Source: Dickeya undicola (GTDB lineage: Bacteria > Pseudomonadota > Gammaproteobacteria > Enterobacterales > Enterobacteriaceae). Taken from it: a stretch of 39,173 nucleotides of DNA. Under the pieces are notes generated by a model. That model saw only the letters and a list, made by a program, of their open reading frames with translations, was not told the DNA's origin and searched no databases. The position numbers were made by a program, and so were the translations under genes. Location of the stretch: assembly GCF_000784735.1 (NCBI RefSeq), contig NZ_JSYG01000038.1, forward strand, positions 1 through 39,173, in the 5' to 3' direction. Positions 1 to 39,173 of this stretch are shown here, in pieces (position 1 is the first letter of the stretch; every line of letters starts with the position of its first letter).

Positions 1-3000
1 GCAGCACGGTGACGGCGGTGGAGGCACTCAACATCGCCGGCGGCGGCACCCTGAGCAACCGCGAGGGCGGGCTGCTGAGCGCCGACGGCGCGCTGAATCT
101 GGTGGCGCTGGGCAATCTGACCAACAGCAGCGCGACGATACAGGGCAACCGGGTGACGCTGGCGAGCGTCAACGGCGATATCGTCAACACCACCACCAGC
201 AATCAGTGGCAGACGGCGGCGAAGGACGGCCGGGGGCGCGGGTCGCTGACGCGCACCGATATCGGGCAGGCCGGGCTGATAACGGCGCAAAACGGGCTGA
301 CGCTGCAGGCGGGACACGATATCGCGCTGAACGGGGCGCAGCTGAGCGCGGGCGGGCCGCTGCAACTGGCGGCGGGCAACGACATCCGGCTGGCGGCGCT
401 GACCACGGTGACGGACACGGTGAATCAGACGGGCGGGGCCAGCACCGAGCGACGCAGTCAGGGACGGGTGCAGAGTACGCTCGCCAGCGGGGGCGAGCTG
501 AGCCTGAGCGCGGGGCGTGACCTGAGCAGCACGGCGGGGCAGCTGAGCGCGGCGGGGACGCTGGCGCTGTCGGCGGGGCGGGACCTGAGCCTGCTGTCGG
601 CCAGCGAGGAGCAGTTCAGCTCGAACGCGTGGACGCGGCATCTGGACTGGCAGCAGACGGTGACGCAGCAGGGGACGGTGCTGAATGCGGGCGGGGGGCT
701 GAGCCTGCGGGCGGGTCAGGACCTGACGCTCGAGGGGGCGCAGGCGGAAACGCGTGGCGCGCTGACGGCGCAGGCGGGACGGGACCTGAACCTGCTGTCG
801 GCGACGGAGAGCCGGCATGATTTTTTTGAAGAGACGACGGTGAAGAAGGGGTTCCTGTCGAAGACCACCACGCACACGCTGCGGGAAACGGCGCAGACGA
901 CGGAGAAGGGGACTCTGCTGTCGGGGGGCAGCGTGGCGCTGACGGCGGGGCATGATATCGGGGTGCAGGGCTCGGCGGTGGCGGCGGACGGGGACGTGAC
1001 GCTGACGGCGGGGCATGACATCACGACCGCGGCGAGTGTGGAAACCTACCGTAACTACGAGGAGCACAGTCGCAAGAAGAGCGGGGTGTTCAGCGGGGGC
1101 GGCATCGGTTTCACCATCGGCAGCACCTCCCTGAGCCAGAAACTGGACGACAAGGCGACCACCCAGAGCCAGAGCGTCAGCACGCTGGGCAGCACCGGCG
1201 GGTCGGTACGGCTGAATGCCGGGCAGGCTGTGTCGGTGGCGGCCACCGATGTCATTGCGGCCAGGGATATTCAGGTGACGGGCAACAGCGTGACCATTGA
1301 CCCCGGTTATGATACGCACAGCCAGTCCCGTCATACGGTGCAGAAAACGGCGGGATTGACGGTGGCGTTGTCTGGCGTGGTGGGCTCGGCGCTGAACAGC
1401 GCGGTACAGGCACTGCAGGCCGTTCAAAAACAGAGTGATAGCCGTCTGCAGGCGTTGCAGGGGATGAAGGCGGCGCTGTCGGGGTATCAGGCTTATCAGG
1501 GCACTCAGGTTGATACCAACAATAAAGGCGCGTCGTCGTTTGTCGGTATCAGCGTGTCACTGGGGGCGCAGCGCGCCAGCAGCAGCCAGACCAGCGAGCA
1601 ATCGCAGAGTTTTGCTTCGACACTGAACGCGGGCCATGATATCAACGTGGTCGCTCGTCAGGGGGATATCACTGCGGTTGGCAGCCAGTTGAAAGCGGCC
1701 AACAATGTGGAGCTGAATGCTTCCCGGGCGATTAATCTGCTATCGGCGCGCAATACGGAGTCGATGACCGGCAGCAACAGCAGCAGCGGCGGGAATATCG
1801 GCGTCAGCTTTGGGTTGAGCAACGGCGGGGCGGGATTCAGCGTCTTTGCCAATGTCAATGCGGCCAAAGGTCGTGAACTGGGCAATGGCAACAGTTGGTC
1901 AGAAACCACGGTGGATGCCGGGCAGCAGGTTGGCCTGACCAGCGGCGGTGATACGCGCCTGACCGGGGCGCAGGTCAGCGGCGAGCGCATTGTGGCGAAC
2001 GTGGGCGGCGACCTGCTGCTGAAAAGCCAGCAGGACAGCAACCGCTATGACTCGAAGCAGACCAGCGTGTCGGCGGGCGGTAGCTTTACCTTTGGCAGCA
2101 TGACCGGCAGCGGTTATCTGAGCGCCAGTCAGGACAAAATGCACAGCAGCTATGACAGCGTGCAGCAGCAGACCGGATTGTTTGCGGGCAAAGGCGGTTA
2201 CGACATCAGCGTCGGCAATCACACGCAACTGGACGGCGCGGTAATTGGTTCAACCGCCAGTGCGGATAAAAACCGGCTGGATACCGGTACGCTGGGCTTC
2301 AGCAATATCGATAACCGGGCAGAATTTTCGGTGTCGCACAGCGGTATCGGGTTGAGTGCCAGCCCGTCGCTGAGTATGTCGGATATGCTGAAATCGGCAG
2401 CCCTGACCGCGCCTTCGGCGTTGATGTCGATGGGTAACGGCGGCAATGCCAGCAGCACCACCTACGCGGCGGTGAGCGACGGGGCGCTGATTATCCGTAA
2501 TCAGGCCGGTCAGCAGCAGGATATTACCGGTCTGAGCCGGGATGTGGAGCACGCCAACAATGCGCTGAGCCCGATCTTTGACAAGGAAAAAGAGCAGAAG
2601 CGCCTGCAGACGGCGCAGATGGTCGGTGAACTGGGCGCACAAGTGATGGATGTTATCCGCACCGAAGGGGAAATTCGTGCGACGCGGGCGGCAGAAGCCA
2701 GCGGCAAGGTGGATCGCCCGGCGGATAACGCGACCGAAAAAGAGTGGGATAAATACAAAAAAGATCTGACGGAAACGCCGGAATACAAGGCGGTGATGCA
2801 GTCTTACGGCACCGGTAGCGATCTGCAACGGGCAGCGCAGGCGGCAACGGCGGCAATACAGGCGCTGGCAGGAGGGGGAAACCTGCAGCAGGCGCTGGCC
2901 GGTGCCTCGGCACCGTATCTGGCACAGCTGGTCAAAGATGTGACGATGCCGACGGATGAGAAGAAGGCGACAGCATCGGACATTGCGGCCAACGCGATGG

Positions 3001-3953
3001 GACATGCGCTGATGGGTGCGGTGGTGGCGCAACTGTCGGGCAAGGATGCGTTGGCGGGTGCTGTGGGGGCTGCGAGCGGTGAGTTGGCCGCGCGCCTGTT
3101 GATCATGAAGGAGTTGTACCCAGGGCGGGACAGCAGTGACCTGACGGAAGCGGAAAAACAGTCGGTCAGCGCGCTGGCCTCGCTGGCGGCGGGTCTGGCC
3201 TCAGGGATTGCATCGGGTAACACCACCGGTGCGGCGACAGGAGCGCAGGCAGGACGTAATGCGGTGGAGAATAACTTTATGGCTCCACCACCGGCGGCCC
3301 CTGTGGCGGTAGGCGGTGAAGCGGCAGCAGTCGCCGGTGCGGTAGGTCAGGGCGTTCGTCAGGGAAGCGGTAAAGGCGACGGCGAGGAGATGGGGGGAAG
3401 CTGTGAAGGCACCCGCGAGCAGTGCGCGGTGCGCGACGGCACCCGTGGGCCGGGACATACGGAGTTACCGATAGCGGATAACGATCCGACCGGTGGCAAG
3501 CTGGAAAATCCGGCCCCGACAGAGAACACGGCCACCACGCTGACAACGCCGGATCAGTCGGATAATAACGGAGCCAGCCATACCGGAAATACTGATGGTG
3601 CCTCGTCTACTGCCGGAAATACCACCACGACGCCGATCCCGGATGGGCCGAGTCAGGATGATTTGGCGTATTTAGCTGATGGGCACATGTTAGGGGCTAA
3701 TGGAGTTCAGACGTCCAGTAAAACGATATGGAAAGGTGTAGGTAAAGAACGAATAGATGTTGAAAATCCGGCACCAGGACAAAGAGCCGGACAGCTACAT
3801 TATCAAGATAATAAGGATAACAAATATCTTTATGATCCTAAGACGGATTCATTCCCCGATGCACCTAAGTCGGTAAATAATCTATTGAATGATCCATCAT
3901 TTAGAAAGGCTATTAATAAAGGGATGACTCAGTATTTAGGAGAGAAGAAATGA
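1..3953 (+). CDS. cdiA: CdiA/HecA-type contact-dependent inhibition exoprotein, C-terminal 1.3 kb-residue part (5' end outside window)
   Basis: The reading frame is open at the left edge (codons begin at base 3), so the N-terminal secretion domain lies outside the window. About 700 residues of degenerate filamentous-hemagglutinin repeats (AGRDLxLxSA, LTAGHDI) are followed by a Ser/Gly-rich stretch, an alpha-helical Ala-rich pretoxin region and a VENN motif at 3264-3275. In CdiA proteins VENN marks the border between the conserved stalk and the exchangeable toxin (CdiA-CT). Here a Thr/Asn/Ser/Gly linker of roughly 120 residues follows. The last 100 or so residues (from about 3655) are clearly AT-richer and encode a small domain with GQLHYQ, KYLYD and a YLGEKK end. 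I cannot assign its activity; similar small domains end other polymorphic toxins as far as I recall. The family is exported by a CdiB two-partner transporter and kills or arrests neighbouring cells. The stop codon overlaps the next gene, as expected for cdiA-cdiI. Confidence 0.9.
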   Translation, partial: STVTAVEALNIAGGGTLSNREGGLLSADGALNLVALGNLTNSSATIQGNRVTLASVNGDIVNTTTSNQWQTAAKDGRGRGSLTRTDIGQAGLITAQNGLTLQAGHDIALNGAQLSAGGPLQLAAGNDIRLAALTTVTDTVNQTGGASTERRSQGRVQSTLASGGELSLSAGRDLSSTAGQLSAAGTLALSAGRDLSLLSASEEQFSSNAWTRHLDWQQTVTQQGTVLNAGGGLSLRAGQDLTLEGAQAETRGALTAQAGRDLNLLSATESRHDFFEETTVKKGFLSKTTTHTLRETAQTTEKGTLLSGGSVALTAGHDIGVQGSAVAADGDVTLTAGHDITTAASVETYRNYEEHSRKKSGVFSGGGIGFTIGSTSLSQKLDDKATTQSQSVSTLGSTGGSVRLNAGQAVSVAATDVIAARDIQVTGNSVTIDPGYDTHSQSRHTVQKTAGLTVALSGVVGSALNSAVQALQAVQKQSDSRLQALQGMKAALSGYQAYQGTQVDTNNKGASSFVGISVSLGAQRASSSQTSEQSQSFASTLNAGHDINVVARQGDITAVGSQLKAANNVELNASRAINLLSARNTESMTGSNSSSGGNIGVSFGLSNGGAGFSVFANVNAAKGRELGNGNSWSETTVDAGQQVGLTSGGDTRLTGAQVSGERIVANVGGDLLLKSQQDSNRYDSKQTSVSAGGSFTFGSMTGSGYLSASQDKMHSSYDSVQQQTGLFAGKGGYDISVGNHTQLDGAVIGSTASADKNRLDTGTLGFSNIDNRAEFSVSHSGIGLSASPSLSMSDMLKSAALTAPSALMSMGNGGNASSTTYAAVSDGALIIRNQAGQQQDITGLSRDVEHANNALSPIFDKEKEQKRLQTAQMVGELGAQVMDVIRTEGEIRATRAAEASGKVDRPADNATEKEWDKYKKDLTETPEYKAVMQSYGTGSDLQRAAQAATAAIQALAGGGNLQQALAGASAPYLAQLVKDVTMPTDEKKATASDIAANAMGHALMGAVVAQLSGKDALAGAVGAASGELAARLLIMKELYPGRDSSDLTEAEKQSVSALASLAAGLASGIASGNTTGAATGAQAGRNAVENNFMAPPPAAPVAVGGEAAAVAGAVGQGVRQGSGKGDGEEMGGSCEGTREQCAVRDGTRGPGHTELPIADNDPTGGKLENPAPTENTATTLTTPDQSDNNGASHTGNTDGASSTAGNTTTTPIPDGPSQDDLAYLADGHMLGANGVQTSSKTIWKGVGKERIDVENPAPGQRAGQLHYQDNKDNKYLYDPKTDSFPDAPKSVNNLLNDPSFRKAINKGMTQYLGEKK
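3264..3275 (+). other. VENN motif marking the CdiA-CT boundary
   Basis: The residues Val-Glu-Asn-Asn occur in the context NAVENNFM after an Ala/Gly-rich segment rich in small residues. In CdiA proteins of enterobacteria this motif ends the conserved pretoxin domain, and sequence downstream is exchanged between strains. Confidence 0.85.
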
Positions 3954-4387
3954 AATGTAATCAATTGATGAAAAAGGAAATTAAACGTGCCGATTGGAGG
4001 GGGTTATCTCTTCCTGATGATTTGCAGTCATGGATCAATGGTGGTTTTGTAGAAGATGACGGCTGTGTTTTTTTGCGATCTTTATACAAGAATTATAAAG
4101 GGTTAGATAATTTTCCTGACAGGACGGGGGTTGAATGTTTTGTAAACTCTTTCCATATTGACGATTACGTATCTGAGCGGTACTTGGATTACTCCTTTTT
4201 ATTTTGCGAGCAAATATTAGCTTGCTGGAAAAAATACAATCATGCTCAGAAATTAAATGTGATTATTTCTCATGATGAATTTGGTGCAGTAGTTAAGTTC
4301 CATATGAAGCGTCAGGACGAAAATTGGTTAAGTAGTAATCTTGAAGGATATGAAGAAGCAGTTTTGGAAACAAGTGAGCCTATTTAA
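3950..4387 (+). CDS. cdiI: Putative CDI immunity protein (CdiI)
   Basis: This 145-residue protein has no signal peptide or membrane segment and is moderately acidic. Its ATG overlaps the cdiA stop codon (ATGA), implying translational coupling. I do not recognise its fold. The assignment rests on position: in CDI loci the gene immediately behind cdiA encodes a small cytoplasmic protein that binds and neutralises the cognate CdiA-CT. The gene is much AT-richer than the hemagglutinin part upstream, matching the toxin-coding end of cdiA, so toxin and immunity genes look like one transferred unit. It is rich in aromatic residues (several Trp, Tyr and Phe) and has four Cys. A strong terminator follows directly. 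Confidence 0.75.
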   Translation: MKCNQLMKKEIKRADWRGLSLPDDLQSWINGGFVEDDGCVFLRSLYKNYKGLDNFPDRTGVECFVNSFHIDDYVSERYLDYSFLFCEQILACWKKYNHAQKLNVIISHDEFGAVVKFHMKRQDENWLSSNLEGYEEAVLETSEPI

Positions 4388-4391
4388 AGTT

Positions 4392-4430
4392 AAAAACGAT
4401 CCCGGCCTCTGCGCCGGGATCGTCGTTTTT
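4392..4430 (+). terminator. Rho-independent terminator behind cdiI
   Basis: A perfect 10-bp stem (4397-4406 with 4413-4422) with a 6-nt loop is preceded by an A-run and followed within 3 nt by five T. It can act in both directions and so could also end transcription of the symE remnant on the minus strand. Confidence 0.85.
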
Positions 4431-4435
4431 ACCGG

Positions 4436-4705
4436 TCAGATCCTAATCTCCGCCTCAATCACCAGCCGCCCGCGCTCGACGGTGACAATCACCGGCTGGC
4501 CGGTGTTAAAGCCGAGATCTTCCAGCCAGCGGCCCTTCAGCGTGAGTTGCGGCGGCGGGTTGCCCTTCATGCCATTGGGGGCGTAGCCGACGGTGTAATG
4601 CCGTTGGGGTTCTTTTACTTCAGTTGCGCGGGGTTCTGACTTAGAATCGCGTCCAGCCCGTTTAGTTGCTTGTGGTGAGCGGTTGGAGCAGGTTGCCGCC
4701 TGTTC
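4436..4705 (-). pseudogene. SymE-like toxin gene remnant, 5'-truncated
   Basis: The minus-strand frame is open for 89 codons and ends with TGA at 4436. Its C-terminal half is a convincing SymE-family AbrB-like domain: HYTVGYAPN, then LTLKGRWLEDLGFNTGQPV and a VIEAEIRI end. In E. coli SymE is an SOS-induced toxin that affects nucleic acids. The frame is closed by an in-frame TGA (complement of 4706-4708), and no ATG, GTG or TTG exists between that stop and the conserved domain. The only Met lies inside the domain. The intact start therefore seems lost through a frameshift or deletion. The frame overlaps the tail of the XRE remnant in another phase, which suggests an original XRE-symE pair. Confidence 0.7.
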
Positions 4706-4881
4706 TCACCGCGCTCAGTAATCTGTTTAGCCTGGTACTTCAGTATCATCCCATCCAGTAACGCCTTGATTATCTAGCGCTCTTCTTCCGGCATCCCGCT
4801 GACGGCCTCAAACTGCAATGCCAAATCATCAGACGGGCCACGCTCATGGCCATCAAACAACCAGCCTATCCACTGCTCCAT
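4615..4881 (-). pseudogene. XRE-type regulator remnant with in-frame TAG
   Basis: Read on the minus strand from an ATG at 4881, 35 codons end in TAG (complement of 4774-4776). Reading on in the same frame gives a continuous tail of about 50 codons to TAA at 4615. The two parts joined (acidic stretch, MPEEER, then a helical segment with ALLDGMILKYQAKQ) resemble the C-terminal part of small XRE-family regulators of enterobacteria. The N-terminal helix-turn-helix is missing, and a stop lies directly before the ATG. I therefore read it as a truncated gene with an additional nonsense mutation. The family assignment is from memory of similar tails and is moderate. Confidence 0.55.
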
Positions 4882-4963
4882 CTACTGAACCGATTTTTGA
4901 TCCACCGGATGGCAGTAACAGGATTTGCATCAACACCAGAGTTCTTTGCGGAATCAAACCTCA

Positions 4964-4981
4964 TTTTGACATGAGTCAAAA
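4964..4981 (+). promoter_or_regulatory. Perfect palindrome resembling an FNR box, upstream of the pfl-like gene
   Basis: TTTTGAC-ATGA-GTCAAAA is a perfect 7-bp inverted repeat with a 4-nt spacer. FNR sites have the form TTGAT-N4-ATCAA. Each half here differs by one base, and the variant half GTCAA also occurs in the FNR-like site in front of feo in this window. Oxygen control of a glycyl-radical enzyme gene would make sense. No convincing -10 could be placed at the usual distance, so this is a candidate only. Confidence 0.45.
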
Positions 4982-5057
4982 GTACATCTGAAAAAATAGT
5001 GGTTTACAGGATAATTCTTGAATATTGACAAAACAGTGGGATAGTTTCGCCAGTTTT

Positions 5058-5076
5058 TAGACGATCGGTCAATATT
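5058..5076 (+). promoter_or_regulatory. Putative TetR-family operator, copy 1
   Basis: The 19-mer TAGACGATCGGTCAATATT lies 20 bp before the start codon of the pfl-like gene. It matches the element in front of the acuI-like gene in 18 of 19 positions. The core GAC-N5-GTC is an inverted repeat, and TAGAC-GATC-GGTC resembles the NemR-type operator as I remember it. Binding here would block elongation or ribosome access. Confidence 0.65.
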
Positions 5077-5096
5077 AAATTAATAAGGTGACTAGC

Positions 5097-7379
5097 ATGA
5101 AAATTGACTCACAAATGATGTCAGAAGCCTGGAAGGGGTTTGTCGGCGATGTGTGGCAAAACGAAGTCAATGTCCGGGAATTTATTCAACAAAACTATAC
5201 GCCCTATGATGGCGACAGTGCATTTCTCGCTGGTCCAACCGAAGCGACGACACGCTTATGGAGCCAAGTTCTTGAAGGGATAAAACAGGAAAACCGCACG
5301 CACGCACCTGTCGATTTCGATACATCCCTGCCTTCCACCATTACGTCACACGACGCTGGTTATATCGATAAAGCAGTTGAAAAAATTGTCGGTCTTCAGA
5401 CCGAAAAGCCGCTTAAGCGTGGGATTATTGCTTATGGTGGTATTCGCATGGTGAAAAATTCATGTGAAGTTTACGGCAAAGAACTGGATCCGCTGACTGA
5501 GAAAATTTTTACTGATTATCGTAAGACGCATAATCAGGCCTGCTTCGAACTGTATACGCCGGATATCCTTGCCTGTCGTAAATCCGGCGTTATCACCGGA
5601 TTACCTGATGCCTATGGGCGGGGACGTATTATTGGCGATTATCGCCGTATTGCACTGTACGGCCTGGCGTTTCTCATTCAGGACAAACAGGCGCAGTTTG
5701 ATTCCACGCAGACGATGATGGAGAGCGCTGAAGAGCTAACACCAGCACTACGGCTACGCGAGGAGTTGGCAGACCAGATCAAGGCATTGCATGACATTCA
5801 TGAAATGGGGCTGAAATACGGCATTGATATGGCCAACCCAGCGCGTACGGCCCAGGAGGCCATCCAGTTCACATATTTCGGCTACCTTGCTGCTGTTAAA
5901 TCACAAAACGGTGCTGCCATGTCTCTCGGCAGAACATCCACTTTCCTGGACGTTTATATTGAGCGTGACCTATCTGCAGGGCTGATTGACGAACAAGAAG
6001 CTCAGGAGCTCATTGACCATTTCATCATGAAACTGCGAATGGTTCGTTATCTCCGTACCCCTGAATATGACTCACTGTTCTCGGGTGATCCTATCTGGGC
6101 GACGGAAGCTATGGCCGGTATGGGCACTGATGGCCGTACCCTCGTCACGCGTACCACGTTCCGTTATTTGCAGACGTTATACAACATGGGGGCGGCACCG
6201 GAACCAAACCTGACAGTCCTGTGGTCTGAGCAACTTCCTGATGGCTTTAAGCATTTTGTTGCGAAAGTCTCGATTGATACGTCTTCTATTCAGTACGAAA
6301 ACGACGATCTGATGCGCAATGATTTTGGCAATGATGATTATGCTATCGCCTGCTGTGTCAGTCCGCAGATTCTCGGTAAGCATATGCAATTCTTCGGGGC
6401 GAGAGCGAACCTGGCGAAAGCGCTGCTCTATGCGATCAATGGTGGGATTGATGAAAAGTCGGGCGCGCAGGTCGGGCCGAAAACCGAGCCATTAAAGTCA
6501 GATGTGCTCGATTTTAATGATGTGATGGCACGCTATGACCGCATACTTGACTGGCTGGCGACCCAGTACGTTACCGCACTGAATATCATTCATTATTCCC
6601 ACGACCGCTACAGCTATGAGGCCTCTCTGATGGCACTCATGGATCGCGATGTCTACCGTACCATGGCATGTGGCGTGGCGGGGCTTTCGGTGGCAGCGGA
6701 TTCGCTCTCTGCCATCAAATATACCGAGGTTAAACCGATCCGGAACGAAGCAGGGATTGCTGTCGACTTTGAGATCGCCGATAGCTATCCCCAGTTTGGT
6801 AACAACGATCCGCGCGTGGATGATCTGGCCTGCGATCTGGTTGAACGGTTTATGAAGAAAATTCAGCAACACCCGACTTATCGCCATGCCACACCCACTC
6901 AGTCGGTACTGACCATCACTTCAAATGTGGTTTACGGCAAAAAAACGGGTAATACACCAGATGGCCGCCGTACCGGAGCACCTTTTGGTCCGGGGGCGAA
7001 TCCAATGCATGGACGGGATCAGAAAGGCGCTATCGCATCTCTGACGTCAGTGGCTCGTCTGCCCTTTAGTTACGCCAAAGATGGCATTTCCTACACGTTT
7101 TCCATCATCCCTGGGGCGCTGGGTAAAAGTGACGATGTCCGAAGCAAGAACCTGGCAGGATTGCTTGATGGTTACTTCCATCATGAGGATGCCATCGAAG
7201 GAGGCCAGCACCTGAATGTGAATGTCATGAACCGGGAAATGTTGCTTGATGCCATGGAGCATCCTGAAGATTACCCACAACTGACCATCCGCGTTTCGGG
7301 TTATGCCGTCCGTTTTAATTCCCTAACCAGGGAGCAGCAGCAGGATGTCATCACCCGAACCTTCACGGCCTGCCTTTAA
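5097..7379 (+). CDS. Pyruvate formate-lyase-type glycyl radical enzyme (PflB/TdcE paralogue)
   Basis: The 760-residue product has the length of E. coli PflB and closely follows its sequence. It should cleave pyruvate (or 2-ketobutyrate) with CoA to acetyl-CoA (propionyl-CoA) and formate without oxygen. The catalytic Cys pair lies in [11 protein letters not shown] (Cys419-Cys420), and the radical Gly735 in RVSGYAVRF near the C-terminus. I chose the ATG at 5097 over the GTG at 5088 because AAGGTG (5085-5090) is the ribosome binding site and the length then matches the family. No activating radical-SAM enzyme is beside it, so PflA would have to act in trans. The TetR-type operator and an FNR-like palindrome lie upstream. 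Its neighbour acuI carries the same operator, so this looks like a second, conditionally expressed PFL rather than the housekeeping one. PFL and TdcE-type ketobutyrate lyase cannot be told apart here. Confidence 0.92.
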
Positions 7380-7391
7380 GGTGTGAGCGTA

Positions 7392-7432
7392 TAGGATACG
7401 TCCGGCCTGGTGGCAGCCGGGCGTATTCCTCA
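7392..7432 (+). terminator. Hairpin behind the pfl-like gene
   Basis: An 11-bp stem (7396-7406 with 7416-7426, one G-U pair) with a 9-nt loop starts 16 bp after the stop codon. The T-run is poor, so it may be a weak terminator or a 3'-end stabiliser rather than a full stop. Confidence 0.55.
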
Positions 7433-7492
7433 GCATGTTTGAAGACCCGGCATTCCCGAAATGAGTCGTGAGCTCATCATAAATTTATTTAG

Positions 7493-7511
7493 TAGATGAT
7501 CGGTCAATATT
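7493..7511 (+). promoter_or_regulatory. Putative TetR-family operator, copy 2
   Basis: TAGATGATCGGTCAATATT differs from copy 1 (5058-5076) at one base. It lies directly upstream of a possible -10 (TATACT, 7517-7522), overlapping the expected -35 and spacer, which is a standard position for repression. It is 53 bp upstream of the acuI-like start codon. Confidence 0.65.
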
Positions 7512-7564
7512 TTTATTATACTCCCGAATACTGACAGTCATATAACCGGACATACGAGGTAAAA

Positions 7565-8548
7565 GTGTTTAAATCTTTATTAATTAACAAGACAGAAGAT
7601 CGTTACACCGCGCTGTTTGCTGAGATCGCTGAAAGCGAACTGCCTGAGGGGGATGTGACTGTCAATATTGACTACTCATCCATCAATTATAAAGATGCCC
7701 TGGCTATCACCGGGCGTGGCCCGATCGTCCGTCATTTTCCGATGGTGCCGGGCATCGATTTTGCCGGTACTGTTTCCGATAGCTCGCATCCGGCCTATCA
7801 GGCTGGTGATAAAGTCCTTCTGACCGGTTGGGGTGTTGGGGAAAAACACTGGGGCGGGCTGTCCGGAAAAGCTCGGGTGAAGGGGGACTGGCTGACGCCC
7901 CTCCCGGCAAGCGCAAGCAGCAAACACGTTATGGCGATCGGGACTGCTGGTTTTACCGCGATGCTATGTGTCGACGCGTTGCTGAAACATGGTGTGAAGC
8001 CTGAGGATGGCCCGGTACTGGTTACTGGTGCCAGCGGAGGCGTCGGCAGTATTGCCGCCATGATCCTTGCATCCATGGGCTACCACGTGACCGCATCGAC
8101 CGGTAGGCCGGAAGAAGCCGCGTGGCTTTATAAAACGGTCGGGGTGAACGACATTATTAATCGTGCCGAACTCTCTAGCCCCGGAAAACCGTTACAGAAA
8201 GAACGTTGGGCCGCTGCAATTGATACTGTGGGCAGCCATACGCTCTGCAATGCCTGCGCCGGGGTTCGCTATGGCAGTATTGTTGCGGCCTGCGGGATGG
8301 CACAAGGTATGGAACTGATGGGCAATGTGGCCCCGTTCATCCTGCGTGGTGTCACGCTGAAGGGGATCGACAGTGTCATGTTCGCGAAAGAGAAAAGAGC
8401 AGCGATTTGGCAACAGGCGTTACAGTATTTACCGGAGTCCAGACTGGATGGTCTGACCACCGTCTACCCGCTCAGTGAGGCCATCAATGTAGCCGAAAAA
8501 CTCCTGAATGGCGAAATTCGGGGTCGGGCAGTAATTCAATGTCGTTAA
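7565..8548 (+). CDS. acuI: Acryloyl-CoA reductase, NADPH-dependent (AcuI/YhdH family)
   Basis: The 327-residue product is a zinc-independent medium-chain reductase/dehydrogenase close to E. coli YhdH. Shared blocks are SSINYKDALAITG, a PGIDFAGTV segment, TGWGVGEKHWGGL and the nucleotide-binding VTGASGGVGS (residues 153-162). Members reduce the toxic electrophile acryloyl-CoA to propionyl-CoA and protect against acrylate. Translation starts at a GTG with GAGGT (7556-7560) four bases before it; no ATG start fits. A TetR-type operator lies upstream, and a terminator separates it from the convergent tetR gene. Its own operator and the hairpin behind pfl suggest an independent transcript that is co-regulated with the pfl-like gene. 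Confidence 0.9.
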   Translation: MFKSLLINKTEDRYTALFAEIAESELPEGDVTVNIDYSSINYKDALAITGRGPIVRHFPMVPGIDFAGTVSDSSHPAYQAGDKVLLTGWGVGEKHWGGLSGKARVKGDWLTPLPASASSKHVMAIGTAGFTAMLCVDALLKHGVKPEDGPVLVTGASGGVGSIAAMILASMGYHVTASTGRPEEAAWLYKTVGVNDIINRAELSSPGKPLQKERWAAAIDTVGSHTLCNACAGVRYGSIVAACGMAQGMELMGNVAPFILRGVTLKGIDSVMFAKEKRAAIWQQALQYLPESRLDGLTTVYPLSEAINVAEKLLNGEIRGRAVIQCR

Positions 8549-8558
8549 TTAAAAGGAT

Positions 8559-8580
8559 GCCAGGCTCAGCCTGGCTTTTC
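8559..8580 (+). terminator. Terminator between acuI and the convergent tetR gene
   Basis: GCCAGGC (8559-8565) pairs with GCCTGGC (8569-8575) around a 3-nt loop, followed by TTTTC. It sits 10 bp behind the acuI stop and just before the tetR stop on the other strand. Confidence 0.75.
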
Positions 8581-8590
8581 TTAGCACCCT

Positions 8591-9247
8591 TTACTGTTTA
8601 GTTATCGCTTCTTGCGACGGCTTATAGTGCACCGAAGCTTTGAAATAGCTCCAGAAATCGTACACGGGTTGGGTCGAACAATAAAGTTTGGCACGCATTA
8701 CGGCACCTTCCCAGCCACTCCAGAAAATAGCCGCTAGTTGCTTATCATTCATCTCTGAGCATATTTCGCGCGAAGATAGAGCATCGGAAAGACAGGCCGC
8801 AACAAGTGCCTGCCATCTCTCAAGAATATCCTGTAGCTGTTTAATAAATGATGGCGGAAGTCCCGGAGTCTCTTGCATCATATTTCCGACCAGACAGCCC
8901 CGGGTGAAATTGTACTTTTTAATACCGTTGCAGGCATCATTGATAAAATGTTCCAGACGTACCATTGGTGCGTTGGATGGTACATGCAGATGCTTTTTGA
9001 GTTTATGCTCGAAGAAAGTGTCATAGGCATTCAGAACAGTCTGCGCATATTCCTCTTTACTCTTGAAGTAATAATAAAATGAGCCTTTAGGGACACCGGC
9101 ATTTTTGACAATGGCATCGACTCCCGTCGAAAGAAAACCATTTTGCGTCAACAGTTCAAGTCCGCTGCGGATCAAGTCATCACGGGTATCTGCATACGAA
9201 CTTTCTGTTTTTCGTGGTCTTCCCCGTCCGCGCGTTTCGCCAGTCAT
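8591..9247 (-). CDS. acuR: TetR-family repressor, AcuR/NemR-like
   Basis: The 218-residue product has a short basic N-terminus (RGRGRPRK) and a TetR helix-turn-helix at about residues 25-70 with the typical VPKGSFYYYFKSKEEY segment. A ligand-binding domain follows. Cys118 in TRGCLVGN sits where I recall NemR carrying its electrophile-sensing Cys106 (SGCL). AcuR of Rhodobacter controls acuI and responds to acrylate; NemR responds to reactive electrophiles. The gene is convergent with the acuI-like gene and is the obvious candidate to bind the two matching 19-mers. I see no copy of the 19-mer upstream of this gene, so autorepression by that site is not supported. The symbol is by analogy only. 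Confidence 0.82.
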   Translation of the reverse strand: MTGETRGRGRPRKTESSYADTRDDLIRSGLELLTQNGFLSTGVDAIVKNAGVPKGSFYYYFKSKEEYAQTVLNAYDTFFEHKLKKHLHVPSNAPMVRLEHFINDACNGIKKYNFTRGCLVGNMMQETPGLPPSFIKQLQDILERWQALVAACLSDALSSREICSEMNDKQLAAIFWSGWEGAVMRAKLYCSTQPVYDFWSYFKASVHYKPSQEAITKQ

Positions 9248-9481
9248 GAGTCATTTCCTGCATGTTCAAACGATGGAGAATAAGTGATTTCTAGGGGGGG
9301 CTTCAATCAGTTTGTCCTTTTGGTTATAAGGTTGTCTCCTCTTCGTGCTGGACACCTACAATCAATGCCTGATGTGGACTGACCCCATCACGGGAGCCGA
9401 TGGCATAGGTTGTTCTCCTCGCTGCTGCTTCACGCATAAACGCCGTACCTTCCTATCATTCCCCCCGAATCTTCACCTCCC

Positions 9482-9495
9482 TTGATGCACGTCAA
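9482..9495 (+). promoter_or_regulatory. FNR-like site upstream of feo
   Basis: TTGAT-GCAC-GTCAA has one consensus half and one half with a single change from TTGAT-N4-ATCAA. Anaerobic FNR activation of feo is established in E. coli. Confidence 0.6.
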
Positions 9496-9520
9496 GGGAC
9501 GACTCGCAGACAGGAATATG

Positions 9521-9538
9521 ATTGATAATCGTTATTAC
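9521..9538 (+). promoter_or_regulatory. Fur-like box upstream of feo
   Basis: TGATAAT-C-GTTATTA (9523-9537) matches the 7-1-7 Fur consensus in all seven bases of the left half and five of seven in the right. It fits iron repression of the feo operon. Confidence 0.65.
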
Positions 9539-9603
9539 TTGCTTTGATGTATCGCCGCCAGTGAGCTGGTGGAATGCGTGTACTGTCTGTGAAGGAATGT
9601 CGT

Positions 9604-9843
9604 ATGGCTCTGAGTCTTCAAACGCTGCTTGATCTCCCTATTAACGTGAATGCCGTGGTGGCGCGTATTCGTTCAACGGGCGAATACCAACAACGACTGA
9701 CTGAGCTTGGCATCCGCGTTGGCGGGCAGGTGCGCGTGATTCAGCGCGACGCCAATCAGCCGTTGATGCTGGCCTCCGGCGACAGCCGGGTGGCGATCAA
9801 CTGGGAGATGGGTAAGCAGGTGTGGGTGTCGCCACAACAATAA
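9604..9843 (+). CDS. feoA: FeoA-domain protein, first copy
   Basis: This 79-residue SH3-like FeoA-domain protein has the family pattern of a basic LTELGIRVGGQVRVI segment followed by GDSRVAI. FeoA proteins are cytoplasmic partners of the ferrous iron transporter FeoB. I chose the ATG at 9604, with GAAGGA (9591-9596) in front, over a further-upstream in-frame ATG at 9574. It precedes a second FeoA-type gene by about 100 bp. E. coli has a single feoA, so one of the two may have a specialised role. This copy is the more divergent: the RVAPLGDPI signature of canonical FeoA is absent. Confidence 0.8.
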   Translation: MALSLQTLLDLPINVNAVVARIRSTGEYQQRLTELGIRVGGQVRVIQRDANQPLMLASGDSRVAINWEMGKQVWVSPQQ

Positions 9844-9941
9844 TCGGCATCAATTGATTTATAGCAATCGATCTACAACAACAGGTTTACGGCAGCGGTC
9901 GTTCTTCTGACGCAATAAATGGGTATGAGGTCAACACAGCG

Positions 9942-10169
9942 ATGACACTGGAAGCATTGGCGGTGGGCACACAGTGGCGTGTGCTGGGGTTTCAGAAGGG
10001 GTCGGCGGATTACCGCAAGCGTCTGCTGGCGCTGGGTGTTACGCCGGGGGTGGAGTTTTCAGTATCCCGCGTGGCACCGCTGGGCGACCCGATTGAGCTG
10101 CGTCTGCGCGGTGCGGCGATCAGCGTGCGCAAAGGTGAAGCACAGATTTTGATTCTGGAAAAATGTTAA
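9942..10169 (+). CDS. feoA: Ferrous iron transport protein A, canonical copy
   Basis: The 75 residues match the length of E. coli FeoA and carry its signature (RLLALGVTPG, then RVAPLGDPIEL). It is a small cytoplasmic SH3-like protein needed for efficient FeoB-dependent Fe2+ uptake. It lies 22 bp before feoB in the same direction and, by position and sequence, is the orthologue of E. coli feoA. Confidence 0.93.
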   Translation: MTLEALAVGTQWRVLGFQKGSADYRKRLLALGVTPGVEFSVSRVAPLGDPIELRLRGAAISVRKGEAQILILEKC

Positions 10170-10191
10170 TCCGGGCAGGTAAGGATTTTTT

Positions 10192-12513
10192 ATGAGTACG
10201 CAATCCGTAATTTGCGTGGTGGGTAACCCGAATTGTGGCAAAACGACGTTATTTAACGTTCTGACCGGTGGTAAGCAAACTGTCGGCAATTGGCCGGGCG
10301 TGACGGTGGAAAAGAAGGTCGGGAGCTATCGCTATCAGCAGCAACAGGTGACGCTGGTGGATTTGCCAGGGGTGTACTCGCTGAACCCGTCTTCCGAAAG
10401 CTCAGAAGATGAACGGGTGGCGCGCGATTACATCCTGTCCGGCGAAGCCAATCTGGTGCTGAATATCGTCGATGCTTCTAATCTGGAGCGTAACCTGTAT
10501 CTCACCGCGCAGTTGCTGGATATGCAGGTGCCGATGGTGGTGGCGGTCAACATGATGGATATCGCCACCGCCCGCAAACTGGACATTGATATCGCCGGTC
10601 TGCAGCAGCGATTGGGATGTCCGGTCATCCCGATTACCGCCAGCCAGAAGAAAGGCATCGATATGTTGCGTGAGGTGTGTCAGGCGGCGCTGGCGCAACC
10701 GGTCATTCCACCGGTATCGATTCCTTATGACGCACCGTTGAGCCAGGCGGCGCAGGCGATTGCGGAACAGTTGCAGGGGCAGAGCGCCATCCGCAACCCG
10801 CATTGGCTGGCGATCCAGTTGCTGGAAGGCGATGTTACCGTGCGTGACCGGGTGCCTGCTGACGCGCTGGCGTTTGCCGATGCGCAGGTGGCCCGGCTGG
10901 TGGCGGAATATGAAGATGAACTGGATATCTTTCTGGCGGACGCGCGTTATCAGTTTGTGGGCGCCGTTGCGCGTGAGGTGATTACCCGTCGCGGTGAAGT
11001 GTCAGCGACGCTGACCGATAAGATTGACCGCATTGTATTGCACCGTTTTTTCGGGATCCCTATCTTCCTGCTGGTGATGTACCTGATGTTTGTGTTCACC
11101 ATCAATGTGGGCAGTGCGTTTATCGATTTTTTCGACAAGCTGTTTGGTACGTTGCTGGTGGATGGGTTCGGCGAACTGTTGCTGGCGCTGCACACCCCTG
11201 AATGGCTGAAAACCTTGCTGGCGGATGGGGTGGGTGGTGGTATTCAAACCGTGTCCACCTTTATTCCAGTGATCGGTTGTCTGTATCTGTTCCTGTCCTG
11301 GCTGGAAGACTCAGGTTACATGGCGCGGGCGGCGTTCGTGATGGACCGGTTCATGCGCAGCATTGGTTTGCCGGGTAAGGCGTTTGTGCCGCTGATCGTC
11401 GGTTTTGGCTGTAATGTGCCCGCGGTGATGGCAACGCGCACCATGGAACGTCACAGCGATCGCGTGGTTACGGTGATGATGGCACCGTTTATGTCTTGCG
11501 GTGCGCGGCTGCCGGTATATGTGTTGTTTGCCTCGGCGCTGTTTGTTGACGGCGGGCAGAATATGGTGTTCGGGTTGTATCTGGTGGGGATTGCTGCCGC
11601 CATTGCCACCGGTTTCCTGCTGAAAAATACCGCGCTGAAAGGCGATGCTTCCGCCTTCGTCATGGAGATCCCGCCTTACCATCTGCCCAGTTTGCGCAGT
11701 GTGTTGATCCGTACCTGGGAGCGCCTGAAAGGTTTCCTGTTGCGTGCCGGTCGGCTGATTGTGGTGGTGGTGACGGTGTTAGGTTTCCTTAACTCGATGG
11801 GGACGGACGGTTCGTTCGGCAACCAGAATACCCAGAAGTCGGTGCTGTCGGCAGTGGGGCAAGCCATCGTGCCGGTATTCAAACCGATGGGGATCCGGGA
11901 AGAGAACTGGCCTGCGGCGGTAGGGGTATTCACCGGGATCTTTGCTAAAGAAGCGGTCGTCGGTACGTTGGATTCGCTGTATGGTGCGATGGCGGCTTCG
12001 CAGGGCGGTGGCGCGAAGGAGGAAAAAACCTTCAGCCTGACCGGTGGCATTCACGAGGCACTGGCGACCATTCCGGAAAACCTGGGCAAGCTGGGCGATG
12101 CGTTGCTTAACCCGATGGGGATCAACGTCGGGGATTTGACCGATACCGACGCCATCGCCAAAGACAACAAGTTTTCCGTCACCTCGCTGACCGTGATCAG
12201 CCAACTGTTCGATGGCCGCCTGGGGGCCTTCAGCTACTTGCTGATGGTGTTGCTGTACATCCCTTGTGTGGCGGCGGTGTCGGCTATCTGGCGTGAAGTG
12301 GGGACCGCCTGGACGCTGTTCTGCGCCGGATGGACCATTCAGGTCGGGTATAGCACCGCGGTGGTGGTGTATCAGATCGGACGTTTTGCTCAGCATCCGC
12401 TGTACTCGTTATGCGCACTGCTGGGTGTGGCGGCGATGCTGTGCGTTACGGTGATGCTGCTGCGCCGTAATGGTTTGCAACGCCAGCGTATGCCGGTGGG
12501 TGAAGTGAAATAA
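10192..12513 (+). CDS. feoB: Ferrous iron transporter FeoB
   Basis: The 773-residue inner-membrane Fe2+ transporter has the usual FeoB length. The N-terminal G domain has the P-loop GNPNCGKTT at residues 11-19, DLPGVYSL as switch II/G3 and NMMD as G4. A helical spacer follows, then a membrane part with two gate repeats, each starting from a conserved segment (VMYLMFVFT, PFMSCGARLPVY, GIFAKEAVVGTL). The C-terminus ends in the cytoplasm with basic residues. It is the central gene of the feoA-feoA-feoB-feoC cluster behind FNR-like and Fur-like sites. Confidence 0.97.
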   Translation: MSTQSVICVVGNPNCGKTTLFNVLTGGKQTVGNWPGVTVEKKVGSYRYQQQQVTLVDLPGVYSLNPSSESSEDERVARDYILSGEANLVLNIVDASNLERNLYLTAQLLDMQVPMVVAVNMMDIATARKLDIDIAGLQQRLGCPVIPITASQKKGIDMLREVCQAALAQPVIPPVSIPYDAPLSQAAQAIAEQLQGQSAIRNPHWLAIQLLEGDVTVRDRVPADALAFADAQVARLVAEYEDELDIFLADARYQFVGAVAREVITRRGEVSATLTDKIDRIVLHRFFGIPIFLLVMYLMFVFTINVGSAFIDFFDKLFGTLLVDGFGELLLALHTPEWLKTLLADGVGGGIQTVSTFIPVIGCLYLFLSWLEDSGYMARAAFVMDRFMRSIGLPGKAFVPLIVGFGCNVPAVMATRTMERHSDRVVTVMMAPFMSCGARLPVYVLFASALFVDGGQNMVFGLYLVGIAAAIATGFLLKNTALKGDASAFVMEIPPYHLPSLRSVLIRTWERLKGFLLRAGRLIVVVVTVLGFLNSMGTDGSFGNQNTQKSVLSAVGQAIVPVFKPMGIREENWPAAVGVFTGIFAKEAVVGTLDSLYGAMAASQGGGAKEEKTFSLTGGIHEALATIPENLGKLGDALLNPMGINVGDLTDTDAIAKDNKFSVTSLTVISQLFDGRLGAFSYLLMVLLYIPCVAAVSAIWREVGTAWTLFCAGWTIQVGYSTAVVVYQIGRFAQHPLYSLCALLGVAAMLCVTVMLLRRNGLQRQRMPVGEVK

Positions 12514-12551
12514 CCAGTCGGGCGGGCCTGCCGCCCGCCGGGGAGAGCATG

Positions 12552-12773
12552 ATGACGCTACTGGAATTGCGGGATTTTGTCCGCGAAAGAAAAAAGGTGT
12601 CGTTGCAGGACATCAGCACGACTTTTAAGACAGACCCCGGCGTGGTGGAAGGGATGCTGGCGGTGTGGGTACAGAAAGGCAAAATACGCTTTCACAGCGG
12701 CGAAGCCGCGCCAAAATGTGGCAGTTGCTGTGGCTGTGATAAAAGTCTGGGCCAGTATTACGAGTGGTTGTGA
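12552..12773 (+). CDS. feoC: FeoC, small winged-helix Fe-S partner of FeoB
   Basis: The product of about 73 residues has an N-terminal winged-helix segment (LLELRDFVRERKKVSLQDIS) and a C-terminal Cys cluster (KCGSCCGCDKSLGQYYEW). This is the pattern of enterobacterial FeoC, which binds an Fe-S cluster and stabilises FeoB. Two ATG codons are adjacent (12549 and 12552), and either could be used; GGGGAGAG lies upstream. The gene follows feoB by 35 bp. Confidence 0.88.
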   Translation: MTLLELRDFVRERKKVSLQDISTTFKTDPGVVEGMLAVWVQKGKIRFHSGEAAPKCGSCCGCDKSLGQYYEWL

Positions 12774-12781
12774 CCTACGCA

Positions 12782-12811
12782 GGCCGACAGGTATCAAACC
12801 GTCGGCCCTTA
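12782..12811 (+). terminator. Hairpin behind feoC
   Basis: GGCCGAC (12782-12788) pairs with GTCGGCC (12801-12807), a perfect 7-bp stem. Only a short T-containing tail follows, so termination strength is uncertain. Confidence 0.5.
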
Positions 12812-13038
12812 TTCCTGCCTGGTGGCGACAGGGGTCGCCAGTCTTTATGTTTAATGGTTTGTTAAATAATTGCTGAGCCTTATGGCATGGCTGGTATGCC
12901 AGTGTGCTCGCCGCCTTGCAGCGCAGGCCGTTGGTGCAGGCGAGCCAGAGGGAAAGCCAATAAAAACTGACCTGACGCAATATCTGATGCAGACACCCTC
13001 TACATAATGAAACACGTAATCCATCGGAGGGGGTGGTG

Positions 13039-14307
13039 ATGGAAAAGTTACTTGATCGTTTTTTGAATTATGTCACGTTTGACACCCAGTCAAAGCCGGG
13101 TGTACGGCAGGTGCCGAGTACCGAAGGGCAACTAAAACTGGCGCAGGTGTTGCAACAGGAGTTGACCGAACTGGGATTTGAACAGGTGTCCGTCAGTAAG
13201 CACGGCTGCGTGATGGCAACATTACCCGCCAATGTGGCCTGGTCGGTGCCGACGGTAGGGTTTATCGCCCATATGGATACCTCGCCGGATTTCAGCGGCA
13301 AGCATGTCAATCCACAGATTGTGGAAAACTATCGCGGCGGTGATATCGCGTTGGGCGTGGGGGATGAAGTGCTGTCGCCGGTGATGTTCCCGGTATTGCA
13401 CCATCTGCTGGGTCAAACGCTGATTACGACCGACGGTAAAACGTTGCTGGGCGCTGATGACAAAGCGGGGATCGCGGAGATCATTACCGCGCTGGTGCGG
13501 TTGAAAAAGCGACAGATCCCACATGGCGACATTCGCATCGCTTTTACGCCGGATGAGGAAGTGGGCAAAGGGGCGCAACACTTTGATGTCGAGGCGTTCC
13601 GGGCTGAGTGGGCTTACACCGTTGACGGTGGTGGCGTGGGTGAGTTGGAGTATGAAAACTTCAATGCTGCGTCGGCGGTGGTGAAGATTGTTGGCAATAA
13701 TGTGCACCCAGGTTGGGCCAAAGGGGTGATGGTTAATGCATTGTCGCTGGCGACGCGTTTCCACCAGTTGGTGCCTGCTGATGAGACACCAGAGCAAACC
13801 GAAGGCTATCAGGGGTTTTACCATCTGCACGGCGCGAAAGGAACGGTAGAGCGGGCCGAATTGCACTACAGCATCCGGGATTTTGAGCGCGACGGTTTTG
13901 AGCGGCGCAAGAAAACCTTGCTGGATATCGCTGAAACGGTGGGTAAAGGGTTGCACCCGGACTGCTATATCGAGGTCACCATTACCGACAGCTACTACAA
14001 CATGCGTGAGCAGGTAGAGCAGTACCCGCATATTATCGCGCTGGCACAGCAGGCGATGCGCGATTGCGACATTACGCCACTGATGCAGCCGATTCGCGGC
14101 GGCACCGACGGCGCACAGCTTTCCTTCCGGGGGTTGCCATGCCCCAATCTGTTCACCGGTGGTTACAACCCTCACGGTAAGCACGAGTTTGTTACGCTGG
14201 AAGGGATGGAAAACGCAGTGTCGGTAATTATGCGTATCGCTGAGCTGACCGCGTTGCGCGCCAAAACCCGGCAGAGCAGCAGCGAGAGTATGTCGGTTAA
14301 AGCTTGA
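13039..14307 (+). CDS. pepT: Peptidase T, tripeptide aminopeptidase
   Basis: The 422-residue M20-family metallopeptidase releases the N-terminal residue of tripeptides in the cytoplasm. The two-zinc site is intact: His78 and Asp80 in AHMD, Asp140 in GADDKAG, catalytic Glu173 and Glu174 in PDEEVG, and the late His in GKHEF. The ATG at 13039 is preferred over two GTGs just before it because GGAGG (13026-13030) is correctly spaced and the N-terminus then aligns with E. coli PepT. It has a C-terminal extension of about 14 residues relative to E. coli. Confidence 0.96.
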
Positions 14308-14330
14308 TGATGATCTGGGCTTTGGGCAAA

Positions 14331-14359
14331 CAAGAGACGCCAAGTGGCGTCTCTTGCGT
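14331..14359. terminator. Bidirectional terminator between pepT and roxA
   Basis: A perfect 11-bp stem (14331-14341 with 14346-14356) with a 4-nt loop lies between the two convergent genes and can serve both. Confidence 0.75.
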
Positions 14360-14383
14360 TTCTGATGACCGGAAAAACGATAA

Positions 14384-15505
14384 TCAGTCGACAAAGTACC
14401 AGTAGCCGCTGTTGACCAATGCGGTCAACTGAGCAAGGAACGAGGGATCGTCCAGCGCGTCGCCAAGGCGTTCGGCATTCAGCACGTCATAGTGCGCCAG
14501 CGCCGCAATGGCCTGCGACTGGCGGCTGTCCAGATGCTCGCCGTTCACGAAGCAGTCCTCACCGATACGCACCACCCGCAGCCCGCCAAGGCGGCGCAAC
14601 GCCTCGCCCTGTTGCAGCAGGTCGTACATTTCGCCCGGCTGATAAGGCGGCTCTGGTGGTGCCAGGTCCAATTCATGGCGTGACTGGGAGACAAATTCGC
14701 CGAACCACTGACGGAATGCCTCTTTATGCTGCACCAGGTCCAGCATCATGTGCTGCAGTGTATCCAACTCCTGCGGCAGTATGTCCGCCGGGTGCGCGCG
14801 TGAAGGGATATCCGGATCGCTGTAGCGCTGACCACCCAGTTCACGAGACAGCACGTAGTCGGCAAAACCGCTAACCAGTTCACGGGCGCTGGGCGCACGG
14901 AAGCCTACCGAGTAGTTGAGCGAATTTTCCAGCGAATAGCCTTCATGCGGGAAACTGGGCGGAATATAGAGAATATCACCGGGTGCCAGTTCCTCATCAA
15001 TAATGGCGTCGAACGGGTCGACTTGTAGCAGGTCAGGATGCGGGCAGTGTTGTTTCATCGGCACTTTGTCGCCCACTCGCCAACGGCGACGGCCAGTGCC
15101 CTGAATGATAAACACGTCGTACTGGTCAAGATGCGGGCCGACGCCGCCGCCCGGCACCGAGAAGGAAATCATCAGGTCGTCAATGCGCCAGTCAGGCAGA
15201 TGACGGAAAGGGCGCATCAGCGCGGCAGACGGCTCATGCCAGTGATCGACCGCCTGTACCAGCAGTGACCAGTTGCTTTCTCCCAGGTGGTCGTAGCTTT
15301 CGAACGGACCGTGGCTGACATCCCAGCGGCCATCCTGATGGCTGACCAGTCGGCTGTCCACCTCGTTTTCCATAGCGAGTCCGGCTAATTCATCCGGGGT
15401 AATGGGGTCGATGAAATGGCGGAAACCACCTTTGATGATTACCGGTTTTTGTTGCCAGTGGTGGGCCAGAAAATCCTGCCAGTCGAGATTAAGTTGGTAG
15501 TCCAT
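14384..15505 (-). CDS. roxA: 50S ribosomal protein L16 arginine 3-hydroxylase
   Basis: The 373-residue JmjC-type Fe(II)/2-oxoglutarate oxygenase (ycfD/roxA) hydroxylates an arginine of ribosomal protein L16. The iron ligands are visible at the E. coli positions: His125 and Asp127 in PHLDQYD, and His187 in FPHEGYS. The C-terminal winged-helix part is present. It follows phoQ on the same strand with a 170-bp gap and is in the same order as in E. coli (phoQ-ycfD-pepT). Confidence 0.95.
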   Translation of the reverse strand: MDYQLNLDWQDFLAHHWQQKPVIIKGGFRHFIDPITPDELAGLAMENEVDSRLVSHQDGRWDVSHGPFESYDHLGESNWSLLVQAVDHWHEPSAALMRPFRHLPDWRIDDLMISFSVPGGGVGPHLDQYDVFIIQGTGRRRWRVGDKVPMKQHCPHPDLLQVDPFDAIIDEELAPGDILYIPPSFPHEGYSLENSLNYSVGFRAPSARELVSGFADYVLSRELGGQRYSDPDIPSRAHPADILPQELDTLQHMMLDLVQHKEAFRQWFGEFVSQSRHELDLAPPEPPYQPGEMYDLLQQGEALRRLGGLRVVRIGEDCFVNGEHLDSRQSQAIAALAHYDVLNAERLGDALDDPSFLAQLTALVNSGYWYFVD

Positions 15506-15674
15506 AACGCCTTTCCAGTAACAGGGAGCTGTCGGCGATTATAGCGAAGTCGCCGTGAGAGTGTCCCGTCCTTAATTCACGGTTGAAACAACAGCTCAGA
15601 AGACCTTGAACCGTATCGACCGGCAGAGACGGTGGTTTTCCTTGTATTGTAGCCGGTTATAACGCCATACGGTG

Positions 15675-17138
15675 TCAGCTCTCATTCTGACCAAGATGCT
15701 GACGGCCGAAAATGGCTTCTACCTTGGCGCCGCCGAGCGCGCTGGTGCCGATCAGGATTTCCCCCTGGTACTGCTCGATGATTTCCGCGGCGACCGACAA
15801 CCCGATGCCCTGACCGGGGCGCATTGTATCCGCCCGTTGTCCGCGCTGGAAAATGACTTCCCGTTTGCTGTCGGGAATGCCGGGGCCGTCGTCCTCAATC
15901 ACCAGGTGTAGTTTTTGACCGGAATAGCGGGCGCTGATTTCCACAAATTCCAGACAGTATTTACAGGCGTTGTCGAGGATGTTGCCCATCACTTCCATAA
16001 AATCGTTTTTCTCGCCAATGAAGGTCAGTTCCGGGGCGATGTCCATCGTCAGCACCACGCCTTTACGCTGGTACACTTTGTTCAGCGCAGAGCAGAGCGC
16101 GTCCAGCTGTGCCGGAACGGAGTGCACTTCCCGCGTGATGGCCAGATGTTCCGTTCGCACGCTGGCGCGGTGCAGGTAATAGCCGATCTGCTGTGAGATA
16201 CGGCTGATTTGCGTCAGCATGATCGGCTCGGCTTGCTCGATGGTCAGTTCTTTGCCGGTGCGTAACGAACGCAGCGTGGTTTGCAGCACGGCCAGCGGCG
16301 TTTTCAGACTGTGGGTCAGGTCGGTGAGGGTGGTGCGGTATTTGTGATAGCGCTGGCGCTCGTTGCTCAACAACGTATTCAGATTGCGTACCAGACTGTT
16401 CAGTTCCCGTGGTGGATTTTCGTCCAGATGCTCGCGGGAGCCGTGCTCCAGCTCGCTGATCTGATGTACCAGGTGTTTGATCGGCCGCAGGCTCCAGTGC
16501 GCCGCCAGCCACAGTAGCGGCAATACCAGCACCAGGTGGGCGATAAACACGTAACGGAACCACTCCCAGACGACATCTGCCTGTTGCAGTTCCTGCGGCA
16601 CGCGGTCCACCACCACAATCACCATTTTGGGCAGGCGTTCGGACGCCGGGTAAACATTAACGGCGATAGAATGGGTGAATGGTGTTTTGTCTTCGGAGCT
16701 GTAGGCGTGCAGTTTGTCCAGCATCTGCGGGTTACTTCCCTGCAATACCGCATTACTGGTGTTGGTGTCGGCGTCTAACTCGTGATAGTCGGTTTTTTCC
16801 AGCCATTCCGGTTTTATCTGCGATTCCAGTTCGGGGACGGCGCGCTCCCGCCACAGCAGTTTGCCGTGCTTGTCGTAGATAAACACCAGCGTCGGGTAAT
16901 TGATGTCGATTTCAGGTGGCGTGGCGATGGTCAGCTGATTGTCGTGCCATTGCGCCAGACTGTAAAACAGATTGCTTTCACCGCGTAGCAGGCGGAATGA
17001 GGTTTTGTCGAAACTGACGCTGTATCCCACCACGGCGACAATACCGTAAGAGAGCGTCAGCGCCAGCACCACCGCGGCGGTGGCGATCAGAAAGCGAAAA
17101 CGTAGCGAGAAAGGAGATTTTTTCAATATGCTATCCAA
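15675..17138 (-). CDS. phoQ: Sensor histidine kinase PhoQ
   Basis: The 487-residue inner-membrane sensor of low Mg2+, acidity and cationic peptides phosphorylates PhoP. It has membrane segments at about residues 15-40 and 195-215, a periplasmic sensor between them, HAMP, the phospho-acceptor His276 in [11 protein letters not shown] and the ATPase motifs ([26 protein letters not shown]). The acidic patch that binds Mg2+ in E. coli (EDDDDAE, 148-154) is reduced here to SSEDKTP (147-153), leaving two acids and adding a Lys. No ATG is available: the best start is TTG at 17138, with another TTG at 17126 possible. A terminator-like hairpin lies between phoP and this start. Confidence 0.95.
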
Positions 17139-17161
17139 AATAAAACATGCCGTCCGGCATG
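17137..17161 (-). terminator. Terminator-like hairpin between phoP and phoQ
   Basis: On the minus strand CATGCC-GGAC-GGCATG (17161 down to 17146) is followed at once by TTTTATTTT (17145-17137), whose last two T belong to the phoQ TTG start codon. Stem, tetraloop and T-run have the form of a short intrinsic terminator inside an operon. It may reduce phoQ relative to phoP. Confidence 0.55.
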
Positions 17162-17162
17162 A

Positions 17163-17831
17163 TTAGATATCGAAGCGGTAACCTTGCCCGCGAACGGTCG
17201 TGATGACATCGTGGGAGTTGGCGGACTGCAATTTTTTGCGTAGTCGGCCCATCAGCACGTCAATAGTGTGGCTTTCCCGCAACTCGGCATCTGGGTACAG
17301 TTGCAGCATCAATGACTCTTTGCTGACTACCTTGCCGTTGTTACGAATCAGCGTTTCGACGATGGTGTATTCAAACGCCGTTAGCTTCACCGGGTCGCCA
17401 TTCACCAGCAATTCTCGTCGTGACAGGTCGACCTCAAAGGGCGGCAGACTGATGATTTGAGAAGCCAGGCCGCTGTTACGGCGCATCAACGCCTGCATAC
17501 GTGCCACCACTTCCTCAATGTGAAACGGTTTGGTGACATAATCGTCGGCACCGGCTTCCAGCACCGCCACTTTTTCTTGCCAGCTTTCCCGTGCGGTGAG
17601 AACCAGAATCGGTAATTTGACCTGATGCGCGCGCCAGCGGCGGATCAGGCTGGTGCCATCTTCCACCGGCAGCCCCAGGTCGATAATGGCGATGTCCGGC
17701 GCATGTTCCTGCAGGAAATAATCCGCTTCTTTCGCGTCCGCCGCCGCGTCAACCTGATGTCCCATCTCATTCAACTGGACATTGAGGTGATGGCGTAACA
17801 GAACATTATCTTCAACGACAAGAATGCGCAT
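17163..17831 (-). CDS. phoP: Response regulator PhoP
   Basis: The 222-residue OmpR-family regulator has receiver acidic residues near the N-terminus, phospho-acceptor Asp51 in AIIDLGLP, Lys in VTKPFH, and a C-terminal winged helix ending [10 protein letters not shown] chose the ATG at 17831, where GAGGAAAA precedes it and the N-terminus MRILVVEDN matches the family; an in-frame upstream extension of 19 codons is not needed. It controls Mg2+, envelope and virulence genes, in plant pathogens including pectate-lyase-related traits. A PhoP box upstream suggests autoregulation. phoQ follows after 24 bp. Confidence 0.96.
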
Positions 17832-17980
17832 GACGTTTTCCTCGGTCATTTTCCTGATGGGATTTACCCAAACGTAGTGAACTATCAACGCGTTGTACAG
17901 GCTTTAGCGCCTGTGTCGCACGTTTACCGCAATCCGGGATAGTCATAGGTAGAATTACGCCATGATGGCGGTACGTCAGC

Positions 17981-18014
17981 ATTATCCACAGTTGTGCTCA
18001 ACTGAGGCTAAACA
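17981..18014 (-). promoter_or_regulatory. PhoP box and -10 of an autoregulated phoP promoter
   Basis: On the minus strand TGTTTA-GCCTC-AGTTGA (18014 down to 17998) forms a direct repeat with a 5-nt spacer like the PhoP box (T/G)GTTTA-N5-(T/G)GTTTA. Exactly 11 bp further a -10 GATAAT (17986-17981) follows. That spacing is typical of PhoP-activated promoters, where the box replaces the -35. Confidence 0.65.
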
Positions 18015-18027
18015 GTGAGGCAGGAAA

Positions 18028-18063
18028 TAAGAGCCTATCCCCAATAGAATAGGGATAGGCTTT
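18028..18063 (-). terminator. Hairpin behind purB
   Basis: GCCTATCCC (18033-18041) pairs with GGGATAGGC (18052-18060), a perfect 9-bp stem with a 10-nt loop. It lies 35 bp behind the purB stop, upstream of the phoP promoter, and would separate the two units. T-rich sequence follows on either strand. Confidence 0.6.
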
Positions 18064-18097
18064 ACGCCAGACGACGGATAATGCCGCCCGGAGTGGG

Positions 18098-19489
<1,392 letters not shown>

Positions 19490-19619
19490 TCAAATAAAGA
19501 ACATGGGTTGTCGTCATCCTATCGCATGACGAATAGCATTTCATAGCAGACAGTATCTCATGGCAGCGGCTGAACCGGAATAAGCGGCCGCCGCCAATGC
19601 GCTGACTCTTTTGCTCAGG

Positions 19620-20252
19620 TCAGTCGTGGCACCGGGCCAGAATTTCCTGTGCATGGCGCATGAGTTTACTGCGGGAGAACATCAATTGCAGTCGGCTGCC
19701 ACCGACCTGTTGCCAGAGTACGGCAGCACGGATTCCGGCCAGCAGCGCGGCCCGAACCTTTGCCTGAATCTGTGGGCTTCTCAGCACTTCCTGTACGCCA
19801 GTCACCTGAATGCGGGGGCCGAGTTTGCTGATCACGTCGACGTAAATGCCCGCCAGCACATTAACAAAGGTGTCTGACAGCAGGTCGTAGTGCTCTAGTT
19901 GCCGGTCTAACTGGCTGATGCGCTTGCCTAATTCGTCCATCGCTTCACGGTTCTTGTGCAGCCGACGCTCCAATACCATCAGGCTAAAGGTATAACGCGA
20001 CAGCTCCGCACCCAGCCCCTCACGTGATGAGTTAAGAATACCCAGCAACGTTTCCAGCCCGATTTTTAGATTACGCTCCGTGTTGCCAAAAACATCCAGC
20101 GTGCTGGGCGGGTTAATGTTCATGATGCTTTTCAGCGATGCTTGCAGCGCATCCATATTACAACTGCCCTGATGTGCCAATTGTTGCACCAAATGAGCAG
20201 ACTGGCAGATCCCTGCCATTGCCAGCGTAATGTCATGATAGTTTTTAGCCAC
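19620..20252 (-). CDS. hflD: High-frequency lysogenization protein HflD homologue
   Basis: The 210-residue protein has the length and sequence of E. coli HflD (ycfC). That is a peripheral membrane protein that opposes lambda CII; its housekeeping role is unclear. I chose a GTG start at 20252 because it gives the family N-terminus ([18 protein letters not shown]) and has AGGAG just upstream. The longer in-frame ATG extension to 20372 encodes a basic sequence without family support. It normally follows mnmA closely, but here a 392-bp gap intervenes. Confidence 0.9.
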
Positions 20253-20644
20253 AATTGCTCCTGTAAACATCATCTGGCCGGCGTGCGAGTTCGGAAGACC
20301 GGTATTAACGGTGTTTCCGGCTCGGCTGCGTTTCCGGTTCGGCCCAGAGGGAAAATAAACGCCGGCGAACATGCCCTGGCTTTTTTACTTAAGACAGCCT
20401 AAAAGGGCGGTGATCATGCCATAAAAGTTGACATGAACCCAGCCTGAACCCGGTAAAACCTTGTTCAGGCTGAAAATCGTCAGACCCGAACGTCCGGCAA
20501 TTCAAGTTTAGTGTCATGAAAACGGAAAAGGTGCCCGAGCTGCGTTTTATTTGACGTAGCGCACTGGTGTGATGGGTGTTGATGGGGGATATGCCTGAGG
20601 TGTCAGAGGAACCATGCAGTTCCTCTGACCGGCGCGACGATGGA
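20253..20644. other. Gap between mnmA and hflD with two perfect hairpins
   Basis: This is 392 bp without a convincing gene. Next to the mnmA stop, a 10-bp perfect stem (20603-20612 with 20619-20628) has a 6-nt loop. A second perfect 10-bp stem (20440-20449 with 20463-20472) lies further along. Neither has a clear T-run. The hflD promoter must lie here if it is not co-transcribed with mnmA. Confidence 0.6.
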
Positions 20645-21757
20645 TTATTGCGCAGCGCGCAGGCGTTCTTCGATGATGCCGCCGCCAAGGCAGACTTCGC
20701 CCTGATAAAATACGGCGGATTGGCCGGGTGTCACGGCGGCGACCGGTTCGTCAAAACGAACGTCGATGCGGTCCGCGTCGATAGGCGTTAAAAGGCAGGG
20801 AATATCGGCCTGGCGATAGCGGGTTTTTACCACGCAACGCAGTGGTTGAGTCAGCGGCTCACGATCAACCCAGTGCAGTTGCTGGGCAATCAGACCAATG
20901 GACATCAGGCGCGGGTGTTCATGACCCTGTGCAACATACAGCACGTTGCTGGCGACATCTTTGTCGACCACGTACCACGGATCGTCGCCGCCTTCCTTCA
21001 CACCGCCAATACCAAGACCTTTACGCTGTCCCAGCGTGTGGTACATCAGCCCCTGGTGTTCACCCATTACCTTGCCATCGTCGACAGACAGAATTGGGCC
21101 GGGCTGTGCGGGCAGGTAGCGTGCCAGAAAGTCGCGAAACTTGCGCTCGCCGATGAAACAGATGCCGGTGGAGTCTTTCTTCCGCGCGGTCGCCAGATCC
21201 AGCTGTTCCGCGATTTTACGGACCTGCGGTTTTTCCAGCTCACCGACCGGGAACAGGCTCTGCGCCAGTTGCTGGTGGCTCAGGGTGTAAAGGAAATAAC
21301 TCTGGTCTTTGTTGCCGTCCAGACCGCGCAGCAGGCGGCTTTTACCGTCCACATCCTTACGGCGCACGTAATGACCAGTAGCGATGTAATCCGCCCCCAA
21401 ATCTTCAGCAGCAAATTCCAGGAACGCTTTGAACTTGATTTCCTTATTGCACAAAATATCGGGATTGGGCGTGCGGCCAGCGCGGTATTCCGCCAGAAAG
21501 TGCTCAAAAACGTTGTCCCAATATTCGGCGGCGAAATTGACGGTGTGCAGTTCAATGCCCAGTTTATCGCAGACCGCCTGAGCATCGGCCAAATCAGTGG
21601 CGGCGGAACAATACTCCGTATCGTCATCTTCTTCCCAGTTCTTCATGAACAGGCCTTCCACCCGATACCCCTGCTGTTGCAGCAGGTAGGCGGATACCGA
21701 TGAGTCAACACCGCCGGACATACCGACAATGACTTTTTTCTGGTTGTTATCTGACAT
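20645..21757 (-). CDS. mnmA: tRNA-specific 2-thiouridylase MnmA
   Basis: The 370-residue product thiolates U34 of tRNA Lys, Glu and Gln using sulfur relayed by the Tus system. The PP-loop is SGGVDSS (residues 14-20). The catalytic Cys103 (PNPDILCN) and Cys200 (STGICF), which carry the persulfide, are both present. The region [17 protein letters not shown] is also conserved. It keeps the nudJ-mnmA-hflD order of E. coli. Confidence 0.97.
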
Positions 21758-21867
21758 GGCAGTCTCGCGAACTCTTAATAAAGCGTCTTAATTCTTAATG
21801 AGGTAAGCGTTAAGGCGAAAAACAGGCGTAATAGTATAACACACTCACCCTGCGGAAGCACGTCGAT

Positions 21868-21930
21868 GCCTGCGTAGGGCGAGGTTGTTCCGGTACGTTG
21901 AACGCCGTACCGGATGTGGCTTACGCAGCG
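21868..21930 (-). other. Nested hairpin between nudJ and mnmA
   Basis: An outer stem (CTGCGTA 21870-21876 with TACGCAG 21922-21928) encloses a perfect inner stem (TCCGGTAC 21889-21896 with GTACCGGA 21907-21914). It begins directly behind the nudJ stop. There is no T-run, so it may be a processing or stability element, or a weak terminator. Confidence 0.5.
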
Positions 21931-22389
21931 TTATACCGGGTCAGGAAACGGCCAGTTGAAGGCTTCCAGTAGACTTAACGGGTAGCGCTGGCCGCGCTGA
22001 TAGCATACCAGGCTGGCAGCCACCAATGGGGAGCGCAGGCAGTCGGCTTGAAGAATGTCTTCCGGCTTCAGCCAGTGGCAGCAGGCGATATCACTATCGT
22101 GCGGGGTAGTGGGTAGCCGTTCAGGCAGGTCGATGGTGAAACTAAAACGCAGAAAGGGCGTTTTGTCCGGCGCGATCCACTGGTGTAGTTGCAGGAAGCT
22201 TTGCGGCGTGGCGTGAATACCGGTTTCTTCGAACAGTTCTCGTTGCGCTGCCTGAATCAGGGTTTCGTCCGCTTCCAGATGACCAGCAGGCTGATTCCAC
22301 AGACGCCGGTGGTTAATTTCTTCCTCAACAACCAGAAAATGGCCTTCCGCCTGTACGACACAGGCTACGGTCACATGCGGTTTAAACAT
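21931..22389 (-). CDS. nudJ: Nudix phosphatase NudJ
   Basis: This Nudix hydrolase of about 152 residues has the Nudix box [22 protein letters not shown] (GX5EX7REUXEEXG pattern). E. coli NudJ removes phosphate from HMP-PP and nucleoside di- and triphosphates. I chose the ATG at 22389, giving [12 protein letters not shown] as in E. coli; GGAGGGAG lies upstream. Its start overlaps the end of rluE by 8 bp, so the two are translationally linked. Confidence 0.95.
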
Positions 22390-23008
22390 GGTCGATCTCC
22401 CTCCATTCGCCGGGGTGTAATCCATCAAGCGTTTGATTTGCCATACTGTAGCGAATCAAACGCAACGTGGGATAGCCGATATGCGCCGTCATACGCCTTA
22501 CCTGGCGGTTACGCCCTTCGTACAACGTGATTTTTAGCCAGCTAACCGGAATGTTTTTACGTTCGCGGATCGGTGGCTGGCGCGGCCACAACCAGGCGGG
22601 TTCTTCCACCCGCTCAGCCCCAGCGGGCAAGGTTGGGCCATCACTCAGTATCAGGCCGGTACGAAATGCGTGCAAAGTCTCTTCGTCGGGGACACCTTCA
22701 ACCTGGGCGTAATAGATTTTGGGCGTTTTCTTGCCGGGCTGGGTCAGGCGTGCCTGCAACTTACCGTCGTTGGTCAGTATCATCAGGCCTTCGCTGTCCC
22801 GGTCTAACCGACCTGCGGAATAGACGTCACGAAAGGGGACATAGTCCTTCAATGTGGCGCGGCCGCCCTCGTCGGTAAACTGGGAAAGCACATCGAAAGG
22901 CTTATTGAACAACACGATGCGCGTTTTCGTTACGACAGTCGGTTCATTTTTTTTTGGCCGAGAGCTGAATCGTTTAAGTTGGTGATTTTTAACAGGGAAT
23001 TTATTCAT
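22382..23008 (-). CDS. rluE: 23S rRNA pseudouridine synthase RluE
   Basis: The protein of about 208 residues is a RsuA/RluB/E-family pseudouridine synthase; RluE modifies U2457 of 23S rRNA. The catalytic motif [10 protein letters not shown] with the key Asp is present, as is the C-terminal GRNRQVRRM segment. The start is uncertain: ATG at 23008 is chosen, and ATG at 23038 would add ten residues. It is divergent from icd and overlaps nudJ. Confidence 0.92.
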
Positions 23009-23139
23009 CTTATTACTGGCTGTGGATGGCAAAACCATTATACTCGAAATGGTTTGTGATTGGCTCAGGCTAAATATTCAAGTAGTATTGACACGCATCT
23101 TACAAGTCATTAACAAAATGGCGCTCGAAGGAGAGGTTA

Positions 23140-24393
23140 ATGGAAAGTAAAGTAGTTGTACCGGCAGAAGGGCAGAAAATCACGGTTGACGCTCAGGGTA
23201 AACTGGTCGTGCCGGCTAATCCGATCATTCCGTTTATCGAAGGTGACGGTATCGGTGTCGATGTGACGCCAGCCATGATTAACGTTGTCGATGCCGCGGT
23301 GAACAAAGCTTACCAGGGCAAGCGCAAAATTTCCTGGATGGAAATTTACACCGGTGAGAAATCCACTCAGGTGTATGGTCAAGATGTTTGGCTGCCGGAT
23401 GAAACGCTGGATCTGATCCGCGAATACCGTGTAGCGATTAAAGGGCCGCTGACCACGCCGGTAGGCGGTGGTATCCGTTCTCTGAACGTGGCGTTGCGCC
23501 AGCAACTGGATCTGTACATTTGTCTGCGTCCGGTTCGTTATTACGAAGGTACGCCAAGCCCGGTTAAACAGCCCGAACTGACTGATATGGTCATTTTCCG
23601 CGAAAACGCTGAAGACATTTATGCCGGTATCGAGTGGAAAGCCGGTACGCCGGAAGCGGACAAAGTCATCAAGTTCCTGCAAGACGAAATGGGCGTGAAG
23701 AAAATCCGTTTCCCGCAACAGTGTGGTATCGGTGTGAAGCCGTGTTCCGAAGAAGGGACCAAACGTCTGGTTCGTGCGGCAATCGAATACGCCATCACTA
23801 ATGATCGCGATTCTGTGACGCTGGTGCACAAAGGCAACATCATGAAATTCACCGAAGGTGCGTTCAAAGATTGGGGTTACCAGTTGGCGCGCGAAGAGTT
23901 CGGCGGTGAGCTGATTGATGGTGGACCGTGGGTAAAAATCAAGAACCCGAAAACCGGTAAAGACATCATCGTTAAAGATGTGATTGCCGACGCCTTCCTG
24001 CAGCAGATTCTGCTGCGCCCGGCAGAGTACGATGTCATCGCTTGTATGAACCTGAACGGCGACTATATTTCCGATGCCCTGGCGGCACAGGTTGGCGGGA
24101 TCGGTATCGCGCCGGGAGCCAACATTGGTGATGAATGCGCACTGTTTGAGGCCACTCACGGTACAGCGCCGAAGTACGCTGGTCAGGATAAAGTGAACCC
24201 TGGCTCCGTGATTCTGTCCGCTGAAATGATGCTGCGCCACATGCAGTGGTTTGAAGCCGCGGACCTGATCGTGAAAGGCATGGAAGGTGCCATCAAGAAC
24301 AAGACCGTTACCTATGACTTTGAGCGACTGATGGACGGTGCCACGCTGCGTAAATGTAGCGAGTTTGCCCAGGACATCATTAGCAATATGTAA
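23140..24393 (+). CDS. icd: Isocitrate dehydrogenase, NADP-dependent
   Basis: The 417-residue TCA-cycle enzyme matches E. coli Icd throughout. The substrate and phosphorylation site Ser114 lies in [13 protein letters not shown], and the metal-binding segment includes [24 protein letters not shown] precedes the ATG. The 3' end is intact; the site used by e14-like prophages in E. coli shows no integration here. Confidence 0.98.
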
Positions 24394-24406
24394 TCGACGG
24401 TTACAT

Positions 24407-24446
24407 CGAACCTCACGGTGGCTCTGGCTTCCGTGAGGTTGTTTGT
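24407..24446 (+). terminator. Terminator of icd
   Basis: A perfect 10-bp stem (24409-24418 with 24431-24440) with a 12-nt loop is followed by GTTTGT, 16 bp behind the icd stop. Confidence 0.7.
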
Positions 24447-25215
24447 AATGAGAGATTGCTTTCTGCGATGTTTACCGTTTTTCTGACGTACTATTCCGCA
24501 TTAATGGTGAGTCTTTGGGCTTACTTTTCGCATTTTTGTACTATCACTTTACTTTCTCTTCTCTTTTTTTAACGTATTTCCTTCATGCAAACCGTCGTTT
24601 GGGTTCGAGATTCAGCGGATGATCCAGCAACCGACTGTTTTTTCTGCTCATTCTTGCATCGTGTGGGAATAAGGTTGGCGTCGGATATCATGTCGGTAGA
24701 TATAATGGTTATTTCGGTTTTACATACCAGTTTTTTTAATAGGGAAAGTCTTTTATCGGCATTTAACCACTCAGGGAAAACATATCTGCTGAGCTATCGG
24801 TTATGAGAAAGCGTAAATAAGAACATTTTTATAGTGATAACTTATCAACTTTCCCTTGATGATTGGGAATAACGATCTATTAAGATAATTAACCACTTGC
24901 GTTTTTCTTTATTTTCTATAGCAATCAAGTAATCCTGGAAAATCTTGGCGGCAGGTCTTCCTCCTTGTCTGCATTTTGCTATTCTGTTGGCGCTGCCCGT
25001 TAATTTGCATGAAAGCGGTGAACCCTGGTGTGGGGAAGAAACTAAGCAAAGAGGGATAGTAGCCAGTTATCGTTTTAAATTTAATCGAAAGAGATCGATG
25101 GATTTTATTCGTCGATGATTTTTTTTGCGTGAAAAGTTACGGTAAGCACCGTCGCGACAACAGGCTACAATTTTTTCTGAAAGAAAAAACAATGGATAAT
25201 GTGAGGGGAACCCCC
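24447..25215. other. Long AT-rich gap before the GGDEF-EAL gene
   Basis: About 770 bp contain no convincing gene; a 73-codon frame at 24585-24806 has no recognisable features. Near the right end a 7-bp stem (ATCGATG 25094-25100 with CGTCGAT 25110-25116, one G-U) is followed by GA and eight T (25119-25126), which looks like an intrinsic terminator only 90 bp before the next start codon. I found no match to a c-di-GMP riboswitch by eye. Confidence 0.6.
25094..25126 (+). terminator. Terminator-like hairpin in the leader of the GGDEF-EAL gene
   Basis: A 7-bp stem (25094-25100 with 25110-25116), 9-nt loop and a run of eight T ending 89 bp before the start codon at 25216. It could end an unannotated upstream RNA or act as an attenuator. 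Confidence 0.55.
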
Positions 25216-27387
25216 ATGAGTCGAGCCCCAGCAAATAAAGATGAGAAAAGCCGACTTGAGGCATTAAGAGAGTACGGCATCAGTAAACCGCTGTCTGATC
25301 CTGGCTTTGACAATTTGATCAATCTGGCCGCTAACGTTTTCAATGTCCCTATCGTATTGATTTCGCTGGTCGAGGAAGAACGGCAGTTGTTTGCCGCCAG
25401 TATCGGTATGTCGGCATGTGAAACATCAAGAGACGAATCATTTTGTGCACATGCGATTCTCAAAAAGCGGATCATGGTGATCCCCGATACGCGCAAAGAT
25501 CCCCGCTTCCAGAATAATCCATTGGTAACCGGTGAGCCGCACATCCGTTTTTACGCCGGTATCCCATTGCGGACGCCAAGCGGCTTTCCCATCGGTGTGT
25601 TATGCATTATTGATAACAAACCCCGATCTTCTCTCAGTGCGCGTGATGCACATAATTTGCAGGATTTTGCCGCGCTGGTGATGGACAAACTGGAGATGCG
25701 GCGTCTGGACCTGGCACGCCGCGCCAGTCAGGCTCGTTTTGAGAGCATTGCTGAATCTTCGCCAGATGCCATTCTCTGTGTCAACGACAGGGGAACCATC
25801 ACCTTCTGGAACGAGTCGGCAGAAAAAATGCTGGAGTACAGCTGTGAGCAGATTCTCGGCGAGCACATCAGTACTATCGTACCGGATATGTTCGTGGTGC
25901 AGTTACATCACCTGGCGACGGACAAAACGGCAATATTTAAAGGTAGCTCAATCGAGCTGGAAACACGTGCATTACCCGGTACTCTGATTCCAACCGAGCT
26001 GACGGTGTCAATGTGGCATGACAACAATCAGACACGTTACGGCATCATTCTGCGTGATATCAGCGAGAGACAACGCTATGAAGAGCGATTGTTCTTGCAG
26101 GCACACCGGGATCCTCTCACTGGGCTTGCCAACCGCACACTACTGACGTCCACGCTGGATCAGGTGCTGAAAAACGGTGAACCAGCCGCCATCATGATTA
26201 TCGACCTGGATGGTTTCAAAGATATCAATGATAGCCTTGGTCATGCCAACGGCGACGAGATTCTGTCCAGTGTTGCCAAACGATTGCAGAGTAATGTTCG
26301 CTCTGGTGATCTGGTGGCCCGTATGGGGGGCGATGAGTTTGCGGTTCTGTTGCCGAAGCAGAATGATGAAGCGCAGGTGGCAACGCTGGCGGAAAAAATC
26401 ATTTATGACATTTCGCAAGCTGTGCTGGTTGATGATAAACAAATCAACACCAGCGCCAGTATCGGGCTGGTCATGTATCCGTCGCATGGGACAACCGTGC
26501 AGGACCTGCTCACCAGCGCCGATTTGGCACTGTATCAGGCAAAAGCGGACGGACGTAACTGTTATCGCTTCTTTACCCGCGAGCTGAGAGAAGTCTTTCA
26601 GGCGCGACATGCTTTCCAACTGGAGTTTATCCGGGCGTATGAGCAGGAGGAATTTGAGGTCTTTTATCAGCCTCAGGTCAGCCTGGTTAACAGTAAGGTC
26701 GTCGGTGCGGAGGCGCTGCTGCGTTGGCGTCATCCTTATAAAGGACTGCTGGGACCTGCGGCGTTTATGTCTGCATTGGAGCGAGGTCCCTGGGCTGAGC
26801 GCATCGGCGACTGGGTTGTACGGTCCGCCTGTCAGCAGGCGTCAGACTGGTGCCGGTCTGGCGCGAGGGATTTTCGTATCAGTATCAACCTGTTCGCGGC
26901 CCAGTTCCGTTCCGGTATGTTGGCGGAGAAAATCAAAGACGTTCTGACGCAAACGGGCCTTAAACCCGGCTCGCTGGAGTTGGAAATCACGGAAAATATC
27001 ATATTGCGGCATGACGAAAATATGATGAAACCGCTCAATGAGCTGCGCAATAGTGGTGTCGGCATCGCTTTTGATGACTATGGTACAGGTTATGCCTCAC
27101 TCAGTATGTTGAAGCATTACCCGGTCACGCGGCTTAAAATTGATCAAACCTTTGTTCGAGCTATGTGTGAGTCGGCACCGGATGCAGCGATTGTTCGGGC
27201 GATTCTCTATCTGGGGAAAAGCTTCGGTTTGGATGTGATCGCGGAAGGTGTGGAAACGCAGGAGCAATGTGAACGGCTACTTAACAAAGGGTGCGAACAG
27301 GCGCAGGGCTATTTGTTTGGCAGGCCGATGCCGGCAGAGGAGTTCGAAAAACTACTGGGCCTGGAGGATGCGCCGTTGGTCCGGTAA
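25216..27387 (+). CDS. GAF-PAS-GGDEF-EAL cyclic-di-GMP turnover protein
   Basis: The 723-residue product has an N-terminal GAF sensor (about residues 20-165), a PAS domain (about 170-290), GGDEF and EAL domains, and no membrane segment. The GGDEF motif (371-375) is intact. It has a correctly placed inhibitory site RSGD (362-365) five residues ahead, so diguanylate cyclase activity with product inhibition is possible. The EAL motif (EALLRW at 499) and downstream DDYGTGYASL, KIDQTF and AEGVET elements are also intact, so c-di-GMP hydrolysis is equally possible. I chose the ATG at 25216 because GAGGGGAA precedes it; frames from 25129 or 25192 lack such support. In Dickeya, c-di-GMP controls motility, biofilm and type III secretion. 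The ligand of the GAF/PAS part is unknown. Confidence 0.9.
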   Translation: MSRAPANKDEKSRLEALREYGISKPLSDPGFDNLINLAANVFNVPIVLISLVEEERQLFAASIGMSACETSRDESFCAHAILKKRIMVIPDTRKDPRFQNNPLVTGEPHIRFYAGIPLRTPSGFPIGVLCIIDNKPRSSLSARDAHNLQDFAALVMDKLEMRRLDLARRASQARFESIAESSPDAILCVNDRGTITFWNESAEKMLEYSCEQILGEHISTIVPDMFVVQLHHLATDKTAIFKGSSIELETRALPGTLIPTELTVSMWHDNNQTRYGIILRDISERQRYEERLFLQAHRDPLTGLANRTLLTSTLDQVLKNGEPAAIMIIDLDGFKDINDSLGHANGDEILSSVAKRLQSNVRSGDLVARMGGDEFAVLLPKQNDEAQVATLAEKIIYDISQAVLVDDKQINTSASIGLVMYPSHGTTVQDLLTSADLALYQAKADGRNCYRFFTRELREVFQARHAFQLEFIRAYEQEEFEVFYQPQVSLVNSKVVGAEALLRWRHPYKGLLGPAAFMSALERGPWAERIGDWVVRSACQQASDWCRSGARDFRISINLFAAQFRSGMLAEKIKDVLTQTGLKPGSLELEITENIILRHDENMMKPLNELRNSGVGIAFDDYGTGYASLSMLKHYPVTRLKIDQTFVRAMCESAPDAAIVRAILYLGKSFGLDVIAEGVETQEQCERLLNKGCEQAQGYLFGRPMPAEEFEKLLGLEDAPLVR

Positions 27388-27611
27388 TATTGCCTGTGTC
27401 ATGGTTCAGACTCGTGGCCGTTTTTCGCCAGCCCAGAATAACTATTACATTAATTATATTTTATTACATCTCAATCTACAGGCATGTCGGTTCTTTCATG
27501 GGTATCCGGCAGAGTTATAGCAGACTCGCTGCTGCTGGCTGTTATTGCAAACAGCCATGTTCAGCATGGATATCATTCCCTGCATTCCTCGGCGTCATCA
27601 TCAGCAAAAGT

Positions 27612-27626
27612 GTAAAGTTATGTTAA
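27612..27626 (+). promoter_or_regulatory. CpxR-like box upstream of htpX
   Basis: GTAAA-GTTAT-GTTAA matches the CpxR consensus GTAAA-N5-GTAAA in nine of ten bases. E. coli htpX is a known Cpx target. Confidence 0.6.
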
Positions 27627-27651
27627 TTTGGTAACATAAAGGTTATGGATA

Positions 27652-27677
27652 CTTGAAAATGATGGCGCAACCCATAC
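27652..27677 (+). promoter_or_regulatory. Sigma-32-like promoter of htpX
   Basis: CTTGAAA and CCCATAC are separated by 12 bp, close to the heat-shock consensus CTTGAA / CCCCATnT, although the spacer is at the short end. It lies about 58 bp upstream of the htpX start. Confidence 0.55.
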
Positions 27678-27734
27678 GATGTGGTTGTTGCAAACACTTT
27701 TGTTGCTTTTGCTGAAAGAGGAAATCTGAATCAT

Positions 27735-28619
27735 ATGATGCGTATTGCGCTTTTCCTGCTCACTAACCTGGCGGTGATGGTGGTATTTGGACTGGTGCTT
27801 AGTCTGACGGGCGTTCAGCACAACAGCATGGCAGGTCTGATTATCATGGCCGGTGTGTTCGGCTTCGGTGGTTCGATTGTTTCGCTGCTGATGTCTAAGT
27901 GGATGGCGTTGCGTTCCGTTGGCGGTGAGGTGATTGAACAACCACGCAATGAAACCGAACGTTGGCTGCTGGACACAGTGCGTGTTCAATCTCAACAGGT
28001 AGGGATCGCCATGCCGCAGGTCGCTATTTACCATGCGCCTGATATTAACGCGTTTGCGACTGGCGCTCGCCGTGACAGTTCACTGGTTGCGGTCAGTACC
28101 GGGCTGTTGCAGAACATGAGCCGTGATGAAGCTGAAGCGGTTATCGCTCATGAAATCAGCCACATTGCTAATGGTGATATGGTGACCATGACGCTGGTGC
28201 AAGGCGTTGTGAACACCTTTGTGATCTTCATTTCCCGCATTATCGCGCAAATCGTTACCAGTTTTCTTTCCGGCAATCGTGACGATAGCGAAGAGAGCAG
28301 CAACGGCAACCCGTTGGTTTACATGGCTGTATCTATGGTGCTGGAACTGGTGTTTGGTATTCTGGCCAGCATCATTACCATGTGGTTCTCTCGTTACCGT
28401 GAATTTCATGCCGATGCCGGCTCCGCGAAATTGGTCGGGCGTGAGAAGATGATTGCTGCATTGCAGCGTCTGAAAACGAGTTATGAGCCGCAGGAAGCGG
28501 GCAGCATGATGGCATTCTGCATCAATGGCAAATCCAAGTCCCTCAGCGAGCTGTTTATGTCGCATCCGCCGTTGGACAAACGTATCGAAGCGTTGCGTGC
28601 AGGTGAATACCTCAAATAA
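27735..28619 (+). CDS. htpX: Membrane zinc metalloprotease HtpX
   Basis: The 294-residue M48-family inner-membrane protease degrades misfolded membrane proteins alongside FtsH. It has two N-terminal membrane helices (about residues 4-24 and 32-52), zinc motif HEISH (His139, Glu140, His143) and two later hydrophobic segments. I chose the ATG at 27735 because it gives the family N-terminus [15 protein letters not shown], with AGAGGAAA upstream. It is regulated by heat and envelope stress in E. coli, consistent with the upstream sites. Confidence 0.97.
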
Positions 28620-28640
28620 TCGCTGTGATTGTCCTATTCG

Positions 28641-28668
28641 CAAAGGCCCTTCGGGGCCTTTGTTTTTT
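28641..28668 (+). terminator. Terminator of htpX
   Basis: AAAGGCCC (28642-28649) and GGGCCTTT (28654-28661) close a TTCG tetraloop and are followed by GTTTTTT. This is a strong intrinsic terminator. Confidence 0.92.
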
Positions 28669-28795
28669 GTGGTGTTCAATCAGCTTCTCTATTGCCATAC
28701 CTGGATCAATATTGGGCAAAATAATCTTGTCCCAGCGCAAACAGTCCGTGAAAAGCGAAAGAATGTTTTATAAAATAAAACCACGATCACGGAAA

Positions 28796-28813
28796 AATGA
28801 AACATTGTTTCTA
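28796..28813 (+). promoter_or_regulatory. KdgR box upstream of ogl
   Basis: AATGAAACATTGTTTCTA contains the inverted repeat GAAAC-ATT-GTTTC and fits the KdgR consensus of Dickeya and Pectobacterium pectinolysis genes (AATGAAA...TTTCATT). It lies about 95 bp before ogl and overlaps possible -10 sequences (TACAAT 28812-28817). The repressor is released by 2-keto-3-deoxygluconate. Confidence 0.82.
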
Positions 28814-28907
28814 CAATACTGGTATAACAAGGCGATTGGCCGGGATGACGGGTAATCTTTCATCTGGCGGCGTCTGATTTTTCACGATAAGCGCTAAGGA
28901 TTTACGG

Positions 28908-30074
28908 ATGGCCAAAGGTAAAAAGCTTTCTTTTTCGTTCCATACTTACCAGGATTCAGTCACCGGCACCGAAGTGGTGCGTCTCACTCCTCCTGATGTT
29001 ATCTGTCACCGCAACTACTTCTACCAGAAGTGTTTTTCTAATGATGGCAGCAAGCTGTTGTTTGGTGGTGCCTTTGACGGCGCGTGGAACTACTATTTGC
29101 TGGATCTGAAAACCCAGCAGGCAACGCAGTTGACCGAAGGCACCGGCGACAATACCTTCGGTGGTTTCCTGTCTCCAGATGATGACGCACTGTATTATGT
29201 GAAGAACGTTCGTAATCTCATGCGTGTTGACCTGAATACACTGGAAGAAACCAACATTTATCAGGTGCCAGACGATTGGGTCGGATATGGCACTTGGGTT
29301 GCCAACTCTGATTGCACCAAAATGGTCGGTATCGAGATCAAAAAAGAGGATTGGAAACCGCTGACCGACTGGAAAAAATTCCAGGAATTCTACTTCACCA
29401 ATCCATGCTGCCGTTTAATTCGTATCGATCTGAAAACCGGCGAAGCCACCACTATCCTGCAGGAAAAACAGTGGTTGGGTCATCCTATTTACCGCCCAGG
29501 CGACGACAATACGGTGGCATTCTGCCATGAAGGTCCGCATGATCTGGTTGATGCGCGTATGTGGTTCATCAATGAAGATGGATCCAATATGCGTAAGGTG
29601 AAAGAACATGCGCCGGGTGAAAGTTGTACTCACGAGTTCTGGGTGCCGAATGGTTCTGCGTTGGCCTATGTTTCCTATCTGAAAGGCAGCACCAACCGCT
29701 TCATTTGCAGTGTCGACCCGGTAACGCTGGAAAACCGTGAGTTGACTGAAATGCCGCCATGTTCTCACCTGATGAGTAACTACGATGGTACGTTGATGGT
29801 GGGTGATGGATGTAATGCACCTGTCGATGTGAAAGATGATGGTGGCTACAAGATTGAAAACGACCCGTTCTTGTATGTGTTCAATATGAAGACCGGGAAA
29901 CATTTCCAGGTTGCACAACACAACACCTCGTGGGAAGTGCTAGAGGGTGACCGTCAGGTCACACATCCGCATCCATCCTTCACGCCGGATGACAAACATA
30001 TCCTGTTTACGTCTGATGTTGATGGTAAACCGGCGTTGTATCTGGCAAAAGTACCTGATTCTGTTTGGCAATAA
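28908..30074 (+). CDS. ogl: Oligogalacturonate lyase, cytoplasmic
   Basis: The 388-residue polysaccharide lyase of family PL22 splits digalacturonate and unsaturated oligogalacturonides to DKI and galacturonate, the last step before the kdu/kdg pathway. It has no signal peptide, as expected for a cytoplasmic enzyme. Beta-propeller repeats are visible as recurring blade motifs (SxDGSKLLFGG, SPDDDALYYV, TPDDKHILFTS), and conserved His are in CHRNYFYQK, GHPIYRP and THEFWVP. AAGGA precedes the ATG. The KdgR box upstream and kdgR downstream place it in the pectin regulon; in Dickeya the ogl-kdgR order is established. Confidence 0.97.
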   Translation: MAKGKKLSFSFHTYQDSVTGTEVVRLTPPDVICHRNYFYQKCFSNDGSKLLFGGAFDGAWNYYLLDLKTQQATQLTEGTGDNTFGGFLSPDDDALYYVKNVRNLMRVDLNTLEETNIYQVPDDWVGYGTWVANSDCTKMVGIEIKKEDWKPLTDWKKFQEFYFTNPCCRLIRIDLKTGEATTILQEKQWLGHPIYRPGDDNTVAFCHEGPHDLVDARMWFINEDGSNMRKVKEHAPGESCTHEFWVPNGSALAYVSYLKGSTNRFICSVDPVTLENRELTEMPPCSHLMSNYDGTLMVGDGCNAPVDVKDDGGYKIENDPFLYVFNMKTGKHFQVAQHNTSWEVLEGDRQVTHPHPSFTPDDKHILFTSDVDGKPALYLAKVPDSVWQ

Positions 30075-30084
30075 CAGCACCTGC

Positions 30085-30115
30085 AGCCGTGCCCGTTAAG
30101 GGCGCGGTTTTTCGC
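30085..30115 (+). terminator. Terminator of ogl
   Basis: CCGTGCCC (30087-30094) pairs with GGGCGCGG (30100-30107; one G-U), followed by TTTTTCG. It separates ogl from kdgR. Confidence 0.85.
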
Positions 30116-30283
30116 TTTTACAATAAGATTATTAATCCGGCAGTGCCATTATAATGGACGATATTTAATCAGATTGTCAGTTATAGTAATGCCTGATTGC
30201 CATATTCAAAGCGTTCCCTTTATACTAAAACAAGTGTTCTATTTTTTTTAAAACAAAAAATACTGAGTAGGGTAACCACCAAA

Positions 30284-31075
30284 ATGGCTATTGCAGATTT
30301 AGATAAACAACCCGATTCCGTGTCATCTGTCTTAAAGGTTTTTGGTATTTTGCAGGCGTTGGGCGAAGAGCGTGAAATTGGCATTACTGAACTTTCACAG
30401 CGCGTGATGATGTCTAAAAGTACGGTTTATCGTTTCCTGCAGACGATGAAATCTCTGGGATATGTTGCCCAGGAAGGTGAATCAGAGAAGTACTCGTTGA
30501 CGCTGAAATTATTCGAGCTGGGTGCCAAAGCACTGCAGAACGTTGATCTGATCCGCAGTGCGGATATTCAAATGCGTGAATTGTCGACGTTAACACGTGA
30601 AACCATCCATCTCGGTGCATTGGATGAAGATAGCATTGTCTACATCCATAAGATCGATTCCATGTACAACCTACGCATGTATTCGCGTATTGGTCGTCGG
30701 AATCCGCTGCACAGCACGGCGATTGGCAAGGTGTTGCTGGCCTGGCGCGACCGTGAAGAGGTTAAAGAAATTCTGTCTCAGGTGGAATTCAAGCGCAGTA
30801 CTGTGCACACCATCGGTAGTACGGAAGAATTATTGCCTCAGCTTGATCTGGTGCGTCAGCAGGGATATGGCGAAGACAACGAAGAACAGGAAGAAGGGCT
30901 GCGTTGCATCGCGGTTCCGGTATTTGATCGCTTTGGTGTGGTGATTGCTGGCCTGAGCATCTCTTTCCCGACGATTCGTTTCTCGGAAGATAATAAACAT
31001 GAGTATGTTGCCATGTTGCATACGGCGGCGCGCAATATCTCCGATCAAATGGGATATCACGATTATCCGTTCTGA
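30284..31075 (+). CDS. kdgR: Pectin-degradation repressor KdgR
   Basis: The 263-residue IclR-family regulator has an N-terminal winged helix (about residues 15-75, with MSKSTVYRFLQTMKSLGYV as the recognition region) and a C-terminal effector domain that binds 2-keto-3-deoxygluconate. I chose the ATG at 30284 (MAIADLDKQPDS), which gives the known KdgR length; the TTG-led extension upstream is AT-rich and unsupported. It represses pel, ogl, kdu and kdg genes and the out secretion genes in Dickeya. It has its own upstream region behind the ogl terminator. Confidence 0.97.
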   Translation: MAIADLDKQPDSVSSVLKVFGILQALGEEREIGITELSQRVMMSKSTVYRFLQTMKSLGYVAQEGESEKYSLTLKLFELGAKALQNVDLIRSADIQMRELSTLTRETIHLGALDEDSIVYIHKIDSMYNLRMYSRIGRRNPLHSTAIGKVLLAWRDREEVKEILSQVEFKRSTVHTIGSTEELLPQLDLVRQQGYGEDNEEQEEGLRCIAVPVFDRFGVVIAGLSISFPTIRFSEDNKHEYVAMLHTAARNISDQMGYHDYPF

Positions 31076-31105
31076 CATTGAAAGGTGTGCGGTAATCTGA
31101 CCATT

Positions 31106-31132
31106 AGCCTGTCATGGTGACAGGCTTTTTTA
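31106..31132 (+). terminator. Terminator of kdgR
   Basis: GCCTGTCA (31107-31114) and TGACAGGC (31118-31125) form a perfect stem with a 3-nt loop, followed by six T. Confidence 0.92.
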
Positions 31133-31242
31133 TGGGAGAAACACGGCATCCCAGACAAGGAATCTCGGTATGACTGTCGAATTGTCTGTCGGCACAGTGC
31201 TAGAATGCGCGACTGAGTCAGGTTACGTAACAGGTTTTAGAG

Positions 31243-31542
31243 ATGAGTAGTTTTGCTTCAGACATGCTGGAAGTGGTTTTTGTCGCGTTGATTGTGCTAC
31301 TGGTAATTTTGGTCTGGTTCTTTATCAACCGGGCCAGTGTGCGAGCGAATGAACAGATCCGGCTGTTGCATGAAATTGTCGAGCAGCAGAAACAGCAAAT
31401 CGCGCTGTTGCAATCGTTATCCCCCGTGTCAGTACCAGAGACAGTGGAGCAGGAGCCTGCTCCTGAGCAGCCGGTTTCCTTACCGGAAATGAAGGAAAGT
31501 GAGATTGACCCGCTGTTTAAGGACATGATTCCGGAGCGTTAA
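31243..31542 (+). CDS. yebO: YebO-family small membrane protein
   Basis: The 99-residue protein has one N-terminal membrane helix (about residues 9-28) followed by FINRAS and a Gln-rich coiled segment ([20 protein letters not shown]). The tail is acidic and Pro/Glu-rich. This matches E. coli YebO, of unknown function, which lies near kdgR there as well. In E. coli mgrB sits between kdgR and yebO; here the 167-bp gap does not encode it. The ribosome binding site is weak (AGAG). Confidence 0.85.
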
Positions 31543-31580
31543 TTCTCTGCCCGGCGTATTTATTGGCCGAGGGCATCAAC

Positions 31581-31607
31581 CAGACCCGTAGCCATGACGG
31601 GTCTTTA
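31581..31607 (+). terminator. Terminator of yebO
   Basis: AGACCCGT (31582-31589) pairs with ACGGGTCT (31597-31604), followed by TTACC. The T-run is short. Confidence 0.65.
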
Positions 31608-31809
31608 CCTGTATCTCAATGACGCCAATCCGTATTTCTGCCGCCCTGTTTGGGCTGGATGGGTGGTATCGCCGGAAGCATGGTGCTACTCTACGCCGTC
31701 GGATTAGGGCATTGCTATGCCATCTGATGACAGGGCGGAACTGATTTAACAATTGTGGGTTAAATCCTTTTCCACCGCTCACCTAAATCAAACGCAATTA
31801 TCTTTTGTA
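31608..31809. other. Upstream leader/promoter region of thrS
   Basis: The yebO-thrS gap (about 310 bp in all) carries the yebO terminator, an unassigned promoter region and the thrS mRNA operator at its right end. No gene is supported. Confidence 0.5.
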
Positions 31810-31810
31810 T

Positions 31811-31831
31811 GTGATCTTTCGTGTGGGTCAC
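31811..31831 (+). promoter_or_regulatory. thrS translational operator (tRNA-Thr mimic, domain 2)
   Basis: GTGATC (31811-31816) pairs with GGTCAC (31826-31831) around a 9-nt loop containing CGT (31820-31822), the Thr anticodon mimic. The hairpin ends 22 nt before the ATG. The sequence from here to the start codon is close to the E. coli thrS operator, where threonyl-tRNA synthetase binds to block its own translation. Confidence 0.82.
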
Positions 31832-31853
31832 CACTGCAAATAAGGGAATTTAC

Positions 31854-33782
31854 ATGCCTGTTATTACGCTTCCTGACGGCAGTCAGCGTCATTATGACCA
31901 TGCCGTTTCTCCTCTTGATGTCGCATTGGATATCGGCCCTGGCTTGGCAAAAGCTTGTGTTGCCGGTCGAGTGAATGGTGAACTGGTTGATGCTGTCGAT
32001 TTGATCGAGTCCGACGCACAGCTGTCCATCATCACGGCCAAAGATGAAGAGGGGATGGAAATTATTCGCCATTCTTGCGCGCATTTGCTGGGCCATGCCA
32101 TCAAGCAGTTGTGGCCGGACACCAAAATGGCGATCGGTCCGGTGATCGACAATGGCTTTTACTATGACGTTGATCTAGACCGTACCCTGACTCAGGAAGA
32201 TCTGGACCTGCTTGAAAAGCGGATGCATGAGCTGGCGGGTAAAGACTACGACGTTATCAAGAAAAAAGTCAGTTGGCAGGAAGCGCGTGATACGTTTGTA
32301 GCGCGTGGCGAAAGCTACAAAGTGGCGATTCTGGATGAAAACATCAGCCATGATGACCGTCCGGGGTTATACCACCATGAAGAATATATCGATATGTGCC
32401 GTGGACCGCACGTACCGAACATGCGTTTCTGTCATCATTTCAAACTGCAGAAAACCTCAGGTGCTTACTGGCGCGGCGACAGCAAGAATAAAATGTTGCA
32501 GCGTATCTATGGCACCGCCTGGGCAGACAAGAAACAACTGAGCGCCTATTTACAGCGTCTTGAAGAAGCCGCCAAGCGTGACCACCGCAAAATCGGCAAG
32601 CAGCTGGACCTGTATCACATGCAGGAAGAAGCACCGGGAATGGTATTCTGGCATAACGATGGCTGGACTATTTTCCGTGAGCTGGAAGCCTTCGTGCGTA
32701 TGAAGCTCAAAGCGTACCAATATCAGGAAGTGAAAGGTCCGTTCATGATGGACCGCGTGCTGTGGGAAAAAACCGGACACTGGGAAAACTACAAAGAGGC
32801 CATGTTCACGACGTCGTCTGAGAACCGTGAATATTGCATCAAACCGATGAACTGCCCAGGCCACGTGCAGATCTTCAATCAAGGGCTGAAATCCTATCGC
32901 GACCTGCCGCTGCGTATGGCAGAGTTCGGCAGTTGCCATCGTAATGAGCCGTCGGGTTCTTTGCATGGTTTGATGCGTGTGCGTGGCTTCACACAGGATG
33001 ATGCCCACATCTTCTGTACCGAAGAGCAGGTGCGTGATGAAGTGAACAGCTGCATCAAGATGGTGTATGACATGTACAGCACCTTCGGTTTTGAAAAAAT
33101 CGTGGTGAAACTGTCAACACGTCCTGAAAAACGTATCGGCAGCGATGACATGTGGGATCGCGCGGAAGAAGATTTGGCCGCTGCGCTGACTGAAAACGGC
33201 ATTCCGTTCGACTATCAGCCGGGCGAGGGCGCATTTTACGGTCCGAAAATCGAGTTCACCCTGCATGACTGCCTGGATCGTGCCTGGCAGTGCGGTACGG
33301 TACAGCTTGACTTCTCGCTGCCGGGCCGCCTGAGTGCCTCCTATGTTGGCGAAAACAACGAGCGTCAGGTGCCGGTAATGATTCACCGCGCGATATTGGG
33401 GTCGATGGAGCGTTTTATCGGGATTCTGACCGAAGAATTCGCTGGCTTCTTCCCAACCTGGCTGGCACCGGTACAGGCTGTGGTGATGAATATCACCGAT
33501 ACACAGTCTGATTATGTCAGCGAATTGACAAGAAAATTGCAAGATGCAGGGATTCGCGTTAAAGCGGACTTGAGAAATGAGAAGATAGGCTTTAAAATCC
33601 GCGAGCACACTTTACGGCGTGTTCCCTATATGCTTGTTTGTGGCGACAAAGAGGTGGAGGCAGGCAAAGTGGCTGTCCGTACCCGCCGCGGCAAGGACCT
33701 GGGAAGCATGGACGTCAGTGAAGTAATCACGAAGCTGCAGGAAGAGATTCGCAGCCGTAGTCTTCATCAGTTGGAGGAATAA
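31854..33782 (+). CDS. thrS: Threonyl-tRNA synthetase
   Basis: The 642-residue class II synthetase has the length of the E. coli enzyme. It has an N-terminal TGS and editing domain ([12 protein letters not shown], residues about 70-80), a catalytic core with zinc ligand Cys334 in MNCPGH and the motif 2 Arg region (RNEPSG), and a C-terminal anticodon domain. The ATG at 31854 is chosen because it gives the family N-terminus and has AAGGGAA upstream; an in-frame GTG at 31821 lies inside the operator. It is the first gene of the operon with infC. Confidence 0.98.
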
Positions 33783-33785
33783 GGT

Positions 33786-34328
33786 ATTAAAGGCGGAAAA
33801 CGAGTTCAACCGGCGCGTCCTAATCGCATCAACAGAGAAATTCGCGCACAAGAGGTACGTCTTACAGGCGTTGATGGCGAACAGATCGGTATTGTCAGCC
33901 TGAATGAAGCGTTAGAGAAAGCTGAGGAAGCAGGAGTTGATTTAGTTGAAATCAGCCCGAATGCTGAGCCGCCGGTTTGCCGAATCATGGATTACGGCAA
34001 GTTCCTCTATGAGAAGAGTAAGGCCACCAAAGAACAGAAGAAGAAGCAAAAAGTTATTCAGGTCAAGGAAATCAAATTCCGGCCTGGTACCGATGATGGC
34101 GACTATCAGGTCAAACTACGCAACCTGGTTCGCTTTCTGGAAGATGGTGACAAAGCTAAAATCACGCTGCGTTTCCGCGGCCGTGAAATGGCACACCAGC
34201 AGATCGGCATCGAAATGCTTAATCGCATTCGTGACGACCTGAATGAATTGTCTGTCGTCGAGTCGTTCCCTAGTAAGATCGAAGGGCGTCAGATGATTAT
34301 GGTGCTGGCACCGAAGAAGAAACAGTAA
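33786..34328 (+). CDS. infC: Translation initiation factor IF-3, AUU start
   Basis: The 180-residue product starts at the rare ATT (33786-33788), 3 bp behind the thrS stop, with AAGG (33781-33784) before it. From there the protein reads [15 protein letters not shown], matching E. coli IF3, whose AUU start lets IF3 repress its own translation. The N-domain, lysine-rich linker ([11 protein letters not shown]) and C-domain ending APKKKQ are complete. Without the AUU start only a truncated frame from an internal ATG is seen. Confidence 0.97.
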
Positions 34329-34347
34329 GGCACTCAAGTAACAGGTT

Positions 34348-34376
34348 CCGCGCTGCTGTTGTGTGGCGCGGGTTTT
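34348..34376 (+). promoter_or_regulatory. Hairpin between infC and rpmI, likely part of the L20 operator
   Basis: CCGCGC (34348-34353) pairs with GCGCGG (34366-34371), followed by TTTTG. In E. coli ribosomal protein L20 represses rpmI-rplT translation by binding structures in this region. Confidence 0.45.
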
Positions 34377-34403
34377 GTTCGCCTTATCTGATTCATTGTT
34401 TAA

Positions 34404-34622
<219 letters not shown>

Positions 34623-34647
34623 GTAACCTTTTTTTAATTCAGAATAA

Positions 34648-35022
<375 letters not shown>

Positions 35023-35029
35023 GTCAGTG

Positions 35030-35056
35030 AAAGAGGGAGCTTGTCTCCCTCTTTTC
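35030..35056 (+). terminator. Terminator behind rplT
   Basis: AAGAGGGAG (35031-35039) pairs with CTCCCTCTT (35045-35053), a 9-bp stem with a 5-nt loop and TTTT overlap. Confidence 0.8.
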
Positions 35057-35186
35057 GTCTTTAGCGTTGGTTGAAAGCTGATAACGCTCCGTAATTGCTG
35101 ACGAAAAACTTTCGGAAAGAGCGAAATTGGTATATTGTCAACGGGTTAGACAATAATTAGCTAAACAACAATAAGGTAACGCAAGT

Positions 35187-35231
35187 ATGAACGCTGCTAT
35201 TTTCCGTTTCTTTTTTTACTTTAGCGCCTGA
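35187..35231 (+). CDS. pheM: pheST leader peptide PheM
   Basis: The ATG at 35187 encodes MNAAIFRFFFYFSA, with five Phe of 14 residues, ending in TGA at 35231. This is the attenuation leader of the pheST operon and nearly identical to the E. coli peptide. Ribosome stalling at Phe codons when Phe-tRNA is short prevents the terminator that follows. Confidence 0.95.
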   Translation: MNAAIFRFFFYFSA

Positions 35232-35277
35232 ACGTCGGGGGCTTTGCGCGTAAGAATAGAAACGAAAAGTAGCGCCT

Positions 35278-35304
35278 AAGCCTCCTCTGTGGAGGCTTTT
35301 TTAT
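35278..35304 (+). terminator. pheST attenuator terminator
   Basis: AAGCCTCC (35278-35285) pairs with GGAGGCTT (35291-35298), followed by a T-rich tract. It is the terminator arm of the pheM-controlled attenuator. Confidence 0.9.
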
Positions 35305-35353
35305 TGGACCCAATTCCTGAATCCGTAGGTAGTGTTAGCGTCCGGCGTACTGA

Positions 35354-36394
<1,041 letters not shown>

Positions 36395-36409
36395 GGCAGG
36401 AATATCAAC

Positions 36410-38797
36410 ATGAAATTCAGTGAACTCTGGTTACGGGAATGGGTTAACCCAGCTATCAGCAGCGATGCCTTATCTGAACAAATCACCATGGCCGGTCTGG
36501 AAGTGGACGGCATTGAACCAGTTGCAGGCGCGTTCCACGGTGTGGTTGTTGGGGAAGTGGTGGAATGTGCACAGCATCCCAACGCGGACAAATTGCGGGT
36601 GACGAAAGTTAACGTCGGCGGTGATCGCTTGCTGGATATCGTTTGTGGCGCGCCTAATTGCCGTCAGGGCCTCAAGGTTGCGGTGGCGACCGTAGGTGCC
36701 GTTCTGCCGGGCGATTTCAAAATCAAGGCAGCCAAGCTGCGTGGGGAACCGTCTGAAGGGATGTTGTGCTCTTTCTCCGAGCTGGGTATTTCCGATGATC
36801 ACAACGGTATTATCGAATTGCCTTCTGACGCACCGCTGGGCACCGACATCCGCGAATACCTGAAGTTGGATGACAATACCATCGAAATCAGCGTGACCCC
36901 GAACCGTGCCGACTGCCTGGGGATTCTGGGTGTGGCGCGTGACGTTGCGGTGCTGAATGAGCAGGCACTGGCTACACCAGCTATCGAACCGGTCAGTGCG
37001 ACTATCGCCGACCGTTTCCCGATTCAGGTGGATGCCACTGAAGCCTGTCCGCGCTATCTGGGACGTGTAGTCAAAGGAATCAACGTTAAGGCCGCCACAC
37101 CACTGTGGATGCGCGAAAAATTGCGTCGTTGCGGTATCCGCTCTATTGATCCGGTCGTGGATGTCACCAACTATGTGCTGCTGGAACTGGGGCAGCCGAT
37201 GCACGCGTTTGACCTTAACCGTCTGGAAGGTGGCATCGTGGTACGCATGGCGAAAGAAGGGGAGCCTCTGCGTCTGCTGGACGGCACTGACGCTACGCTG
37301 AGTACCGATACCCTGGTGATTGCCGATCATCAAAAAGCGCTAGCTATGGGCGGCATCTTTGGTGGTGAGCATTCTGGTGTGAATGACAACACGCAGGATG
37401 TGCTGCTGGAGTGTGCTTACTTCAATCCGCTGTCGATCACAGGGCGTGCGCGCCGTTACGGCCTGCATACTGACGCATCGCACCGCTATGAGCGTGGCGT
37501 GGACCCGGCATTGCAGCATCAGGCGATGGAGCGTGCAACCCGCCTGCTGCTGGATATCTGCGGCGGTGAAGCGGGCCCGGTGGTGGAGGTGGTTAGTGAG
37601 AAAGACCTGCCAACGCGTGCCACTATCACGCTGCGCCGCGACAAGCTGGATCGTCTGATCGGTCATGTGATTTCCGATGAGAAAGTCAGTGACATTCTGA
37701 ATCGCCTGGGATGCCAGGTCACTAAAACTGCCGATGGCTGGCAGGCGGTGGCACCGAGCTGGCGTTTCGATATGGAGATTGAGGAAGATTTGGTGGAGGA
37801 AGTGGCGCGTGTTTACGGCTACAACAACATTCCGAATATTCCTACTCAGGCACCGCTGAAGATGACGCAACATCGCGAGGCAGATCTGGCGCTTAAGCGT
37901 GTGAAAACCTTGCTGGTCGATCACGGCTTCCAGGAAGCGATTACGTACAGCTTCGTCGATCCCAAAATTCAGTCGCTGATTCACCCTGGTGAAGAGGCGC
38001 TGATTCTCCCGAGCCCGATTTCGGTGGAAATGTCTGCGATGCGCCTGTCGCTATGGAGCGGTCTGTTGGGGGCGGTGGTGTATAACCAGAATCGCCAGCA
38101 AAGCCGACTGCGCCTGTTTGAGAGCGGCCTGCGCTTTGTTCCGGATCAGAACGCCGATTTGGGCGTGCGTCAGGAAACCATGCTGGCGGGCGTGATTACC
38201 GGCACCCGTTACGAAGAGCACTGGGATCTGGCGCGTCAGGCGGTTGACTTCTATGATTTAAAAGGTGATTTGGAAGCCGTATTGGCATTGACCGGGAAAC
38301 TGTCTGTACTTGAGTTCCGGGCTGAAAGTCATCCGGCGTTGCATCCAGGACAGACTGCGGCCATTTATCTGGCTGGCGAGCGCATCGGTTACATCGGTGT
38401 GATTCACCCGGAGCTGGAGCGCAAGCTGGATCTGAACGGGCGCACCGTGGTGTTTGAAGTCCTGTGGGACAAGCTTGCCGAGCGCGTGGTGCCTGAAGCG
38501 GCGGACATTTCCCGTTTCCCGGCGAATCGTCGTGATATCGCTGTGGTGGTGGCTGAAAGCGTGCCAGCGGGCGACGTTTTGGCTGAGTGCAAGAAAGTTG
38601 GCGCAAATCAGTTAGTTGGCGTAAACTTATTTGACGTGTACCGGGGCAAGGGCGTAGCGGAAGGGTATAAGAGTCTGGCTATTAGTCTGGTATTGCAGGA
38701 TACCGCTCGTACACTGGCAGAAGAGGAAATTGCCGCTACGGTTGCACAATGCGTAGCAGCACTAAAACAGCGATTCCAAGCATCCTTGAGGGATTAA
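36410..38797 (+). CDS. pheT: Phenylalanyl-tRNA synthetase beta subunit
   Basis: The 795-residue beta subunit has the E. coli length. It has an N-terminal tRNA-binding domain (residues about 39-148, [14 protein letters not shown]), the B3/B4 editing module, the B5 domain and the C-terminal ferredoxin-like anticodon-binding domain ([14 protein letters not shown]). It supplies editing of Tyr-tRNA-Phe. ihfA starts 3 bp after its stop. Confidence 0.98.
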
Positions 38798-38800
38798 CCT

Positions 38801-39100
38801 ATGGCGCTTACTAAAGCTGAAATGTCTGAATACCTGTTTGAAAAGCTTGGGCTCAGCAAACGGGATGCCAAAGAGCTCGTCGAGTTGTTTTTCGAAGAAG
38901 TTCGGCGTGCTCTGGAAAATGGTGAGCAGGTTAAGTTGTCGGGGTTTGGCAACTTTGATTTGCGGGACAAGAACCAGCGCCCGGGACGTAACCCAAAAAC
39001 CGGCGAAGATATTCCGATTACGGCGCGTCGGGTTGTTACGTTCCGTCCAGGGCAGAAATTAAAGAGCAGGGTGGAAAACGCATCACCCAAAGAGTCTTGA
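38801..39100 (+). CDS. ihfA: Integration host factor alpha subunit
   Basis: The 99-residue DNA-bending protein ([28 protein letters not shown]...) has the family DNA-intercalating Pro region ([11 protein letters not shown]) and a C-terminal helix. IHF is a heterodimer with IhfB. It overlaps the pheST transcription unit as in E. coli, where it can also be expressed from a promoter inside pheT. Its stop codon lies in a short tandem duplication. Confidence 0.98.
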
Positions 39101-39132
39101 TTTGGCAAAAAGAATCTTGATTTGACAAAAAG
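39095..39132 (+). repeat. Tandem 20-bp duplication at the ihfA stop codon
   Basis: TCTTGATTTGGCAAAAAG (39095-39112) recurs at 39115-39132 with a single difference (G to A). The first copy contains the ihfA stop codon, and the second leads into the terminator stem. Confidence 0.8.
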
Positions 39133-39155
39133 GCCGCATTAGCGGCCTTTTTCTT
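39127..39155 (+). terminator. Terminator of the pheST-ihfA operon
   Basis: AAAAAGGCCGC (39127-39137) pairs with GCGGCCTTTTT (39142-39152), an 11-bp stem with a 4-nt loop and T-run. Confidence 0.92.
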
Positions 39156-39173
39156 GTCTATAGAAAACCCCCA

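Follow-up and report, generated by a model that had tools for sequence, protein, structure and literature searches.

A second pyruvate formate-lyase gene and acuI with putative AcuR-type operators in Dickeya undicola: a probable acrylate-response unit

The window, which is the whole 39,173-nucleotide stretch of Dickeya undicola DNA analyzed here, contains one second pyruvate formate-lyase (PFL) gene, pfl2, followed by the acrylyl-CoA reductase gene acuI and the repressor gene acuR. Based on comparative sequence analysis, we consider it fairly probable that these genes form an acrylate-response unit with an acrylate-induced replacement PFL. AcuR would repress both acuI and pfl2 via two copies of one operator, and acrylate, the published co-inducer of AcuR, would release both genes. 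AcuI would clear acrylyl-CoA, and Pfl2 would sustain anaerobic pyruvate cleavage at a time when the catalytic cysteine of the housekeeping PflB is undergoing alkylation; the benefit of Pfl2 could be plain resupply, or Pfl2 may be less easily poisoned. This target-replacement idea gains from published properties of PFL: according to the available part of PMC10591478, acrylate inhibits PFL irreversibly and alkylates C418, and the accessible portion of PMC4029986 (citing Kandasamy 2013 and Arya 2013) describes PFL as hyper-sensitive to acrylyl-CoA. The same portion states that acrylate is more toxic to anaerobic E. coli, that AcuI is a detoxifying enzyme with propionyl-CoA as product, and that DMSP-derived acrylate is made in quantity in the sea. 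According to PMC3017554, on Rhodobacter sphaeroides, and to PMC4029986, acrylate relieves AcuR repression. In agreement with the preliminary description, which knew of no such case, our search of the open-licence literature found no description of an AcuR-PFL or an acrylate-PFL-AcuI combination.

The three gene products were assigned by family models. The acuI gene (7565–8548, plus strand) encodes one 327-residue acrylyl-CoA reductase (NADPH), which scores 486.0 against the NF051456 equivalog (cut-off 440) over residues 2–326, its full length. The acuR gene (8591–9247, minus strand) is convergent with acuI, as noted earlier; its 218-residue TetR-family product passes the NF051457 AcuR equivalog (261.4, cut-off 247) and is 81–88% identical to the AcuR proteins of other genera that carry the same operator at their loci. 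Cys118 indeed lies in a GCLV context. The proposed kinship to NemR was dropped, as no NemR family occurs among the 15 families listed for this protein. One terminator-like hairpin (8559–8575, both strands scored) is located between the convergent genes; it is a consensus match only, and the region holds seven such matches compared to a shuffle mean of 5.2. The gene behind the first operator copy, pfl2 (5097–7379, plus strand), encodes a complete 760-residue glycyl-radical PFL, a paralogue of PflB, that scores 1257.6 bits against TIGR01255 (cut-off 994.2); the ATG at 5097 was taken as the start, and the open reading frame list starts at the GTG at 5088. Both enzyme assignments of the preliminary description, PFL and AcuI, were thus upheld.

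The two 19-mers on the plus strand, TAGACGATCGGTCAATATT (5058–5076, predicted operator of pfl2) and TAGATGATCGGTCAATATT (7493–7511, predicted operator of acuI), both fit the pattern TAGAYGATCGGTCAATATT and are identical at 18 of 19 positions, exactly as claimed before. The distance from the end of the first copy to the ATG of PFL (5097) is 20 nt, and that from the end of the second to the acuI GTG (7565) is 53 nt. Only 0.03 matches with up to three mismatches are expected in the window by chance; when the 120-nt regions upstream of the two genes are compared, their best shared 19-mer agrees at 18 of 19 positions, whereas 60 dinucleotide-shuffled pairs reached no more than 15. In the 4.35-Mb genome, exact matches to the pattern were limited to the two window sites; one additional site on another contig, with three mismatches, falls inside long open reading frames and at the very start of one. 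With up to three mismatches, no site adjoins GrcA or the canonical pflB, which were considered as further operator targets, in this genome. In other genera, the DNA that corresponds to 5008–5057 (plus strand, blastn) lies upstream of acuI, whereas here it lies upstream of the PFL gene: from 5008 or 5015 to 5077, the window aligns at 78–82% identity to DNA just upstream of acuI (loci L036–L051). The sole sigma-70 site scored nearby is at 4988–5015; the region contains two such sites, fewer than the shuffles (mean 6.8).

Each 19-mer is an inverted repeat of the TAGAC-N-GTCTA type, with a 5-nt spacer and an imperfect right arm, GTCAA. Among 84,980 species genomes, 14 exact 19-mer stretches were found; 11 precede acuI, and three lie without any of the genes. 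A scan of 391 genomes of the family with up to one mismatch, which overlaps with the species-genome scan in some genomes, gave 16 sites, two of them in the window. The other 14 lie ahead of acuI (11 sites), acuR (one) or pfl2 of another genus, G184 (one), with one unexplained; 12 of the 14 thus precede acuI or acuR. No reversed operator pattern was found among the family-scan matches listed. The 19-mer is best read, from these comparisons, as the AcuR operator of Enterobacteriaceae. Taken together, the comparative sequence evidence strongly supports the earlier proposal that PFL and AcuI would be under one common AcuR-type repressor.

The predicted unit resembles the R. sphaeroides acuR-acuI-dddL system, with its TetR-type AcuR, AcuI and an inverted-repeat operator over the promoter. 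According to the available part of PMC3017554, the R. sphaeroides operator is TAATAGAC/n6/GTCTATTA with a 6-nt spacer, compared to 5 nt in the window; no such site lies ahead of acuR, either in the window or at three related loci. The TTGATT and TATTAT hexamers given in that paper are likewise present on either side of the operator in several acuI promoters of enterobacteria. Different from the R. sphaeroides regulon, acuR is convergent in the window, the right arm GTCAA is degenerate, a PFL gene is the predicted second target, and no DMSP lyase was found among the identified window genes.

We then turn to the distribution of pfl2. The gene and one operator make up a 2,435-bp unit (5077–7511, plus strand) that Pectobacterium sp. 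CFBP8739 lacks in its otherwise corresponding acuI promoter: window positions 4878–5076 align to 7063–7261 and 7485–8250 to 7235–8000 of that locus, the operator being the point at which both alignments join. Neither pfl2 nor acuR was found in the other eight genomes of the genus, and the unit is therefore accessory. G184 carries a 91.7% identical pfl2 with the operator 19 nt ahead of the ATG; acuR is oriented divergently to this pfl2, and Ard-like and ApbE genes come next downstream of it. Most AcuR loci have no PFL gene close by: apart from the window, PFL was found within about 1.5 kb of acuR at one of 25 family loci and at none of the 29 order loci examined, which belong to a set of 73 further genomes matching AcuR. 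The two pfl2 copies could stem from one capture event and have spread horizontally. Regulatory capture might have been accidental, a horizontally acquired PFL having recombined at the operator with no specific role in acrylate stress; the direct operator repeats that flank the unit, the Pectobacterium site without it and its rarity would all fit. We regard this as very unlikely, since the operator-PFL pair recurs in a second genus in another arrangement, the two copies differ by a dS of 1.35 with dN/dS of 0.033, and the sister clade has a different promoter box in common with acuI and ard. As judged from this dN/dS, pfl2 is under strong purifying selection.

Like the housekeeping PflB, Pfl2 matches the same family model at full length and keeps all the catalytic residues (R176, F327, W333, C418, C419, F432, R435 and G734), including the cysteines that acrylate attacks. 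Unlike PflB, it has its own promoter with a predicted AcuR-type operator, and it is only 77% identical to the PflB of its host. In a PFL tree, Pfl2 is placed outside the TdcE branch and is a copy neither of the host PflB nor of TdcE; it belongs to a separate clade, whose sister is a clade of Vibrionaceae paralogues. In a further tree, the TdcE and outgroup branches, both long, come together. Residues 147, 148, 158, 257, 423 and 514 are specific to the Pfl2 clade; 17 of the 29 clade rows are partial, which leaves 12 rows for the positions past about 465. Five Vibrionaceae loci occurred in duplicate in the set of 48 comparison rows, and the second copies were removed before these residues were counted. 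Pfl2 would need the PflA of its host, since no PFL activase is among the neighboring genes that were identified.

In principle, the reactions of PFL enzymes can run in both directions, and Pfl2 could be a TdcE-like 2-oxobutyrate/propionyl-CoA enzyme acting on propionyl-CoA supplied by AcuI, as the preliminary description had offered for 2-ketobutyrate. Propionyl-CoA is the AcuI product in the available part of PMC4029986; however, the neighbors of pfl2 are acuI and acuR instead of a tdc operon, and Pfl2 falls outside the TdcE branch. Besides, all 29 clade rows share Ala at residue 272 with E. coli PflB; E. coli TdcE has Gly there and is one of three Gly-bearing rows among 41 non-clade PFL rows. 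On tree position and residue 272 the TdcE reading was set aside, and we give it hardly any credence.

The Vibrionaceae PFL paralogue is 77–80% identical to Pfl2. AcuR, AcuI, Ard and ApbE genes were all absent beside it at six loci, which first seemed to speak against a link; comparison of the upstream DNA then revealed one box, ATGC-N7-GCAT-N17-TTCATTTTACTCA, upstream of the Vibrionaceae Pfl2-clade PFL, acuI and ard. Different from the window, the element common to these promoters is this box, not an AcuR operator. A LysR-type gene is convergent with acuI in Vibrionaceae, and we infer that its product probably reads the box. In three genomes (G896, G914 and G959), picked since three box sites were listed for each, the box occurs once each before the Pfl2-clade PFL, Ard-ApbE and AcuI. 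The 30 best-scoring box loci from 296 genomes, which are no random sample, precede PFL (17), AcuI (8) or other or no genes (5). A tally of 52 sites, some of them from loci fetched because PFL or Ard was present, gave 27 PFL, 12 AcuI, 8 Ard and 5 other. Of the box sites in the scan, these loci and a set of 12 were inspected, to the exclusion of one recurrent sequence in genus g256. With AcuR-type operators on one side and a different box on the other, PFL and AcuI are therefore seemingly under common control twice. A second bacterial family seems to have made the same PFL-acrylate link with a different switch, so that, from sequence comparison, PFL and acrylate handling seem to be coupled at least twice. 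The target-replacement idea gains further because the same PFL clade is linked differently to acuI and ard in Vibrionaceae.

The Ard-like protein of G184 has the OYE, FMN_bind and FAD_binding_2 domain order with ApbE adjoining, as has the NADH-dependent acrylate reductase Ard of Vibrio harveyi. Unlike V. harveyi Ard, it sits behind pfl2 and an AcuR-type operator. In G320, from another family, acuR, acuI, Ard and ApbE follow one another, and the acuR-acuI interval contains TAGAC-N5-GTCTA sites, thus Ard exists in an AcuR locus without pfl2. These neighbors bear on a metabolic reading: acrylate would serve as an anaerobic electron sink through AcuI, and Ard if present, and free NAD+, and the extra PFL would carry flux, with more pyruvate passing via PFL to acetyl-CoA, acetate and ATP and no part played by PflB damage. 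The reductase and ApbE beside pfl2 in G184, the promoter box common to the Pfl2 clade and the Vibrionaceae reductase, and the ordinary catalytic residues of Pfl2 agree with it. However, no Ard was found near the window unit, the known role of AcuI is detoxification (available part of PMC4029986), and flux alone does not need a separate PFL clade with residues of its own; we consider this reading unlikely, though worth keeping in mind.

It is tentatively conceivable, at somewhat below even chances, that the Pfl2 clade is a distinct acrylate-response PFL, with changes close to the substrate cysteines and perhaps to the CoA site (147, 148, 158, 423 and 514), that resists acrylate or acrylyl-CoA and was wired twice, by the LysR-type box in Vibrionaceae and by AcuR operators in Enterobacteriaceae. 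PFL is a core enzyme of anaerobic metabolism and, according to the literature, a target of acrylate. If it does stand under two regulators in acrylate regulons, PFL poisoning would be a kind of damage that cells must repair in anoxic, acrylate-rich places, and Pfl2 and PflB would be a natural isozyme pair for testing how PFL escapes suicide inactivation.

In family f21, with 33 genomes having a PFL match, Ard was present in two of five genomes with the PFL paralogue versus none of 28 without it (Fisher p about 0.02, calculated by hand); the shared box supersedes this co-occurrence. With the Pfl2 protein as query, 102 plasmid records with PFL were retrieved, none at least 80% identical; the closest, at 78.6%, is from Vibrio sp. 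THAF190c. Among 5,426 E. coli genomes, 661 show a partial match to the locus, in no case spanning more than 80% of the query; the 30 matches inspected out of the 661 cover the acuI-acuR end, mostly acuR with partial acuI.

The window corresponds to contig C32 of the 4.35-Mb host genome. It contains one complete PFL gene, pfl2 (ATG at 5097), followed by acuI (7565–8548) and by acuR (8591–9247, minus strand), which is convergent with acuI; one hairpin sits between the two convergent genes. All three genes score above the curated cut-offs of their family models. Copy 1 of the 19-mer (5058–5076, TAGACGATCGGTCAATATT) ends 20 nt 5' of the pfl2 ATG, and copy 2 (7493–7511, TAGATGATCGGTCAATATT) ends 53 nt 5' of acuI. 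Coordinates and family models agree with the preliminary description, which had placed paired 19-mers before a PFL gene and acuI, together with a convergent repressor gene. Within the window, 0.03 matches with up to three mismatches are expected by chance; the best match shared by the pfl2 and acuI upstream regions is 18/19, compared to at most 15 for shuffled pairs (n = 60), and the genome-wide search suggested earlier found no exact site in the 4.35 Mb other than these two. Chance is therefore unlikely as the cause, and the paired sites are real. Upstream of this locus, the C-terminal part of a filamentous-haemagglutinin-like protein (3–3953, plus strand) includes a PT-VENN pre-toxin domain of the contact-dependent inhibition type; one small ORF (3950–4387, plus strand) follows where an immunity gene would stand, and 4391–4658 shares 92.6% identity with a stretch annotated as cdiI on a Pantoea dispersa plasmid.

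The most likely identity of the 19-mer is the operator of AcuR. For R. sphaeroides acuR, PMC3017554 reports the hexamers TTGATT and TATTAT and the operator TAATAGAC/n6/GTCTATTA, which overlaps the promoter. The same hexamers, as TTGATT-N17-TATTAT, bracket the operator in several of the enterobacterial acuI promoters; different from the R. sphaeroides operator, the enterobacterial spacer is 5 nt in length (TAGAC-GATCG-GTC). TAGAC-N5-GTCTA is located before acuR or between acuR and acuI in all five loci L158–L162. Among 84,980 species genomes, the exact pattern was found in 14 stretches, 11 of them upstream of acuI (Siccibacter, Huaxiibacter, Pectobacterium, two Enterobacter, Escherichia, Superficieibacter, Citrobacter, Atlantibacter, Pseudocitrobacter and Leclercia records); no locus genes were found near the other three (Geomonas, Allomuricauda and Polaromonas). 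Allowing one mismatch, the scan of the Enterobacteriaceae identified 16 sites in 15 of 391 genomes: two in the window, 11 before acuI, one before acuR, one before the PFL gene of G184 (a genome of a second genus) and one (L111) without locus genes nearby. The reversed pattern gave no match among the matches listed. The two scans are not additive, because some genomes are in both. In loci L036 (Siccibacter) and L115, the acuI 3' of an intact operator matches over its first 36 codons only, which would fit a gene that has been disrupted or replaced.

Of 5,426 E. coli genomes, 661 matched the locus, as did 112 plasmid records (110 at 80–90% identity). Among the 40 plasmid and 30 E. coli matches listed, the matching part is the acuI-acuR end, and most of the listed E. 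coli matches contain acuI only in part. In three loci that were opened and aligned, the site lies 5' of acuI, exact in two plasmids and with one mismatch in an E. coli chromosome; neither in these loci nor in the window was a TAGAC-type site found 5' of acuR. Conjugative plasmids carry acuI-acuR as well, with 106 of the 112 matching records predicted conjugative; one plasmid locus (L003) was typed IncHI2A.

Of the combination of PFL, AcuI and TetR regulator, which the preliminary description had proposed to seek in other genera, G184 possesses acuR, the operator and pfl2; its nearest AcuI relative shares 48% identity. No PFL was found in the DNA fetched around the 11 exact acuI sites. The G184 operator (L050 8221–8239) ends 19 nt 5' of the pfl2 ATG (8259), and acuR (minus strand) is divergent from pfl2 (plus strand). 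The gene 3' of pfl2 encodes a 1,004-residue protein with Oxidored_FMN, FMN_bind and FAD_binding_2 domains, and ApbE comes next. Vibrio harveyi Ard, an NADH-dependent acrylate reductase, has this architecture; the protein is putatively Ard-like. ORFs that look by eye like transposases (L050 4340–5710 and 15293–16825) flank the acuR-pfl2-Ard-ApbE cassette. In G320, from another family, TAGAC-N5-GTCTA sites separate acuR from acuI, and Ard (76%) and ApbE (54%) follow in the same row; thus, Ard exists in an AcuR locus without pfl2.

The DNA 5' of acuI in Pectobacterium sp. CFBP8739 (L038) aligns at 90% with window 4878–5076, and the DNA after it at 86% with 7485–8250. Both alignments meet within the operator; in the window, therefore, a 2,435-bp unit composed of pfl2 and one operator copy is flanked by direct repeats of the operator. 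The unit may have been gained through recombination at the operator, or CFBP8739 may have lost it exactly. Either event would account for the arrangement, but the remaining acuI loci possess the operator and lack pfl2.

The host genome also encodes PflB (77% identical to Pfl2) and one GrcA-like glycyl-radical domain protein. Pfl2 retains R176, A272, A273, F327, W333, C418, C419, F432, R435, L604 and G734. In a tree of 29 proteins, Pfl2 groups with the G184 copy (100/100) and next with six Vibrionaceae-type paralogues (100/99), outside the PflB and TdcE groups. Between the window and G184, dN/dS is 0.033 at a dS of 1.35 for pfl2 and 0.09 at a dS of 1.59 for acuR; owing to these low ratios at high dS, both look like old, maintained genes. 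Neither gene was found in other genomes of the window's genus (nine in all, this one alone positive). Among the positions that set the clade of Pfl2 and its relatives in Vibrionaceae (29 rows) apart from 41 other rows, the clade has Ala/Val instead of Gly at position 147, mostly Cys instead of Val at 148, Ala instead of Arg/Asn at 158, Phe/Tyr instead of Trp at 257, Gln (28 rows) instead of Met at 423, four residues past C419, and Met (12 rows) instead of His at 514. Position 428 is His or Asp in the 24 clade rows reaching it, and Gln in 40 of the 41 others. The region around 145–161 and residue 514 are presumably near the CoA site.

PMC10591478 describes acrylate as an irreversible inhibitor of activated E. 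coli PFL and reports its radical-dependent addition to C418; at 200 mM acrylate the reaction was essentially complete in <20 s. With reference to Kandasamy et al. 2013 and Arya et al. 2013, PMC4029986 describes PFL as hyper-sensitive to acrylyl-CoA and acrylate as more toxic to E. coli in anaerobic culture. With PFL loss as the damage, one acrylate-released repressor over both reductase and PFL would be expected; AcuR released by acrylate would free both acuI and pfl2. Co-regulation of pfl2 and acuI is highly probable. Our best reading, held with fair confidence, is that Pfl2 may be an acrylate-response PFL, acting as a replacement or as a tolerant isozyme.

In Vibrio sp. THAF190c, one plasmid encodes both a Pfl2-like PFL and an Ard (85%), far apart. 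As revealed by comparison of upstream DNA, TTCATTTTACTCAT or a near form is located 5' of each of the six Pfl2-like genes and each of the four Ard genes compared; 164,316 bases contain two other one-mismatch matches. The extended box (ATGC-N7-GCAT-N17-TNCANTTTACTCA, up to two mismatches) occurs in 168 of 296 genomes of one family, taken as Vibrionaceae from its named Vibrio records, and the reversed control in 12 (counted from listed rows). At the best 30 loci, the first downstream gene encodes PFL in 17 and AcuI in eight, with something else or nothing in five; two of these five are MFS-like by eye. In the tree, each of these 17 PFLs belongs to the Vibrionaceae branch beside Pfl2. Three genomes selected for having three listed box sites apiece (G896, G914 and G959) carry one box before PFL, another before Ard-ApbE and a third before AcuI; G882, with two listed sites, has one before PFL and one before Ard. 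Both Vibrionaceae AcuI proteins tested passed NF051456 (n = 2). A LysR-domain gene is convergent to acuI in G862 and G959, the two loci tested, and it is the obvious candidate for the regulator of the box. Taken together, the AcuR operator and the Vibrionaceae box are two different regulatory sequences that each join a Pfl2-group PFL with acuI and, in some genomes, also with Ard; as far as sequence comparison can tell, the Vibrionaceae link appears independent of the AcuR one. The parts are known already; their combination and this second wiring appear new. In the open-licence literature (most subscription papers lie outside it), no paper was found that treats AcuR together with pflB, or that brings together acrylate, pyruvate formate-lyase and AcuI; the preliminary description, too, knew of no account of this combination.

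Loci L178 and L192, from two genomes, have one box variant (two mismatches) before an MFS-like protein (by eye), possibly a further member of the box regulon. In genus g256, one box-like sequence (two mismatches) recurs in several genomes. NZ_CP121525.1, a 386-kb Staphylococcus epidermidis plasmid record, encodes a 60% identical full-length Ard-like protein, plus PflB with PflA.
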